This document shows, one piece after another, positions 1 through 64,000 of a stretch of 64,000 nucleotides of DNA (its first letter is position 1; the number at the start of each line of letters is the position of its first letter). The position numbers and the translations under genes were made by a program. The notes beneath the pieces were generated by a model. The model made no database searches. It was not told where the DNA came from and was given only the letters and a program-made list of their open reading frames with translations. Source of the DNA: an uncultured Verrucomicrobiales bacterium (GTDB taxonomy: Bacteria > Verrucomicrobiota > Verrucomicrobiia > Verrucomicrobiales > Akkermansiaceae); assembly GCA_937951675.1 (NCBI GenBank), contig CALFBI010000006.1, forward strand, positions 62,001-126,000, read 5' to 3'.

Positions 1-465
1 TCCCTCTCTTACGAAATCATTAAGCACTTCTAAAGTATCTAAAGCTCGCATTCCGTGGTCTGGCCAGTGAACTTGGTATAAATCTATATAATCTGTTTTT
101 AACCTCCGAAGACTCCCTTCCAATGCCTGCCGAATATGACGTCGGTCGATAGCCGCTTTCCCCCCTCTCACTGGTGGATTAAACCACCCATGAGCCGGAC
201 CTCCAACTTTGGTAGCAATAATAAAAGAGTCTCTAGAACGAGAGGAGACCCATTCCCCAACCCATTCTTCTGTAATGCCCGCTAAATCAGAATTGGGAGG
301 AACTGGGTAAATTTCAGCAAGGTCTAGGAAGTCAATTCCAGCACCCTGTGCCTCATCCAGAATTTTAAAACTTTCGTCTTTCGCGCATTGAGAACCAAAA
401 GTCATAGTTCCCATACAAATCTCGCTGACAACTAAACCGCTTTTCCCTAGTCTCCTTTGCTCCAT
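1..465 (-). CDS. Aldo/keto reductase, C-terminal part beyond the window
   Basis: This is the N-terminal 155 codons of an NADPH-dependent aldo/keto reductase; the rest lies left of position 1. Reading the minus strand from the ATG at 465 gives [20 protein letters not shown], the usual start of the family. The catalytic tetrad is visible: Asp and Tyr in [10 protein letters not shown], Lys in IIATKVG and His in [10 protein letters not shown]. The long loop after IYPVPP resembles the Tas-like subgroup. The start codon lies inside the last codons of the DUF971 gene, with a 19-base overlap, so the two are probably translationally coupled. The substrate cannot be told from sequence. Confidence 0.9.
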
Positions 466-770
466 GACTCTGTAAGTTTTCGTAAATAAGTGAATGAGTA
501 AATCCCGGTCTGGTGCCCATCTTCCCAACTCAACTTTAATGCGTATCCTCCCATGAGCTCATAGGACCGCAAAGTAAAACTGCTTGGTTGATAGTTTGAA
601 GAAGGTTTCACCACTCGCCCCAAAGCATCCGGCTCTCCCTGACAATTCGCACAAGGGCAAGACCGGCGAAGGTTTTCAAAAGGCAAGTAAGTCTCTTTCC
701 CATCTGACCATACAAGTGCGAGCTCGCCACCAATCACCGCGGCATTGGTTAATTCAATTACTTCATCCAT
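447..770 (-). CDS. DUF971 (GBBH-like N-terminal domain) protein
   Basis: A 107-residue single-domain protein. It matches the DUF971 family, which forms the N-terminal domain of gamma-butyrobetaine hydroxylase and also exists alone in bacteria. The family's look is in [20 protein letters not shown] followed by the CPCANC cluster, and in the end region [14 protein letters not shown]. Some stand-alone members are linked to iron-sulfur protein maturation; that role is not shown here. It lies 15 bases after yggS and overlaps the aldo/keto reductase gene, so it belongs to the same minus-strand run. Confidence 0.85.
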
Positions 771-785
771 CTTTGTTTGCTCATA

Positions 786-1469
786 TTAAGAACGGCTACC
801 AAAAATAGCCGACCCAACTCTCACCATAGTCGCGCCTTCCTCAATAGCAATTTCGAAATCGTGACTCATCCCCATACTTAATTCCGGTAACTTACAAGCA
901 TAGCGACTTACAAGTGTTTCTTTAAGCTCTCTCAATTCTGAGAACCAAGGCCTCACTTTCTCAGGATCTGAAAAAAAAGGAGGCAAACTCATTAACCCTC
1001 GTAAATCAAGGTTTTCTAATCCCAACATTTCCTCGATCTCAAATTCCAGCTCGTCTTTCAAAAAGCCTCCTTTGGTTTCCTCCTGAGCCAGATTCACCTG
1101 CAAACAAACTTTCGGCCTCTTCCCTAAATCAGCCGCGACTTGATTCATATATTTTGCCAACTTCAGAGAATCAACTGTATGAATCATACTTGAAACTCCA
1201 ATGACTTTGCGCACTTTATTCCGCTGCAAACCTCCTATAAAATGCCATTCGACCTCAGAAGACATTATTTGAGATTTCTCCATCATGTCTTGGACCTTAT
1301 TCTCCCCTAAAGCTAAACTTCCCGCGAAAACCACCTCCTCTACTATAGAAGCCGGCCATGTTTTTGAGACGACAATGAGTTTCACCTCCCCGGGAGAGCG
1401 ATTTGCTCGCCTTTCCGCTCCAGCAACTCTTTCACAAACAGCTTGAAGCCGCTCTGCAATCGTCGACAT
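786..1469 (-). CDS. yggS: PLP-binding homeostasis protein, YggS/PROSC family
   Basis: A 227-residue pyridoxal-phosphate carrier of the YggS/PLPBP family, single-domain TIM barrels that keep vitamin B6 and amino acid pools balanced and have no known enzyme activity. The PLP lysine is in LIVVSKTWPA. The sequences LGENKVQD, WHFIGGLQRNK, HTVDSLKLA, LQVNLAQEETKGG, GLMSLPP and LSMGMSHDFEIAIEEGATMVR all follow the family order, ending VRVGSAIFG. Length is normal. It starts 4 bases after the end of the tail-specific protease gene, which suggests one operon. Confidence 0.95.
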   Translation of the reverse strand: MSTIAERLQAVCERVAGAERRANRSPGEVKLIVVSKTWPASIVEEVVFAGSLALGENKVQDMMEKSQIMSSEVEWHFIGGLQRNKVRKVIGVSSMIHTVDSLKLAKYMNQVAADLGKRPKVCLQVNLAQEETKGGFLKDELEFEIEEMLGLENLDLRGLMSLPPFFSDPEKVRPWFSELRELKETLVSRYACKLPELSMGMSHDFEIAIEEGATMVRVGSAIFGSRS

Positions 1470-1473
1470 TAAC

Positions 1474-3747
1474 TTAGTCGGTTAAAACAGTCGGTGAAGG
1501 TGCTTTTTTGACCACTTGAGAGCTTTCCGAAAACGCTATCAAATCAGTCAAAATAGAAATCCCTTCGCGCCTAACCGGATCTAAACCAGATGGCCACTCA
1601 GGGGTGTCATCAAGCTCAGCTATTTCATTTTTAGCTCGGCGCATATGAACTTCTTTTTCTTTTTCTCGGTCAATTACCTTGAGTTCTTTTTTGGCAAGAT
1701 CCTCAAGCCCCATTCGGTAAAACGTATAGCGTTTTTGGTCTTCAGGCTCCACTCGTGCGAAGCGCTCACGCATTTCCTGTTTACGAAGCTTATTTCTCTC
1801 TCGAGATTTATTTAATTCTTCTCTCCGGGTATTAATATTGAGTGAGGCTTTATTTTCAGCAAGCTGCTCCTTAGCACGCTCCACATCACTCTTAATGTAA
1901 ATGAAGTCTTGGTTTTCGTTCACACGTTTTTGGCTCATGCTAATCAACTTGGAAACATGAAGAGGCTCTCTCTTTAAAGCCCTATACCCTTTCGCTTTTG
2001 GGATTTCGTCATGGGCCAAGGCATAATCCAAATGAGCTTCCCCTATTTCTAAAGCATCTGTAATAGCTGGTAAAATAACATCTGGAACAACGCCTCGAAG
2101 TTGAGTCGTGCTCCCAGCCACCCGATAAAACTTTTGAATCGTCATTTTCACATGGCCAGCATCACTTCCGTCTTCAAAAAATTTAAAAAACCGCCCAATA
2201 TCCATTGGCTGCTGAACAGTGCCTTTCCCAAAAGTAGAGGACTCCCCGACAATGACGGCTCGATTATAATCTTGTAATGCTCCCGCTAAAATCTCGCTCG
2301 CAGAAGCACTTGTCTTGTCCGTTAGCACCACTACTGGCTTTGTAAACAATGCCTTTCTATACTTCGAGCGACGACGACCCTTCGTTTCGATTCTCCCAAA
2401 AGTATCTTTCACCTGAACTACTGGCCCTTTCCCTACAAAAAATTCGGTCATTTTCAGCACCTCGTCTAAAGAACCTCCTCCATTCCCTCGTAAATCTAAA
2501 AGGAGACCCGAAACGTTTTCTTGATTCATGCGAATCAAAAACTGCTCTAAATGTTTAGCGACACTCGGATCTCCATCCTCAAAATCAAGATAAAAGGAAG
2601 GAATCATAATCCAACCTATTCGAATTGTTTGCTGATCTTGAGTTTTAAAATCAATAATTTCAGCACGAGCATTTTGTTCCTTTTGCTCTACTTTACCCCG
2701 TTCTATCGTAATAATTTTAGTTTCACCAGGAGCTCCTGCGGTCTCAATTTTCAAACCCACCTTTGTTCGCTTTTTCCCTCGAATTAAATCTACAACCTTA
2801 TCGATTTTCATATGCATGGTGTCGACCATGTTCCCATCATTGAGCGGGTCTACTCCAATGATCCTATCATTAAGAGCAAGCACTCCCTGTTTATCAGCAG
2901 GCCCTCCCACAACAATGCCCATGATCTTTGTCGCGCCATCATCCTCAGTTTGTAAAAGCGCTCCAATTCCAACAAAGGAATTTTTCATTGCATCCCGAAA
3001 CCTCTTCATTTCCCGGGAACTGAAATAGTCTGAATGCGGGTCATAGCATTTCGCCACGGCACTAAAAAAATAATTTGAGATATCCATCTCATCAGCATCT
3101 TCCACCGTTTGCAAAAGTCGTTTATACCGTTTAAGAATTTTTTCTTTAGGAGCTAATTTTTTATGGTCTTTCGGTTCGTCCTTATCTTGCTCTTTAGCAA
3201 GCTTTTCTACAGATTCTCTCCGTAAAACTTCAGACAGAATACTGTTTTCGATATGCTTACTCCACAAAAGATCAGATGCTTCTTGGTCTACTGCCCAGGA
3301 AAGAGCACTTCGATCCCGAGCAATGGTGCGGTCAGATTCGAAAGTAAAATCATGACTCTCCAAAAGTTTTTCGGTAAATTCTACTCTTGATTTCAATCGA
3401 CTTCGAAAAACAGAGTAAACATGATTTGCAACCGTCATGCTTTTTTTCTGTAACAATAACGTGTCTATTTTATCTCCATACTTCTTTTCAAATTCATCAA
3501 CATCAGACTGCAGAAAATACATTTTCCCAACGTCTAAATCTTTTAAATAGGTTTTTAATACTCTCTCATTTAAGTCTTTAGAATCCAACCTCGCGAAATG
3601 AGTATTCCCAAGCATGACCGTCATTTCTTTGCCTACGACATCAAAGTCCGTCTTCGCGTCAAGAGGCTGTTGAGTCAGCAAAAGACCACTGAGACCTGAA
3701 ATCAGGTATACCAGCAAATCGTGGAATTTTTTCTTTATTGGTTTCAC
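1474..3747 (-). CDS. prc: Tail-specific (C-terminal processing) protease, S41 family
   Basis: A 757-residue periplasmic serine protease of the Tsp/Prc type, which trims or degrades proteins from their C-termini. An N-terminal hydrophobic stretch (about residues 11-30) should act as a signal. A long Tsp N-terminal domain follows, then a PDZ domain (GIGALLQTEDDG to PADKQGVLALNDRIIGVD), then the S41 core with the catalytic Ser in DKTSASASEI and Lys in STFGKGTVQ. The basic C-terminal part fits the DUF3340 domain of Tsp. It sits between a small PDZ protein and yggS on the same strand. A second, shorter S41 protease is at 49152-50375. Confidence 0.93.
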   Translation of the reverse strand: MKPIKKKFHDLLVYLISGLSGLLLTQQPLDAKTDFDVVGKEMTVMLGNTHFARLDSKDLNERVLKTYLKDLDVGKMYFLQSDVDEFEKKYGDKIDTLLLQKKSMTVANHVYSVFRSRLKSRVEFTEKLLESHDFTFESDRTIARDRSALSWAVDQEASDLLWSKHIENSILSEVLRRESVEKLAKEQDKDEPKDHKKLAPKEKILKRYKRLLQTVEDADEMDISNYFFSAVAKCYDPHSDYFSSREMKRFRDAMKNSFVGIGALLQTEDDGATKIMGIVVGGPADKQGVLALNDRIIGVDPLNDGNMVDTMHMKIDKVVDLIRGKKRTKVGLKIETAGAPGETKIITIERGKVEQKEQNARAEIIDFKTQDQQTIRIGWIMIPSFYLDFEDGDPSVAKHLEQFLIRMNQENVSGLLLDLRGNGGGSLDEVLKMTEFFVGKGPVVQVKDTFGRIETKGRRRSKYRKALFTKPVVVLTDKTSASASEILAGALQDYNRAVIVGESSTFGKGTVQQPMDIGRFFKFFEDGSDAGHVKMTIQKFYRVAGSTTQLRGVVPDVILPAITDALEIGEAHLDYALAHDEIPKAKGYRALKREPLHVSKLISMSQKRVNENQDFIYIKSDVERAKEQLAENKASLNINTRREELNKSRERNKLRKQEMRERFARVEPEDQKRYTFYRMGLEDLAKKELKVIDREKEKEVHMRRAKNEIAELDDTPEWPSGLDPVRREGISILTDLIAFSESSQVVKKAPSPTVLTD

Positions 3748-3810
3748 TCTACTTAAATTCAGGGTTCTGCGAACATTTGTCGAATGTATTCCGCTACTTT
3801 AGGAGCGTCA

Positions 3811-4431
3811 TCAGCTCTTTTTATTTCCTATTTTTTCCCACCAAGATTCAAATTCAAGCTCTTGATCTCGATGTAGGCCTAAGGGAACCTCTATTTTTTG
3901 CTTCTTTCCGCTTCTTTTAACCGTCACCAAAATCTTGTCTCCTGGCTGCTTTGAAAAAACAAGCTCATGAATTTTATTGATCGGGGTTTGCTTCTCATCT
4001 CCTGCAATACTTTTCCCATCCACAGCAAGAATCAGATCATTTTTTAACATCCCTGCCTTTTCCGCTGCGGAAGGCTTGATAAATAAATCGATTTTTACGA
4101 GCGTCGTTTTTTCCTCCTGATCAAACTGGATGGTCATCATGATACCCAAAAAACCTTTAGGCGCTGTAATATAAGCGGATTTAATAACCTTTTTAAGACG
4201 TATCTTAACCTCGGGGTCTGCGGACTCTCGATACTTACCTAGCAATAATGGCAGAGCTTCTTTTTTCGCCCTATATTGAAGAATAAGCTTCTGAGTAGCC
4301 TCTTCTCGTTTTTCATACTCGTGAGAAGCAATCTCTTCAAATAATGAAGCTTGGGCCCAGCTTCCCACTATCACCCAAAATAAAAATATCCGCCCCACAA
4401 CGTGAGCGGACATTACAGCCTTGATGGACAT
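3811..4431 (-). CDS. Secreted PDZ-domain protein
   Basis: A 206-residue protein with an N-terminal hydrophobic segment (about residues 12-28, IFLFWVIVGSWAQA) that looks like a signal peptide. A helical part with many charged residues follows. It ends in one PDZ domain (about 90-185): GFLGIMMTI, SAAEKAGMLKNDLILAVDGK, KQPGDKILVTVKRSG. No protease domain is attached. PDZ domains bind peptide ends, and the next gene downstream is a PDZ-containing tail-specific protease, so it could be an adaptor or substrate receptor; this is inference. The ATG at 4431 and one six codons later are both possible starts. It follows the wza-like gene by 8 bases. Confidence 0.8.
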   Translation of the reverse strand: MSIKAVMSAHVVGRIFLFWVIVGSWAQASLFEEIASHEYEKREEATQKLILQYRAKKEALPLLLGKYRESADPEVKIRLKKVIKSAYITAPKGFLGIMMTIQFDQEEKTTLVKIDLFIKPSAAEKAGMLKNDLILAVDGKSIAGDEKQTPINKIHELVFSKQPGDKILVTVKRSGKKQKIEVPLGLHRDQELEFESWWEKIGNKKS

Positions 4432-4439
4432 GAGCCTTA

Positions 4440-5000
4440 TTACTGACCTCTCCAGTTCTTCTGCGGAACATTAATAGTGTCTCCAGGAAAAACTTTGATC
4501 AACTTATGCTCCGAACGATTCATATCGTAAACAGCTTGTTTCCCGTTACGGAACACTGTTACCCGGTTCACAGCACCAAATGCAGTTGGACCTCCTGAGG
4601 CCATGACCGCTTGGAAAAGAGTCATATTCCTTTGGTAAGGACGATCTCCAGGAGCCTTAACATGCCCCCCTACGGTCACTAATTGTTGAGTGATAGTATC
4701 CGAAGAGTCTGCTATAATTTGAACTGTCGGATCTGTATAAATTTCCGCAGCTTTATAGGCGTTCTCTATTTTAACTGCTAATTGATTCACCGAGAGCCCG
4801 CTCGCCTTAAGCGTTCCAATCTGCCACATCCTGATGTGACCCGAACTAGAAACTGAATATGAAGCATTCAACCGTTGCTGTTCTGCAGCGGGAATCCCTT
4901 GAAAAGAAACCTGAATAGCTCCTCCCGATTGGATACTTTGAGCCCAAACCGATTGAACTAATACTAATAAAACAATAATGATTTTTGTCATAACTTTCAT
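4440..5000 (-). CDS. Polysaccharide export protein, Wza-like with SLBB domain
   Basis: A 186-residue secreted protein with a signal peptide (IIIVLLVLVQSVWAQ). A polysaccharide-export domain follows (about 25-105; ISVSFQG-like opening, GHIRMWQIGTLKASGLSVNQ, then YTDPTVQI), then one SLBB domain (about 105-180; VTVGGHVKAPGDRPYQRNMT, VMASGGPTAFG, FPGDTINVP). These proteins form the outer-membrane or periplasmic channel for capsule or exopolysaccharide export. At 186 residues it is much shorter than E. coli Wza (about 380) and has only one SLBB copy; short versions are usual outside Proteobacteria. I see no lipobox cysteine. The gene starts 3 bases after the wzc gene ends, a clear partner arrangement. 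Confidence 0.9.
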   Translation of the reverse strand: MKVMTKIIIVLLVLVQSVWAQSIQSGGAIQVSFQGIPAAEQQRLNASYSVSSSGHIRMWQIGTLKASGLSVNQLAVKIENAYKAAEIYTDPTVQIIADSSDTITQQLVTVGGHVKAPGDRPYQRNMTLFQAVMASGGPTAFGAVNRVTVFRNGKQAVYDMNRSEHKLIKVFPGDTINVPQKNWRGQ

Positions 5001-5003
5001 CTT

Positions 5004-7196
5004 TTAATAAATATCTTCCGAGTTTTCATTTTGAGGAACCTCTTTTAGCCCCTCATTTTTTCCCAATTTTTTATCTGCCGTTTTTTTCTTTGAAGCCGTC
5101 TGCACATCATTAGTTGGCGCATAATAAGTGTAATAACTCGTATAATACTGATACTGACTATCACTTCTCACATCAACATTATTGAGGACCACTCCGATCA
5201 CGTAACCTCCAACGTTCTCCACAGCCTGCTTCACTCGAATTAACATGTTCCGAGGTAATTTACGGTGCTGAACAACAATCATAGTCAAATCAACTTCACT
5301 AGAAATCACCGAGGCATCACTCACTCCTAAAATAGGAGGTGAATCAACTAAGACGAGGTCGAATCTTTGTTTTACATCTTGAATCAACTCAGTCATCCGA
5401 CGTGAATTCAAGATTCCAGCCGCGTCTGCCGGCAAGACCCCGGACGGCAAGAAAAAGAGATTTTCTACAGAAGTCTGTAAAATCACATCTTCCAACAAAA
5501 GGTCGGTCGTCAAATAATTAGTCAAACCAACCGTATTCGTAATATCAAAAAAGGTATGTAACCGAGGACGACGTAAATCAGCATCAATCATCAAAGTCGT
5601 ATAGCCTCCTTGAGCGCATACATACGCTAAATTCACCATCGTAGTCGACTTCCCTTCACCTGCCCCACCCGATACAACGGTAATGGCATTGTCATCCGGG
5701 TTCTTACGATTGAATTCAATATTTGTTCGTAAAATTCGGTAAGCCTCGGCATCAGGGCTCGCGCCACTCTGCTTATGCAAAAGACCCACATCTTTAGGGA
5801 TAACAGCAAGAACAGGAACTTTAAGGAACTTCTCCACATCTTCGAGGCTTTTCACTGACGTATCGAGAATTTCAAGCGCAAAGGCGATGACCAGCCCGAA
5901 AAGTAGGCCAACTACTGAACCTAGAACCAGGTTTAATTTAATGTTAGGGCTTACCGGAGATTTTCCTACTTTTGGATACTCATGAATCTCAATAGGATTT
6001 TTGGGCTGTCCAATAGAGATTTTTTTTGTGGTATACTCCAGGCGCATATTTTGAAGCACTGCTTTTGCCTCAGAATGATCTTGCCTTGCTTGGTTATATT
6101 CATGCGCTGACAGAGACGTTTCGACTGCATCATCACGCTTCTCGTTAACCACCTGCTGCATCGACTCTAGACGTTTCCCTGTAAGATCCAGCTTCGTTTT
6201 TAAAATCTCTTTCAATGAATCTACAGACGAATAAAGGTCAGCATGTAGTCCTTCTGACATTTTACGGATGCGTATCGTATCGGGGTGTCTTCTCCCCAAG
6301 CCTGAAGCTTTCATCCCCTCTAGATTCCGAACCGCATTTTGGTATTCTTCGTATAATCTGGGCACTCCATTATCAGGAAGCTGAAGTCCTGCCGCATACT
6401 TCATCAATTCCTCATTTTTAAATTTATTCAGCGTAACAACTTGAGTCTCCAACTGACGCTTCTCGTTTTCGAGTTCAAATAAGAGATTTCGCGAAGTCCC
6501 ATATTCGGCATTTTCAGGCTGCCCTGGCCCCCCATCTCCTCGGAACGTTTCGGTTAAGGGAACATTTGTAGCTCTTACTAAGGTGTCTAAGACCTTACGT
6601 TTCTCTTCGACCCGGTCTTGCTGATTACGAAGTTCATTATCAAGAGCTTGAAGGGCTTTTTCAGCCCGATTGATTTCGTCAGAGTTTCGACGCTTCGCAT
6701 ATTGATTTGTAATTTCTTCCGCAATGCTTTTAGCTTCTTCTTTTTCGGTATGCGTGACCTTAATTTTAATGAGATCAGTTTGCCTCTTCGCCTCAGTTGA
6801 AACAATACTCTTTAAGGTCGAGATAACTTGATCGAAATCTTTTTCCCAAACTGTTTGTAAATTCAAGCGCTCACTGACGAGCTTGAGTGTCTCTTCTGAT
6901 TTAATAACCTCATATTCTGTTTCAAAAAACTTACGGCTCTGGATCGCTCCAATTTGGAATTGATTGCCTGATTTATTGAAAGGGTCAATTTGCATCCTAC
7001 TAGGTAGGACCTGAACTAGGGCCTCACTCGAATACTTCTTAGGCATCACATACGTAATGATTACCGAAGCTAAAAATACGAGCAGAAGAGTGAGAAGCAC
7101 GATCCCATACCTATTCTTTAAAACCTGAATATAATCGATACTTGGTGCATCAGATGCGTTATCAGACTGCTGTTTGAAATCAAAATCTTTATCCAT
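5004..7196 (-). CDS. Polysaccharide co-polymerase / tyrosine autokinase, Wzc type
   Basis: A 730-residue inner-membrane protein that couples polysaccharide chain length and export to tyrosine phosphorylation. From the chosen start at 7196 (MDKDFDFKQQ) it has a first membrane segment (about 35-55), a Wzz domain, a long periplasmic coiled coil (about 180-400), a second membrane segment near 430-450, and a BY-kinase domain. The kinase shows Walker A GGAGEGKST (near 512), Walker A' LMIDADLRRPR (near 537) and Walker B LVLVDSPP. A tyrosine cluster (YQYYTSYYTYY) near the C-terminus is the likely autophosphorylation tail. An in-frame ATG at 7244 would add 16 residues, but those codons lie within a strong hairpin, so 7196 is preferred. 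It is the kinase partner of the adjacent Wza-like protein. Confidence 0.93.
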   Translation of the reverse strand: MDKDFDFKQQSDNASDAPSIDYIQVLKNRYGIVLLTLLLVFLASVIITYVMPKKYSSEALVQVLPSRMQIDPFNKSGNQFQIGAIQSRKFFETEYEVIKSEETLKLVSERLNLQTVWEKDFDQVISTLKSIVSTEAKRQTDLIKIKVTHTEKEEAKSIAEEITNQYAKRRNSDEINRAEKALQALDNELRNQQDRVEEKRKVLDTLVRATNVPLTETFRGDGGPGQPENAEYGTSRNLLFELENEKRQLETQVVTLNKFKNEELMKYAAGLQLPDNGVPRLYEEYQNAVRNLEGMKASGLGRRHPDTIRIRKMSEGLHADLYSSVDSLKEILKTKLDLTGKRLESMQQVVNEKRDDAVETSLSAHEYNQARQDHSEAKAVLQNMRLEYTTKKISIGQPKNPIEIHEYPKVGKSPVSPNIKLNLVLGSVVGLLFGLVIAFALEILDTSVKSLEDVEKFLKVPVLAVIPKDVGLLHKQSGASPDAEAYRILRTNIEFNRKNPDDNAITVVSGGAGEGKSTTMVNLAYVCAQGGYTTLMIDADLRRPRLHTFFDITNTVGLTNYLTTDLLLEDVILQTSVENLFFLPSGVLPADAAGILNSRRMTELIQDVKQRFDLVLVDSPPILGVSDASVISSEVDLTMIVVQHRKLPRNMLIRVKQAVENVGGYVIGVVLNNVDVRSDSQYQYYTSYYTYYAPTNDVQTASKKKTADKKLGKNEGLKEVPQNENSEDIY

Positions 7197-7232
7197 AAAA
7201 AAAGCTCTGTGTTGTAGAGACAACACAGAGCT
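7197..7232 (-). terminator. Intrinsic terminator or attenuator directly before the wzc start
   Basis: A perfect 13-bp stem (AGCTCTGTGTTGT at 7203-7215 with its complement at 7220-7232, 4-base loop) is followed on the minus strand by seven T residues and then at once by the ATG of wzc at 7196. It lies 24 bases after the stop codon of the beta-barrel gene. By form it is a textbook Rho-independent terminator, and it must lower or condition transcription of wzc, wza and the genes after them. Confidence 0.85.
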
Positions 7233-7255
7233 AATAAAGTTCAATAATAATCTAC

Positions 7256-8551
7256 TTAAAAAGTAGAAGTAAGACCGAGTGTAACACGAGTTCTGTCATA
7301 TTCACGAACTTCCGCATCACCATCAGGATCTGACATGGTGAAGTTCACAGAAGCGTTTGCTGAAACGTTATCTGTAAGAGCATAAGAAAGCCCTGCATTC
7401 ACACTGTAGATAATTTCATCATATGACGAAGGTCCTGAAGATGCGCCTGGAGCGAGACTCTGAGCATCATCATAACTAGAGTAAATGACATTACCTCCAG
7501 CAAACAAAGCAACTTTCGGAGAAAGCTGGTAGTTTCCTTGTAAACCTACACGAAGAGTTTGGCGCTCATTGAACACAGTCCCTTCGAAATTACCTGCTGC
7601 GAGGTCAGCGGCGCTATGAGTATAAACGGTCGTGTTGAAACCTTCGATTCCATAACGAACAAAGCTACGCAAACCGAACTGTTCATTGACTTGGCTTCTA
7701 AGTGCTGCCTCAACGTATGGAGCAGTGCTTCCACTCCCATTATCAGGATCAAACACTTGAACTCCCCCACGGAAAACTCCTACTGTGTTTGGAGAGAAGC
7801 GGTGCTCTAAACCTCCAGTGATATAATGAGAATTTGAATCCCCACCCGTTTCACGATCTGTGATTCCGTAGCGATAACTTGCGGTCAAAACAGTCGCTGG
7901 GCTGACCCGGTAACGGAACTGATTGTAGAATGAATAAGTATTGTAATCAGATCCATCGATGTCGTCATAAATAACACCTGACGCTCTCACACCTGAAATC
8001 GTCCCAAGACGCTCGGTCCAACGATAACCTAAGCTATTGTCGGTCGACCAACGGAAATAATTTCCAGAACGAACATCTTGAGTTCCTGGGGAATCGAAAT
8101 CCGTATCGAACGAATAAGCGAGGTAATTACGACTACTGAAACGAAGACGCTCAGAAATACGATTGGTCCAATTAAGTCCGGCGCTAATCTGAGGAAACAG
8201 ATTATCACTTTCATTGGTGCTAGTCCCTGTAAGGTTCGTGCTTTCCACCTCATCAAGGTAGTAAGTAACTCCTACGCGAGCCCAAGCCTCGAGAGTGGTG
8301 CGAGGTGTCACATAAGCGTAGCTCCCCTGAATAAAAGCGGAAACGAAAAGCGAATCTTCTTCACCAAAAATCTCAGAACCTAAAGGAGCTGAATTCGAAT
8401 CATAACCCACCGAAACACCGGCAAGCCACTGAATCGGAGAGCTTTCGGAAGCATCTTCATCAGTTGGTGCGATATCATACAAGCTTTGCGCAAGAGCGAA
8501 GCTCGAAAGAGCTGCTGACGCTAAAGTAATACGTGAAAAATATTTATTCAT
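7256..8551 (-). CDS. Outer-membrane beta-barrel protein of the polysaccharide export cluster
   Basis: A 431-residue protein starting MNKYFSRITL with a signal peptide (ASAALSSFALAQ). The rest is alternating short beta strands with aromatic girdle residues, such as FRYRVSPATVLTASYRYG, and it ends in TRVTLGLTSTF with a C-terminal Phe, the usual signal for BAM-dependent insertion. It resembles beta-barrel porin families (BBP2-like) often found with Wza/Wzc-type exporters. It probably takes part in polysaccharide passage or anchoring. An upstream in-frame ATG at 8695 would overlap the preceding gene, and only the start at 8551 gives a signal peptide. The terminator-like hairpin at 7197-7232 follows it. 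Confidence 0.85.
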   Translation of the reverse strand: MNKYFSRITLASAALSSFALAQSLYDIAPTDEDASESSPIQWLAGVSVGYDSNSAPLGSEIFGEEDSLFVSAFIQGSYAYVTPRTTLEAWARVGVTYYLDEVESTNLTGTSTNESDNLFPQISAGLNWTNRISERLRFSSRNYLAYSFDTDFDSPGTQDVRSGNYFRWSTDNSLGYRWTERLGTISGVRASGVIYDDIDGSDYNTYSFYNQFRYRVSPATVLTASYRYGITDRETGGDSNSHYITGGLEHRFSPNTVGVFRGGVQVFDPDNGSGSTAPYVEAALRSQVNEQFGLRSFVRYGIEGFNTTVYTHSAADLAAGNFEGTVFNERQTLRVGLQGNYQLSPKVALFAGGNVIYSSYDDAQSLAPGASSGPSSYDEIIYSVNAGLSYALTDNVSANASVNFTMSDPDGDAEVREYDRTRVTLGLTSTF

Positions 8552-8570
8552 ATTAGTTATATTTAAAAAA

Positions 8571-9161
8571 TTAGTTAGAAACACTTCCTCCTGGAGTCGC
8601 CTCTTCAAGAGTAACAGTGATAGGGATTTCAGGATCTTCTCCGAACGAAAGGATGTTCCCCGTTCCAAGACCGCCATCAACACCAGGGCCATCAAGAGGA
8701 CTAGGGACTTCTTCTGTTCCAGGTGAAGCAGGACCTACTTCGCCACCTTTATCTAAACCACCTTTAGCACTGTAGGACTCCCCAGCACCCGGATCAAGCT
8801 CAGCAAGAACCTTCTGAACTTCAACTACCGCATCAGGAGCAACCGCAACGGCGCACTGAGCAACAACTCTCATTTGGTCTGGAGCAGCAAGACTCGCTGT
8901 CCGAACGATTTCACCAACAAGTTTTTTATCGGCCTCTGTAGACACGATGGCCGCCTTTACGATTTCGCAAGCGCAAGACTCATTGGCAGCAACCAATGCT
9001 TCAACCTTTTCAAGAACAAGTGATGGTTGAGCAGCTAAAGCCGACTTCAAAGTTGAAGACAACTTCAAACAATCCGGGGTTTCAACTTGCTCACCGTAAG
9101 CAACTGAAGCAGACACAGCTGCTGCAGAAACAACAGCTAACGCAGTTTTTTTTAGTTTCAT
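8571..9161 (-). CDS. Secreted protein of unknown function
   Basis: A 196-residue protein with a clear signal peptide (MKLKKTALAVVSAAAVSASV, cleavage probably after AYG). The mature part has Ala/Val-rich helices with four cysteines (one in PDCLKL, two in ESCACEIVK, one in AQCAVAV). A low-complexity Gly/Pro/Glu C-terminus follows. I do not recognise a domain. It lies 19 bases before the beta-barrel gene and just after tRNA-Gly, so it may be made with the export system. The ATG at 9161 has no good Shine-Dalgarno sequence, as with many genes here. Confidence 0.75.
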   Translation of the reverse strand: MKLKKTALAVVSAAAVSASVAYGEQVETPDCLKLSSTLKSALAAQPSLVLEKVEALVAANESCACEIVKAAIVSTEADKKLVGEIVRTASLAAPDQMRVVAQCAVAVAPDAVVEVQKVLAELDPGAGESYSAKGGLDKGGEVGPASPGTEEVPSPLDGPGVDGGLGTGNILSFGEDPEIPITVTLEEATPGGSVSN

Positions 9162-9180
9162 AACAATTTTATAGGAGTGA

Positions 9181-9254
9181 TGGAGCGGGTAGGGGGAATC
9201 GAACCCCCCTGGCCAGCTTGGAAGGCTGGAGCATTACCACTATGCTATACCCGC
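9181..9254 (-). tRNA. tRNA-Gly(TCC)
   Basis: On the minus strand the sequence begins GCGGGTA and ends TACCCGC-TCCA, giving a 7-bp acceptor stem with an encoded CCA. The anticodon arm is CCAGC-CTTCCAA-GCTGG, so the anticodon is TCC. The T-arm contains GGTTCGATTCC. Length is 74. The 3' end is only 19 bases upstream of the ATG at 9161, with no terminator between them. Confidence 0.97.
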
Positions 9255-9385
9255 TTCATTGATAGAGGGCATCCTGAAGCCTTCTTCTTGAAGCGACAAG
9301 GATTTTTTTCTAAAATCAGGAGGTTTTTTGAAACCTTAAAGCCCCTTTCTTTTCCGCAAACCGGTATTTACAACTTACATACATC

Positions 9386-10144
9386 TCAAAAACCAGTCGG
9401 CGCCTCGATCATCTCAAAATCCACCTGTAGCTCAGCCGCCAGGGCCTCCCCAAGCACTTTCACCCCAAAAGTCTCTGTAGCATAATGACCTGCACATAAT
9501 AAATTCACCCCTAACTCTTGAGCTTGCACTGCAGCCCAATGCGGAGCCTCTCCTGTAATGAAAGTTTTCACCCCTTGCTGATGCATCTCTGCGAGCTCCG
9601 AACCAGCCCCTCCTGTGATGATTCCAATTTTACCAAGGTCTTCAAAATCAGAGCAAATAGATTGAATTTTGCCATGTGTGGATCTCTCCAGCCTTTCAAG
9701 TAATTCGTGCAACGAGCAATTTAAATCCCCTTTAATTCCTAATTGGATTCCCTTCCAATCAAAAAAAGCGCTCTGGTTTTCAAGACCCAACCTCTCAGCC
9801 AATTGAACATTGTTACCCCATTTAGGATGAATATCGAGTGGGATATGAGAGCTGTAAATAGCCAATTCAGCGTTAAACGCTTTCTTAGATTTCTCGTAAA
9901 CCGCCCCTACTAGAGGCTGCACTCCTTGCCAAAATAATCCGTGATGAACTAATAACAAGGAATGAGGCAGTCCTTCTGATATCTTCGAAATTACAGGCAA
10001 ACTAGCGTCTACTGCCGCATAAACTCTATCTACCCTTCCTGAATTTTGAAGCTGAAGCCCATTATACGCTTGCGGATAATCAGGAGTATTCGCGACATCT
10101 AATTCCGCATCTAAATAGCTCACAATTTGCTCTAAATCTTTCAT
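9386..10144 (-). CDS. Nif3-like dinuclear metal centre protein
   Basis: A 252-residue member of the Nif3/YbgI/DUF34 family (often labelled GTP cyclohydrolase I type 2-like), toroid-forming proteins with a two-metal site of uncertain reaction. Metal-ligand motifs are visible: LLLVHHGLFW, YSSHIPLDIHPKWGNN and, near the end, GHYATETFGV. The middle GIITGGAGSELAEMHQQGV and FITGEAPHW also match the family. Length is normal for the short form without the PII-like insert. It follows the pseudouridine synthase gene by 20 bases on the same strand. Confidence 0.9.
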   Translation of the reverse strand: MKDLEQIVSYLDAELDVANTPDYPQAYNGLQLQNSGRVDRVYAAVDASLPVISKISEGLPHSLLLVHHGLFWQGVQPLVGAVYEKSKKAFNAELAIYSSHIPLDIHPKWGNNVQLAERLGLENQSAFFDWKGIQLGIKGDLNCSLHELLERLERSTHGKIQSICSDFEDLGKIGIITGGAGSELAEMHQQGVKTFITGEAPHWAAVQAQELGVNLLCAGHYATETFGVKVLGEALAAELQVDFEMIEAPTGF

Positions 10145-10164
10145 CTTCGTGCCAATTAATGCCC

Positions 10165-10929
10165 TTAATCTGCGGCTTCTGAACAGTTAATAATTTTCTG
10201 GAAATCTAAAGGCATCGGCGAATCCCAAGTAAGGCTCATTGATCTCAATGTTAACGAACAGGCATGCAAGGCCTGACGCCTCATCAGAAGAGCGGAAGCC
10301 ATTTCCCTGGTAAAGCCTTGATCTATATGATCGAGATAATGCTGATCACAATGACCATATAACTTATCACCCAATAAAGGGTGACCAAGATACGAGGCAT
10401 GCACTCTGATTTGGTGCATCCTTCCCGTATGAGGCTTCGCCTCTATGAGTGCCACTTTTTTTCCTTCAAATCCCCCCTTCCACAATACCTGAAATGAAGT
10501 TTGGGCTTCTTTACCTTGTTCATGAACTTTTTGCTTGAGCCAAATACGCGACTCTTCGACATCACCAGCTCTCAAAAGAGGCTCTTTGCAGACTACCTCA
10601 TTCCAGGCAGGCCAACCAAATACCAAAGCCATATAGCCTTTCTCAACTTCTCGTGCCTGCATTTCCAGATTCATTTCGCGCGCCATATGAGGGTTTTTAG
10701 CGACTAAAACTAATCCCGATGTCTCTCGATCAAGACGATTAATGATTGAAAGATGCCCCCCCAAGGCCAACTCACAAGACAGCAACATCTGCAAACCACC
10801 CAAAAGACTGGGCTCATTCGGGTATTTTGCAGGATGAACGATCAATGGCGCCGCCTTGTCGACGACGATCCAATCTTCGGATTCATCGATGACTTTAAAA
10901 TCTGCCTTAACCTCAATTGGCTCCTTCAA
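10165..10929 (-). CDS. RluA-family pseudouridine synthase without S4 domain
   Basis: A 254-residue RNA pseudouridine synthase of the RluA/RluD class. The catalytic Asp is in INRLDRETSGLVLVAK. Other family motifs are VDKAAPLIVHP, KGYMALVFG, KPHTGRMHQIRVHASYLGHP and LLGDKLYG. There is no N-terminal S4 domain, as in RluA, RluC-like short forms or TruC, so the target (tRNA or 23S rRNA site) is open. It is divergent from lpxC/fabZ, with about 85 bases between them. Confidence 0.9.
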   Translation of the reverse strand: MKEPIEVKADFKVIDESEDWIVVDKAAPLIVHPAKYPNEPSLLGGLQMLLSCELALGGHLSIINRLDRETSGLVLVAKNPHMAREMNLEMQAREVEKGYMALVFGWPAWNEVVCKEPLLRAGDVEESRIWLKQKVHEQGKEAQTSFQVLWKGGFEGKKVALIEAKPHTGRMHQIRVHASYLGHPLLGDKLYGHCDQHYLDHIDQGFTREMASALLMRRQALHACSLTLRSMSLTWDSPMPLDFQKIINCSEAAD

Positions 10930-11014
10930 GATTCCACCCTGCCAGAATTTATCACTTCAGGAAACAGTGAAAGCCACTTGCTTGTTATTCATAAGTCCTT
11001 TTATGCTCTCTCAT

Positions 11015-12328
11015 ATGTCAGCACCGAAGGAGCATACTCTCGCGAAATCAGCCACTCTGGAAGGATCATCTCTTCATACAGGAGAAAAAGTAACCTTGAC
11101 CATCAAACCTGCTCCAGAGGGATATGGATTCAAATTCCGCCGCATCGACCTCCCTGACCAACCCTTCATCGATGCTGATGTTCAGAAAGTTAGAACTGTT
11201 GAACGAGCTACCACCCTCGCTGAAGGGTCGGTTAAAGTCCATACTGTTGAACACGTCTTATCAGCGCTCACCGGGATGGGCGTTGATAACGCACTAATCG
11301 AAATGGACTCAAATGAACCGCCTATTGGAGATGGTTCTTCAAAACCATTTGTGGAGCTCATCAAACAAGCCGGCCTCGAAGAGCAAAACACTCACCGCAA
11401 AATCTGGGAAATCCGCGAACCAATTCACTTCGACAACAAGTGCGGCTCTCATATTACAATTCTTCCTGATTCCAAGCTCCGAGTTTCCGTTACGAACGTT
11501 GGACCTGACGGTCGTTTCACTCAATATTACAGCACCGAAGTCACCCCTGAAATTTACGAAACCGAAATCGCTCCCGCGCGCACCTTCACCTTTTACGAAG
11601 ACATCAAACCATTACTCGAAAAAGGCCTCATCAAAGGAGGCAGCCTCGAATGCGCCGTCGTTATTAGAGGGGACGAGATCATGTCCAAAGAGCCGGTTCG
11701 ATTTCCGAACGAATTTGCCCGCCATAAAGCTTTAGACCTCATCGGAGATCTGATGTTAAGCGGTAAAAAGATTACTGGTCATATCATTGCAGTCGCCCCA
11801 GGGCATGGACCTAACACTGAAATGGCTAAAATACTTCAGAAAGAATACTCCAGAATGCGCCATATGGTGCCTCCAGTTCACATCCCGAAAGGTGAAGGAG
11901 TTCTTGATACGAATGATATTCTGAAAATTCTTCCGCATCGTTACCCTTTCATGATGCTCGATCGGATTGTTGATTTTGAAGGTGAAACAAAATGCACCGG
12001 GGTCAAAAACGTCACCTTTAACGAGCCCTATTTCCCTGGTCACTTCCCCGGCCACCCCGTCATGCCAGGGGTTTTACAACTTGAAGCAATGGCTCAATGC
12101 GCCTCTATCGTCCTCCTCAGACAACCAGGCAACCAAGGCAAAATTGGTTACTTTATGAGCGCTGATAAAGTCAAATACCGACGCCCAGTGCTTCCAGGCG
12201 ATACTCTATTCATTGAATCCGAGCTTATCAAATCAAGACGTGGAATTGCCTCCGCATCTTGTCGTTGCCTTGTCAACGACAAGGTGGTCTCTGAAGCTGA
12301 GATTAAGTTCGCTCTCGTTGACGCCTAA
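11015..12328 (+). CDS. lpxC/fabZ: Bifunctional UDP-3-O-acyl-GlcNAc deacetylase / hydroxyacyl-ACP dehydratase
   Basis: A 437-residue fusion of LpxC (about 1-285) and FabZ (about 295-437). LpxC commits UDP-acyl-GlcNAc to lipid A; its Zn ligands are in VHTVEHVLSAL and HKALDLIGDL. FabZ dehydrates beta-hydroxyacyl-ACP; its catalytic His is in LPHRYPFMMLDR, with FPGHFPGHPVMPGVLQ following. This fusion is typical of Bacteroidetes and also occurs in Verrucomicrobia-related bacteria. The open frame reaches back to 10856, but the upstream part overlaps the start of the opposite gene and is unlike LpxC. I chose the ATG at 11015 (MSAPKEHTLAKSATLEG); one at 11003 is also possible. lpxA follows after 11 bases. 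Confidence 0.95.
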   Translation: MSAPKEHTLAKSATLEGSSLHTGEKVTLTIKPAPEGYGFKFRRIDLPDQPFIDADVQKVRTVERATTLAEGSVKVHTVEHVLSALTGMGVDNALIEMDSNEPPIGDGSSKPFVELIKQAGLEEQNTHRKIWEIREPIHFDNKCGSHITILPDSKLRVSVTNVGPDGRFTQYYSTEVTPEIYETEIAPARTFTFYEDIKPLLEKGLIKGGSLECAVVIRGDEIMSKEPVRFPNEFARHKALDLIGDLMLSGKKITGHIIAVAPGHGPNTEMAKILQKEYSRMRHMVPPVHIPKGEGVLDTNDILKILPHRYPFMMLDRIVDFEGETKCTGVKNVTFNEPYFPGHFPGHPVMPGVLQLEAMAQCASIVLLRQPGNQGKIGYFMSADKVKYRRPVLPGDTLFIESELIKSRRGIASASCRCLVNDKVVSEAEIKFALVDA

Positions 12329-12339
12329 TTGATAATACC

Positions 12340-13113
12340 ATGATCCACCCTTCTGCTATTATTTCCGATAAAGCCACTCTTGGCGAGCAAGTCGAAATAG
12401 GCCCTTATTGCGTGATCGGAGATCATGTCACGCTCGGGGACCGCTGCAAACTCCAGTCTCACGTCGCGATTGAGGGACATACTGAAATCGGAAGCGAAAA
12501 CGAATTCTTTCCTTTTGCCGCGATTGGGATGAAAACCCAAGACCTCAAATACGAAGGGGAACCCACATCTCTCATTATCGGGAATCGCAATACTTTTCGT
12601 GAAAACACAACCATTCACCGAAGCACCGACCAAACCATCCCAACTAGAATCGCTCACAACAATTTATTTTTAGCCTACTCTCACGTCGCTCACGACTGCC
12701 AAGTGGGAAGTAACTGCATTCTAAGTAATAATGGAGCCATCGCAGGACATGTCACTATTGGAGATCACGTCATCATTTCCGGATTTAGTGGTGTGCACCA
12801 ATTCTGCCGAGTCGGAGATCACGCGATTGTCGGAGGCTTCACCAAGATCACGCAAGATGTCCCTCCCTATATGATTGCTGATGGCGCCCCAGGCAAGCTT
12901 CGCGGACTCAACCTCGTCGGACTCCAAAGACGGGGATTTTCGGAAGAGCAAATTCAAAAACTCAAACTTGCCTACCGAAAGATCTTTTTCAAAAAAGGGC
13001 TCAATTTGAATGAGGCGGTCAAAGCATTCAAAGAAGAGAACGCACCTTTATCTGAAGAAGTAGAGCACCTTCTTCGTTTCACAGAAGAAACTGAAAGAGG
13101 AATGACTCGCTAA
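12340..13113 (+). CDS. lpxA: UDP-N-acetylglucosamine O-acyltransferase
   Basis: A 257-residue left-handed beta-helix acyltransferase that performs the first step of lipid A synthesis in the cytoplasm. Hexapeptide repeats start at IHPSAIISDKATLGEQVEIG. The catalytic His is in SHVAHDCQVGSNCILSNN, with GFSGVHQFCRVGDHAIVGG and the helical C-terminal domain (GLNLVGLQRRGFS) after it. Length is normal. It lies 11 bases after lpxC/fabZ, so the two form an operon. Confidence 0.96.
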   Translation: MIHPSAIISDKATLGEQVEIGPYCVIGDHVTLGDRCKLQSHVAIEGHTEIGSENEFFPFAAIGMKTQDLKYEGEPTSLIIGNRNTFRENTTIHRSTDQTIPTRIAHNNLFLAYSHVAHDCQVGSNCILSNNGAIAGHVTIGDHVIISGFSGVHQFCRVGDHAIVGGFTKITQDVPPYMIADGAPGKLRGLNLVGLQRRGFSEEQIQKLKLAYRKIFFKKGLNLNEAVKAFKEENAPLSEEVEHLLRFTEETERGMTR

Positions 13114-13127
13114 ATACGTTCACTCTC

Positions 13128-13868
13128 TTACCAAAATAAACGGCACGGCCGGTGAATCACCTTCACCGGTCCTCCCTTGTGACTCGTGCTTCGCTCAATC
13201 GCAGTCGCAATTGAATCAGTGAATTCTACAGAGACTTTTGATTTTTCTTCCAAAGTTGTATGAGTATATCGACGGTAAGTCTGGCCTGTTAAAGGGTCTT
13301 TAAACTTTTCGTAATGCTTAAGCTCCTCATACTCGATGAACTCAAGCTTACCTGAAACCCCCTCTTTAGTTTGACGAAAATGAGTTTTCGTCGGTTCACC
13401 AAGAGACAACTGAACCTCATGAGCGGTCATTCCTATTGCGACTTGTTTCGCTGCGATTAATTCTCGCACCTCCATTTGCCGATAGTAAGTCTCTTTCATC
13501 CTCTCCACAAAATCGGGCTCCGGTTCCTCAAAAGCTTTAGGGCTCACCCATCCCGCGACCCCTGCATGAGTCGCTTCACCTCTTATTTTAAAAGCTTTTT
13601 CTGTAAAACCCTCCAAAGTCACTAATCGGTTTGCCTTGAGATACCCTAATTTCCTCCGGCCATTTTTTGTCGCAAAAACGGGCATGCTTTTGAGCACCAT
13701 CAACTTCGTCTCAGAGTCCGTAAGCTCTTGTGTATAAACTACTTGAGGGTCATTATCGAGCAAAGACCGCCTCTTACTCCCTTGCGCTTGGACTAATGAA
13801 GACAATATGAAAAAGCCCCCAAGCAGGAAAAAATATAATTTCATTAAAGAGTAAGACTTTTTATTCAT
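13128..13868 (-). CDS. Secreted protein with SH3-like region, function unknown
   Basis: A 246-residue protein with a signal peptide (about residues 9-28, LYFFLLGGFFILSSLVQAQ). Residues 55-110 (MPVFATKNGRRKLGYLKANR to GVAGWVSPKAF) resemble a bacterial SH3 domain that ends in the usual G-W-V. The region GMTAHEVQLSLGEPTKTH is like the helix-turn motif at the start of SmpA/OmlA-type lipoprotein domains. It may act in the periplasm on wall or envelope proteins; this is only suggested by the folds. It is convergent with lpxA. An 8-bp inverted repeat (13149-13169) near its 3' end may help end transcription. Confidence 0.75.
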   Translation of the reverse strand: MNKKSYSLMKLYFFLLGGFFILSSLVQAQGSKRRSLLDNDPQVVYTQELTDSETKLMVLKSMPVFATKNGRRKLGYLKANRLVTLEGFTEKAFKIRGEATHAGVAGWVSPKAFEEPEPDFVERMKETYYRQMEVRELIAAKQVAIGMTAHEVQLSLGEPTKTHFRQTKEGVSGKLEFIEYEELKHYEKFKDPLTGQTYRRYTHTTLEEKSKVSVEFTDSIATAIERSTSHKGGPVKVIHRPCRLFW

Positions 13869-13928
13869 GAGATTTATTCAAGATTATTCGTTGCCCCCTT
13901 CTCTTTCCCAACACATTCTTACACTATC

Positions 13929-15230
13929 ATGTCACACGTTCGAGATTCAACCAAGTCACAAGATTTATTCCGCAAGGCGAAACTCAGAATCCCAGGAGGA
14001 GTGAATTCACCTGTGCGGGCTTTTCGGAATGTCGATGGTGACCCTTTCTTTGTAGATTCTGCGAAAGGAGCTTACATCACTGATGCTGATGGCAATCACT
14101 ATCTTGATTACGTTGGCACTTGGGGGCCTGCCATTTTAGGCCATGCCCCAGACTCTGTTTTACAAGCCATCCAGAAAACCGCTCTTAAAGGAACCTCATT
14201 TGGAATCCCTAGTGAATTGGAAATCACGATGGCAGAAAAAATTTGCGACTGGGTCCCTTCTGTCGAAAAAGTTCGTATGGTGAATTCAGGAACGGAAGCC
14301 ACCATGTCTGCAATCCGGTTAGCTCGGGGCTATACCAGAAGAACTAAAATTATCAAATTTGAAGGATGTTATCATGGCCATGTCGACTCCCTACTCGTCG
14401 CGGCGGGATCAGGCGCACTCACACATGGAGAACCTGACTCGGCCGGAATCCCTCCCTCTTTTGCCGCCGAAACCATCACGATTCCCTTTAATAAACCTGA
14501 ACTTCTTAAAGAATGCTTCGCCAAATATGGTGATACGATTGCAGGAGTCATCCTCGAACCTTATCCCGCTAATGCTGGCCTCATCCTTCCTCAAGAAGGC
14601 TTTCTGGCTCTCTTACGGAGCTTAACAACTCAATACGGGAGCCTCCTCATCTTCGATGAAGTGATGACCGGATTCAGAGTCGCTCGGGGAGGGGTTCAAG
14701 AGCTTGTAGGAATCACCCCTGATTTAACAGCTATGGGGAAGGTTATCGGAGGCGGACTTCCGGTCGGGGCCTTTGGCGGCAAAGCTGAAATCATGAATTT
14801 TCTCGCTCCCAACGGGCCTGTTTACCAAGCAGGAACCCTGAGCGGAAATCCTGTTGCGATGGCGGCAGGTCTTGCTCAGCTGAACGAAATGGAACAACAA
14901 AATGGTTACCAAGCACTCGAAAAAACCGGTGCTCAACTTGAAGATGGGGTCAAAGAAATCCTCAAAGAAAAAGGACTAGGGTATCAATGGAATCGGGTAG
15001 GATCTATGTTCTGTCTCTTTTTTACCGCGGAAAAAATCATCAATTTAGATTCCGTGCAAACTTCTGACCTCAATGCCTTCAAAAACTTCTTCTGGAGAAT
15101 GCTTGCTGAAGGAGTTTACGTCGCACCCAGCCCCTACGAAACCGGGTTCATCAGCCTCAGCCACCATTCTTCAGACATCGACAAAACCCTCTCTGCGATC
15201 CAAAAAAGCATTACCCCATCAAAAAAATAA
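13929..15230 (+). CDS. hemL: Glutamate-1-semialdehyde 2,1-aminomutase
   Basis: A 433-residue PLP enzyme that makes 5-aminolevulinate from glutamate-1-semialdehyde in the C5 haem pathway. Motifs: RIPGGVNSPVRAF near the N-terminus, MVNSGTEATMSAIRLARG, KFEGCYHGHVDSLLV, LIFDEVMTGFRVA and the PLP lysine in TAMGKVIGGGLPVGAFGG. Length is normal. It stands alone on the plus strand with a strong terminator after it. The glutamyl-tRNA reductase partner is not in this window. Confidence 0.97.
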   Translation: MSHVRDSTKSQDLFRKAKLRIPGGVNSPVRAFRNVDGDPFFVDSAKGAYITDADGNHYLDYVGTWGPAILGHAPDSVLQAIQKTALKGTSFGIPSELEITMAEKICDWVPSVEKVRMVNSGTEATMSAIRLARGYTRRTKIIKFEGCYHGHVDSLLVAAGSGALTHGEPDSAGIPPSFAAETITIPFNKPELLKECFAKYGDTIAGVILEPYPANAGLILPQEGFLALLRSLTTQYGSLLIFDEVMTGFRVARGGVQELVGITPDLTAMGKVIGGGLPVGAFGGKAEIMNFLAPNGPVYQAGTLSGNPVAMAAGLAQLNEMEQQNGYQALEKTGAQLEDGVKEILKEKGLGYQWNRVGSMFCLFFTAEKIINLDSVQTSDLNAFKNFFWRMLAEGVYVAPSPYETGFISLSHHSSDIDKTLSAIQKSITPSKK

Positions 15231-15268
15231 GCCGTCAGACCCTTCGGGTGACGGCTTATGATCTTTTT
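15227..15268. terminator. Bidirectional terminator between hemL and trxA
   Basis: A stem AAGCCGTCA (15229-15237) pairs with TGACGGCTT (15249-15257), extended inside by CCC/GGG. On the minus strand it is followed directly by ATTTTTTT, giving a strong terminator for trxA. On the plus strand CTTTTT follows about six bases later, serving hemL. The genes converge here. Confidence 0.85.
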
Positions 15269-15276
15269 ACTTCGCC

Positions 15277-15597
15277 TTAAGCGTGTGCCTCGAGCTTCTC
15301 CTTGAGAGAATCTTGAGTGACATTCGCGCCGACAATCGTTTCAACAACTTTGCCGCCCTTGAAAACTAACAAACTTGGGATCGATTGGATTCCGTAAGTC
15401 CGGGCAAGGTCTTGAGCTTGATCCACATTTATTTTTCCTACTTTTGCGACTCCTTCAACTTCAGCTGAGAGAGCGTTAATCATAGGAGCGATCATCTTAC
15501 ATGGGCCGCACCATTCCGCCCAAAAGTCAACAAGGACAGGTTGCTCCGATTGAAGGACCTCAATTTCAAAATTATCTGGAGTAAGTTCTAATGCCAT
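15277..15597 (-). CDS. trxA: Thioredoxin
   Basis: A 106-residue thioredoxin, the cytoplasmic disulfide reductant. The active site is FWAEWCGPCKMIAPM, with the cis-Pro loop IQSIPSLLVFKGG. The open frame extends upstream to 15774, but that part is lysine/leucine-rich shadow of the neighbouring gene and includes a terminator. The ATG at 15597 (MALELTPDNFEIEV) gives a normal-length protein. Confidence 0.97.
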   Translation of the reverse strand: MALELTPDNFEIEVLQSEQPVLVDFWAEWCGPCKMIAPMINALSAEVEGVAKVGKINVDQAQDLARTYGIQSIPSLLVFKGGKVVETIVGANVTQDSLKEKLEAHA

Positions 15598-15615
15598 ACC
15601 TCTATCTGACAACAA

Positions 15616-15645
15616 AGAGGGACACCCCGTCAAGGGTGTCCCTCT
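15616..15645 (-). terminator. Intrinsic terminator after the small acidic membrane protein
   Basis: A perfect 12-bp stem (AGAGGGACACCC at 15616-15627 with GGGTGTCCCTCT at 15634-15645, 6-base loop). On the minus strand TTTGTTGTC follows. It separates the two-gene unit at 15671-16570 from trxA. Confidence 0.8.
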
Positions 15646-15670
15646 GAAAAACAATAGAAATTGAAGTTTC

Positions 15671-15871
15671 TTATTCTTCTGTCGCAGCTTCTTCAGCTGG
15701 CTCCGAAGCCTCCGCCTCAACAGCTTCTTCAGTTTTTTCTGCTTCAGCTTCAGCGGCCTCTGATTGAGGTGCATTCTGAGGCGTGTATTCTCTCACTTCT
15801 ACCGAAGTGGTCCAGATGGAAACGCCTAGAGCTCCGACTGCTAATAGTGTTAAAATAATTGGTGGAATCAT
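15671..15871 (-). CDS. Small membrane protein with acidic tail
   Basis: A 66-residue protein: one N-terminal membrane helix (IPPIILTLLAVGALGVSIWT), a short linker, then a tail made almost only of Glu and Ala (EAEAEKTEEAVEAEASEPAE). I do not recognise a family. It begins 3 bases after the end of the repeat protein at 15875 and is closed off by its own terminator, so the two form a two-gene unit. The acidic tail contrasts with the lysine-bearing repeats of its neighbour, which could mean that they bind each other; this is speculation. Confidence 0.7.
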   Translation of the reverse strand: MIPPIILTLLAVGALGVSIWTTSVEVREYTPQNAPQSEAAEAEAEKTEEAVEAEASEPAEEAATEE

Positions 15872-15874
15872 AAT

Positions 15875-16570
15875 TTAGAAAATTTGGTTTAATCCATCCC
15901 AGAGTTTGAGAGTCACAACCTGGGTCGCTAGAACTCCAATCGACGCTAAAAGAGTAATAATGGCTGCAATAGTCCAAATTAAACTTCCATTTTTGCTCTC
16001 TTGATCTGCTGAAGCAGTTGCTTGGATACCTCCCTGAGGAGAAGCTGATGGAGAAGCTGGTCCTCCGATCGCTCCAGTATTGATTGGCACCGTGGCCTGC
16101 GGCTGACTCGCCGCAGCAGTAGGAATAGCACTCCCCCCTAATGCGATCGTTTTTAACGGTGCTGGACGCGCCGAAGATGGAATAGGCCCCGTTTTAAGAG
16201 GAGCTGTCTTAGGGCCTCCTGGCACTGATCCTACCTTAAGCGGAGTCGTCTTCGGCCCCATTGGGACAGAACCGGTTTTAAGAGGGGTCGTCTTAGGTCC
16301 AGCCGGAACAGAGCCCGTCTTGAGAGGCGTCGTCTTAGGACCTCCAGGAACGGAGCCTTTTTTCAAAGGGGTCGTTTTAGGCCCAATTGGCACGGAACCC
16401 GTCTTGAGAGGTGTCGTCTTGGGACCTGTCGGAATCGAAGGCGGACGAGTTGGAGCCGTTGGAGGCCCAGCCCCAATGAGTGGCGCGGTCGGAACCTTTG
16501 GCGGCTGCGGCGGCGTGTTACCAACATTTGGTGTTGGCGGTGTTGGCGGCTGATTGTCTGATTCGCTCAT
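15875..16570 (-). CDS. Pro/Thr/Lys repeat protein with C-terminal membrane helix
   Basis: A 231-residue protein of unknown function. Residues 1-44 are proline-rich (PPTPPTPNVGNTPPQPPK). Residues 45-142 are seven tandem 14-residue units of the form SVPxGPKTTPLKTG, the last one degraded. A Ser/Ala/Gln-rich linker leads to one membrane helix (about 195-220, SLIWTIAAIITLLASIGVL) near the C-terminus. The repeats resemble disordered Thr-containing repeats that I associate with verrucomicrobial proteins; the family name is unknown to me. The Thr-Pro sites could be phosphorylated. It is paired with the 66-residue membrane protein just downstream. Confidence 0.75.
   Translation of the reverse strand: MSESDNQPPTPPTPNVGNTPPQPPKVPTAPLIGAGPPTAPTRPPSIPTGPKTTPLKTGSVPIGPKTTPLKKGSVPGGPKTTPLKTGSVPAGPKTTPLKTGSVPMGPKTTPLKVGSVPGGPKTAPLKTGPIPSSARPAPLKTIALGGSAIPTAAASQPQATVPINTGAIGGPASPSASPQGGIQATASADQESKNGSLIWTIAAIITLLASIGVLATQVVTLKLWDGLNQIF
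16145..16438 (-). repeat. Seven 42-bp tandem coding repeats
   Basis: Seven in-frame 42-base units encode SVPxGPKTTPLKxG in the protein at 15875-16570. The first six are close copies that differ mostly at the x positions (T, I, G, A, M, G) and the seventh is diverged (PIPSSARPAPLKTI). Such near-identical units can gain or lose copies between strains. Confidence 0.9.
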
Positions 16571-16765
16571 AAAAATAATAGGTGTTGGCTGTAGCTACTT
16601 CTATTTAGATTCACTTAATAAACATGAAATGGAGGAGCACTGTCAAATCCGCAGGTTAAAAAAACGACATTATTTTGCTTTATTCCTTTTATTTAGCCTC
16701 TTTATGAGAAAATCAGGCACTAATTATCATCGCTTTTAGGGAATCAAGCTTTCAAAATCATCATT

Positions 16766-17362
16766 ATGACTCCTAAGAAAAAACGTTTCCTTATCATCTC
16801 CTTTGTGTTCGCCAGCATTCTGTTGATTGCAGGAGCTTTTATTTGGTATCTAAATCGACCTATCGCCCCCGTCATTCTCACTGAGAACGAAAAAGAAGTG
16901 CTCGAAACCAAAATACAAACGGCTCAGGCCACGACTGCCGAGAATCCAACTTACCAAGCTGGTAGCAAAACACTCCTTTTATCCGAAAGGGAGCTCAATG
17001 GCTTATTCCACAGCAGCACTGACCTAGGAGAGCAACTCCGCTTCGAGCTCGCTGATGGAGCCATTCATGCCCGCGTTCAGCATCAGCTTGACCAAGACTT
17101 CCCTATTTTTCCTGGGAAAAAGATCAAAGGAAAAGCGCGCCTCCTCATCCAAGATAAAACCGCTGAAAATCCTCACCCTGAAGTGATCTTAGATGATGTG
17201 ACCCTATGGGGAATCTCTATTCCAAACGCGTGGCTCGGTGAGCTTAAAGGGAAAAATCTCTTTGAACAACTTGGGAGCGGGCTCGAAGAGAACGCTTTCA
17301 GCAAAGGAATCAAATCTCTCAAAGTCGTTCCAGGCGCGCTCGAAATTCAATTCGCGGAGTAA
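16766..17362 (+). CDS. Membrane-anchored protein of unknown function
   Basis: A 198-residue protein with an N-terminal membrane anchor (about 7-28, FLIISFVFASILLIAGAFIW) and an outer domain. The sequence LLLSERELNGLFHSS followed by beta-rich segments (RFELADGAIHARVQHQL, VILDDVTLWGISIP) looks like proteins with an LmeA/DUF2140-type lipid-binding fold, but I cannot assign it. It lies about 90 bases upstream of proS on the same strand. Confidence 0.65.
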   Translation: MTPKKKRFLIISFVFASILLIAGAFIWYLNRPIAPVILTENEKEVLETKIQTAQATTAENPTYQAGSKTLLLSERELNGLFHSSTDLGEQLRFELADGAIHARVQHQLDQDFPIFPGKKIKGKARLLIQDKTAENPHPEVILDDVTLWGISIPNAWLGELKGKNLFEQLGSGLEENAFSKGIKSLKVVPGALEIQFAE

Positions 17363-17454
17363 AAAAGCACTCACCTTTCCTCATCTAGAGCTTCACATTT
17401 GAGGACTCGATAAGGCTTGCGCCAAAATGAGGATCAGAGATGATTCTCGAACTT

Positions 17455-18972
17455 ATGGCGAAGGCTCCTAAAAACGCAATTTCTCCGACTCGGGAAGAAC
17501 AATTCCCGGAATGGTATCAGCAAGTCATCCGAGCTGCCGATCTTGCTGAAAATTCCGAAACTCGTGGCTGTATGGTGATTAAACCTTGGGGCTACGCCCT
17601 TTGGGAAAATATCCAGCAATACCTCGATCAAAAATTTAAGGAAACAGGCCATCAAAACGCCTATTTCCCTCTCTTAATTCCCCTTTCTTATCTGGAGAAA
17701 GAAGCGGAGCATGCCGAAGGCTTTGCTACAGAGTGCGCTGTTGTTACTCACCACCGACTTGAAGCTCAAAAAGGAGAGGACGGAAAAACGACGATGGTTC
17801 CTAGCGGAAAACTCAATGAACCTTACGTCATTCGACCCACTTCGGAGACTATCGTCGGCGCCGCATTTGCTCGCTGGACAGAGTCTTACCGAGACCTCCC
17901 CCTACTCATTAATCAATGGGCAAACGTCATGCGGTGGGAAATGCGCACTCGGTTATTTCTCCGAACTGCTGAGTTTCTTTGGCAAGAAGGGCACACCGCA
18001 CACGAGACAAAGCAAGAGGCGATCGAAGAAACTGAAATGATTCACCGTCTTTATGAGACATTTCTTCGTGAATTTTTAGCAATCCCTGTTATTGCTGGCG
18101 AAAAAACCGAAGCTGAAAAATTTCCAGGTGCTGAGACAACCTTAACCGTTGAAGCAATGGTCCAAGACAAGAAAGCGATTCAAGCGGGAACCTCTCACTA
18201 CCTAGCCCAAAATTTCGCAAAAGCTCAAAATATCACCTTTGTCGGAAGAGACAACAAAGAGCAATATGCGGAAACAACTTCTTGGGGGGTCTCCACTCGA
18301 TTAATAGGCACTCTCATCATGGCTCATAGCGATGATGACGGGCTCGTTCTCCCGCCTAGAGTCGCCCCTCAGCAAATCGTCATTATCCCTATCACTCCCA
18401 AAGAAGATACCGCTGAAGCCGTCATTGATTCCTGCGAGGCCCTTGCCAAGGCATTAAGAAAACAGACCTTCCACGGATCTCCGCTCCGAGTCCTCGTCGA
18501 TAAGCGAGACCTGGGTGGGGGAACCAAAAAATGGGAATGGGTTAAAAAAGGAGTTCCAGTCCGGCTTGAAATTGGACCGCGTGACTTGGAGAGCCGGAAA
18601 GTTTGCCTCCAAAAAAGAACTCAACCTTCTACCGAAAAGTCTTTTCTCGATAAAGAAACCTTCATCCAAGAAGCTTCTACCCACCTTGCTGAAATTCAAC
18701 AAAGCCTTCTAGACCAAGCAACTCAATTCAGAGATGAAAACACTTCTCAATGCCTCTCTCTTGACGCCTTCGAGAAACATTGGGAATCAGAGGAGCCTGG
18801 ATGGCTTTCCACCCCTTGGGCTGGAAGCCGTGAGGAAGAGGAAGCCTTATCGAAAAAACACCAAATCAGCATTCGCTGCCTTCCTCTCCACCAACAAGAT
18901 GGAGAAGAAGCTGCTTGTATTCTGAGCGGAAAACCTACCCAACAAAGAGCCCTCTGGGGAAGAAGCTATTAA
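17455..18972 (+). CDS. proS: Prolyl-tRNA synthetase, archaeal/eukaryotic-type
   Basis: A 505-residue class II synthetase that charges tRNA-Pro. It belongs to the short type without the bacterial editing insertion domain. Motifs: FPEWYQQVIRAADLAE near the start, CMVIKPWGYALWE, YVIRPTSETIV, NVMRWEMRTRLFLRTAEFLWQEGHT (motif 2) and AHSDDDGLVLPPRVAPQQIV. An anticodon-binding domain and a C-terminal Zn-type domain ending in LWGRSY complete it. The domain's usual cysteines are only partly kept. The frame opens at 17440, but the ATG at 17455 (MAKAPKNAISPT) is the usual N-terminus. Confidence 0.94.
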   Translation: MAKAPKNAISPTREEQFPEWYQQVIRAADLAENSETRGCMVIKPWGYALWENIQQYLDQKFKETGHQNAYFPLLIPLSYLEKEAEHAEGFATECAVVTHHRLEAQKGEDGKTTMVPSGKLNEPYVIRPTSETIVGAAFARWTESYRDLPLLINQWANVMRWEMRTRLFLRTAEFLWQEGHTAHETKQEAIEETEMIHRLYETFLREFLAIPVIAGEKTEAEKFPGAETTLTVEAMVQDKKAIQAGTSHYLAQNFAKAQNITFVGRDNKEQYAETTSWGVSTRLIGTLIMAHSDDDGLVLPPRVAPQQIVIIPITPKEDTAEAVIDSCEALAKALRKQTFHGSPLRVLVDKRDLGGGTKKWEWVKKGVPVRLEIGPRDLESRKVCLQKRTQPSTEKSFLDKETFIQEASTHLAEIQQSLLDQATQFRDENTSQCLSLDAFEKHWESEEPGWLSTPWAGSREEEEALSKKHQISIRCLPLHQQDGEEAACILSGKPTQQRALWGRSY

Positions 18973-18992
18973 ATCTCTCTTCTTTCTTACTT

Positions 18993-19017
18993 GCTATTCA
19001 GCTCAGAACTGAATAGC
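18993..19017. repeat. Inverted repeat after proS
   Basis: GCTATTCAG (18993-19001) pairs perfectly with CTGAATAGC (19009-19017) across a 7-base loop. It is 21 bases after the proS stop and 33 bases before the small basic protein. There is no T-run after it, so it is a weak terminator at best; it could be a processing or leader hairpin. Confidence 0.5.
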
Positions 19018-19049
19018 GTCCGCTCCCCTGACCAAAAAACATTTTTATC

Positions 19050-19205
19050 ATGTCTAAGCATAACAGCCTCAAAGCAAGTGGTGGCGCAGAAGGAAAGCGT
19101 TCAGTTTTGAAACGCTTCGAGCGCATTAAAATTTTAAAAGAACGCGGTCAATGGGCCGAAGGAAAAAGCCCTATTGGTCTTCCTAAAACGAAACCTGAAG
19201 GTTAA
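19050..19205 (+). CDS. Small basic protein of the Chlamydiae/Verrucomicrobia type
   Basis: A 51-codon gene between proS and a pseudouridine synthase. The product starts MSKHNSLKASGGAEGKRSVL, continues KRFERIKILKERGQWAEGK and ends SPIGLPKTKPEG. It is strongly basic (about a dozen Lys/Arg). It fits a small basic protein family that I recall as TIGR04137, known from Chlamydiae and Verrucomicrobia and suspected of an RNA or ribosome link. The core RxVLKRxERIxxLxxxGxWxEGxSPxGLPK is well kept. A terminator follows at 19241. Function is unknown. Confidence 0.85.
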   Translation: MSKHNSLKASGGAEGKRSVLKRFERIKILKERGQWAEGKSPIGLPKTKPEG

Positions 19206-19240
19206 AGCCTTCTCTTTCACTCATTGTAATTTCTAACCCT

Positions 19241-19272
19241 AGCGGATCCTCTTTATAGGTTCCGCTATTTTT
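19241..19272 (+). terminator. Terminator after the small basic protein gene
   Basis: AGCGGATCC (19241-19249) pairs with GGTTCCGCT (19258-19266), with a single T-T mismatch, followed by ATTTTTGCTTT. It ends 9 bases before the next start codon at 19281. Confidence 0.75.
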
Positions 19273-19280
19273 GCTTTAAT

Positions 19281-20018
19281 ATGTCATCAGAAGGAACACG
19301 TCTTAATAAATACCTCGCATCTTGTGGGGTCGGCTCGCGGCGTGCCTGCGACGCTCTCATCTTTGAGGGCAAAGTGAGCCTCAATGATCATATTTGCATC
19401 AACCCTGCGACTCGAGTCACCTCAGCAGATTCCATAAAAGTCGGCCGAAAGCCCGTTCGTCCACTTTTAACAACAACGATTGTTTTCAACAAACCTCGAG
19501 GTTTTGTCTGCACGAAAAAGGATGAGCTCAATCGCCCAATCATTTACGATCTCCTCCCGCAACGCCTCCAGCACCTCAACCATGTTGGAAGACTCGATCA
19601 AGATTCGGAAGGTCTGCTCATCTTAACGAATGATGGGGAGCTTGCTCAGGCTCTCACTCATCCTAAAAAGCATATTGAGAAAGAATACCTCGTCACGACT
19701 TTGAACTCTTACGAAAACGAGTTGATTGATCGTTTTAAAGCTGGGGTTTATACAACTGAGGGCAAAGCTTCGGCGAAAGCCGTTCGACGTCTTTCTTCAC
19801 GTCGCCTCCAAGTCGTTTTGGTCACTGGACTCAAACGTCAAATTCGCCTGATGTGCTCGACTCTGGGCCATCGAGTAAAAAAACTCGTTCGGGTGCGTAT
19901 TGGTTCTTTCTGGGATCATGAGATCCCCACTGGAAAATGGAGAGCACTAGAGGAAGACGAGATTAAACTTCTCCTCATAAACCCTCGCCCTGCGAAGAAA
20001 AAATACCGAGGAAGTTAG
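19281..20018 (+). CDS. RsuA/RluB-family pseudouridine synthase
   Basis: A 245-residue rRNA pseudouridine synthase. An N-terminal S4 RNA-binding domain (about 6-65: RLNKYLASCGVGSRRACDAL) is followed by the catalytic domain with GRLDQDSEGLLILTNDG (catalytic Asp) and the late motif GLKRQIRLMCSTLGH. The basic C-terminal end (RPAKKKYRGS) fits rRNA binding. RluB, RluE/F and RsuA cannot be told apart safely; S4 plus length favour the RluB/RluF/RsuA side. Confidence 0.92.
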   Translation: MSSEGTRLNKYLASCGVGSRRACDALIFEGKVSLNDHICINPATRVTSADSIKVGRKPVRPLLTTTIVFNKPRGFVCTKKDELNRPIIYDLLPQRLQHLNHVGRLDQDSEGLLILTNDGELAQALTHPKKHIEKEYLVTTLNSYENELIDRFKAGVYTTEGKASAKAVRRLSSRRLQVVLVTGLKRQIRLMCSTLGHRVKKLVRVRIGSFWDHEIPTGKWRALEEDEIKLLLINPRPAKKKYRGS

Positions 20019-20072
20019 ATTCAAAGGTTGTCTCTAGTCTGATTATTCCTATAAATTTGGATTTATCACGCT

Positions 20073-22034
20073 ATGAGTAGAAATATTGAATCCCATTTAT
20101 CTGAAGATAGAGAGTTTAAGCCGAGCAAAGACTTTGCGAGAAAAGCTCGAATCTCCAGCATGGCTCAGTATAAGCGCATGCATAAAGAGTCCATCGAGAA
20201 GCCTCACCTCTTTTGGGCTCGCGAAGCAAAAGAACTCGATTGGTCCAAAAAGTGGGATAAAGTTCTCGAATGGAACGCTCCTGATGCCAAATGGTTTGTC
20301 GGAGGAAAGCTAAATGTTTGTGAAAACTGCGTTGATCGTCACGCCGAAGGGTCTCGTAAAAACAAAGCTGCTATTATTTGGGAAGGAGAGCTCGGTGAAA
20401 AAAGAACTCTTACTTATCAACAACTCCAAAAAGAGGTTTCACGCTTTGCCAATGTTCTCGAAAGCCAAGGAATCAAGTCTAAAGACCGGGTCATTATCTA
20501 CATGCCAATGACTCCTGAGGCTTCCATCGCGATGTTGGCCTGCGCAAGAATCGGAGCGGTGCATTCTGTCATCTTTGGAGGCTTCTCCGCTGATTCTATT
20601 GTCGATCGACTAGAAGACTCTCAGGCATCAGCCGTGATCACCGCTGACGGTGGCTATCGACGTGGCAAAGTCGTCCCCCTGAAAGAGAATGTCGACGCGG
20701 CTCTTAAAAAATATAAAAAATGCCGAACTGTGATCGTCCATCAACGAACTGGCGAAAAAGTCTCCATGAAAAAAGGTCGAGACTATTGGTGGCATCAAGA
20801 AACCGAAAAAGTTTCCTCTATACACAAGGCGAAAGCTTTTGATTCAGAGCACCCTCTCTTTATCCTCTATACTTCTGGCTCTACCGGTAAGCCTAAAGGA
20901 ATCTTACACACTTCTGGAGGTTACCTCACTGGGACCTACTCCACCTGTAAATACATTTTCGACATGAACGATGATGACGTTTACTGGTGCACCGCCGATG
21001 TCGGCTGGATCACAGGTCATTCTTATATTGTCTATGGACCGCTTGCGAATGGCGTGACCCAAGTCATGTATGAAGGAGCCCCCAATTACCCTGACTTTGG
21101 GCGCTTCTGGAAAATGATTGAAGAATACGGTGTCACTATTTTTTACACGGCCCCTACCGCCATTCGCGCCTTCATCAAAGCTGGAGATCAGTTCCCTCAA
21201 AAATACGATCTCTCTAGTTTGAGGCTATTAGGAACCGTAGGAGAGCCCATCAACCCAGAGGCTTGGATGTGGTTTCATGATAAAATCGGAGGCGGTCGAT
21301 GCCCGATCGTTGACACTTGGTGGCAAACTGAAACAGGTGCTATTATGATTTCCCCTCTCCCTGGATGCACCCCCACCAAACCAGGCACCGCAACCCTTCC
21401 TTTTTTCGGGGTCGATGCCGCCATCGTGGATGAAAACGGTAAAGAATGTAAAGCAAATGAAGGAGGCCGACTTGTCATCAGGAAACCTTGGCCTTCAATG
21501 CTTCGTAATATTTACCGCGACAAGGCTCGCTTCAGAAAAACTTACTGGTCAGATTACTCCGGGATTTATACCGCAGGAGATGGTGCCCGGACCGATAAAA
21601 AGGGGAATTTTTGGATTGTTGGGCGCTTAGACGATGTTCTTAACGTTTCAGGCCACCGCCTCGGCACCGCAGAAATCGAAAGTGCCTTGGTTGCTCACCC
21701 TACTGTTGCTGAAGCCGCGGTTGTGGGGAAGCCTCATGAAATTAAAGGGCAAGCTGTCATTGCTTTCGTCAGCCTAAAGGCAGGTATTCAAGGTGACAGC
21801 TCTTTAGAAACAGAACTCCGGAACCATGTTGGAAAAATCATTGGCTCCATCGCCAAACCTGACGAAGTCCACCTTTCGCCAATGCTTCCGAAAACCCGCT
21901 CAGGAAAAATCATGCGACGCCTTTTGAAAGAAATTGTCACGACAGGTAACATCTCAGGAAACATCACAACCCTTGATGACCCAACCGTTATCAAGCAGCT
22001 TATTAAAACTGTAACGAAAAAGAGTAAGTCATGA
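20073..22034 (+). CDS. acs: Acetyl-CoA synthetase (AMP-forming)
   Basis: A 653-residue adenylate-forming enzyme that makes acetyl-CoA from acetate, ATP and CoA. The N-terminal FSRVL-like region is FWAREAKELDWSKKWDKVLE. Core motifs: YTSGSTGKPKGILHTSGGYL (P-loop), VDTWWQTETGAIMISPLPG, YTAGDGARTDKKGNFWIVGR and DDVLNVSGHRLGTAEIE. The C-terminal catalytic lysine is in PKTRSGKIMRRLLKE, the usual acetylation site in Acs. Length is normal. Its stop overlaps the next gene's start by 4 bases. Confidence 0.97.
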   Translation: MSRNIESHLSEDREFKPSKDFARKARISSMAQYKRMHKESIEKPHLFWAREAKELDWSKKWDKVLEWNAPDAKWFVGGKLNVCENCVDRHAEGSRKNKAAIIWEGELGEKRTLTYQQLQKEVSRFANVLESQGIKSKDRVIIYMPMTPEASIAMLACARIGAVHSVIFGGFSADSIVDRLEDSQASAVITADGGYRRGKVVPLKENVDAALKKYKKCRTVIVHQRTGEKVSMKKGRDYWWHQETEKVSSIHKAKAFDSEHPLFILYTSGSTGKPKGILHTSGGYLTGTYSTCKYIFDMNDDDVYWCTADVGWITGHSYIVYGPLANGVTQVMYEGAPNYPDFGRFWKMIEEYGVTIFYTAPTAIRAFIKAGDQFPQKYDLSSLRLLGTVGEPINPEAWMWFHDKIGGGRCPIVDTWWQTETGAIMISPLPGCTPTKPGTATLPFFGVDAAIVDENGKECKANEGGRLVIRKPWPSMLRNIYRDKARFRKTYWSDYSGIYTAGDGARTDKKGNFWIVGRLDDVLNVSGHRLGTAEIESALVAHPTVAEAAVVGKPHEIKGQAVIAFVSLKAGIQGDSSLETELRNHVGKIIGSIAKPDEVHLSPMLPKTRSGKIMRRLLKEIVTTGNISGNITTLDDPTVIKQLIKTVTKKSKS

Positions 22035-22894
22035 CGACCACTCAATACTATGCCGCCAGCTTTTTAAAAATCTTTGGTTTCCAGAGAAAGAATACCTGGC
22101 TCACCTCTGCCTCAAAGGAAGCTCATTTACTTGATGAAGCGGAAGAAATTTTAGGGGAACTCGCTTGGGAGTATTTTGAAAATGACACTGAAAATGACGC
22201 TCTTTACTGGAAAATTAAATCTTTCCTGACTCAAAGAGCTCAACTCAGCAAATCGATCCAAGAACTAGAGAGCGAAGCAGAAGAGCTCCAACAGAGCCGT
22301 CACGCAGCCTTAGCAAACATCGAAGAATCTTCCCTGTCTTTAGAAAGAAACCGAGGCAAACTCACAGAACAAGAAAGCTCTATTTATTCCAAAATAAATG
22401 ACCTAAGCTCTCAAGCCTCCCAGCTCAAAAAAGAACGCGATGGGATTAATTCTAAATTATCCTTCTTAGCTTCTGAAGAAGAGCTCACCGAAGAGATTAA
22501 AGAAAACTCTCACCGTGAAATGCTCCGTCTGAAGAATTCTTTCCAAGAACTTAAAAAAGAGAAAGAAAAACAAGAAGTTTTATTACTAGAAATCCAAAAG
22601 GAGATTAGCACCACTCTAACAAAAATCACTCACATACAAGAGCCGCACGCCAAGAAAGCTCAGTCCCTTTTCACAAAAACCTCTGAGCTTAACAAAATAC
22701 TTTCTGAAAAGAAAAATATACGTTCTTCACTTCAAAAAGAATGCCGCGAAACCTTTATCAAAGTGGGACAAATTTTAAGTCATCCTGATAATAAAGCGCA
22801 CCCAGGAAGCCGAGCCCATTCAGGTTTAATCAAGCAAATGAAAGCGATTCGCAAATCGATTTTCTATCAACAAAGTGCCGCTCAGCTCCACTAG
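22031..22894 (+). CDS. Coiled-coil protein coupled to acs
   Basis: A 287-residue protein of unknown function whose ATG overlaps the acs stop (ATGA). After about 75 residues of mixed sequence, residues 75-240 are almost continuous coiled coil (for example SKSIQELESEAEELQQSRHA and SQASQLKKERDGINSKLSFL). The C-terminal 45 residues (LSHPDNKAHPGSRAHSGLIK onward) have clustered His. I see no signal peptide and no membrane helix, so it is probably cytoplasmic. Coupling to acs suggests joint expression, but no link to acetate use can be shown. Confidence 0.75.
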   Translation: MTTTQYYAASFLKIFGFQRKNTWLTSASKEAHLLDEAEEILGELAWEYFENDTENDALYWKIKSFLTQRAQLSKSIQELESEAEELQQSRHAALANIEESSLSLERNRGKLTEQESSIYSKINDLSSQASQLKKERDGINSKLSFLASEEELTEEIKENSHREMLRLKNSFQELKKEKEKQEVLLLEIQKEISTTLTKITHIQEPHAKKAQSLFTKTSELNKILSEKKNIRSSLQKECRETFIKVGQILSHPDNKAHPGSRAHSGLIKQMKAIRKSIFYQQSAAQLH

Positions 22895-22925
22895 AGGAGC
22901 CTTAACTAAGTGTTTAAAATAACTC

Positions 22926-24317
22926 TTATTTACGAGCCAAGCGAGTAAGCAATTTTTCGTGAATTCCTTCGAATCCTCCATTGCTTAGGACCGCAACAAC
23001 ATCACCAGGCTGAGCTTCTTCAACTACATGGGAAACGATTTCATCAACTGTTTCCAAGAAAATTGCTTTTCCTCCCCGTCGGTTAACATCTTCTTCGAGT
23101 GTTTTTTCACACAGTAGATCTGATTGCTCAATTTTCCCAGCATCAGGAACACTCGGAATAATAGCTCGATCAGCTAAACAAAGCGCATCCGCAAGCTCGT
23201 TCTGAAAAATATTTCTTCTGGTCGTATTTGATCTTGGTTCGAAAATAGCCCAAAGGCGCGCTTCCGGGTATTGTTGACGGAGAGCTTGAATGGCGAGGCC
23301 AATCGCTGTGGGATGGTGGGCAAAATCATCAACGACTTTCACTCCATTCACTTCTCCTTTGAGTTCCTGACGACGAGCAATCCCAGTAAAAGTTTCAAGT
23401 CCGACTTGAATCTCTTTAACACTCAAGCCTGCAAATTTTGCAGCCGCCGCGCTCATCGCAGCATTACGAACATTAAATTCTCCCACCATCGGAATCATAT
23501 AGCGATCTTCACCTAAAGTGAATGACGTCGACCCTGGCTGATAATCGACTTCTGATATTTTCAAATCACAAGCTTCTCCAAACCCAACTGTTGTGACAGG
23601 AGCAGGAGAATCCTGCGCTACCTCCAAGCAATTCGGGTCATCCCCATTAATATAAGCAAGCCCATTACGAGGAACCACTTTTAAGAGGCGGCTGAAAGTC
23701 AGTTTTATTTCATCTAAAGAATCGTAAATATCAGCGTGGTCAAACTCGATATTATTAATGATCACCACTTCCGGCAAATAATGGAGAAATTTAGATCTCT
23801 TATCGAAAAAAGCGGTGTCGTATTCATCTCCTTCTAAAACCACAAAATCTGAATCGGTGAATGACGCACCTCTTCCTAAATTTTTAGGAACACCTCCTAT
23901 CATATGACTCGGGTCATGACCTGCTGATTTAAAAATCCACGTTAAAATAGAAGTCGTCGTGGTCTTTCCATGGGTTCCCGAAACAACATAATTCCTCTTC
24001 CCCCTCAAAAAGTAATTTTTAAGCAATTCAGGAAGAGAAGTATAAAGCAGTTTTTTCTCCAAAACGGTTTCCGCTTCTTCATTTCCGCGGCTAATTGCAT
24101 TACCAACAATAATCACATCGGCATCATCTGGAACATTTTCAGCCCGGTAACCACTCATCACCTCGACTCCTTGTTCACTCAGGAAAGTCGACATTGGCGG
24201 GTAAACATTCTGGTCTGAACCAGTGACTTTATAGCCACGCGATTTCATCGCTGCGGCGACTGACCCCATCGCGGTTCCACACACGCCGATGAAGTGAAAA
24301 TGTTGATCTGTCTTCAT
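22926..24317 (-). CDS. mpl: UDP-MurNAc:L-Ala-gamma-D-Glu-mDAP ligase
   Basis: A 463-residue Mur ligase that joins recycled murein tripeptide to UDP-MurNAc. The N-terminal Rossmann part is HFIGVCGTAMGSVAAAMKSR. The ATP loop is VVSGTHGKTTTTSILTWIF. The stretch LEGDEYDTAFFDKRSKFLHY separates Mpl from MurC. FDHADIYDSL and DDFAHHPTAIGLAIQAL are present. Length fits Mpl. Together with the amidase at 38625 it implies murein recycling. It follows the HAD gene by 8 bases. Confidence 0.95.
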   Translation of the reverse strand: MKTDQHFHFIGVCGTAMGSVAAAMKSRGYKVTGSDQNVYPPMSTFLSEQGVEVMSGYRAENVPDDADVIIVGNAISRGNEEAETVLEKKLLYTSLPELLKNYFLRGKRNYVVSGTHGKTTTTSILTWIFKSAGHDPSHMIGGVPKNLGRGASFTDSDFVVLEGDEYDTAFFDKRSKFLHYLPEVVIINNIEFDHADIYDSLDEIKLTFSRLLKVVPRNGLAYINGDDPNCLEVAQDSPAPVTTVGFGEACDLKISEVDYQPGSTSFTLGEDRYMIPMVGEFNVRNAAMSAAAAKFAGLSVKEIQVGLETFTGIARRQELKGEVNGVKVVDDFAHHPTAIGLAIQALRQQYPEARLWAIFEPRSNTTRRNIFQNELADALCLADRAIIPSVPDAGKIEQSDLLCEKTLEEDVNRRGGKAIFLETVDEIVSHVVEEAQPGDVVAVLSNGGFEGIHEKLLTRLARK

Positions 24318-24325
24318 AAAAATAC

Positions 24326-25204
24326 TTAATAAGAGGGTGCTGAAACAGTCGAATTATCTCTGTTATCACGCTGCGTTTTTAAAATTCGGTCGGCTATTTC
24401 TTTAACCATTTCTTCTAAAATAAGTCGGAGGTGGCTCCCTTCTCTATAATCGGCGGGAGCAATGTTTCCAACTCGATCTGTAGAAACACTTAGCTGATAG
24501 CTTTTCCTGAAACTTTTTCGCGTCTTGTCTGCTGGATTATAAACAGCCACCGAGCGACCTCCATTTCGCGTCGTCAGCTTGAAAGCGGGAATATCTGTGG
24601 GTCCATCTCCGACATAAATCATATTTTTGAACGGAATCGGCCGCAATTCATGAGGCACGTAATCATTAACGTCATCTCCTTCCTTGAGCATTCCTTTATT
24701 GATGCGGTAAAGGTATTGAGTTTTTTCCGTATGAGAAATTGTTCGTTTTGGAAAAACGATTCGCCCAAACTCATCTTCCCCATATTCGCAGGCAAAAATC
24801 GCTTTCATAAAAGGAGCTAACCGACTTCCATCGATGAGCTCTTTTAACCCAGACGAAATAATATAGTGCTCAATATGAATCCCCGCTAAAAGATGCTCCT
24901 GCTCAAGAACTGCTCTCACTTCTGAAAAATATTCAGGCAACCCTGGAAAAAAGCTGAGACCTTCTCCTAGCTTCCTCAGTTGCTGATTAGTGACCTGGTC
25001 CATTGCCAGGTAATCCTGCAAGCTCTTCATATAAGCGAGCTCGTTATCCCAGCCCGCAGACTGAACGAGCTCATTACATTTTTGCCAAAACTGTTCCTGC
25101 TGAATCCCAAACTCAGGAAAAATGACGTCATTCTGCATGTAGACAGGACTCAAGGTCTGATCATAATCATAGACCAGGGCAATTGTGTTCTGAGCGGTAG
25201 TCAT
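24326..25204 (-). CDS. HAD-family hydrolase
   Basis: A 292-residue haloacid-dehalogenase-like phosphatase. The four HAD motifs are visible: YDYDQTLSP (motif I), YIISSGLKEL (II), a lysine in the region HTEKTQYLY (III) and YVGDGPTDIPAFKLT (IV). The helical cap after motif I resembles the phosphoserine-phosphatase type. The substrate is unknown. I took the ATG at 25204 (MTTAQNTIALVYDYDQ); seven more residues would be added from 25225. It lies 8 bases upstream of mpl, so the two are probably cotranscribed. Confidence 0.85.
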   Translation of the reverse strand: MTTAQNTIALVYDYDQTLSPVYMQNDVIFPEFGIQQEQFWQKCNELVQSAGWDNELAYMKSLQDYLAMDQVTNQQLRKLGEGLSFFPGLPEYFSEVRAVLEQEHLLAGIHIEHYIISSGLKELIDGSRLAPFMKAIFACEYGEDEFGRIVFPKRTISHTEKTQYLYRINKGMLKEGDDVNDYVPHELRPIPFKNMIYVGDGPTDIPAFKLTTRNGGRSVAVYNPADKTRKSFRKSYQLSVSTDRVGNIAPADYREGSHLRLILEEMVKEIADRILKTQRDNRDNSTVSAPSY

Positions 25205-25269
25205 TTTCTTCTTCAAGAAGAACAACTCCTCACTCGATCAGCAAGAAAACTCTTGATAAATAAAGGCTT

Positions 25270-26154
25270 CTAGCCGGAAAGCTTTTGAAAGGTCTTCTCT
25301 AACTTCGGATAGGTGAATTCATACCCTGCGCTCATCAAGACTTGAGGAACTACTCTATAGCTCGCCAATAAGGCCTCAGCAAAGCCCCCTAAAGCTAATT
25401 TTAAAAAGCCCGCTGGAACGGTCATCAATGCTGGCCGACGAAGCGTTTTCGCTAAAAGGCTCGTAAACTCATCATTCCGCTGAGCATCTGGGCTCACTAA
25501 GTTCACTGGACCTCGTAATTCTCGCTGCTGAATCGAGAATAGAATTCCACCGACAACATCATCTAAATGCACCCACGGCATCCATTGCTTCCCTGATCCA
25601 ATTTTACCTCCTATTCCTAGCCTGAAAGGCCGCGAAAGTTTTTTCCAAGCTTCGGCCTCTGCTGACAAAACCATTCCTATTCGTGCAACGACGACTCTTA
25701 ATCCTTCCTCCTCTGCGAGAAAAGCAGCCCTCTCCCAGTCTACACAAAGCTTTGCGAGAAAATCGCCCCCAGCAGGACAAGCTTCCGAAAGCTCTCGATC
25801 CCCTCCATCACCGTAATAACCAATAGCCGAAGCATTCACCAGGGTATGAGGACGCGCTGCTACTGGTAATTGACGAAGAGCCTGAACGAGGTCTCGAGTC
25901 ACCTCAATCCGGCTTGTATGAAGCTTCTCTTTTACCTCTTGAGTCCAACGCTGAGCGACTGTCTCTCCAGATAAATTCACAATAGCATCAAGCCCTGAAA
26001 GGTTGGTTTGCTCTTTTTGCCATAACCGCCATTCAAAATCCGAAGATTCCCGTGGTTGACGGGAAAAGGCAATAGGTTCATGCCCTTCCTTCTTTAAGCG
26101 TTTAATGAGCTCATTCCCGACAAGGCCTGAAGCTCCAATAATACCAATATTCAT
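25270..26154 (-). CDS. TIGR01777-type NAD-dependent epimerase (YfcH-like)
   Basis: A 294-residue short-chain dehydrogenase/epimerase-like protein. The Rossmann start is NIGIIGASGLVGNELIKRL. Further family motifs are LDAIVNLSGETVAQRWT, NASAIGYYGDGGDRELSE, VARIGMVLS and WVHLDDVVGGI, with a C-terminal DUF1731 segment (YRVVPQVLMSAGYEFTYPKL). These proteins are widespread; the substrate is not known. The gene is divergent from ygfZ and about 65 bases upstream of the HAD gene. Confidence 0.9.
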   Translation of the reverse strand: MNIGIIGASGLVGNELIKRLKKEGHEPIAFSRQPRESSDFEWRLWQKEQTNLSGLDAIVNLSGETVAQRWTQEVKEKLHTSRIEVTRDLVQALRQLPVAARPHTLVNASAIGYYGDGGDRELSEACPAGGDFLAKLCVDWERAAFLAEEEGLRVVVARIGMVLSAEAEAWKKLSRPFRLGIGGKIGSGKQWMPWVHLDDVVGGILFSIQQRELRGPVNLVSPDAQRNDEFTSLLAKTLRRPALMTVPAGFLKLALGGFAEALLASYRVVPQVLMSAGYEFTYPKLEKTFQKLSG

Positions 26155-26234
26155 ATACAGAGACTCGCCCTGATTTTTGATTTTCTCAACTGAAAGTTGC
26201 CTTCTTCAGTTTGATTTCGTTTTCTCAACCTCTC

Positions 26235-27062
26235 ATGACTCAGATCTCACAAGTCCAACCCTTTCCGCTCAATCGTGGTTTATTCCAACTCTCTGGCCCT
26301 GATGCCCTGAGATACCTTAATGGACAGGTCACCCAGCAACTTGAAACAATCGAACAGGAAATGGTGCTTTCGGCACTTCTTACGGATGCCAAATCGAAAA
26401 TTATTTGCGACTTAGGAATCCGGATCTCACCGGCCAAAGACATCATTATTGACTGCCCTAAAGACTTAAAAGAAGCCGCGATGGAGCGTCTAGACCGCTA
26501 CCTCATCGCAGACGAAGCTGAATGGAAAGACCTTCCTGACGTCTGTCTTAGCTATTCTTCCGAGACTTCCCCCGAGCATCCAGACCTCTCTTATCGTTAC
26601 GGAGCTCCTGGGTATGAGGGCCTTGTTCCTACCGACGCCCCAAACCCTCTTCCTAAAAATCACTCAAGCTTACTCAAGCTCATTCGCCTGGAACATGAAC
26701 TCCCCGCTTTCAGAATAGAATATCTCCCTGGAGATCTCGCCTTTGGGGCAGGAGTCGAAGATTCCGCCATCAGCTACCATAAGGGATGCTACTTAGGCCA
26801 AGAAATCATTTCACGAATGAAGCGCGCCCGAAAAGCACCCTTCGCGATCGCAGTTTTATCATCTCCCCTCCTACTACCAGAAGGAGCCTCTCTTTATGAT
26901 GAAAATGAGATCGAAATAGGCACCGTTACTACCAGCCACCCTCATTCAGAAAAAGCACTGGCTAGAATCAATCGAAAAGGAGCTCAATCCTCTACAGTCT
27001 ACTACAAAAATGGACCTGAATCTCAAAAAATTCAGGTCCACATTATTAAAGTAAAGTATTAG
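26235..27062 (+). CDS. ygfZ: YgfZ/GcvT-domain folate-binding protein
   Basis: A 275-residue tetrahydrofolate-binding protein of the YgfZ/Iba57 family, which helps assemble or repair iron-sulfur clusters. The signature K-G-C-Y-x-G-Q-E is present in YHKGCYLGQEIISRMK. The N-terminal part (FQLSGPDALRYLNGQVTQQL) also fits. I chose the ATG at 26235 (MTQISQVQPFPLNRG) over 26211. Its last 20 codons contain an 11-bp hairpin that works as a terminator on the opposite strand for bamA. Confidence 0.92.
   Translation: MTQISQVQPFPLNRGLFQLSGPDALRYLNGQVTQQLETIEQEMVLSALLTDAKSKIICDLGIRISPAKDIIIDCPKDLKEAAMERLDRYLIADEAEWKDLPDVCLSYSSETSPEHPDLSYRYGAPGYEGLVPTDAPNPLPKNHSSLLKLIRLEHELPAFRIEYLPGDLAFGAGVEDSAISYHKGCYLGQEIISRMKRARKAPFAIAVLSSPLLLPEGASLYDENEIEIGTVTTSHPHSEKALARINRKGAQSSTVYYKNGPESQKIQVHIIKVKY
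27006..27040 (-). terminator. bamA terminator inside the ygfZ coding sequence
   Basis: TGGACCTGAAT (27011-27021) pairs perfectly with ATTCAGGTCCA (27030-27040) across an 8-base loop. On the minus strand the stem is followed at once by TTTTTG (27010-27005). It lies about 40 bases after the bamA stop, within the 3' end of the convergent ygfZ gene. Confidence 0.85.
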
Positions 27063-27077
27063 AGCCTTCTTTCTCTC

Positions 27078-29426
27078 TTAGAACTGATAGTTCATATAAA
27101 AATTAAACTGCCCGCCCTTATCAGCCTCTTCATCAGGAGAGGAAAGAGGAATGGCGTAATCAACCGCGATCGGACCGATTGGCAGGTTAAGCCGTAATCC
27201 TAACCCGGCATCTGAATAGAGATCATCTGGAGCAAATTCCCAGCTTCCGTCATTCACAAAACCTGTATCTAAAAAGGCCGCTCCACGAACAGACTCGAAG
27301 AGAGGAAAGCTCACTTCAGCTGAGATAAACCCATAAGTGCCACCACCAATCACTTCGTCAGTAGCATCTACTCCTGCTAATGCGGCGTTATCCCGAGGAC
27401 CGATATCCCGGAACTCGAAACCACGGAGGTCTCTAGACCCTCCCAGGAATTTTCGCTCAAATACTGGAGTCGAACCATCGCCTAGATTATCAACAGACCC
27501 AAGTGACCCTTTCAGGTTCAGGACCATATCAAGAGGAAGCTGCCAATGCTTTGTTCCATTAAGATCCAAGGAAATAGTATCAACATCTCCACCTAGAGCT
27601 CCACCATTGTAACCAAGCTCCGCTGAAAAACGGTGCCCTTTTCTCGGCAAAACATTACTATCACGACTATCATACTGGTATGATAGTGTTAACCCACTGC
27701 TTAAAAAGTCTCCTTCAATGTCTTGTGTTTGAAATAAGCTTCCGGCGCCAATTCCACTTTCTAATTCAACATCAACTTTCTCTAGACGATACTCGAGCTT
27801 CAATGACGAGCGCTTCCCTAAAGGTTTTCGAAGTGAAATAGCACCCCCTACGTTTTGTTGGTCATAAATATCACTTAAGAAATTGCGCTGCTGATAATAG
27901 AGCTCTCCTCCCAAGGATAAACGGCGACCCAAAAACCAAGGTTCGGTCAAACTCACCAGCACATCTTGCCTCTCCGCCCCTAAGCGAAGATTAGCATTAA
28001 AACGCTGCCCACCTCCCTGGAAGCTCCACGGGTTGCGGATATCGAAGTTGGACTGCTCTAAGTTAATAAAGCCTACAATATTATCGATAGAACTTAACCC
28101 TGCTCCAAAACTCAATGATCCGGTCCGCTTTTCAGCAACGCGAATATCAATATCACGATAACCAGAACGATTACTTGAGCTCCCAATCACATTCACAGAA
28201 TCGAAATAGTTAATATTTTGTAATCTTCGTTTGGTCGTTTCTAAGTCTACTGAATTGAAATAATCATTCGGCTTAAGTGGAACCTCTCGGCGAATAACCC
28301 GATCTTGAGTTTTGACGTTCCCCTGAATATTCACACGGCCTACTCGGTAGCGACTACCTTCTTGAATCTCATACTTCAGATTAATGCGGCCCCCCGGAAG
28401 TTCAGTGACAACTTCTCTAACCTGTGCATCTGCATAACCTTTCGCCCCATAATAACTGCGGACGTTCTTAATATCGGCTCTCACTTTTTTGGATGAATAT
28501 GGCATCCCTCCAATGAGACTCAGAGCGGGAGTCAATTCCTGAGGATTGAAAACACTCATTTTCCCGAATGACACTTGGTTAACGGTGTATTTTTGACCCT
28601 CATTAATGACGATCACAAGATCGATCATCTCTTTCTTAGAAGGCTCTCGGCGCACATCAACAACCCGTGCACGGAGGAACCCTTTGCTCCGGTAATAATC
28701 CAAAAGCTTGTCGAAATCATCATCGAGAGTATTCCCGTCAAGCTTCCCTGACTTAGTGAAAAACGAAAAGAAACCTTTTTGCTTTGTGTCTATCTCGCGT
28801 CTTAAATCAACCCCCGCAATGCTCCGGTTTCCTTCAAACTTGATTTTGCGAATTTCATTCTTAGAACCTTCATTAACAACAAAAACTAAATCTTCGTAGC
28901 CTTTTCTCGGTGATGGCTGGCGACGATGCGAAATTGAAATATCACTGTATCCATAATCACGATAAAGCTTCTCGATATTACGACGAGCAGTGAGCACTTT
29001 AGCGTCTGTTAAAGAACCTCCCGTAGAAAGATCCGTTGTCGCCGAAAGCTTTTTGTCGCTAAAGACGGTATTCCCCGCGAAACCCACTCCTCCAAGGCCA
29101 GCTCTCGTCGTCACTTCCGCAATTAATTTCACCTTTGCTCCGCTCTCTTCTGCCAAAAAGCGCGCATCGTCAACAAGGCCACTTTCGTAGAGGCGCTTCA
29201 CGTCCTCATCAATTTGTTGGAGACTGAATTCTCGGCCTACTTTAGACCCGATATAATTGCGTAATCTGCCTTCAGAAACATTTTTAGGCCCAATGTAGCG
29301 AATTTCAATCTCTGAGATGGTGCGGCCACCAAAGGTTTGCGTGAAAGCTGGCGTCGCAAAAGCAACCCATACGAGCACGACTTTAAACCAGGATGAAATA
29401 ATTGATTGGAATGATGAATGAAGCAT
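27078..29426 (-). CDS. bamA: Outer-membrane protein assembly factor BamA
   Basis: A 782-residue Omp85 protein that inserts beta-barrel proteins into the outer membrane. It has a signal peptide (VVLVWVAFATPAFTQ), then POTRA domains (about 25-420) starting RTISEIEIRYIGPKNVSEGR. Repeats of the type FEGNRSIAG and IQGNVKTQDRVIRREVPLKP follow. The C-terminal 16-stranded barrel carries GFEFRDIGP (family xRGF motif: SRDLRGFEF) and ends in NFYMNYQF with a terminal Phe. I took the ATG at 29426; one at 29483 adds a non-signal-like stretch. It is divergent from moaA, and its terminator lies in ygfZ. Confidence 0.96.
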   Translation of the reverse strand: MLHSSFQSIISSWFKVVLVWVAFATPAFTQTFGGRTISEIEIRYIGPKNVSEGRLRNYIGSKVGREFSLQQIDEDVKRLYESGLVDDARFLAEESGAKVKLIAEVTTRAGLGGVGFAGNTVFSDKKLSATTDLSTGGSLTDAKVLTARRNIEKLYRDYGYSDISISHRRQPSPRKGYEDLVFVVNEGSKNEIRKIKFEGNRSIAGVDLRREIDTKQKGFFSFFTKSGKLDGNTLDDDFDKLLDYYRSKGFLRARVVDVRREPSKKEMIDLVIVINEGQKYTVNQVSFGKMSVFNPQELTPALSLIGGMPYSSKKVRADIKNVRSYYGAKGYADAQVREVVTELPGGRINLKYEIQEGSRYRVGRVNIQGNVKTQDRVIRREVPLKPNDYFNSVDLETTKRRLQNINYFDSVNVIGSSSNRSGYRDIDIRVAEKRTGSLSFGAGLSSIDNIVGFINLEQSNFDIRNPWSFQGGGQRFNANLRLGAERQDVLVSLTEPWFLGRRLSLGGELYYQQRNFLSDIYDQQNVGGAISLRKPLGKRSSLKLEYRLEKVDVELESGIGAGSLFQTQDIEGDFLSSGLTLSYQYDSRDSNVLPRKGHRFSAELGYNGGALGGDVDTISLDLNGTKHWQLPLDMVLNLKGSLGSVDNLGDGSTPVFERKFLGGSRDLRGFEFRDIGPRDNAALAGVDATDEVIGGGTYGFISAEVSFPLFESVRGAAFLDTGFVNDGSWEFAPDDLYSDAGLGLRLNLPIGPIAVDYAIPLSSPDEEADKGGQFNFYMNYQF

Positions 29427-29657
29427 ATGAAAGAAGCCCTCTGTTAAGGGAGTTATCTCAGCGCGCTCCTCCCCCTCCGTCAAGCGGATAGCACCCCGGA
29501 AAGGTCATATCTCAATATCTCACCGGCGATCTTCACTCTGACCACTGAATAACCTGCCCAAAAATCACGAGCTCCTCAAATATGGAACCGCGCTCTCATG
29601 TCACAATTCTTGCAGCAAAAGATTGCGCCAAATAAAGAATTCGGCAACATGGCTTCC

Positions 29658-30683
29658 ATGTCAGAGAAGCAGCCAACCCGAGTGCTTGACCAAATGTCTA
29701 GGCCTCTGCGCGACCTCAGGATCTCACTGACTGACCGCTGTAATTTCCGCTGCACTTATTGCATGCCTAAAGAAATCTTCGGCGCGAATTACCAATTTCT
29801 CCCTCGCGCCGAGACTCTTCGCCAAGATGAAATCATTCGGCTCATCACTCTATTTAACCATCTAGGTGTTCATAAAATTCGCCTCACGGGTGGAGAACCT
29901 CTTCTCAGACGTGATATCATCGAGATTGTTCAACGCATCTCTGACCTCAAGCTCATCAACGATCTCGCGATCACAACGAATGGAAGCTTGCTTCCTCAAT
30001 ATGCAGCCCAGCTCAAAAATGCCGGTTTAAATCGCTTAACGGTGAGCCTAGACGCACTCGACCCTCAGATAGCTGAATCCATTTCTGGAGGGAAAAGCCT
30101 CCTCCCAAAAACGCTACAAGGAGTTGAAGCCGCGCTTGAAGCCTCCATCCCAATCAAACTCAATTGTGTAATACAAAAGGGTGTGAATGAATCAGAGATC
30201 ATCCCTCTTGTGACCTTTAGTCGAGAAAAACAAATCCCGATTCGTTTTATTGAATACATGGATGTCGGAATGACTAACCAATGGAATCATAAAGAAGTCG
30301 TTCCTAGTTCTCATATCAAAAAACTCATTCACGATCACTTTCCATTAATTCCCTCTGAAAATCCTCTTTTCGGTGAAACCGCGACCCGGTTTTCATACCT
30401 CGATAACAATCCTGGAGAAATTGGCTTTATTTCATCTATTACCCAACCCTTTTGCTCCGATTGCACCAGAGCTCGTATCTCGACAAAAGGAGAGCTTTTT
30501 ACCTGCTTATTCGCCTCGAAAGGACATGATCTCAAAACACTCTTACGAAGCGGCATGAGTGACCAAAGCCTCATCGAACACTTTCAGAACATTTGGCATC
30601 ACAGAAAAGATCGCTATTCCGAACAAAGGTCTTCAACCCCCTCTTCTCAGACAAAAGCTGAAATGAGCTATTTAGGAGGTTGA
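29658..30683 (+). CDS. moaA: GTP 3',8-cyclase (molybdenum cofactor)
   Basis: A 341-residue radical SAM enzyme that starts molybdopterin synthesis from GTP. The N-terminal cluster motif is DRCNFRCTYCMP (C-x3-C-x2-C). The second cluster cysteines are in PFCSDCTRARIS and FTCLFASKGHDL. It ends in MSYLGG, keeping the C-terminal Gly-Gly needed for GTP handling. I chose the ATG at 29658 (MSEKQPTRVLDQ); in-frame ATGs lie upstream to 29598. The MOSC gene follows after 16 bases. No other moa or mob gene is in the window. Confidence 0.95.
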   Translation: MSEKQPTRVLDQMSRPLRDLRISLTDRCNFRCTYCMPKEIFGANYQFLPRAETLRQDEIIRLITLFNHLGVHKIRLTGGEPLLRRDIIEIVQRISDLKLINDLAITTNGSLLPQYAAQLKNAGLNRLTVSLDALDPQIAESISGGKSLLPKTLQGVEAALEASIPIKLNCVIQKGVNESEIIPLVTFSREKQIPIRFIEYMDVGMTNQWNHKEVVPSSHIKKLIHDHFPLIPSENPLFGETATRFSYLDNNPGEIGFISSITQPFCSDCTRARISTKGELFTCLFASKGHDLKTLLRSGMSDQSLIEHFQNIWHHRKDRYSEQRSSTPSSQTKAEMSYLGG

Positions 30684-30699
30684 TATTAAAATCATCGCT

Positions 30700-31185
30700 A
30701 TGAAAATCGATCTCATTCACCTCTTCATTTCACCAGGGCATAATTATTTCGGCCGCCATGGGCAAGAATCTCTCGATCACCAAATTATTGAAAAAAGCGA
30801 ACTCGAATGCGTCAAAGATCAAGGGATTCGGGGTGACCGCTTCTTCGGGTTCAAAGAAAATTATAAAGGTCAGATCACTTTTTTTGACGATAATGTTTAC
30901 CAAAAAGTGCGCTCTGAGCTCAAACTCCCCGACCTTAAGCCTTACTCTTTTAGACGAAATGTCATCACCCGAGGAGTGGACCTTACCGCCCTCATAGGAA
31001 AAACCTTCCGCATCGGCCCTCTCACCTTCCAAGGCGTCGAAGAATGTCGTCCCTGCTACTGGATGGACGAAGCTTGCCATCCAGGCACCGAAGACCTCCT
31101 CAAAGGGTCCGGCGGACTTCGCGCTAGAATCCTCACTTCGGGAGTTCTAGCGCAAGGAAGCGAGCAAAGCCTTACCATTCTTTAA
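30700..31185 (+). CDS. MOSC-domain protein
   Basis: A 161-residue single MOSC domain. Such domains bind molybdenum cofactor or deliver sulfur to it through a conserved cysteine. The likely cysteine region is VEECRPCYWMDEAC. The motifs DQGIRGDRFFGF and SFRRNVITRGVDLTALIGKTF fit the family. Its place 16 bases after moaA supports a role in molybdenum cofactor biology, perhaps sulfuration or delivery; the partner enzyme is not visible here. Confidence 0.88.
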   Translation: MKIDLIHLFISPGHNYFGRHGQESLDHQIIEKSELECVKDQGIRGDRFFGFKENYKGQITFFDDNVYQKVRSELKLPDLKPYSFRRNVITRGVDLTALIGKTFRIGPLTFQGVEECRPCYWMDEACHPGTEDLLKGSGGLRARILTSGVLAQGSEQSLTIL

Positions 31186-31238
31186 CGCCAAAGCCGTCAT
31201 ACTCCCTTTCGTTTGGTAGCTTTCGTGACCTCCTCAAT

Positions 31239-34200
31239 TCACGGGCGGGTTGCCTGAAAGCGAATAAAAAGGCGTTCACCATCCATCGCAGAAGGAATCG
31301 TAATTTTTTGACCTTCTATCGTCACTCCGGTGTCTTTCCAGGAAGATAAATCCTCGCACCATTGAACCGAAAGATTCACATCTGCCGGCACTGGTGAATT
31401 TAAATCGATCACAAAATCACTTCCCTCAAACGACATCGTATAGGTCTCATCACTCCGGTTAGGATTAGCTTGAAGGGCGTATTCGATAAGTAATGGGTTT
31501 TGATCCGCATCATCATCTTTAGAATCTAAGACCAAATGGTCATAACCTTGATCCTTCTTCCATTGGTCATAAGGGGAGTCTTTAATGGTTAAAGCCACTG
31601 AAGTCGAATCACCTAAATCATAGGCCTGATTTGCAACAACACTGACTACTAAAATTTCGTCCCCCTCTGGTAACTCATCATTAATTGCGGTCAAAGTCAG
31701 TTCCACACTTGTCTCACCAGCCGGTATATTGATCATGTTTTGAGAAAGACTACCCGAATAGTCAGAACTATCTGCCACCCCCGCTTTTGCCAGCTCGACT
31801 AATAAAGGAACTGCTTGAGGTTTATTCAGCGTGATTCTAATCGTTGCTGTATCTGAAATAGACCCCCATTCTCGCGCCGTGACATCAACCCCTGTCATGT
31901 TCACGATTGACTTCACCTCCACTGGTAATTCGGGCTGCGCACTAAAATCTATCCCCTCAACTGGATAAGCCGAAGGAGTCCCTGAACCCTGAGAAACTCC
32001 TACAATGGCTTCATTTACTCCGACCTCTAAATAAGTAATTCTAATTCTCCCCGTCCCATCATCGAAAAACTCCACTTGGAAATTATTCAACGAAGATGCG
32101 AGGCCGTATTCTTGGATATTTTGAAAAGTGATCACAGCACGATCACCTGGCAAAAACTCATAATAAATCGAGCCTCCCGCCGCAGGATTTAAATCATTCC
32201 AAAGAGGAGCAAGCATCCTCCCTGCAAAAAATTGAGTGATATCCTCAACATAAGCAGAGGATCCTTGATCAAAATGAATCAGCCCATTGGTCCCTAAATA
32301 CAAAGTTTCTATTGGAGCCCCTCCTACTAAAGGTGCATTTTGCCAATTCGGATTTAAGACCCAATAACCATCATCGCGAGTTTCATGGGTAGGGAAACCT
32401 GTCAACTCCGAGCTCGGGTTAGGAGTCACCTCAAACGCAGTCGCAGGATCATTATAAACAAGGAAAGTATCACCTTTTGGAATGAAAGTGAGCTGCCTGT
32501 TTTCAAGATCAAAGCCAGAAGCATTTGCAAATGATTCAGCCGGAATCAAAGGAACGGTAGGAGGAGTCACTTTCAAATCAACCGTCACAATTCTTTCGAA
32601 ATTACTAGAACTATCTTTAATGGTCACAACCGCCTGATAATCACCAGCCGACAAAGAAGATGCTGAAGCTGCAATATTGGCGGAGATCACCTGAGAGCTA
32701 TCAGCCCCAATGAGCCCTGATGAAGACGACAGCTCGAGCCAGCCTTGATCACTGGTTGCTGTATATGAAACGCCTTCTGATAAATAGTTTGTGATTTGTA
32801 ACTGATGCAAAGAAGGAGTAAAAGGACCGCCTTCTTCACCACTAGAAACACTCGTCAAGGCCGTCACACCAAAAGCAGGCTCTTCCAAAGTCATGGCGGT
32901 GCGCTGTTGAAAGTTTTTCTCAAAGAAAAGTTGCCTCGTCTCATAAGGGGTCGTCACGACTAACTCCGTTTTACCTCTATTCCATTGAGTGGTTGGTAAT
33001 AACTGTCCATCAAGGAAAGGATACAACAAAACTTTAAATTGAGGGTCCTGCACATTAGGGCAATCAATCCGGATCCGCGTTAAATCGATAGAATCTCCAT
33101 CTATCACAACCGGACGATTATCAAGTGCAAGAGTGTAGCTGTTTGATGCAGCTTCTAAGACTTTCACAAGTAAGCGTGGCCCACCTACTCCGTCTTTTTT
33201 ATATTTCAAAATCATTTGATCACTCGTTTGTGATTCAACCTCTATTTGCCCCCCTTTCACCAAGTTAGCAAACCACGTGTATTGATGATTTTGAGAATCT
33301 TTCTTGATATCATCAACAATGAGCACAAACGGCTGCTCTCCTACACTTGAATAAGTAGAACGGTAAGCATACTCCACAGGCTGCATCTCATGAAGAGGGA
33401 GCACCGTTCCGTAACCTGTCAAAGCATAGGGTGTATAGGCCATCCATTCTGGCATCGTTTCACCAGCTCTAGGAAAATAAAAGTCCGACCAAGTGAGCTG
33501 ATGCTCCTCTTGCAGAACTCGCAGCGGTGAAGGAGGTGCTCCTAGACTATAACGATAAAATTGAGTGGCATCACCTACCGCTATCGTCCCATTCGCATCC
33601 GACTCATACGAAACAAATTTCCCAGACAATGCAGGCCAAGCTAGTTTTGCGGCAGAACAAGCCCCGACGCCATCAATCATGATCGTAGAGACCGCGTCAC
33701 TTGCGGTCGTTGCGAATTTACCTCGGTCTACAATCCAGCGACGACCATGGTTAAATAGCTCAAAACTATTCACATCTGAATGAACATGACCAATCGTGTA
33801 TTTATCCTGGCGACAGCGAAATTCAAACTTGAAGCCATCATCCTTCCACTCATTGCGAGTGATCGCACAACCTCGATCAGGGCAAAATAAGTTAGGTTCT
33901 GTAGAGCCTGCTGCCGCAGCTAAAGTTTGCCCAGGGTAGGAAACCGTTTCACCAAAAAGAACGTGAAACATATCAAAAAAATTATCTTTCCCTGCTAAAG
34001 TTGAAACCGACATTTTTTCATACATGTAATCGATGACTCTATCATTTGGCCACATGTATTTAGCTAATAAAATATGGCGCATCAGTTTATCTATCAACCC
34101 CACTCCATCTGCATCACCCACGATATCATGATGCCCCCTAACACCACTTCCATCGGGATCAAAAAGATGAAACCCTGATATAATAGACTTATAGAAACGT

Positions 34201-37200
34201 GTCGTCTTATAAAAATTCTCGTGTTCTGGTCTCCGTGAAATAAGAAAATCAGCTACACTATGCCAAATCATTCCAAAACTATAATAAGCGTAGCCTTCAT
34301 GCGGCATCCCAGAGGCAAAAACTCCATAGTTCGTTAGAAATTCCGCATTTGTTTCCTCTGCATGCTCGAGGACTTGCTTATCATACCCCTCTTCTCCCTC
34401 AATCGACAGGGCCGCCAAAAGGTGATGGTCATGAAAACCCCGCCAATTCGTAGCATTTTCTTCCGGCCGCTCAAAAGTCCCCACCGAATGACGATGAGCC
34501 GTCATCTTAGCAATGAGCCCTCGGGCTACATCACGATGTTCTACCGTCATCGAATCATAAAGCCAGTCATAACAAAGTGCCAAAGACCAACTCACATCAT
34601 GAAGAAGCCGATTATCATAATTAGGCACATACCATTCATCAACAATCATGATAGCTCGCGAATAAACCGTCGCTAACTCACTCAATTTAGATTGGTCGGT
34701 GGTATTATTTTCACCAATCCATGCGACCAGCGCTGCTTCTGCCAGCTTATCAAAAAACTGTGGCTCACTAGCAAGCTTCCCTCCATGTAATAACACTGCC
34801 GGAATAGGGCGCTCTGCGAGCAACTCTTGATAATAATAATGAGTGTCTTTTGCCGGATCAGAAAATGCTGATAATCGCTTTTTCAAAACCTGTAACCCTC
34901 TTTGTGCGATTTCAGACTGGGCGACTCTAGATCTTAACAAAGGAAGGTCCGCTTCCGTGAAGAACAAACGAGGATGTTCACCTTCTGCAGGTAAGGGCTG
35001 CAAAGGCCGAGGCTCAGGAGCATCTTGATGATAGAAAACAATCAAGACCTCATCTGATTTCACTATTTTGCCAGACCGGTCTTTCAGATGAAGGCGAAGT
35101 TTGAATTTATTGTATAAGCCATCTTTATCCGTTTGCTTCGGTGAAAATGTGGCCGTTGTATTAAGGTTATTCGCATTAGCAAAGGTGACCGTTCCACTTT
35201 GCTCGTAAATACTCCCTTCATAAAAGCTCCATTCTGGCGTCAAGCCTCCAGCATTACTCACACTGCCTGAAAGGGTAACCTGATAATCAGACGAAGTATT
35301 AATGTATTGATTCGAACCAGCATCAACTGTGATTGAATCCAGAGAATCTAATAAATTTTTATCCGAATCACTAGGCCCATTGTAAATATAAAGAACCTCA
35401 CTTGGATTTAATTCGTAATTAAAGAGCGCGAAATCATCCAGAAGCCCCTCAAAGCTATCAGCCACTCCGGCACGACCTCTCGACCCAATATGACTGGCTG
35501 TATTTCCTCTCTTCTCTTCCCAATAACGTGACGGCTCTTGATCTATGGCTTGCCCCACAAGCACACCATTGAGGTATAACTTTCTCGTAAATTGATTATT
35601 TTCATACTTCGACGTATGGACAACCTGGTGCCAAGTATTGGAAGAGAAAGAACCTTGAATGGGAGAAAATTGATTAGAGTAATTTCCGAAGTGATATCTC
35701 TGATTATTATGGAGGCGCTGTAATCCCATAATATCTGTAATATGACCCGCCGTTGTTTCCTCATTCGTTTTGATCCAAAATGACAATGAAGATTCGGCAC
35801 TTGCTTTAGTATAAAGCTTCTCCATTTCTTTGTTCACAAGAAGCCGAAGGGCGCTATCAGTTCCTGAAAAATCCCAAGCATTCCCTGTGTAAGGGCGAGC
35901 TCCCTGCTCTAAAAGAGGCACTCCACTTTTAGGAAATGTGACCACATAAGCAGCCTTCCCTAACTTTTCCTTCTTCGCTAATTGATCCGTAGAAGCAGGC
36001 TTATCCATGCTATAAATCGCAATCGGATCTAAAAACTCTAGATAAGAAGGCCTTTCTTGGTTCGTTACAAAAACGCTCATCACCGAATATGAGGTTTCCG
36101 CACCATCAAAAGAAGCAAGCTGTAAATGGTAAATCCCCTCTAGGTCAAAAAAAACGGTCGGGTTTCTAATCGATTCATTTGAAAACTGCACATTAGAACC
36201 AGAAGGCCTTTTAATGACACTCCAAGAATAAAGCAGCCTGTTACTGTCAGTATAATCATCTGAAACTTGAGGGTTAAGCTGAATAGAATTTGAAGTGAGC
36301 GGTAACACTTTCCCATTCTCCATCACAATCAAAGGAGCCTCATTCGGCAGAACAGTGATCGTCACTTCCGAAGTTGCAGATCCTGATGTCAGCCTGAAAA
36401 CATAGACCCCCTCGTGGTTAAATGTAACAGTTGTCTTTAAAGCGAGCGGATTCCGAATATTTGCACCATTAGGTCCAGATACTTTAGACCAAGTCACGGG
36501 GGCGCCATTAGGGACCACACCATCAAGGGTTAATCGGCCAGTGACATTAATTGACTGATCTAAGCCAGCGAACACTGGCCCCGACTTGATGTAATTCACT
36601 TCATATTCGGAAAGGGTTCGGTCAAAAACAGCGATCCCTGCCAAAGCTCCGTAACCGAAACCGACATCATTTGCATTTCGAGATCCTATCATCCAATGCC
36701 TCACTTGCCCTCCGGTAAGGCTCTCTCGATAAAGATGAGATCGCACTCCTCTTAACTTCCCATCCACAAAAATTTTCACATTGTCTTCGAATTGAGTGAA
36801 ATCAACCGTGCAGGCAATATGATGCCATTGCCCGTTCCAGATCTGAACGCCATCGCTCGCTATATTAACATAATTATTAGTTCCTGCCCAAATCGTATCT
36901 CTCCTGGCGCCGGTATCAATGGAGCCCGCCATAATTCGGGGGGTAGACCCATTGTATTCCCCCTTGACCCAATAGCTATAGCTTAGCCCCTCTGTATCTG
37001 GCAGGTGGCCAACCTGGGCTAAGGCACTATCGCCAATCATCGCAAACCCGCCTTCACAAGTGCTGAAATCCCAAGCCTGGCTGACAAACGAATGAGGGCC
37101 CGCAACTTGCGCGGGGAAGTCATCAAGAAAAGAAGCCGATTTAACCAGCTGAATCGACCTGGGCAACGTTACCCGATTTGCTGGAGCGACATTGAATTCT

Positions 37201-37310
37201 AAATAACGAACTGGATTTAAAGATTCTAAATAAGTCCCGTCTGCTCCCGCAAAAACCCCCGAAGGAAATGACAAAAAAGGCAGCAATAAAAAATAATGAT
37301 AGAGTTTCAT
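31239..37310 (-). CDS. Giant secreted multidomain protein with heparinase-like lyase core
   Basis: About 2,023 residues with a signal peptide (MKLYHYFLLLPFLSFPSGVFA), so it is exported. Order of domains, approximate: LamG-like (100-240; WNGQWHHIACTVD), two Ig/PKD-like (245-430), second LamG-like (500-640; NTWHQVVHTSKY), Ig-like (660-770). Next is a heparinase II/III-like polysaccharide lyase region (775-1470), opening HPRLFFTEADLPLLRSR with GHVHSDVNSFELFNHGRRWI near 1170. A BACON-like domain (1500-1577; DQGWLELSSSSG), a nidogen-like domain (1610-1785), a Calx-beta domain (1805-1910) and a verrucomicrobial-type tail (NPLLIEYALQANP) follow. It probably cuts an acidic polysaccharide outside the cell; the substrate is unknown. 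No sulfatase or other hydrolase genes lie nearby. Confidence 0.85.
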   Translation of the reverse strand: MKLYHYFLLLPFLSFPSGVFAGADGTYLESLNPVRYLEFNVAPANRVTLPRSIQLVKSASFLDDFPAQVAGPHSFVSQAWDFSTCEGGFAMIGDSALAQVGHLPDTEGLSYSYWVKGEYNGSTPRIMAGSIDTGARRDTIWAGTNNYVNIASDGVQIWNGQWHHIACTVDFTQFEDNVKIFVDGKLRGVRSHLYRESLTGGQVRHWMIGSRNANDVGFGYGALAGIAVFDRTLSEYEVNYIKSGPVFAGLDQSINVTGRLTLDGVVPNGAPVTWSKVSGPNGANIRNPLALKTTVTFNHEGVYVFRLTSGSATSEVTITVLPNEAPLIVMENGKVLPLTSNSIQLNPQVSDDYTDSNRLLYSWSVIKRPSGSNVQFSNESIRNPTVFFDLEGIYHLQLASFDGAETSYSVMSVFVTNQERPSYLEFLDPIAIYSMDKPASTDQLAKKEKLGKAAYVVTFPKSGVPLLEQGARPYTGNAWDFSGTDSALRLLVNKEMEKLYTKASAESSLSFWIKTNEETTAGHITDIMGLQRLHNNQRYHFGNYSNQFSPIQGSFSSNTWHQVVHTSKYENNQFTRKLYLNGVLVGQAIDQEPSRYWEEKRGNTASHIGSRGRAGVADSFEGLLDDFALFNYELNPSEVLYIYNGPSDSDKNLLDSLDSITVDAGSNQYINTSSDYQVTLSGSVSNAGGLTPEWSFYEGSIYEQSGTVTFANANNLNTTATFSPKQTDKDGLYNKFKLRLHLKDRSGKIVKSDEVLIVFYHQDAPEPRPLQPLPAEGEHPRLFFTEADLPLLRSRVAQSEIAQRGLQVLKKRLSAFSDPAKDTHYYYQELLAERPIPAVLLHGGKLASEPQFFDKLAEAALVAWIGENNTTDQSKLSELATVYSRAIMIVDEWYVPNYDNRLLHDVSWSLALCYDWLYDSMTVEHRDVARGLIAKMTAHRHSVGTFERPEENATNWRGFHDHHLLAALSIEGEEGYDKQVLEHAEETNAEFLTNYGVFASGMPHEGYAYYSFGMIWHSVADFLISRRPEHENFYKTTRFYKSIISGFHLFDPDGSGVRGHHDIVGDADGVGLIDKLMRHILLAKYMWPNDRVIDYMYEKMSVSTLAGKDNFFDMFHVLFGETVSYPGQTLAAAAGSTEPNLFCPDRGCAITRNEWKDDGFKFEFRCRQDKYTIGHVHSDVNSFELFNHGRRWIVDRGKFATTASDAVSTIMIDGVGACSAAKLAWPALSGKFVSYESDANGTIAVGDATQFYRYSLGAPPSPLRVLQEEHQLTWSDFYFPRAGETMPEWMAYTPYALTGYGTVLPLHEMQPVEYAYRSTYSSVGEQPFVLIVDDIKKDSQNHQYTWFANLVKGGQIEVESQTSDQMILKYKKDGVGGPRLLVKVLEAASNSYTLALDNRPVVIDGDSIDLTRIRIDCPNVQDPQFKVLLYPFLDGQLLPTTQWNRGKTELVVTTPYETRQLFFEKNFQQRTAMTLEEPAFGVTALTSVSSGEEGGPFTPSLHQLQITNYLSEGVSYTATSDQGWLELSSSSGLIGADSSQVISANIAASASSLSAGDYQAVVTIKDSSSNFERIVTVDLKVTPPTVPLIPAESFANASGFDLENRQLTFIPKGDTFLVYNDPATAFEVTPNPSSELTGFPTHETRDDGYWVLNPNWQNAPLVGGAPIETLYLGTNGLIHFDQGSSAYVEDITQFFAGRMLAPLWNDLNPAAGGSIYYEFLPGDRAVITFQNIQEYGLASSLNNFQVEFFDDGTGRIRITYLEVGVNEAIVGVSQGSGTPSAYPVEGIDFSAQPELPVEVKSIVNMTGVDVTAREWGSISDTATIRITLNKPQAVPLLVELAKAGVADSSDYSGSLSQNMINIPAGETSVELTLTAINDELPEGDEILVVSVVANQAYDLGDSTSVALTIKDSPYDQWKKDQGYDHLVLDSKDDDADQNPLLIEYALQANPNRSDETYTMSFEGSDFVIDLNSPVPADVNLSVQWCEDLSSWKDTGVTIEGQKITIPSAMDGERLFIRFQATRP

Positions 37311-37694
37311 ATTAACATGAAAAAATGTGCTCAAGCATAGAAACACATCATTAAGCATATACACTAATATCTAACTGCAGCACAAGACATATCGGCCTCA
37401 TATGACAAGATAAGCTTACCTGAAACTAACTCTTAACTATCAAAAGAGGCCCCCTCGCTGAGGAACGAACTTACTTTTAATGAGATACAATATTGAAAAC
37501 GTTTTAAAAGCCATCTCCACCCCCCTCTTTCAACTACCTAGCCTATGGCTATATTAAAATGAGAAGTGAAACCGATTCATGATCTGGCTCATTTCTCGAA
37601 AAAAGGTATTTCCTTATACGCCCCCTAAAATCAATCTTCTACTATTTATATTAGAGGCTTCTTGGGTTTCTTGTTAGCAAAGAAAGCTCAATGA
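37311..37694. other. 384-base noncoding gap upstream of the giant lyase gene
   Basis: No open frame or RNA gene stands out. On the minus strand, about 60 bases before the lyase start, TTGTGC is followed 18 bases later by TATATG, a possible but weak promoter. The left of the gap is AT-rich. A short imperfect hairpin (TTTCTT...AAGAAA near 37670) lies just after the stop of the next gene and may help end its transcript. Confidence 0.4.
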
Positions 37695-38252
37695 TCATTT
37701 AGCTGCCAAATTTTGCCTCAATTCAATTCGTAAATCTTTAAGCGAATTTGATTTCAAACCGGGCTGTATATGAACCAACCATTCATCAAACAATTGGTGT
37801 AAAAGCGTTTGCGCCATAATTTTCCTGAAACGAATGGCTAGCCATAAAACAAACACCCCCGTGACCACTAAAATCGCGATCGGTTTTGCCGCAAAAAAAG
37901 AGTAAAAAGAAACGATCAATCCAAATAAAAGTATCACTCTTTCAGAATTTTGAAGCAACTTAAACTGCTTCCCTAATACCTGCGCTCTCTCTAACTCTTT
38001 CTTTTGAGGATCAAAAAAAGATTCTCCTAAATGCTTCGACAAATAATCACCCCATATTTTGGCTTCACTAGGTTTGATGCTCGTCTGATACCCCAAGAAC
38101 TGAGCCAATTCCCCTAACGCCTTCACAACAGCGCGTTGAGGAGAATCATAAAGATTTCTTCTTCGGTTTTTTCTCGTCAGATCACGCTTAAAGCGAAGAA
38201 AGTATTCGATCAAAACACCAACAAGAATCGCAAGTAAAAGGAGTCTCACCAT
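37695..38252 (-). CDS. Membrane protein of unknown function
   Basis: A 185-residue protein with an N-terminal membrane helix (LLLLAILVGVLIEYFLRF) and two close hydrophobic segments around residues 105-145 (VILLFGLIVSFYSFFAA and AILVVTGVFVLWLAI). A soluble, charged stretch lies between them. I recognise no family. It is 5 bases downstream of the cysteine-cluster gene, the last of a three-gene unit with the amidase. Confidence 0.65.
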   Translation of the reverse strand: MVRLLLLAILVGVLIEYFLRFKRDLTRKNRRRNLYDSPQRAVVKALGELAQFLGYQTSIKPSEAKIWGDYLSKHLGESFFDPQKKELERAQVLGKQFKLLQNSERVILLFGLIVSFYSFFAAKPIAILVVTGVFVLWLAIRFRKIMAQTLLHQLFDEWLVHIQPGLKSNSLKDLRIELRQNLAAK

Positions 38253-38257
38253 AACAT

Positions 38258-38620
38258 CTACACCAAGCCTTCCTCTCGTGCTTGCTGATAAGGAATTGCC
38301 TTTGCTTCACACTCTTTCTCCCAGCCTGAAAAATTCCAACGATTTGGGAAGCCTCGGCATTGCTCTGGTTTAACGGAGTGAATCCGACACCCTCCATTTT
38401 CTAACATGCTGCACTCGTGATTTTCTTTTTCGATCAAAGATAATCCATTTCGATTCATTCTCAGCCGTGTGTATTTCTCAATGAAATGCTCTAAGGGAAT
38501 CTTCAAATACTCCGCAATCACTTCAACCTCTTCTTCACTCACCTTTACATCACCAGGCCATTTACAGCAAGCCGTGCAACGTTGGCAAACGTAATAAGAT
38601 TCAGGATCTGGTGTGCTCAC
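38258..38620 (-). CDS. YkgJ-family cysteine cluster protein
   Basis: A 120-residue protein with the Zn/Fe-chelating cysteine pattern of the YkgJ/UPF0153 family: CQRCTACCKW near the N-terminus, then ECSMLENGGCRIHSVKPEQC with further Cys in the middle. It probably binds a metal or iron-sulfur cluster; its action is unknown. It lies 4 bases after the amidase gene and 5 bases before the membrane protein gene, a tight unit. Confidence 0.88.
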   Translation of the reverse strand: MSTPDPESYYVCQRCTACCKWPGDVKVSEEEVEVIAEYLKIPLEHFIEKYTRLRMNRNGLSLIEKENHECSMLENGGCRIHSVKPEQCRGFPNRWNFSGWEKECEAKAIPYQQAREEGLV

Positions 38621-38624
38621 AGAA

Positions 38625-39428
38625 CTATTTAATTTGCTGATAGTGCTTATTAATTTGCTTCAAATAAGCTTTCCATTTACGGCCGGGTCGCCCGTTTTCG
38701 AGCAAAAAATGCGGGCAATTCTTATGAGCTGGGCTGTAGCCTCGACGAGGCCAATGGTAATGAGGAACAACCCGCCGAAGTGGAATCTGATGTTTCTTCA
38801 TCAAGTATGCCGTCAACTTCGCAGTGCGTTCTAAAGTGGCCGAGCGGCTATTCCCCGGGTGCTCACACATTTCGATCCCAATGCTATACTTGTTACCTGG
38901 CCCATTAATGTCAGCATGCTTCCCTTGCTCTCGAGTGGGTAAATGTTGAATGATTACATTTTGATCAACCGTATAATGCCATGAAAGGCTTCCTAGCTTC
39001 CCTCTTTTCAAAGCTAAAGCATGCCGGTAAGCATCAGCTCCTTTACTCCAATTCTGAGTGCTATGAATCGTGATATACCGAGGAGACATCGGACGACGAT
39101 GAGGACGACTTCTTGAACCCACCCTTAAGATGTCCTTCTTAATACGAAGGTTTCGGTGAAATCTAGAAAGCGAAGATGGACGCCCTACTGGAGCCGCGAT
39201 TACAGGCCTTCTTTCAACGGATCGAGCAATATAAGGAGATTGCTTCCTAGGGTAATAAATGCCCGGGGAAGTCACTCGTTCTGGAGCACTCGGATTAACG
39301 ATCTCATAACTTGTCGGAGGGTAAACCGAACGCGGTTGAGTCGAAATCGTTCGACCCGAATTGGAACACCCCCACAACAATAAGAACAAGAGCCACCCCC
39401 CCGTGATAAATGTCATCCCGTTAATCAT
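38625..39428 (-). CDS. N-acetylmuramoyl-L-alanine amidase, probable lipoprotein
   Basis: A 267-residue amidase_2-type peptidoglycan amidase. The N-terminus has a hydrophobic run ending in FLLLLWGCSNSG, a plausible lipobox with Cys about residue 21, so it may be membrane-anchored. After a Pro/Arg-rich linker (25-110) comes the catalytic domain. It has YITIHSTQNWSKG with the first Zn His, SWHYTVDQNVIIQHLPT, SIGIEMCEHPG, and VPHYHWPRRGYSPAHKNCPH with the last ligands. It would remove stem peptides from MurNAc and could feed the Mpl recycling step. Confidence 0.9.
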   Translation of the reverse strand: MINGMTFITGGWLLFLLLWGCSNSGRTISTQPRSVYPPTSYEIVNPSAPERVTSPGIYYPRKQSPYIARSVERRPVIAAPVGRPSSLSRFHRNLRIKKDILRVGSRSRPHRRPMSPRYITIHSTQNWSKGADAYRHALALKRGKLGSLSWHYTVDQNVIIQHLPTREQGKHADINGPGNKYSIGIEMCEHPGNSRSATLERTAKLTAYLMKKHQIPLRRVVPHYHWPRRGYSPAHKNCPHFLLENGRPGRKWKAYLKQINKHYQQIK

Positions 39429-39494
39429 GATGACAAACTAAATTGACTGAGAGATAAATCAAGGCTTCAGGATTTTATCTCCAACAGGAGCTTT

Positions 39495-40550
39495 TTAAAC
39501 ACCCAGCTTCGAAGCCTTCGCTAAGAGTCTTAATGTTTCTGAATCAGGTAAATCCCGAAGGCTGATACTGATAATCGTTTTCACCAAATCATAAGTAAGA
39601 CCTTCATGAGAAACCTTGGTATTAAAACGTTCCGTGAAAGACAAAACGGCTAAAGCAGCCTTTTGCCGTGGCTCTAATTGTAACCAGGAACGAGAATCCT
39701 TCGTCAAAATTGTGACCTCCTCTGGCTCAGTCTGACCTTCTTTATCCCGAAACAAGCTCCAGGTAGCGGGCAACTCTTGATGTGTATAAGCAAGAGCACA
39801 GCGAACGACCAGAAATTGGCTTTGCGCGTTCTGAGCCTGCACCAAGGTATCTAGGTGAAACCCCTCTGGCTTTTGAAAAATCAAATTTTCGCCGAGAGGA
39901 GCTTCTACTAAAATCAGAAGAGAATGCTGATCCCAGGGGGTGATCACAGGAGTCACTTCCAATCCTCCAGAAGAAACCGGCAAGAACTCTGTTATTAATT
40001 CTTCTGCTCGTAACGACTGATCTCCATTTAACCCACCTTGATTCCCAATCAGCTGATCAAGAGCCTCGACCGAGCCCCCTGAAGCCATGAAAGGCTTCAG
40101 CTGCCGAATGGGAAGTGATGCCGAAGTGCTGGAAATCTGAACAGCGTCCGAACTTGAGCCTTGCCCAGTGGTAGCGGCCTTTCCTTCCTGCTTAAAATTT
40201 TTCTGCAAACCTCCGTAAGAAGCAATCAGAGCCACCGCTGCCGCGATTCCGACTCCTCCCCAAAGAGGTGCGTATCGACGAGACCTCCGAGGCTTTAACT
40301 CTGTCGTTTTTGCGGAATCCTCTATACGCATAGCGCGCTGAATGGCTTCGTGGTGCTTAGGAGTAAGCCTTTCTTTATCTTCAGCAAGTGCCCCAGATAG
40401 AAACGCGACCACTTCACGAGCTTCGCTAAGAGCCCCCCGAACCTCCGCACTCTGCGACACAGAGAACTCAACAAGAGCACAATCCTCGGAATCCAATTCT
40501 CCAAGAGCGTAACTGGTAAGACGAGGGTCTGAGGCGGATAAAATTTTCAT
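39495..40550 (-). CDS. Probable anti-sigma factor with long periplasmic domain
   Basis: A 351-residue protein 24 bases after the ECF sigma gene. The N-terminus (DPRLTSYALGELDSEDCALV) looks like a zinc-less anti-sigma domain of the type found beside ECF factors. One membrane helix is near residues 95-115 (LWGGVGIAAAVALIAS). The outer part of about 230 residues ends in KTIISISLRDLPDSETLRLL, faintly like the DUF3520 end of YfbK/VWA-type proteins, but no VWA MIDAS motif is seen. The role is assigned by position and layout. The start at 40550 (MKILSASDPRL) is preferred to 40559. Confidence 0.7.
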   Translation of the reverse strand: MKILSASDPRLTSYALGELDSEDCALVEFSVSQSAEVRGALSEAREVVAFLSGALAEDKERLTPKHHEAIQRAMRIEDSAKTTELKPRRSRRYAPLWGGVGIAAAVALIASYGGLQKNFKQEGKAATTGQGSSSDAVQISSTSASLPIRQLKPFMASGGSVEALDQLIGNQGGLNGDQSLRAEELITEFLPVSSGGLEVTPVITPWDQHSLLILVEAPLGENLIFQKPEGFHLDTLVQAQNAQSQFLVVRCALAYTHQELPATWSLFRDKEGQTEPEEVTILTKDSRSWLQLEPRQKAALAVLSFTERFNTKVSHEGLTYDLVKTIISISLRDLPDSETLRLLAKASKLGV

Positions 40551-40574
40551 GGTAATCAAACAAATACTAAATAA

Positions 40575-41084
40575 TTAAAATGACATTAGGCCTTCTGGAA
40601 GAAAGTCTTTGAGCTTCTTAAGCCCTGTGTGGAGTAGGAAACCGACATTACTTGAAGTAAGCCCTGTGGTTTCGCTGATTTCTTTGTAACTAAGGCCTTG
40701 TTGAAATTTAAGTAAAATGACTTCACGCTGATTGTCGGATAAGTGCTGTAAACACTCCATAAGCTCTGCTTTTGTCTCTTCGCTGCGTAGAGACTCATCC
40801 GGAGAAAGGCTTTCGCTCGGAATAGAACGAAAGCTGCTTTCTTCACAAACCACCGCCCGTTTTTCTTTGCGTAAGACATCAAGAGCTCGATTCCGTGACA
40901 CGGTATAGAGCCAGGATTTAGCTCCTTTTTGAAACTTCTGCGGGTCTTGCTGATAAAGCTTAATGAATGTGTCTTGAACCACATCTTTGGAACGCTCCAA
41001 GTCATTGAGAATGGTGTTAACATAACCCACCAAAGGCCCTTCAAATTCCTGAATAGCTTCTTTGAGGAATTGGGATTTTGACAT
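40575..41084 (-). CDS. ECF-type RNA polymerase sigma factor
   Basis: A 169-residue sigma-70 family factor. Region 2 is present (VVQDTFIKLYQQDPQKFQKG, then KSWLYTVSRNRALDVLRKEK) and region 4 (LSDNQREVILLKFQQGLSYK and EISETTGLTSSNVGFLLHTG). There is no region 3, as usual for ECF factors. The ATG at 41084 (MSKSQFLKEAIQ) is preferred to 41108. The next gene downstream codes for the likely anti-sigma factor. The signal and regulon cannot be read from the sequence. Confidence 0.92.
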   Translation of the reverse strand: MSKSQFLKEAIQEFEGPLVGYVNTILNDLERSKDVVQDTFIKLYQQDPQKFQKGAKSWLYTVSRNRALDVLRKEKRAVVCEESSFRSIPSESLSPDESLRSEETKAELMECLQHLSDNQREVILLKFQQGLSYKEISETTGLTSSNVGFLLHTGLKKLKDFLPEGLMSF

Positions 41085-41164
41085 GGCTGAAACGTGAGCT
41101 GACTCCATTGTGAGGTCATTCTACTCTTTCAGACGAACTTCCTAGAGAAAACTTAGAAAAAAGA

Positions 41165-41785
41165 TCAACTGACGAAATAGCTCAAATTTTCGAGCTCCAA
41201 CGCTAGATCGACACAACTAATCGTAACATGGTCAGGAGCAATTAATACCGAAGAAGAAAAATTCAAAATTCCAGTGATCCCAGCCGCAACAAGCTCATTG
41301 GTTACTTCTTGCGCCTGCTCTCGAGGAACACAAAGAATCGCAATCTTAATTTGATTCTCACGGATATAAGGTTCCATTTGATCAACCGCTAATACCGGAA
41401 CAGGCAGCCCCTTGGTAATTACCGCTTGAGGAACGGCATCAAAGCTCGAAACCACTTGATACCCCTCACGCATAAACCCCTGATAGCGAAGCAACGCGGA
41501 ACCTAAATTCCCCACCCCCACTAAAATAACCCTATGGTAATTAGACCCTCCCATCGCCGACTTGATCTCCGAGTAAAGATCTTTAACAGAATACCCTAAC
41601 CCTCGTGTTCCAAACTGACCGAAATGCGCAATATCTTTACGTAACTGAGCAGGCTTCACTCCTGCCGCCTTCGCTAAAGCTGTCGAGCTGACTGTCTCTA
41701 TTTCATTTTCAATCAATCGCCCGAGACATCGTAAATAAATCGAAATTCGATAAATTGATTTTTTAGGGATCGTAAGTTTTTCCAA
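41165..41785 (-). CDS. rex: Redox-sensing transcriptional repressor Rex
   Basis: A 206-residue NADH/NAD+-sensing repressor. The N-terminal winged helix is there (IYRISIYLRCLGRLIENEIE, VKPAQLRKDIAHFGQFGTRG). The Rossmann domain has VILVGVGNLGSALLRYQGF and a domain-swapping C-terminal helix. Length is normal. It would control fermentation and respiration genes. I did not find a clear Rex operator in the window. It is 80 bases upstream of the ECF sigma start and divergent from the kinase/PP2C gene. Confidence 0.95.
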   Translation of the reverse strand: MEKLTIPKKSIYRISIYLRCLGRLIENEIETVSSTALAKAAGVKPAQLRKDIAHFGQFGTRGLGYSVKDLYSEIKSAMGGSNYHRVILVGVGNLGSALLRYQGFMREGYQVVSSFDAVPQAVITKGLPVPVLAVDQMEPYIRENQIKIAILCVPREQAQEVTNELVAAGITGILNFSSSVLIAPDHVTISCVDLALELENLSYFVS

Positions 41786-41900
41786 TTGAATTTGAGGTTG
41801 AAGGTTCTCCTAGACTAACATCAATCTCTCTTGCTTGAAATAGCTATTTTCTTTTTCAATTTACTTTCCCATGAAACCAAAATTTTCTTAAATCATTTTC

Positions 41901-43127
41901 ATGGAAGATCTTAAGGACGCTCAACGATCTCTTGTGAGAATCGATTTCCGTGGCTACGTCCATAAGACTTTCCGAGGCGAAGTAGCTCACGAACGCTACG
42001 ACAACGAAGTGGCCATTCTTCATGAGCTAGAACGCAGAGGGTGCCAATATGTTCCTAAAATTATTGAAGAACATCCCGAAGAGCTTCGCATGGTGACCAC
42101 TAATTGTGGATCTTCAGCACCTCGTCTCTCTGAGCAAAAAGCTGAAGACCTCTTCCAGCAACTCGAAAATGATTACGGAATAAGGCACGGTGACGAAGGC
42201 ATTAGAAATGTGACTTATTGCGATCGTCTAGGCCGTTTTTGCCTCATTGATTTCGAACTAGCTGAAGCCCTCCCTCATCCCTCTGCTATTAACGAAGAAA
42301 CCAATCACCTTCACTCTCACTACCGCACTCGATGGGTCGCAGCCAGTGTCCCAGGGAAAGGCCATGAAATTAATGATGACTCCTGGCTAGCGGTCGCCAC
42401 CGATCACCAGTTCGTAGAAAAACTCCCCTCTTACGGAGAGCGTTTTTTGAATCCTGACCATCTTATTTTTGCGGTCTCTGACGGCATGGGCGGTCACGGG
42501 GCTGGCGACTTTGCTTCGCGTTTTGTGATGGCTGATTTACTCAAAAAACTCCCCAAATACATCAACCACCCTGAATATTCTCCTGAGGGGACTCAGGAAT
42601 TAACCGAACTCTTCAAGCAAGTTCACCACGGCTTACAACACATCGCAGACCAAAACCCTGCGGTCAATGATATGGGAGCAACTCTTACCGTTGCTTGGCT
42701 TACAGACACCAGGATCTTGATCGGAAATGTTGGAGACAGCCGCCTTTATCGTTTCCGAAATGAGCAACTTGAGCAGCTTTCATTAGACCATACTGAACCT
42801 GGATACGCCTTAAAATCAGGAGCTATTACCGAAAAAGAATTCCGATCTCATCCCGATCGTCATTTACTCCTAGAAGCGGTAGGGGGCTCTGCCTTCCCTT
42901 CTATTTCAACGACCAAAGAATACCATTTCGAACCTGGTGACCGTTACCTCCTTTGTTCAGACGGCTTAATTGATGGACTCTGGGACCATGAAATCGAATC
43001 TTTCTTAAAAAAACGAGAATCACTCGCTTTCATCGCAACTGAATTACTAGAGAGCGCGCGAGAAAAATCTGACGAAGATGACACCACTCTCATTCTTTTT
43101 GAAATCTCTTCAAAAGAACATGATTGA
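41901..43127 (+). CDS. Kinase-like domain fused to PP2C-type protein phosphatase
   Basis: A 408-residue fusion. Residues 1-125 form a very short kinase-like domain with most key residues: Lys22 in VHKTF, Glu36 in the NEVAIL helix, HGD at 96-98, Asn103 and IDFE at 117-119. This is the RIO/Kdo-kinase/Bud32 style, lacking a clear Gly-rich loop. Residues 145-405 are a PP2C/PPM serine/threonine phosphatase: EINDDSW (Asp160), SDGMGGHGAG (Asp194), NVGDSRLYRF, LLCSDGLIDGLW and DEDDTTLILF. A single protein could thus add and remove phosphate. It starts a run with glutamine synthetase (33 bases later) and lysA. Kinase activity is inference. Confidence 0.85.
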   Translation: MEDLKDAQRSLVRIDFRGYVHKTFRGEVAHERYDNEVAILHELERRGCQYVPKIIEEHPEELRMVTTNCGSSAPRLSEQKAEDLFQQLENDYGIRHGDEGIRNVTYCDRLGRFCLIDFELAEALPHPSAINEETNHLHSHYRTRWVAASVPGKGHEINDDSWLAVATDHQFVEKLPSYGERFLNPDHLIFAVSDGMGGHGAGDFASRFVMADLLKKLPKYINHPEYSPEGTQELTELFKQVHHGLQHIADQNPAVNDMGATLTVAWLTDTRILIGNVGDSRLYRFRNEQLEQLSLDHTEPGYALKSGAITEKEFRSHPDRHLLLEAVGGSAFPSISTTKEYHFEPGDRYLLCSDGLIDGLWDHEIESFLKKRESLAFIATELLESAREKSDEDDTTLILFEISSKEHD

Positions 43128-43160
43128 CTCACCCATCGACGCTTTCAGAGTATACTTTGA

Positions 43161-44174
43161 ATGAACCCTGTCTTGAAACTAGAATATCTTTGGTTAGATG
43201 GCCTCACCCCGGAACCCCTCCTCCGGAGTAAATCCCGTAGCTTCCCCTGGAAGAGTGACACGCTTCCTCTTCTCGACGAAATCCCTCAAGCTTATTTCGA
43301 TGGTTCTGCCACTTCTCAAGCAGAGATAGAGTCCTCAGACTTATTATTAAAGCCGGTTAAAATCGTTCCTGACCCGGCTCGCCCCCATTCCCTCCTCATC
43401 TTATCTGAAGTCTGCCATATTGATGGGTCCTCACATCCTAGCAGCACTCGCGACCTCATAGGCGACCACCCAGGCTACCAGTTCAAACTAGAACAAGAGT
43501 ATGTCATGAAAAAAGATGACCACCCATTAGGTTTCCCGGCCCGAGGCTACCCTGAACGGGAAGGCGCCTATTATTGTGGTCTCGGCCAGGGAAGAGCCGA
43601 GGGTAGAGACATCGCAGAAGAACATTACGACCTTTGCCTACAAGCAGGGCTCGACTTGAGAGGAATCAACGCTGAGCTTATGATCGGGCAATGGGAGTTC
43701 CAAGTCTTCGGTGCCAACCCAAAAGAAGCCGCCGACGCCCTCTGGCTAGCACGTTTTCTCCTCATTCGCACCGCCGAAAAGCACGGAGTCACCATTGATT
43801 TCCAACCTAAACCTATTCATGGAAACTGGCACGGGTCAGGCCTCCACGTTCATTTCTCAAACGAAAGAATGAGAAATGAAGGAGGCAAAGAGCTCTTCGA
43901 ATCTATCTGCAAGCATATGGGACCTCTCCATGAAGAGCACATTGCGGTCTACGGCTCTCATAATGAAGAACGGCTCACTGGAAAAAACGAAACCCAATCA
44001 ATCGACACCTTCACTTATGGAGTCGGAGATCGGGGAGCTTCTCTGCGAATCCCGGCTCGAGTCCTTTCAAGAGATTGGAAGGGTTTTATCGAAGATCGAC
44101 GCCCTGCCGCCAATGCTGACCCTTACCGGGTCATCACCCGGATCATTCAAACCATCGAGTCTTATCCTCATTAG
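43161..44174 (+). CDS. Glutamine synthetase, eukaryotic-type (GSII)
   Basis: A 337-residue type II glutamine synthetase, which joins ammonia and glutamate. The beta-grasp part has YFDGSATSQAEIESSDLLLK and KIVPDP. The catalytic part has EQEYVM, GINAELMIGQWEFQVFG, KPIHGNWHGSGLHVHFS and YGSHNEERLTG, with RIPARVLSRDWKGFIEDRRP and ANADPYRV near the end. The segment GSGLHVHFS differs from the common GAGCHTNFS of GSII, so the His-x-Asn position is changed. It is shorter by roughly 10-30 residues than many GSII enzymes. Its neighbour upstream is the kinase/PP2C fusion. Confidence 0.92.
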   Translation: MNPVLKLEYLWLDGLTPEPLLRSKSRSFPWKSDTLPLLDEIPQAYFDGSATSQAEIESSDLLLKPVKIVPDPARPHSLLILSEVCHIDGSSHPSSTRDLIGDHPGYQFKLEQEYVMKKDDHPLGFPARGYPEREGAYYCGLGQGRAEGRDIAEEHYDLCLQAGLDLRGINAELMIGQWEFQVFGANPKEAADALWLARFLLIRTAEKHGVTIDFQPKPIHGNWHGSGLHVHFSNERMRNEGGKELFESICKHMGPLHEEHIAVYGSHNEERLTGKNETQSIDTFTYGVGDRGASLRIPARVLSRDWKGFIEDRRPAANADPYRVITRIIQTIESYPH

Positions 44175-44273
44175 AAGAATGAGAGTAGATCTCTACCCAA
44201 AGGCGACTTTAAGCTCGCTCTTTAGTGGATATTCTCTCATTTTAACCTCTCTTTCATTTCGAAAATACTAACG

Positions 44274-45569
44274 ATGCACGATTTTCATTATCAAGACGGC
44301 AGCCTCTACTGTGAAGGCGTCAATTTAGAATCCTTAGCCAAAGAGCACGCGACCCCGCTTTATGTTTACTCTTCCGCGACGATCCATTCCCATTATGATC
44401 GACTTGATTCTTCTCTTGAAGAACTTGACCACCAGATTGAATACGCGGTCAAAGCGAACTCAAACCTCTCTATTCTAAAGCTTCTTGCCGAAAAAGGGAG
44501 CGGCTTCGATATTGTTTCAGCAGGCGAGCTTTACCGGGTCATGGCGGCTGGTGGTGACCCCGCGAAATGCACCTTTGCCGGAGTTGGAAAAACACGTGAA
44601 GAGATTAAATACGCCCTCAAACACCAAATCTACGCCTTCAATGTGGAGTCAGAAGCAGAACTTCGCTTCATCGATGAAATTGCTTCCAAAATGGACCTAA
44701 TTGCCCCAGTTGCAATTCGAGTGAATCCCAATGTCGATGCGAAAACGCATAAATACATCTCCACAGGAAAATCTGAAAATAAATTTGGAATTGAATTCGA
44801 AGCGGTCGAAGCCCTTTACGAAAGCGCTAGCCATTTTACAAATATCCACTTGAAAGGGATCCAAATGCACATCGGGTCACAACTTACTTCTGTTAAGCCT
44901 TTTATCGAAGCGGTTGAAAAAGTAGCTCCGCTTGCTGCGAAATTAAAAGAACGCCATGGCATCGAATTCTTCTCCATCGGAGGAGGCATCGGTATCGTCT
45001 ATGACACCTCTCTCGATTCAGGGCGGGAAGATTGGTGGACACACAAAAAGGACGAAGATCGCCCACTCACCGTAAACCAGTATGCAAAGGAAGTCGTGCC
45101 ACGTCTCAAAAAGCTTGGTCTAAAAATTCTTCTCGAACCTGGTCGCTTCATCGTCGGAAATGCGGGAGTGCTTCTCTCGACATGCCTCTATGAAAAACGC
45201 GGCAACGCTAAAACCTTCAAAATCGTTGACGCCGGCATGAACGACCTCATCAGACCTGCCCTATACGAAGGGTATCATGAAATCGTCCCTCTCAAGCAAA
45301 ACAAGTCTCATAGCCATGCCATTGTTGATGTCGTGGGCCCGATTTGTGAAACGGGAGACTTCTTCTGCCAAGATCGAGAAGTCGCTAATTTTAAACCAGG
45401 AGACCATATTGCCCTCATGAGCTGTGGCGCCTACGGATTCACCATGGCTTCTACTTACAATTCACGTCCTCTTGCGGCAGAAATCCTCGTCGATCAAGAT
45501 CAAGCCTCTGTTATCAGAAGGCGCCAAACCTATGAAGAAATGATCGATTCAGAACGCGAAGCCCTCTAA
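44274..45569 (+). CDS. lysA: Diaminopimelate decarboxylase
   Basis: A 431-residue PLP enzyme that makes lysine from meso-diaminopimelate. The PLP lysine is in IEYAVKANSNLSILKLL. Other motifs are GSGFDIVSAGELYR, CTFAGVGKT, QMHIGSQLTS, SIGGGIGIVY, LEPGRFIVGNAG and the substrate-binding CETGDFFCQDRE. Length is normal. A strong terminator follows at 45605. Confidence 0.97.
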   Translation: MHDFHYQDGSLYCEGVNLESLAKEHATPLYVYSSATIHSHYDRLDSSLEELDHQIEYAVKANSNLSILKLLAEKGSGFDIVSAGELYRVMAAGGDPAKCTFAGVGKTREEIKYALKHQIYAFNVESEAELRFIDEIASKMDLIAPVAIRVNPNVDAKTHKYISTGKSENKFGIEFEAVEALYESASHFTNIHLKGIQMHIGSQLTSVKPFIEAVEKVAPLAAKLKERHGIEFFSIGGGIGIVYDTSLDSGREDWWTHKKDEDRPLTVNQYAKEVVPRLKKLGLKILLEPGRFIVGNAGVLLSTCLYEKRGNAKTFKIVDAGMNDLIRPALYEGYHEIVPLKQNKSHSHAIVDVVGPICETGDFFCQDREVANFKPGDHIALMSCGAYGFTMASTYNSRPLAAEILVDQDQASVIRRRQTYEEMIDSEREAL

Positions 45570-45604
45570 AATCTTCTTTTATTTCAGCCTCTTTGCGACC
45601 TCTT

Positions 45605-45636
45605 GCCGCTCTTCCTTCACGAAGAGCGGCTTTTTT
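45605..45636 (+). terminator. Terminator after lysA
   Basis: GCCGCTCTTC (45605-45614) pairs perfectly with GAAGAGCGGC (45621-45630), 6-base loop, followed by TTTTTT. It ends the kinase/PP2C-glutamine synthetase-lysA run and isolates tig. Confidence 0.95.
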
Positions 45637-45660
45637 CTGAACATATCTTCGACACCCTAC

Positions 45661-45689
45661 TTGACCTGAGTCTCTGAAACTCCTAGCGT
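45661..45689 (+). promoter_or_regulatory. Probable promoter of tig
   Basis: TTGACC (45661-45666) and TAGCGT (45684-45689) are 17 bases apart, a fair sigma-70-like match. It is just after the lysA terminator and 49 bases before the tig start. Confidence 0.5.
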
Positions 45690-45699
45690 TTCGCCCCTT

Positions 45700-45716
45700 G
45701 CTTACCTACGGTAAGC
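45700..45716 (+). repeat. Perfect inverted repeat in the tig leader
   Basis: GCTTACC-TAC-GGTAAGC is a perfect 7-bp inverted repeat with a 3-base centre. It lies 11 bases after the -10-like box and 21 bases before the tig start. It could form a leader hairpin or be an operator. Confidence 0.6.
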
Positions 45717-45737
45717 TCTCATTTTCTTTTTCATACC

Positions 45738-47060
45738 ATGAATATCACTGTCGAAAAGCAGCCAAAATGCCTTGCTAAACTTCAAGTCGAAGTTCCAGCA
45801 GATGTTGTGAACACTACCCGTGAGACCATTCTCCAGGGGTATACTCAACAAGCCCGGATTCCAGGCTTCCGCCCAGGAAAAGCACCACGTCAAGTCATCG
45901 AAAAACGTTATCAAAACGAAATTTCTGAAGAACTCGAATCACGCCTTGTCCAAGAGGCTTACCAAGAAGCCATTCGTAAAGAAGAGCTCAAGGTGATCGA
46001 CGCGAAAGCTCCTGAAAATAAGACGTATCATGACGACGGAGCTTTCTCTTACTCCGCTAATCTTATTCTCGCACCTGAATTCTCGCTTCCTTCTTACAAA
46101 GGTCTCGAAATCGCAATTCCCAGCAGCGCCGTCGAACAAAAAGACATCGATAATGAATTCAAAAATCTTCAAGAAAGAATGGCTGATTTCAGTGACATCG
46201 AAGGTCGCTCACTCGAGATGGAAGATTTTGCCGTGATTGATTACAGTTGTAACCTTGACGGGAAACCGGTTGAAGAAGTTCTCGGTCGTCCTGCAGGACA
46301 CCTTGGTGGAAGTGAAGGATACTGGGTCAAAATGGACGAGGAAGCGTTTCTCCCTGGTTTTGCCGCAGCCTTGGTCGGCCTTAAAAAGGATGATCAAAAA
46401 GAGATCACCATCACCATTCCTGAAGACTTCCCTGCCGAAGAGCTTCGTGGGGCTGATGTTACAGTCGACGTGACCGTTAAAGAGCTTAAATCTGCAGAAC
46501 TCCCAGAATTAAACGACGAATTTGCAGCAAAACTGATCCCAGGTAAATCTTTCGAAGAACTCCAAGAGCTTCTCACCCAAGAATTAACCCAGCAAAAAGA
46601 ACGCCAAATCGAAGAAATCAAAATCGATAAAATCATTGGCCAAATTGTTGAAGCCGTTGATTTCGACCTTCCCGAAGAAATCGTGAAAGCGGAAGCACAA
46701 GGACAAGCTGATCAAATGGTCCGTTCTGGAGCACAACAAGGTTTGACCGACGAAGTCATTGAATCTCAACAAACTGAGATCCTCGAAACAGCACAGCAAC
46801 GTGCCGTTAACAACCTAAAGAGTAACTTCCTCCTGCAAGAAATCGCGCTAGAAGAGAAAATCCAAGTGGAAGAACAAGAAATGCTTCAACGCATTCATGC
46901 GATGGCTCAACAAGCTAATAAGCCTGTTAAAAAATTCATCAAAGAGATGCAAAAAGACGGCCGAATCGGAAATCTCCGCCACCAACTTCTCACTTCAAAA
47001 ACAATTGATTTCCTCATTGCTGAAGCAAAAATCACAATTGAAGAAAACAGTGACGCTTAA
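45738..47060 (+). CDS. tig: Trigger factor (ribosome-associated chaperone, PPIase)
   Basis: A 440-residue trigger factor. The ribosome-binding tail is there (GFRPGKAPRQVIEKRY). An FKBP-type PPIase domain (about 150-245) has EDFAVIDYSCNLDGKPVEE and FLPGFAAALVGLKKDDQ. A helical C-terminal chaperone domain completes it. Length is usual. It precedes clpP and clpX, the familiar tig-clpP-clpX order. The gene has its own promoter-like sequence and leader hairpin. Confidence 0.96.
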   Translation: MNITVEKQPKCLAKLQVEVPADVVNTTRETILQGYTQQARIPGFRPGKAPRQVIEKRYQNEISEELESRLVQEAYQEAIRKEELKVIDAKAPENKTYHDDGAFSYSANLILAPEFSLPSYKGLEIAIPSSAVEQKDIDNEFKNLQERMADFSDIEGRSLEMEDFAVIDYSCNLDGKPVEEVLGRPAGHLGGSEGYWVKMDEEAFLPGFAAALVGLKKDDQKEITITIPEDFPAEELRGADVTVDVTVKELKSAELPELNDEFAAKLIPGKSFEELQELLTQELTQQKERQIEEIKIDKIIGQIVEAVDFDLPEEIVKAEAQGQADQMVRSGAQQGLTDEVIESQQTEILETAQQRAVNNLKSNFLLQEIALEEKIQVEEQEMLQRIHAMAQQANKPVKKFIKEMQKDGRIGNLRHQLLTSKTIDFLIAEAKITIEENSDA

Positions 47061-47090
47061 GGGTTAGTTCACTTAAATTTACACCATTCA

Positions 47091-47735
47091 ATGACACCTT
47101 CAGATTCACATTTCCCTCAAGTGCTCAATAATCACTATGTTCCTATGGTAGTGGAGCAAGACGGACGGGGCGAACGCTCCTTCGACATTTATTCACGCCT
47201 GCTCAAGGACCGCATTATCTTCATCGGGACTCCGATCGATGACTTCGTCGCTAATAGCGTGATCGCTCAGATGTTGTTCCTCCAAATGCAAGATCCGAAG
47301 AAGGATATTCATATCTACATCAACTCACCTGGTGGATCAGTCACGGCTGGATTAGCCATGTATGATACGATGCAGTTCATTACTTGTGACGTGAATACCT
47401 ACTGTATTGGCATCGCCGCCTCAATGGGCGCTGTGCTTCTCACCGCGGGAACCAAAGGCAAACGATTCTGCCTTCCAAACTCACATGTCATGATTCACCA
47501 AGTCTCTGGTGGAGCGCAAGGAACGGCTTCGGACGTTGAGCGAACAGTTGAATTTATGTATGAACTCAAACGCAGATTGAACAAAATTCTTTCGAAACAT
47601 ACTGAAAAATCTGTCGAGCAAATCGAAATCGATTCTGATCGTGATAACTACATGTCAGCTGCAGCTGCTGCTGAGTATGGTCTTGTTGATCAAGTCCTCG
47701 AAAACCGCACTGACCTTGACGAAGAAGAAAAATAA
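47091..47735 (+). CDS. clpP: ATP-dependent Clp protease proteolytic subunit
   Basis: A 214-residue serine protease subunit of the ClpXP machine. The catalytic triad is visible: Ser in [16 protein letters not shown], His in [11 protein letters not shown] and Asp in [13 protein letters not shown]. The hydrophobic-pocket region [20 protein letters not shown] is conserved. It lies 30 bases after tig. A terminator-like hairpin separates it from clpX. Confidence 0.97.
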
Positions 47736-47758
47736 GCACTTCTTTTGAGCTTTTCTCA

Positions 47759-47799
47759 CGGCCTAGTCTCTTCCATACTTGGAGAAACTAGGCCGTTTT
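47759..47799 (+). terminator. Terminator-like hairpin between clpP and clpX
   Basis: CGGCCTAGT (47759-47767) pairs with ACTAGGCCG (47787-47795), with inner CTC/GAG pairs, followed by TTTT. The T-run is short, so read-through into clpX, which starts at 47822, is likely. Confidence 0.65.
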
Positions 47800-47821
47800 A
47801 GCATTTTACAATTTATATCCT

Positions 47822-49102
47822 ATGGCACGATCCACCAATCTTACTCTTTGCTCTTTCTGCGGCAAAAGCCACTCAGAGGTTAAAAAGCTCGTGGCAGGAC
47901 CAGGAGTCTACATCTGCAACGAATGCATTGATGTCTGCTCTTCGATCCTTGAAAAAGAACTCTCTGAAAGCGGAAATCTGACTTCTTCGCCCAGCTCTAA
48001 CTCTAGTCAGCCGGTAAAAGTCCTGACGCCAACCGAGATCTGCGAAAGACTTGACCAGCATGTTGTAGGGCAAGAACACGCTAAAAAAGTTCTCTCTGTT
48101 GCTGTTTACAATCACTATCTGCGACTTGGACATCTCGATGCTCCTGTTGATGAAACCCTCCGAGAGGTCGAAATTGAAAAATCAAACATTCTGCTATTAG
48201 GGTCGACGGGATCAGGAAAAACACTTTTAGCAAAAACGCTCGCTCGGGTCCTCGATGTCCCTTTTTGCATTGTCGATGCCACTACTCTGACGGAAGCCGG
48301 GTATGTCGGCGAAGACGTCGAAAACATCATTTTACGCCTTCTTCAATCTGCAGACTTTGACGTCGAAAAAGCAGAACGAGGTATTATCTACGTTGATGAA
48401 ATTGATAAAATTGGCCGGAAAACCGAGAATGTCTCAATCACTCGTGATGTTTCTGGAGAAGGAGTTCAACAGGCTCTACTTAAAATCCTAGAAGGCACCG
48501 TCTGTAATGTGCCCCCACAGGGAGGTCGTAAACACCCTCAACAAGAATACATTCAGGTCAATACCGAGAAAATTCTTTTCGTATGTGGTGGAGCCTTTGT
48601 CGGCATGGAAGAGACCATCCGCCGCCGAATGGGAAGTAAGGTCCTCGGATTCCGCAGTGAAAGTGAACTCGATCAATTCGAAGAAGATTCCAGCAATATT
48701 TTAGAAGAAATTCAGCCTGAAGACCTCCTTCAGTTTGGCCTCATTCCGGAGTTCATCGGCCGTCTTCCGATCTGCTCTGCACTTCGTAAACTCCGGGTTG
48801 AAGAACTCGTTCAAATCCTCACCGTTCCAAAAAATGCTCTTGTAAAACAATACCAGAAGCAGCTCGCCATGAGTGGAGTGAAACTGAAAATCACCAAAGA
48901 TGGACTCCTTGCGATGGCAGAAGCCGCGAAAGCACGAGGAACAGGAGCGCGAGCTCTTCGCTCTATCTTTGAAAAGCTTATGCTCGAAGTGATGTATGAC
49001 CTTCCTTCTCGCGATGATATCGAATCTGTCACGATCAATCGGTCCGTCGTCGAGGGAGAGAAAACACCGATTCTCAAAAAGAAAAAAGCGGACGCCGCTT
49101 AA
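47822..49102 (+). CDS. clpX: ATP-dependent Clp protease ATP-binding subunit
   Basis: A 426-residue AAA+ unfoldase. The N-terminal Zn-binding domain is [15 protein letters not shown] with [11 protein letters not shown]. Walker A is [20 protein letters not shown], Walker [14 protein letters not shown], and the ClpP-binding loop is [10 protein letters not shown] (IGF position reads IGR-type context) with sensor motifs after it. [20 protein letters not shown] is the usual C-terminal region. Length is normal. Confidence 0.97.
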
Positions 49103-49151
49103 GCTTATCTCATCGTCAGGAGCGCTGACTACGACCTAACGAACCTTTCTT

Positions 49152-50375
49152 GTGAATCGCCTCTTTTTCTGTGGACTCTTCCGCGGCCTCACTCTCCTCT
49201 CTATGACTTCTCCTGGAGTTCTCTGGGGGGAAGAGGAAGGTTACCCCCACGTCGAGCGATTTATTGATATCCTCGAAACCGTTCGCGCCAGCCACCCCGA
49301 TGCCGAAAAAGTATCCTACGAGCGGTTAATCAATTACGCACTCGAAGGAATGGTCGGATCACTCGATCAATTTTCAGGGTTTTATCACCCCGAAAGCCAG
49401 TTCTCCCAAGCTGAAACCGTAACCGTTGATCATCTCCAAATCAAAAGCCTCGGCCTGACTCTCGGGCAAAACGACCAAGGAGTCGTTGTCCTCGCAGTCC
49501 ATAAAGGATCTCCTGCCGCCAAGGCTCATATTGCCGAAAAAGACTTCCTCAAGGCCATTGGAAAACAGCCTGTTCAAAACCTTTCAGAACTCCCAGCCGC
49601 CCTCTTACAAAAAGCTCCTGGCAGCCAATCTCTCTGCTCTTTTTTTCGTAAGTCAACGGTCAAAAAATGGGAGGTTAAACTTACCCACCGCGCCGTTCTT
49701 TCCAAAGCGATTACCAAAAGCAACCTCCTCCCAGGTTCTGACATAGGCTACCTTTACCTGAGTGAGTTCTCTGCCTCGACGCATCACGAAATAGAAAATG
49801 CTCTCGATAAGCTCGAAGACCAGGGGATGAAAGCCCTCATTCTCGACCTTCGCCAAAATCCTGGAGGGTATCTCGCTGAATCGGTCAAACTCTTAGGTGA
49901 ATTCCTTCCACCTGATACCACCGTCGTAACCACCCGTGGCCGCGACCGGAACCAAGACCTCGAAACTCTCAAAACTCCCAGCCGACGACGCGTCAAAAGA
50001 GATTACCCCCTCGCTGTCTTAATCGATCAAAATTCGGCGAGCGCCTCAGAACTCGTCAGCGGAGCCTTCCAAGACCTCAAGCGAGCCACGATCATTGGGG
50101 AGCAATCATACGGTAAAGGCTCTGTCCAAAATATTAGCCCTGCCCCCTTCGGAGGAACCTTCCGGCTCACCACTGCCACTTACCATACTCCTTCAGGGAA
50201 AACGCCACACGAAATAGGAATCACCCCCGATCACCTCGTTGAGATCTCATCTCTAGACCGAGACCTCTTCATCCAGTGGTTAGAGCGCGAAAATCTTTCT
50301 GCTGAAAAACAGGCACAAATCGACCAATGGCGCGACCCTGTTCTCGAAAAAGCCAAGCAGGTCCTGTCTCCTTAA
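49152..50375 (+). CDS. Secreted S41 C-terminal processing protease
   Basis: A 407-residue CtpA-like protease. A signal peptide is present if the GTG at 49152 is used (FCGLFRGLTLLSMTSPGVLW); the ATG at 49203 would lose part of it. A PDZ domain (about 90-170, KSLGLTLGQNDQGVVVLAVH) precedes the S41 core with DLRQNPGGYL. The catalytic Ser is in DQNSASASELVSG and Lys in GEQSYGKGSVQ. It is shorter than the Tsp at 1474 and lacks its C-terminal domain. It follows clpX by 49 bases. Confidence 0.92.
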   Translation: MNRLFFCGLFRGLTLLSMTSPGVLWGEEEGYPHVERFIDILETVRASHPDAEKVSYERLINYALEGMVGSLDQFSGFYHPESQFSQAETVTVDHLQIKSLGLTLGQNDQGVVVLAVHKGSPAAKAHIAEKDFLKAIGKQPVQNLSELPAALLQKAPGSQSLCSFFRKSTVKKWEVKLTHRAVLSKAITKSNLLPGSDIGYLYLSEFSASTHHEIENALDKLEDQGMKALILDLRQNPGGYLAESVKLLGEFLPPDTTVVTTRGRDRNQDLETLKTPSRRRVKRDYPLAVLIDQNSASASELVSGAFQDLKRATIIGEQSYGKGSVQNISPAPFGGTFRLTTATYHTPSGKTPHEIGITPDHLVEISSLDRDLFIQWLERENLSAEKQAQIDQWRDPVLEKAKQVLSP

Positions 50376-50385
50376 TTCACCACCT

Positions 50386-51390
50386 ATGGCGACACTCTTA
50401 GCACTAGAATCTTCGTGTGATGAAACTGCGGTTGCCATCATTCAATCAGGGAAGCCTCCGACCCTTCTTAGCTCTCTGATTTCATCGCAAATCGATATTC
50501 ACCAAGCTTATGGAGGCGTTGTTCCGGAGCTTGCCTCTCGTCAACATTCCCTGCGTATCCGCCCTCTCGTGGAAGAGTCTCTGCGGGAAGCCGGGCTGAC
50601 GCCTCAAGATCTTGATGCTATTGGTGCCACTGTCGGCCCAGGTTTAGCCTCTTCTTTACTCATCGGAAACACCTTTGCTAAAGGGATGGCCTTCGCTCTC
50701 GATCTTCCTTTTCTTGCTATTAATCATATGGAGGGGCACCTCCTCTCACCCTTCATTGAGACCAGCCAAGGGCTCGTCCCCCACCTCGCCCTCATTGTCT
50801 CGGGCGGACACACCATGACTATCGATGTCAATGGCCTGGGGAACTATCAATTGGTCGGAAAAACCATCGATGACGCCGTAGGTGAAGCCTACGACAAAGT
50901 GGCCCGAATGCTCGATCTTCCTTACCCCGGAGGCCCTGCCATTGAAGAACTTGCTCGCTCTGGTAATCCCAAGGCTTTTCCTTTTCCGCGCTCAATCCCC
51001 AAAGAAGATCACTTTTCTTTCTCAGGATTAAAAACAGCGGTGCTCTACACTCTCGAAAAAACTCCGGATTGGAGGAGCTGTATTCCTGACCTCTGCGCCT
51101 CTTTTCAAGCCTCTGTGATCGAAGTGCTCGTCAATAAAACGATTCGGGCCGCTCTTAAATGTCAGCATCACCTCGTCACGGTTTCTGGAGGGGTGAGCTG
51201 TAATCAAGCTCTGACGCAAGCCCTCCGCGACAGGTGTCAATCTGAGGGGTTGACCTTTCAAGAATGCCCCCGCAAGTTTTCTACGGATAATGCCGCGATG
51301 ATCGCCTACGCCTCTCTTTGCCATTATGACAATGGCTCCTTCTCGCCCTTAACGGGAGATGTCCAACCTAACCTCTCTTTGGTTTCATGA
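50386..51390 (+). CDS. tsaD: tRNA N6-adenosine threonylcarbamoyltransferase
   Basis: A 334-residue ASKHA-type enzyme that makes t6A37 in tRNAs reading ANN codons. The start LALESSCDETAVAII is typical. Metal-binding His are in INHMEGHLLSP. Further motifs are LIVSGGHTMTIDV, GEAYDKVARMLDLPYPGGP and the late TDNAAMIAYASL. Length is normal. Its stop overlaps the next start (ATGA). Confidence 0.97.
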   Translation: MATLLALESSCDETAVAIIQSGKPPTLLSSLISSQIDIHQAYGGVVPELASRQHSLRIRPLVEESLREAGLTPQDLDAIGATVGPGLASSLLIGNTFAKGMAFALDLPFLAINHMEGHLLSPFIETSQGLVPHLALIVSGGHTMTIDVNGLGNYQLVGKTIDDAVGEAYDKVARMLDLPYPGGPAIEELARSGNPKAFPFPRSIPKEDHFSFSGLKTAVLYTLEKTPDWRSCIPDLCASFQASVIEVLVNKTIRAALKCQHHLVTVSGGVSCNQALTQALRDRCQSEGLTFQECPRKFSTDNAAMIAYASLCHYDNGSFSPLTGDVQPNLSLVS

Positions 51391-52016
51391 ATTCTCATTA
51401 TAAACATATCATTTTCGACTTTGATGGAACCATCGCAGACACTCTTGATTTCACTCGCCTCATCTATAACGAAATTGCGAGTGAAGACGGTTACAAAATA
51501 GTCGCTGAAGCCGATGTTCCTCATCTCCAACATATGGGGATCTCCGAAATCTGTAAGGAACTCCAAGTCCCTAAATACCGAGTTCCTGGCATCTTGATGC
51601 GAGGTCGGAATATGCTCAAATCACGAGTTACAGAAATCCCACTCTGTGATGGGGTTGAAAAATGCTTGCCCCTTTTCCGGGCTCAAGTGGATCACTTTGG
51701 CATTTTAACCTCAAACTCTGCGGAAAATGTTCGCACGTTTTTAGAGCATTATCAATTAGACCCTCTTTTTAGCTTCGTGAGCTCCGTTTCTAAACTCACT
51801 GGCAAAGCGAAGCACCTTCGCTCGATCTGCCGGACATTCTCGATTGCTCCGCGTGAATTACTCTACATTGGTGATGAAATTCGAGATGTCAAAGCCGCTC
51901 AAAAAGCGGGAGTTGCTGTCGCCGCTGTCACCTGGGGATACAACAATGCCTCCTCTTTAGAGGAGAGTAATCCTGACTATCTCATTTCATCTCCCGAACA
52001 ACTTCTGGAAATCTAA
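51387..52016 (+). CDS. HAD-family phosphatase, phosphoglycolate-phosphatase-like
   Basis: A 209-residue HAD hydrolase. Motif I is IIFDFDGTIADT, motif II GILTSNSAEN, the motif III lysine is in LTGKAKHL, and motif IV is LLYIGDEIRDVKAAQKAGV. The cap is small and helical, as in Gph-like enzymes. The substrate is unknown. It overlaps tsaD by 4 bases. Confidence 0.88.
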   Translation: MNSHYKHIIFDFDGTIADTLDFTRLIYNEIASEDGYKIVAEADVPHLQHMGISEICKELQVPKYRVPGILMRGRNMLKSRVTEIPLCDGVEKCLPLFRAQVDHFGILTSNSAENVRTFLEHYQLDPLFSFVSSVSKLTGKAKHLRSICRTFSIAPRELLYIGDEIRDVKAAQKAGVAVAAVTWGYNNASSLEESNPDYLISSPEQLLEI

Positions 52017-52063
52017 AGATTCTCCGCTTGAAGCCTGCCCCGCTTCTAGTCAATCTGCTCATC

Positions 52064-53275
52064 ATGTCAGACAACCCGCAACAGACACCCCCGTCGACAC
52101 CGCCCTCTACTCCAAGTCATTCGAGTGCTCACCCGCTCCTCCTCATGATCGTAGGAGTCTTATTTGTTGTTCTTTTAATCGTCCTTATTCCCCGCCTCTC
52201 GGGCTCTAGGCAAGAAATCCTAGACCTCGGACGCCTTAAGACAGAGAAAGAAACTCTCGTGAACCGAGAAAGAGAACGCCTAGGACTCAGCCCCATCGGG
52301 TCTGGGAGCTCTATCGGGGCTTCGCAACTTGCTGAGAAAGTAAGCTCCGATTCAAACCGGCTCGCGACTCTCATTCTTGAGCTGCAAAACCGAGTTACTA
52401 AAAGTGAACATGACATTCTCGAAAAAGAAGAAGAACTCAAAGCTTCTCAGACGTCTCAACGTTCTCTCCTCAAAAGCATCGACCAACTTGAGCAAGAACT
52501 CCTCGCTCTACGCAATTCGAGCGCCGAAGCGAACTCTCTCCAACAAAAGGTCACTTCTCTTGAAGAGCTCCTGAGCCTCACACGTCGCCAACTTGCTGAA
52601 TCTCCTAGCGAAGGTTCCCTCAAGCAGCTCCAGCAACAATTGACCTCCACTCAGTCAGAACGTGATTCTTATCAACAACAACTTCGTGAACTTCAGAGTC
52701 AAGCGAACTCTCTCGTCGACCCAGAGGAGATCAACCGAATCAAAGAAGCTCTTGCCAAACTCACTCCTGAAAACCGTCGCCTGCGTTACGAACTCCAAAA
52801 AGTGCGTGCTCAACTCGATAAAGGTCTGTTCGTAGAGTCTGCTGACGAGCTCACTCCTGCGGCTAAAAAGCTCTACACTGAACTCTCCCAAATCGAAGGG
52901 ACAAGCCAAGATGATCGCATTCGAACTTATGACCGTCTCAACCGAGAACTCCGTGCCTCTGTCATCGAAACGGTTTCTTTTCCAACCGGTGAATCGCAAA
53001 TCAATTTCGAGAAGGTTGATAACCTTCGTAAAACACTTCAAAGCTCTCGCCCAAAATCATTCTTCCTCGTGGTTGGCTATGCTTCCAAAACAGGAGGGAT
53101 CGATATCAATCGGAAGCTTTCTTCAAAACGAGCAACCGTCGTCTCAAGCGTTGTGAACTCTCAGAAAGAAACCTCACAATCCGTGCAAGGAGTCTTCCTT
53201 GGACAAACAGATCGCTTTTCATCGAGTAATGCTGGGGCCAATCAAATTTGTGAAATTTGGGAAATTCGCCCTTAA
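52064..53275 (+). CDS. Inner-membrane coiled-coil protein with OmpA-like C-terminus
   Basis: A 403-residue protein. A Pro/Ser-rich cytoplasmic start (QQTPPSTPPSTPSHSS) is followed by one membrane helix (about 24-45, LLLMIVGVLFVVLLIVLI). A long periplasmic coiled coil runs from about 60 to 265. The C-terminal 110 residues have TVSFPTGESQINFEKVDNLR and VGYASKTGGIDINRKLSSKR, like an OmpA/MotB peptidoglycan-binding domain. It may bridge inner membrane and wall. The start at 52064 (MSDNPQQTPPS) is preferred to 52028. A terminator follows. Confidence 0.78.
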   Translation: MSDNPQQTPPSTPPSTPSHSSAHPLLLMIVGVLFVVLLIVLIPRLSGSRQEILDLGRLKTEKETLVNRERERLGLSPIGSGSSIGASQLAEKVSSDSNRLATLILELQNRVTKSEHDILEKEEELKASQTSQRSLLKSIDQLEQELLALRNSSAEANSLQQKVTSLEELLSLTRRQLAESPSEGSLKQLQQQLTSTQSERDSYQQQLRELQSQANSLVDPEEINRIKEALAKLTPENRRLRYELQKVRAQLDKGLFVESADELTPAAKKLYTELSQIEGTSQDDRIRTYDRLNRELRASVIETVSFPTGESQINFEKVDNLRKTLQSSRPKSFFLVVGYASKTGGIDINRKLSSKRATVVSSVVNSQKETSQSVQGVFLGQTDRFSSSNAGANQICEIWEIRP

Positions 53276-53311
53276 ATCATTGATTCCAAAAATCACTTAA
53301 TCATCTGTCAG

Positions 53312-53340
53312 AAGGAGAGCTCTGAAAGCTCTCCTTTTTT
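53312..53340 (+). terminator. Terminator after the OmpA-like gene
   Basis: AAGGAGAGCT (53312-53321) pairs with AGCTCTCCTT (53327-53336), 5-base loop, with TTTTTT at and after its end. It closes the clpX-to-OmpA-like run. Confidence 0.9.
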
Positions 53341-53462
53341 CATGATAGGCCATTAAACAATGGACCTGAACGACTCCATTTTTCCGTATTTTGAACAAAT
53401 AGGGCCTTTCTGATCTCTCTTACTTTAAGTAGAATTTTTTTAATCTTTTACTCCTATCAATT

Positions 53463-55775
53463 ATGGCGAGCAAAAAGCGCCCCACAAAAAAGAATCAATC
53501 CAAAGCGTCTTCATGGTCACGACGAGGAAAACCGTCTCCTCGCTCGACTCCTTTGACCGCCTGGCTCTTTTTCTCTCCCTTTCTTCTCGTCCGGAAATGC
53601 AGTCGGAAACTCTCTACCTGGAAACGACTCTCCATCAACAGTATTGCTCTTGCGGGAAACCTTGCTCTCATTATGGGAATCATCGGCATGACCTTTTATG
53701 CCCTTCGGTCCTTAAGATACGACCTCGACGAAGTGACGGTCATGCCAGAGCGGACCATCATCTTGGACCGAAGCGGGCGCGAAATGGGGCGTCTCCATGG
53801 AGAAAATCGAGAAGTCGTCCCCCTCTCCCAAGTTTCTCCTTACTTCCGTAAGGCTCTCCTCGCGAGAGAAGATGCTCGTTTTTATAACCACGGCGCCATC
53901 GACTTCAAAGGACTCGTCCGCTCTACCTTCCAAAACATCAAAAGAAGACGTTTTGCCCAAGGAGCATCGACTCTTACCATGCAGTTAGCTCGAAACAGCT
54001 TTAACCTCAGTCAGGGGGACCAGTGGTATCATGAGCTTGATCGCAAATTCTTAGAAATCGCGGTCTCTTTCCGAATCGAAAATCGTTACTCTAAAGATGA
54101 AGTTCTAGAACACTATATTAACCGGATTTTCTGGGGTCACTCTATGCAAGGAGTTGAGGCAGCCAGCCGTGCTTACTTCATGACTCCTGACCAGTCTCGA
54201 GGTAAAAAAGCCTCCGAACTCACCCTTTCGGAAGCGGCCATGCTCGCAGGTATCATTCGCGGCCCCAATCTGTTTTCCCCTTTCAAAAGCATTAAACGAG
54301 CGACCCGAGAGAGAGATACAGTGCTTGGAGACATGGTTAAATATGAGCTCATTACTCAAGCCGAAGCCGAACTCGCCAAACAAGAAAAACTCAAAGTTCG
54401 ACCTAAACATTTACGGTCCTCCAAAAACAGTTATTCGATGGATGCCATCCGCAGAGATCTCGACCTGATCCTTGAGGAACATAACATCGAGCTCGGAGGA
54501 CTCACCGTCATCACTACGATCGACCCGAGCCTCCAGCAAGCCGCTGAAAAATCAGTTGATCAACGCCTTCGTGCCATCGAGCAAATGAAAGGCTACCGAC
54601 ATCAAACCCGAACAACCTTCCAGAGAGCCTATCGGGATCAAGCCCCCTCTTACCTTCAAGGAGCTGCCGTTGTGATCGAAAACCAAACCGGGCGAATCTT
54701 AAGCATGGTTGGAGGGAGAAGCATCGATGAATCTCAATTCAATCGTGCGCTCAGTGCCAAACGCCAAATCGGCTCGCTTTTTAAGCCTTTTCTTTTCATG
54801 GCAGCTTATGAAAAAGGGCTCCTGCCTGATACATGGATTTCAGACGATCGCATCAAAGCGGGCGAAATTGATAACTCCCCAGCAGGCTGGAACCCACGAA
54901 ACTCAGACGGAAAATATTACGAATGGGTCAAGACAGGTGATGCCTTAGTGAAATCCCGCAACACCTCTTCGATTCGGGTCGGAGATTTTGCGGGAATGGA
55001 TCATGTTATTAAAACGGCCCAACACGCAGGCTTTTTAAATAATATCCCCAATTCTCCCGCTTCCTACCTCGGAGCTTGGGAAGCAACCCCTAAAGAAGTG
55101 GCTTCTGCCTACACCGTATTCCCAAATCAAGGAACTCGCTACCGCCCCTACCTGATCGAAGAAATCAAAGGTGCTAACGGAAAGACACTTTACCTCTCTG
55201 GTCAACTCGATGTCGAGGGACCAAAAGTCGGAGCAGCATGGTCAGTTTCGAGCGTCTTACAGCATGTTGCCAAAAGAGGAACTGCTTCAAATATTTCACG
55301 GAAATTAGGGTTTACTTCTCCTTGTGGTGGAAAAACAGGAACGACGGATGATTATCAAGATGCATGGTTCGCGGGCTATACGAGTTCTATCACCGCCGCC
55401 ATTTGGGTCGGGTTAGACCAGCCTGAAAAAATTATTAATGGAGGGTATGGCTCCAAACTTGCCGCTCCCATCTGGGTCGACATCATGAAAAAAGCGACCT
55501 CACTCGGCTACCCTATGAGTCCATTCAAACCTCGGTCGCCCAGCAAAGTCGCTGAACTCTGCCGCGTCTCTGCTAAATATGCGACCCCCCTTTGCCGGCA
55601 GGAGCAAATGGCTTATCAAGCAAGAGTTCCGGCCGACTTACTTCCTGAAAAAGGACACACCTGTCCTCTCCATCCCGTCGCAGCCCAATCTGTAAAATCA
55701 AGAAGAGGTTTTTCCACTCCTCCTCGCGCTATTTTAGTCGAGCCTCAGCCCCCTAGGGCGATTCCTGTCGAATAA
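53463..55775 (+). CDS. Class A penicillin-binding protein (transglycosylase/transpeptidase)
   Basis: A 770-residue bifunctional peptidoglycan synthase. A basic cytoplasmic N-terminus leads to a membrane anchor (about 65-85, LALIMGIIGMTFYALRSL). The GT51 transglycosylase has the catalytic Glu in LAREDARFYNHGAID, then GASTLTMQLARNSFN and the RKFLEIAVSFRIENRYSKDE helix. The transpeptidase has the Ser-x-x-Lys in QIGSLFKPFLF, SRN in VKSRNTSSIRV and KTG in GGKTGTTDDYQ. A Pro-rich tail (PPRAILVEPQPPRAIPVE) ends it. It has its own transcription unit after the terminator at 53312. Confidence 0.94.
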   Translation: MASKKRPTKKNQSKASSWSRRGKPSPRSTPLTAWLFFSPFLLVRKCSRKLSTWKRLSINSIALAGNLALIMGIIGMTFYALRSLRYDLDEVTVMPERTIILDRSGREMGRLHGENREVVPLSQVSPYFRKALLAREDARFYNHGAIDFKGLVRSTFQNIKRRRFAQGASTLTMQLARNSFNLSQGDQWYHELDRKFLEIAVSFRIENRYSKDEVLEHYINRIFWGHSMQGVEAASRAYFMTPDQSRGKKASELTLSEAAMLAGIIRGPNLFSPFKSIKRATRERDTVLGDMVKYELITQAEAELAKQEKLKVRPKHLRSSKNSYSMDAIRRDLDLILEEHNIELGGLTVITTIDPSLQQAAEKSVDQRLRAIEQMKGYRHQTRTTFQRAYRDQAPSYLQGAAVVIENQTGRILSMVGGRSIDESQFNRALSAKRQIGSLFKPFLFMAAYEKGLLPDTWISDDRIKAGEIDNSPAGWNPRNSDGKYYEWVKTGDALVKSRNTSSIRVGDFAGMDHVIKTAQHAGFLNNIPNSPASYLGAWEATPKEVASAYTVFPNQGTRYRPYLIEEIKGANGKTLYLSGQLDVEGPKVGAAWSVSSVLQHVAKRGTASNISRKLGFTSPCGGKTGTTDDYQDAWFAGYTSSITAAIWVGLDQPEKIINGGYGSKLAAPIWVDIMKKATSLGYPMSPFKPRSPSKVAELCRVSAKYATPLCRQEQMAYQARVPADLLPEKGHTCPLHPVAAQSVKSRRGFSTPPRAILVEPQPPRAIPVE

Positions 55776-55863
55776 GTTGATAAAAATGCTGTTTCGACAA
55801 AAGATTCTCTTGCTTTCTCCCTCTCCCCCCCCTATTCATTGCCGCCCATCAAATCACACTCTT

Positions 55864-55951
55864 GCTCGGGTGGCGGAATTGGTAGACGCGCCAGACTAAG
55901 GATCTGGTGGCCTTTATGGCCGTGGAGGTTCGATTCCTCTTCCGAGCACCA
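55864..55951 (+). tRNA. tRNA-Leu(AAG)
   Basis: A class II tRNA of 88 bases with encoded CCA. The acceptor stem is GCTCGGG/TCCGAGC. The D-arm contains the Leu-type AATTGGTAGACGC. The anticodon arm is CCAGA-CTAAGGA-TCTGG, so positions 34-36 read AAG. The variable arm is GGCC-TTTAT-GGCC and the T-arm GGAGG-TTCGATT-CCTCT. An A at position 34 is rare in bacterial tRNAs other than tRNA-Arg(ACG). Confidence 0.95.
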
Positions 55952-55958
55952 TTTTTTT

Positions 55959-55984
55959 ATACCGCTTTTTGCGGTATTTTTTTT
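55959..55984 (+). terminator. Terminator after tRNA-Leu
   Basis: ATACCGC (55959-55965) pairs with GCGGTAT (55971-55977), 5-base loop of T, followed by TTTTTTT. It begins 8 bases after the CCA end. Confidence 0.95.
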
Positions 55985-56087
55985 GTCTTAGATAAAAGAC
56001 AGCTCCTATTTTAAATCTAAGCTTGATGGGGTTTTACGACTTTTTGTTCAAATTGGATATTTAACGAGACAGACTCAAAGGTTTTGT

Positions 56088-56116
56088 TTGATTTTTTTAT
56101 TCACAAAGGGTAATTT
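56088..56116 (+). promoter_or_regulatory. Possible promoter of the desaturase fusion gene
   Basis: TTGATT (56088-56093) and TAATTT (56111-56116) are 17 bases apart in the AT-rich region between the tRNA-Leu terminator and the start at 56192. The match is moderate. Confidence 0.4.
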
Positions 56117-56191
56117 ATCTAATCTTCTTCAAAATAATCACCCGATCCTATTGAGGAACCGTCACTTTGAATTTATCATCATAAATAACTT

Positions 56192-58636
56192 ATGGAGCCC
56201 GAAAGACCTAGCACCCGTATTGATTGGTATCGAACGTCTATAGACTCAAAGCTTTTTAAAAAGCTTTGCGAACCAAGTGATTTACAAGGCCTCTTCCAAG
56301 CTGGGGGCCATGTTCTCATGGCTATCATCACTGGTGTTGCAGCCTATACGGTCTACAGCGCTGGAATGTCGTGGCCTTGGATTGTCTTAGCTCTTCTTAT
56401 TCATGGCTCAGTGGTATCCAACCTCAATGCCGGTGTTCATGAACTCATCCACGAGCGTGTCTTTAAAACACGTTGGCCTAACTTATTTTTCTTAGGCCTC
56501 ATTTCTTTTACCAATTGGTGGAATTATCGTTTTTTCCAGCTCAGCCATAACGAGCACCACAAATACACTCTCCATCAGCCTGATGACTTAGAAGTGGTCC
56601 TCCCCCAAAACATCACCATCTTTAATTTCATTAGTAATACCATCGTCGATTTCTGGACCCCTATCCGTAAAATAAAAGAAAACTTGCTGTTTTCTTTCGG
56701 CATCCTCTCCGGAGACTGGGAAAAGTATATCGTCTCACGAGAAAACAAAAAAACACAGCAATGGGTCTTTAACTGGTCCCGCTTTCTACTCCTCGGCCAT
56801 GGTCTCATTATCGCAGTAAGCCTCTACTATGGTAACTGGATGGTCCCTCTCCTTGTTTCTTTTGGCCGCTTTTATGGAGGAGGGCTTGCCTTGTTAATGG
56901 GAGCCACTCAGCACATCGGTCTAGTAGACAAGGTGAATGATTTTCGACTTTGTTGCCGCACGGTCAAATTCAACCCTCTTTTCGAATTCCTCTACTGGAG
57001 AATGAACTACCATACCGAGCACCACATGTATCCTGCGGTGCCTTGTTATAATCTCCCAAAACTCCACAAAGCGATCAAGCACGAGCTCCCTCACACCACC
57101 AAAGGTATTTTTGAAACCTGGGCGCATATCGTGCACATCCTATACCGCCAAAAGTGGGATCCTGGATACCAATACCGAGCTCCTTTGCCTACCGATAAGC
57201 CTGAAGACCTCCTACGTCCGGTAGAAAAAAAAGAGCCGGTTCAAACTTACACCGCGAAGGTCTGGGAATGTAAACTTTGTGGCTTTATCTACGACGAAAA
57301 AGAAGGTCTTCCGGAAGAAGGGATCGCGCCAGGGACTGCATGGAAAGACATTCCTGCGGATTGGCTTTGCCCAGTCTGTGGAGTGAAAAAATCTCAATTC
57401 CATATGGTCGAAATCACCAGAGAAGTAGCTACCACCAAAGGCGGAGCCTCAGGAAATATCGATGCACACGGAGACCCAATTGTGATCATTGGTTCAGGAA
57501 TTGCAGGTTACTCCATTGCTCGCGAAATCCGGAGCCATGAGCCTCATCAAAAAATCACGATTATTACTCGTGACAAAGGAGAGAATTACTACAAACCCAA
57601 TCTTTCGACCGCGTTACAAAAAGACCAGTCGGCAGACGCATTAGTGCTCAGTGACGCAGCCAAAATGGCCAAGCAGCTTAAGCTTACTGTTCTCAACGAA
57701 ACAGAGGTCTCACGGATCGACCCCGAGTCTAAAAAAATTCAGATGGGCTCTGATGAGATTTCTTATCACAAACTCGTGCTTGCAACAGGTGCGGATCAAT
57801 TCCGCCTCCCTATCAAAGGCGACGCGGCCTCTCAAATCATCACAGTCAATGATCTCGAAGACTTCCGAAAATACCGAGAAGCTCTCCCCGAAAAAGGAAG
57901 TGTTCTTATTATTGGCGCCGGACTCATTGGCTGCGAATTCGCCAATGACCTTGCCTTAAAAAACTATGAAGTCGGAGTGCTTGACCTCGCCCCAACTCCT
58001 CTTGGGCGCCTTCTACCTGAAGCTATGGGAAGAAAGCTCCAAGACGAACTCGGCAAAATCGGGGTCAATTGGAACCTTGGCACTTCTTTGCAAGCCGTTC
58101 ATCGGGGAGAAAACAAAGCTTATCGCTGTGAACTCACGGATGGGTCTTCGCTCGAAGTGGACTTAATTCTTTCCGCTGTCGGTCTGCGACCACGTATCCA
58201 GTTAGCGAAAGAGGCCGGACTTGAAGTTAATAAAGGAATTGTCGTCAACGCGACTTTACAGACCACTAACGAACATATTTTTGCGATTGGCGATTGCTTA
58301 GAGTTCGAAGGTCAACTGCTCCCTTATGTTGCTCCGATTCTACATGAAACAAAAGCTCTTGGGCGCACTCTGAGCGGGAATGAAACTCCTGTTCAGTTCC
58401 CAACCATGCCTGTCGTGGTCAAAACGACGAGCTGCCCACTCACCATTGCTCCTCCTAAAGCAGGAGAAGAAGGAAGCTGGACTGTGACCGGAGAAGGACG
58501 TGACCTCAAAGGCTCCTTCCATAATACTGTTGGTGACCTTGTTGGCGCTGCCTTCTTAGGCGCCACCACAGAAGAAGCTGATCAGTTTACTCCTATGACC
58601 AAGGCAGAGTTACCGAAACCAGCGGCGACGGCCTGA
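56192..58636 (+). CDS. Fatty-acid desaturase/hydroxylase - rubredoxin - reductase fusion
   Basis: An 814-residue three-part protein. Residues 1-330 are a membrane desaturase-type domain with histidine boxes His83-x3-His87 (HELIHE), His119-x2-His122-His123 (HNEHH) and His274-x2-His277-His278 (HTEHH), plus His241 in ATQHIG. Membrane segments are near 40-80 and 195-235. Residues 355-405 are a rubredoxin: Cys360/Cys363 (CKLCGF) and Cys393/Cys396 (CPVCGV). Residues about 425-814 are an NAD(P)H/FAD rubredoxin-reductase-like domain with [10 protein letters not shown], a second nucleotide site [14 protein letters not shown] and [10 protein letters not shown]. Electrons could flow NAD(P)H to FAD to rubredoxin to the di-iron site within one chain. 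The substrate, probably a lipid acyl chain or alkyl group, is unknown. Confidence 0.93.
56247..56268 (+). repeat. Perfect 22-bp palindrome in the fusion gene start
   Basis: An 11-base half-site CAAAGCTTTTT is followed directly by its exact reverse complement, with no spacer. It lies in codons 19-26 of the desaturase fusion. It could be an operator or form a transient hairpin; its encoded residues (SKLFKKL) are ordinary. Confidence 0.85.
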
Positions 58637-58657
58637 CCTGGTATTTCTATTTTTTCA

Positions 58658-58699
58658 TTCACTAGAATTCCGCCAAAAGGTGTTCTAGTGAACATTTTT
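58658..58699 (+). terminator. Terminator after the desaturase fusion
   Basis: TTCACTAGAA (58658-58667) pairs perfectly with TTCTAGTGAA (58683-58692), followed by CATTTTTC. The loop is 15 bases. It ends before radC, which starts at 58738. Confidence 0.8.
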
Positions 58700-58737
58700 C
58701 TCGTTTTCATGGCTCAGTCAGGATAAAAGAGAGGCTG

Positions 58738-59439
58738 ATGTCTGTTTCGACTTTCTCCCCTCCCGTCCCAACTGAACTCATGCCTCGAGAAAAAATGGCC
58801 CTTTCTGGTGCGGCATCGCTCCGGGATGAAGAATTACTCGCCATTTTTTTACGCACCGGAGTATCAGGCTGCTCCGTGCAGGCTCTTTCCGCCCAGCTCT
58901 TACAAAAACATGGTTCCCTTCGAGAACTAGGGCTTCGTAATATCGAAGAGCTCTCCGAGGAAAAGGGTATGGGGATAGCTAAAGCTTGCCAACTTCTCGC
59001 AGCATTTGAACTTGGGGCACGAGCGACTAGAGAAGGTATGCAAGGAACTTCTCTAGACGACCCCGAGACAATTTACCGATTCCTCGCTCCACAAATGGTT
59101 TCCTTCCAAACCGAACATCTCTGGGTTCTTTTATTAGATACTCAATGCCGGCTTTTAGCTGTTGAAGAAATCTCACATGGAGGATTGAGCCAAACCTTAG
59201 CTCATCCACGTGAAATTTTGGGACCTGTCATTTCTCGCAAAGCCCACGGCTTTATCATCGCTCATAATCATCCTAGTGGTAATCCTCAGCCAAGCCAGGC
59301 AGACCGTGAAGTGACGCGCCGGATTCAAGAAGCGGCCGCCCTGATGCAAGTGCTCTTTCTAGACCACCTCATTATTGGGCGAGGGGCTGGTGAGAATCTT
59401 CCTTATTATTCATTCCGCGAAAATAACGAGTGGAACTAG
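58738..59439 (+). CDS. radC: RadC-family JAB domain protein
   Basis: A 233-residue protein of the RadC family. An N-terminal helix-hairpin-helix part (LRDEELLAIFLRTGVSG) is followed by a JAB/MPN metalloprotease-like domain. That domain has the Zn motif HNHPSGNPQPSQAD and the late FLDHLIIG. Despite the name its role in DNA repair is doubtful. Length is normal. The next gene, secA, starts about 85 bases after it. Confidence 0.93.
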   Translation: MSVSTFSPPVPTELMPREKMALSGAASLRDEELLAIFLRTGVSGCSVQALSAQLLQKHGSLRELGLRNIEELSEEKGMGIAKACQLLAAFELGARATREGMQGTSLDDPETIYRFLAPQMVSFQTEHLWVLLLDTQCRLLAVEEISHGGLSQTLAHPREILGPVISRKAHGFIIAHNHPSGNPQPSQADREVTRRIQEAAALMQVLFLDHLIIGRGAGENLPYYSFRENNEWN

Positions 59440-59524
59440 CACCCAAACCTCAGAGAATCTCTCATTTCACAAGAAGAGGGTCTTGCCTCTATTCCGGAGT
59501 CCGTGTATTGATCCCGAAAGCACG

Positions 59525-62500
59525 ATGACAATTCATCGTCACGCAACTTTTTCTAAACTCATGCTTAAGTGGACTCTTCAAAAAATCGTTGGAACTAAAA
59601 ACCAACGTGAACTCAAGCGTATGCGCCCTATCGTGGCGGAAATCAACGCATTGGAGGAACAATACCAAGGAGAGTCTGAAGATTTTCTTCGTCAGAAAAC
59701 TTTGGAATGGCAGAAAGAACTTCACCGTCTTCTTCCTCTCGAAACACCCACCAAAAGAGTGATCGAAGCCATGAACGCTGAAGAGCTTCAAGAACTCGCT
59801 CAGAAAGTTGAAAAACGCCTTACCGATTTAAGAGCTGATTTCCCAAATCTTCCAAGTTCAGTTGAAGCTTCAACCGAATCGATTCAGGCTGCAAAAAGCG
59901 CCTTTAACGAAATTGAGCCTCTCTTTACTGAAAAGCGAGCTTCCTACCTCAACGAAATCCTCCCGGAAGCCTACGCGATTGTCAAAAACGGAGCTCGCCG
60001 CATGTGTGGCAGCAAAATTTCCGTTTCTGATCAAGAACTCGATTGGGAAATGGTTCATTTTGACGTTCAGTTGATCGGAGGAATTTCTCTCCATAAAGGA
60101 CTCATTGCTGAAATGCAGACGGGTGAAGGAAAAACTCTTACCGCTACTCTTCCTGTTTACCTTAATGCTCTCACCGGTGCTGGCGTTCATGTCATCACCG
60201 TGAACGATTACCTCGCTCGTCGTGACTCTGAATGGATGGGAGCTCTCTTCCGCTATCTCGGGCTTACGGTCGGATGCGTGCAAAATCAAATGTCCCCACA
60301 AACTCGCCGAGAACAATATCTCTGCGATATCACTTATGGAACCAATTCTGAATTTGGATTCGATTACCTTCGTGATAACGGAATGGCGAGTCATGCTGAA
60401 GAACAAGTTCAACGAGGCCATTACTTCTCCATCATTGATGAGGTCGATTCGATCCTAATTGACGAAGCACGAACCCCTCTCATCATTTCTGGTCCTGCTG
60501 TCGTAAACTCTACCGCAGATTATCCACGCTATCGCCCTCTTGTGGAGCAAATCGTCAAACGACAAAACCACCTTTGCTCCGAACTTTCCTCAGAAATCAA
60601 AAAAGCACTTGAGGAAAAAGACGACTCTACGGCTGGCCGCTCCCTCTTTAAATTAAAACTTGGACAGCCCCGTAACCGACAATTGATGCGGTTCATGGAG
60701 GATCCTGATATTCGCAGAATCCTTGAAAAAAGCGAACTCGCTCTCTACGAAGACACTCGCAAAAAAGAACTCTTCTCGATCAAAGAAGAGCTTTATTACA
60801 CCATTGATGAGAAGGCTCAAGATGCTGACCTCATGGAAAAAGGACGCGAATTCCTCTCGCCAAATGATCCCGAGGCTTTTGTTCTGCCTGATCTTGCCGA
60901 AGCCTTTGCCGAAATCGATGCCAACCTCGATTCGAGCGAGAAAGAGAAAGCCGCGAGCAAACAAGAAATCCAAAAACGCCTCGATCACCAAGGGGATAAA
61001 ATTCACGCTATTTCTCAATTACTCAAAGCTTATTGCCTCTACGACAAAGACGTCGAATACGTTGTCCAAGATAACAAAGTGGTCATCGTTGATGAAAATA
61101 CAGGGCGAGAAATGGCAGGCCGCCGCTGGTCAGACGGCCTCCACCAAGCCGTCGAAGCGAAAGAGGGAGTTGAAATCGAAGGCGAAACACAAACTTACGC
61201 TACCATTACGATTCAGAACTACTTCCGCCTCTATGAAAAATTAGCTGGAATGACTGGAACAGCAGAAACGGAAGCAGCGGAATTTTCCGACATTTACGGT
61301 CTCGACGTTCTCCCGATTCCCACCAATCAACCTTGCCTGCGGGATGACAAAAACGATCAAGTCTTCAAAACCCGCCGTGAGAAATTCAACGCTGTTATCG
61401 CAAAAATCCAAGAAAGTCATGAGAAAGGTCAACCTATTCTCGTGGGAACAGCTTCAGTAGAAGCTTCCGAAACTCTAAGCCGCATGTTGAAGATGGCGAA
61501 GCTTCCTCATCAGGTTCTCAATGCTAAATATCATCGTCAAGAAGCTGAGATCATCACGCAAGCTGGCCACAAGGGAGCGATCACGGTCGCCACGAACATG
61601 GCAGGACGAGGAACAGATATTAAACTAGGAGCTGGTGTTTCCGAAGTCGGAGGCCTCATGGTCATCGCCACCGAACGCCACCAATCTCGCCGGATTGATC
61701 GTCAGCTTCGGGGACGTTGTGCTCGGCAGGGAGATCCTGGTAGCTCACAGTTCTTTATCTCGTTTGAAGATGACCTCATGCGTAACTTCGCTGCCGCAGA
61801 CCGCATGACTTCCATGATGGATCGCTTCGGTATGGACGAAGGAGAAGCCCTCGAACACAAATGGCTCAATAAGTCCGTTGAAACAGCTCAGCGACGAGTT
61901 GAACAACACCACTATCGCGGCCGGAAATATGTTCTCGATTTCGATGACGTCATGAACCAGCAGCGGGCCGTTGTCTACGGATACCGTAATGAAGTGCTAC
62001 AATGCGAAGATCCTCGTGAACTTCTTGATGAAGTGATTGAAGAAATGATCCCTAGTAAGGTTGCTTATTATTTCGAAGGGCGCGACGAAGACTCCTCTGA
62101 CTTGATCGAGCTTTTAAATTGGGTCAATACCACCTTCCCTCTTCGCCTCTCGAAAGAAGAAGCTGAGTTCGAAACTAAGACTCAAGCTCAAATCTCTAAG
62201 GAACTCATCGCTAAAGTCACCAAAGCTTATGAGCTCAAAGCTCAGGTTGAAGAGCCTGAGCTCCTTGATCATCTTGAGCGTCACATCGTTCTAGTCTCTA
62301 TTGACAAGCTTTGGCAGGAGCACCTTTACAATATGGATGCGCTCCGTGACGGGATCCAACTTCGCGCCCAGGGCCAGAAAGACCCTCTCATCGAATATAA
62401 GAACGAAGCGTATAAGCTCTTCACTCACTTGATGGATAACATCAAGTCTGAGGCGCTGAATAATTTATTCCGTTCGACGACGAATCTTGAGCAATTTGAG

Positions 62501-62761
62501 CGATTCTTGCACGAGCTTCCGATGAACTTGAGTGATTCACAGAATCCCGCTCCCAGCCAACAGCAAGTGCCTCAAAAGAACCTCGCTGTTTCAGGAAGCA
62601 CCGCAGCCCTCTCACAAGCTGACCCTACCATGGGACAAGATGAAAGCGGCATCAAACTCAACCTTCCTCAAAGGCGCCCTACTCTCAAAGTAGGCCGCAA
62701 TGACAGCTGTCCTTGCGGCTCTGGTAAGAAGTTTAAACAATGTTGCGGACGAGAATCATAA
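59525..62761 (+). CDS. secA: Preprotein translocase subunit SecA (long form)
   Basis: A 1,078-residue SecA motor ATPase that drives proteins through SecYEG. Walker A is IAEMQTGEGKTLTA (near residue 197, compared with about 105 in E. coli), and Walker B is IIDEVDSILIDEARTPLII. Late helicase motifs include TNMAGRGTDIKLGAGV and DRQLRGRCARQGDPGSSQFF. The C-terminal Zn motif is NDSCPCGSGKKFKQCCG. Extra segments lie after LRQKTLEWQKEL (about 85 residues) and in the preprotein cross-linking domain (about 100 or more). I took the ATG at 59525; one at 59561 (MLKWTLQKIVG) is equally like SecA N-termini, while the frame upstream to 59375 overlaps radC. Confidence 0.96.
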   Translation: MTIHRHATFSKLMLKWTLQKIVGTKNQRELKRMRPIVAEINALEEQYQGESEDFLRQKTLEWQKELHRLLPLETPTKRVIEAMNAEELQELAQKVEKRLTDLRADFPNLPSSVEASTESIQAAKSAFNEIEPLFTEKRASYLNEILPEAYAIVKNGARRMCGSKISVSDQELDWEMVHFDVQLIGGISLHKGLIAEMQTGEGKTLTATLPVYLNALTGAGVHVITVNDYLARRDSEWMGALFRYLGLTVGCVQNQMSPQTRREQYLCDITYGTNSEFGFDYLRDNGMASHAEEQVQRGHYFSIIDEVDSILIDEARTPLIISGPAVVNSTADYPRYRPLVEQIVKRQNHLCSELSSEIKKALEEKDDSTAGRSLFKLKLGQPRNRQLMRFMEDPDIRRILEKSELALYEDTRKKELFSIKEELYYTIDEKAQDADLMEKGREFLSPNDPEAFVLPDLAEAFAEIDANLDSSEKEKAASKQEIQKRLDHQGDKIHAISQLLKAYCLYDKDVEYVVQDNKVVIVDENTGREMAGRRWSDGLHQAVEAKEGVEIEGETQTYATITIQNYFRLYEKLAGMTGTAETEAAEFSDIYGLDVLPIPTNQPCLRDDKNDQVFKTRREKFNAVIAKIQESHEKGQPILVGTASVEASETLSRMLKMAKLPHQVLNAKYHRQEAEIITQAGHKGAITVATNMAGRGTDIKLGAGVSEVGGLMVIATERHQSRRIDRQLRGRCARQGDPGSSQFFISFEDDLMRNFAAADRMTSMMDRFGMDEGEALEHKWLNKSVETAQRRVEQHHYRGRKYVLDFDDVMNQQRAVVYGYRNEVLQCEDPRELLDEVIEEMIPSKVAYYFEGRDEDSSDLIELLNWVNTTFPLRLSKEEAEFETKTQAQISKELIAKVTKAYELKAQVEEPELLDHLERHIVLVSIDKLWQEHLYNMDALRDGIQLRAQGQKDPLIEYKNEAYKLFTHLMDNIKSEALNNLFRSTTNLEQFERFLHELPMNLSDSQNPAPSQQQVPQKNLAVSGSTAALSQADPTMGQDESGIKLNLPQRRPTLKVGRNDSCPCGSGKKFKQCCGRES

Positions 62762-62791
62762 GCCCTTTTTAATAAAAGGTGAAGGGAGTCC

Positions 62792-62820
62792 TTGACATCT
62801 GGCAGCGTGAATCATAATTT
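62792..62820 (+). promoter_or_regulatory. Probable rpsU promoter
   Basis: TTGACA (62792-62797, a perfect -35 box) is followed by CATAAT at 62813 (15-base gap) and TAATTT at 62815 (17-base gap), either of which can serve as the -10 box. It lies between secA and the rpsU start at 62861. Confidence 0.65.
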
Positions 62821-62860
62821 CCGCGCCCACCATTGAAACCATTTCAGAATTAATTTTAAT

Positions 62861-63088
62861 ATGCGCGGCATCGAAGTAAAAAAAGGCGAATCAGTTGATC
62901 GGGTTCTCAAACGTTTGAAATCCAAGCTTGATAGCGAAGGCATTCTTGAAGAGATGCGTCGTCGTCGTTCTTTTGAAACACCAGTAAAACGCCAATTACG
63001 TAAAGACCGTGCCGCTTCTAAGCGTGGTAAAGTGCGTTGGAAGTTTCACCGTCCAGCTCCAGTTGAAAAGACAACTGACGCTCAATAA
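62861..63088 (+). CDS. rpsU: 30S ribosomal protein S21
   Basis: A 75-residue basic ribosomal protein. IEVKKGESVDRVLKRLKSKL and the ILEEMRRRRSFETPVKRQLR stretch are typical. The C-terminus has an extra tail (FHRPAPVEKTTDAQ). It has its own promoter-like and terminator sequences. Confidence 0.96.
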   Translation: MRGIEVKKGESVDRVLKRLKSKLDSEGILEEMRRRRSFETPVKRQLRKDRAASKRGKVRWKFHRPAPVEKTTDAQ

Positions 63089-63113
63089 ATAATTTATTTA
63101 TACTACTTGTTGA

Positions 63114-63147
63114 AAACGGCCTGCTTTTATTAGCTGGCCGTTTTTTT
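63114..63147 (+). terminator. Terminator after rpsU
   Basis: AAACGGCC (63114-63121) pairs with GGCCGTTT (63136-63143), with the run of T continuing to 63147. The 14-base loop holds a small GC/GC inner pair. Confidence 0.9.
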
Positions 63148-63201
63148 GTCTCTCTCCAAGCCCCTTTTTTCAAAAAGGCTTCGGTTTGTAAAAAATGTAT
63201 T

Positions 63202-64000
63202 TCAAGGCTGCCTCAAACTCACGAAGCCTCGAATCACGATCGACAGGATAAAAAAGAGAGTCAACACGAGCACGATTGAAGCGCCTGCTGGTAAGTTAAG
63301 GTGATATGATAGCACCAAGCCAAGAGCGGAGCCCAAAGAGCCTAAGACGGCACTCCCATAGAAAAGAGGCTGCACTCGATTCGTAAATTGCCTCATTGTC
63401 GCAGCAGGCGTCACAATGAGCCCTACTGCCAAAATGCATCCCACTGCTTGCAACGTCGTCACCAGAACTAAAATCAGGATTGTAAACACTCCATAATTCA
63501 AACATTTCGCCGGAACTCCTAAGGTCTTTGCCACCTCGGAATCAAAAAGGTTTAATAATAAAGGCCGCTGAAAAAGAGTAAGAAGAAAAATAGCTAATAG
63601 CCCCACCACAAAACTCATCCAGAGATCCAAGTCGGAGAGGCCTAAAATATTACCAAATAACCAATGCTCAAGCTCCTGAGTTTGCCCCAGCCGATTCAGA
63701 ATAAGAATCCCAAAAGCAAAGGCTCCCGTATAGAGGACTGTTAAAGAAGTATCTTGGCTCAACTTTGATTTCTGCGAAAAATAAATGGCCAAGAGGCCGA
63801 CCAAAATAGCGCAGAGCACTGCTCCCACAAAGGCGCTCACTACAGAAAGTCCCGCCACCCAAGCGGCAATGGCCACTCCAGGTAAAATACTATGACTCAA
63901 AGCGCTTAGCTTGAGAGGGCTTCGGTTTAATAAAACAAAGGCGCTAACATAGCCATTGGCAAAGCCAATCACCAAGCAGGCGAATAAAGCGCGCTGGTAA
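63202..64000 (-). CDS. Metal ABC transporter permease (ZnuB/MntB type), 5' end beyond the window
   Basis: The visible 265 residues are the permease of a zinc/manganese-type ABC-3 importer. The frame stays open to the window end (YQRALFACLVIGFANGYVSA), so the true start is to the right. Eight or so hydrophobic segments are visible. The family motif LSHSILPGVAIAAWVAG (compare the usual SHASLPGV/SHAALPG) and VGCILAVGLIVTPAATMRQF are present. It ends VIRGFVSLRQP. The substrate could be Zn, Mn or Fe; no binding protein or ATPase is in the window. Confidence 0.9.
   Translation of the reverse strand, partial: YQRALFACLVIGFANGYVSAFVLLNRSPLKLSALSHSILPGVAIAAWVAGLSVVSAFVGAVLCAILVGLLAIYFSQKSKLSQDTSLTVLYTGAFAFGILILNRLGQTQELEHWLFGNILGLSDLDLWMSFVVGLLAIFLLTLFQRPLLLNLFDSEVAKTLGVPAKCLNYGVFTILILVLVTTLQAVGCILAVGLIVTPAATMRQFTNRVQPLFYGSAVLGSLGSALGLVLSYHLNLPAGASIVLVLTLFFILSIVIRGFVSLRQP

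Follow-up and report, generated by a model that had tools for sequence, protein, structure and literature searches.

A predicted intrinsic terminator at a conserved boundary ahead of wzc in Akkermansiaceae, adjoining the start codon in a compact genome

The locus lies on the minus strand of a 64,000-nt stretch of DNA (hereafter the window) from an uncultured Verrucomicrobiales bacterium of the Akkermansiaceae. In the direction of transcription, a tRNA-Gly(TCC) gene, a gene for a small secreted protein and an outer-membrane beta-barrel-like gene are followed by a hairpin, beyond which are the wzc, wza, PDZ and protease genes. The small secreted protein (8571-9161, minus strand) has 196 residues and a signal-peptide-like N-terminus. 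The beta-barrel gene occupies positions 7256-8551 of the minus strand; it probably starts with the ATG near 8551, the ORF as listed extending to 8695 from a TTG. On the other side of the hairpin, the wzc-like gene (5004-7196, minus strand) codes for a 730-residue polysaccharide co-polymerase/tyrosine autokinase with Wzz and BY-kinase domains (PF02706, TIGR01007). Downstream of it, the wza-like gene (4440-5000, minus strand) codes for a polysaccharide export protein with matches to the Poly_export and SLBB domains, and genes for a PDZ protein and a tail-specific S41 protease come further downstream. These matches bear out the initial annotation, which had labelled the genes as coding for a tyrosine kinase (Wzc), a Wza-like SLBB export protein, a PDZ protein and an S41 protease.

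The tRNA-Gly(TCC) gene at the head of the block (9181-9254, minus strand) is found upstream of it in 63 of the 64 related loci that extend far enough in this direction. Only 20 nt separate it from the gene of the secreted protein, which itself precedes the beta-barrel gene in 63 of 78 loci. This short distance and the wide conservation suggest a possible conserved tRNA-mRNA transcript. In four loci (L091, L092, L094 and L106), a second tRNA gene, tRNA-Gly(CCC), lies about 150-250 nt upstream of tRNA-Gly(TCC), on the other strand.

The hairpin begins 23 nt after the stop codon of the beta-barrel gene (7258-7256) and spans positions 7203-7232 of the minus strand. Read from 7232 to 7203, it consists of AGCTCTGTGTTGT-CTCT-ACAACACAGAGCT, with 13 perfect pairs, six of which are G-C, and a loop of 4 nt. 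A tract of seven T (7197-7203, minus strand) follows directly; its first T is the last base of the stem (7203), paired with A7232, and its last adjoins the wzc ATG (7194-7196, minus strand). The 13-bp perfect stem with seven T reaching the base before the wzc ATG is thus present as initially described. The 7262-7190 segment has a folding energy of -20.6 kcal/mol, compared with -9.9 +/- 2.6 for its shuffled versions (z = -4.10), and none of 200 shuffles equalled it. Within this segment, there is no competing fold of similar energy, and a single hairpin dominates. An Rfam search gave no match for the site.

The 2.05-Mb genome contains a single copy of the hairpin sequence, which rules out a repeat or mobile hairpin. 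To place it among the other terminators of this genome, we used 246 kb of one contig (C6), including the window, with crude gene calls. It ranks among the strongest of the 17 intergenic terminator-like sites of this region. Another strong, GC-rich hairpin of 13 bp with terminator-like features is present in the window at 15645-15616 on the minus strand. The wzc hairpin resembles the ordinary Rho-independent terminators of the genome by its GC-containing perfect stem, its 4-nt loop, its seven T and its location about 23 nt past a stop codon. It differs from them in that the spacer to the next start is missing: the distance is 6 nt, whereas for the other terminators facing co-directional genes it is at least 24 nt (24-329 nt in the 246 kb).

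The beta-barrel and wzc orthologs are adjacent, with the former preceding the latter, in most Akkermansiaceae genomes and in several genomes from sister families. We collected 105 non-duplicate intergenic regions between these two genes from Akkermansiaceae and sister families, all mutually related and selected for the adjacency of the two genes. For 92 of these regions, none of 60 dinucleotide shuffles gave a hairpin as good as the best terminator-like one, which in most cases starts 16-70 nt past the stop codon of the barrel gene. The search for the same hairpin in related genomes that was initially called for thus returned a terminator between the same two genes in most loci, and the proposed division between the secreted and beta-barrel genes on one side and the wzc-wza-PDZ-protease genes on the other is conserved across the family.

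Changes on both sides of the stem were found at all 12 modelled pairs in an alignment of 36 of these sequences, which were additionally chosen for strong hairpins. In this alignment, 95.9% of the cells are paired, as compared with 74.7% in shuffled alignments and 39-49% in slid registers, and none of 500 shuffles attains any of the observed covariation measures. These figures are inflated, because the sequences are related and were picked for strong hairpins. Nevertheless, position, T tract and covariation agree, so that chance is untenable as an explanation; it is ruled out by the shuffle folding, the recurrence in relatives and the compensatory changes. The site therefore has the sequence-level features of an intrinsic terminator, namely a stable stem-loop that runs directly into a T-rich tract, with compensatory changes in the stem, in agreement with its initial description as terminator-like. 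As the relatives have a stop signal at the corresponding position between these genes, we regard it, on the basis of these comparisons, as an ordinary gene-boundary signal, i.e. a conserved intrinsic terminator of a known kind at an operon boundary.

Part of the stem is also conserved in sequence. Its core, CCCGCAATG...CATTGCGGG, was found exactly once in each of 66 of 254 family genomes, and it sits just before wzc wherever coordinates were compared. It is kept between genera despite diverged flanks, which exceeds the sequence conservation needed by a plain terminator. Among the 260 family genomes searched, there was no closer relative of the genus of the window.

The contact between the hairpin and the ATG is rare. 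Only three genomes have 11 nt or less between the two, that of the window (6 nt) and those of two relatives, G017 (6 nt) and G005 (11 nt). In the other relatives this distance is 27-263 nt, mostly 40-85 nt (with a usual spacer of about 40-130 nt). The three genomes are compact (1.8-2.05 Mb), and the entire intergenic region between the barrel gene and wzc measures 59-65 nt in them, compared with the usual 110-160 nt. Because the relatives keep a spacer and only these three compact genomes are devoid of it, the contact is best read as a product of genome compaction, not as a conserved feature. The loci thus form a natural series of spacers from about 130 nt to zero, in which one can ask what becomes of gene expression when compaction leaves no gap from terminator to start codon in a bacterium poor in Shine-Dalgarno (SD) sites.

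The initial annotation had interpreted this contact as a translation-linked anti-termination switch, in which ribosomes starting at an in-frame ATG at 7244 would translate through the hairpin and thereby let RNA polymerase pass. The codon at 7244-7242 (minus strand) is in fact a TTG devoid of an SD site; it is part of a TTGAAC stretch common to the window and the compact relative G005, and its use as a start is not supported. No in-frame ATG occurs upstream of the wzc start from 7244 to 7196, nor further upstream as far as the stop codon of this frame. As the proposal needs, no stop codon interrupts this frame in the window between 7244 and the wzc ATG, but the probability of this happening by chance over such a short stretch is 0.56. 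Of the 92 loci, 77 have a stop codon that closes the wzc frame within the hairpin or downstream of it; this stop is located between the hairpin and the ATG in 68 loci and inside the hairpin in nine more, including those of G005 and G017. The 15 loci with an open frame are fewer than chance would give (about 26). Only two of the 92 loci, the window and one other, have an in-frame start codon on the 5' side of the hairpin, a TTG in both cases. Moreover, the Wzc proteins of the relatives align from the ATG that follows the hairpin, with no N-terminal extension, and the N-terminus of the window protein matches theirs from this ATG. The conserved ORF that characterizes leader-peptide-type attenuators, which enters the hairpin from a start codon of its own, is thus missing. 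We reject translation through the hairpin on the basis of these frames, and consider the switch extremely improbable. The suggested new switch gives way to a well-supported, covarying terminator at a conserved boundary of a polysaccharide-export operon in Akkermansiaceae; the interest that remains is mechanistic, namely how wzc is transcribed with no spacer.

Initiation of translation next to the U-tract is not in itself an obstacle. Of 215 genes in the 246 kb of contig that include the window, only 20 have a strong SD site ahead of them, and such sites are no more common there than at random positions, in keeping with the description of Akkermansia as 'SD-scarce' (PMC10783764). SD sites being hardly used in this genome, a start codon directly against the U-tract is acceptable. 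The AGAG in the 3' arm of the stem, 8 nt before the ATG, was considered as a hidden SD site and dropped, as the genome shows no SD enrichment.

Transcription of wzc could start at a promoter of its own overlapping the terminator, which would make wzc an independent, near-leaderless unit. Several observations in relatives point this way. Groups of relatives have promoter-like pairs at a fixed distance between the T tract and the ATG: in 11 loci, the pair is approximately CTGGAA-N17-xAxAxT, 7 nt from the ATG; other relatives have TTGATT-N16-TACACT or TAAAAT about 20 nt before the ATG, several of them with p <= 0.02, and in G005 a TTGTCA-N18-TATTAT pair lies over the hairpin (p = 0.01). The scarcity of SD sites is also compatible with leaderless starts. 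Against this, over the 87 testable loci the mean sigma70 score is 4.68, compared with 4.39 for shuffled sequences, whose highest mean reaches 4.99. That all relatives have a generic sigma70 promoter in the spacer is thus not supported overall, the position-conserved pairs being found in subgroups. As the overall score does not exceed that of the shuffles, a separate wzc promoter in relatives is plausible for subgroups only; as promoter-like pairs are nonetheless present in part of the relatives, the ancestral wzc transcription unit may have had its own promoter. In the window, no sigma70-type promoter above shuffle level was found within 110 nt upstream of the wzc ATG, the best candidates (p = 0.43) being upstream of the whole hairpin or such that transcription would start inside wzc. 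A non-sigma70 promoter overlapping the hairpin is conceivable. Our search of the literature on Akkermansia transcription start sites and on the export operon yielded nothing usable. On balance, a separate promoter for wzc appears possible, if rather doubtful. In a variant that we find unlikely, a merged element in the reduced Akkermansiaceae would both stop the upstream transcripts and, through a promoter lying within the hairpin, initiate a leaderless wzc mRNA, with upstream transcription competing directly with wzc initiation.

The window offers no space for a promoter between the terminator and wzc, and no candidate exceeds shuffle level over the hairpin or upstream of it, which makes read-through of the upstream transcript the simplest remaining supply of wzc mRNA. 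We thus propose that the hairpin serves the upstream block as its intrinsic terminator, that the spacer was lost and that wzc is probably fed by a minority of read-through transcripts. An old family boundary would have separated the barrel gene from the wzc-wza-PDZ-protease genes, with the hairpin ending the transcripts of the tRNA-Gly, secreted protein and beta-barrel genes; loss of the spacer in a compact genome would then have brought the T tract against the wzc ATG. Most transcripts of the upstream genes would stop at the hairpin, and the minority that reads through would supply wzc, lowering the dose of the inner-membrane kinase and of the export genes. On such transcripts, translation would begin at the ATG with no SD site, as is usual for this genome. 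Nevertheless, a 13-bp stem followed by U7 should terminate efficiently, leaving little read-through for an operon that the cell keeps. The strength of the hairpin counts against generous read-through, and our confidence in this proposal is therefore only moderate.

Internal intrinsic terminators that set stoichiometry are known in ABC-importer operons (PMC9045158). In its gene order, the wzc locus fits such an arrangement: as in the importer operons, the hairpin follows a gene for an exported protein and precedes the genes of its inner-membrane partners. However, termination efficiency was measured for the importers, whereas the present comparison is drawn from sequence; the stoichiometric terminators tend toward poorer U-tracts (PMC9045158); and in the relatives the genes that flank the wzc hairpin may not share one promoter. 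A stem-loop attenuator after wzc is on record for the colanic acid cluster of E. coli and predicted for the cps clusters of Klebsiella (PMC2516531, PMC3438125). There too, an intrinsic terminator splits a polysaccharide assembly cluster beside wzc, but it is located after wzc and before other cps genes, and not before wzc as it is here. A further difference is that no JUMPStart/ops element was identified at the present locus, although no defined motif was used.

RfaH-type factors are known for polysaccharide operons. A NusG paralog of this type (RfaH/LoaP-like) might relieve termination ahead of the export genes at times of polysaccharide synthesis. The genome does code for a second NusG-domain protein, of 181 residues, on another contig, directly upstream of genes for a nucleotide-sugar epimerase/dehydratase and a WecG-type glycosyltransferase, and G005 and G017 harbour two NusG proteins each. 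However, G027 and G016, which have just one NusG each, also retain the terminator, and no ops-like recruitment element was identified, again with no defined motif. Antitermination of this kind thus seems very unlikely at the wzc hairpin. The paralog gene itself (L173:8945-9490, minus strand, on contig C4 of the genome of the window) is followed by genes for an epimerase, a GDP-mannose-dehydratase-like protein, a cytidylyltransferase, the WecG glycosyltransferase, an APS kinase and a PAPS reductase. This setting is reminiscent of RfaH and LoaP, and the polysaccharide concerned may be a sulfated one.
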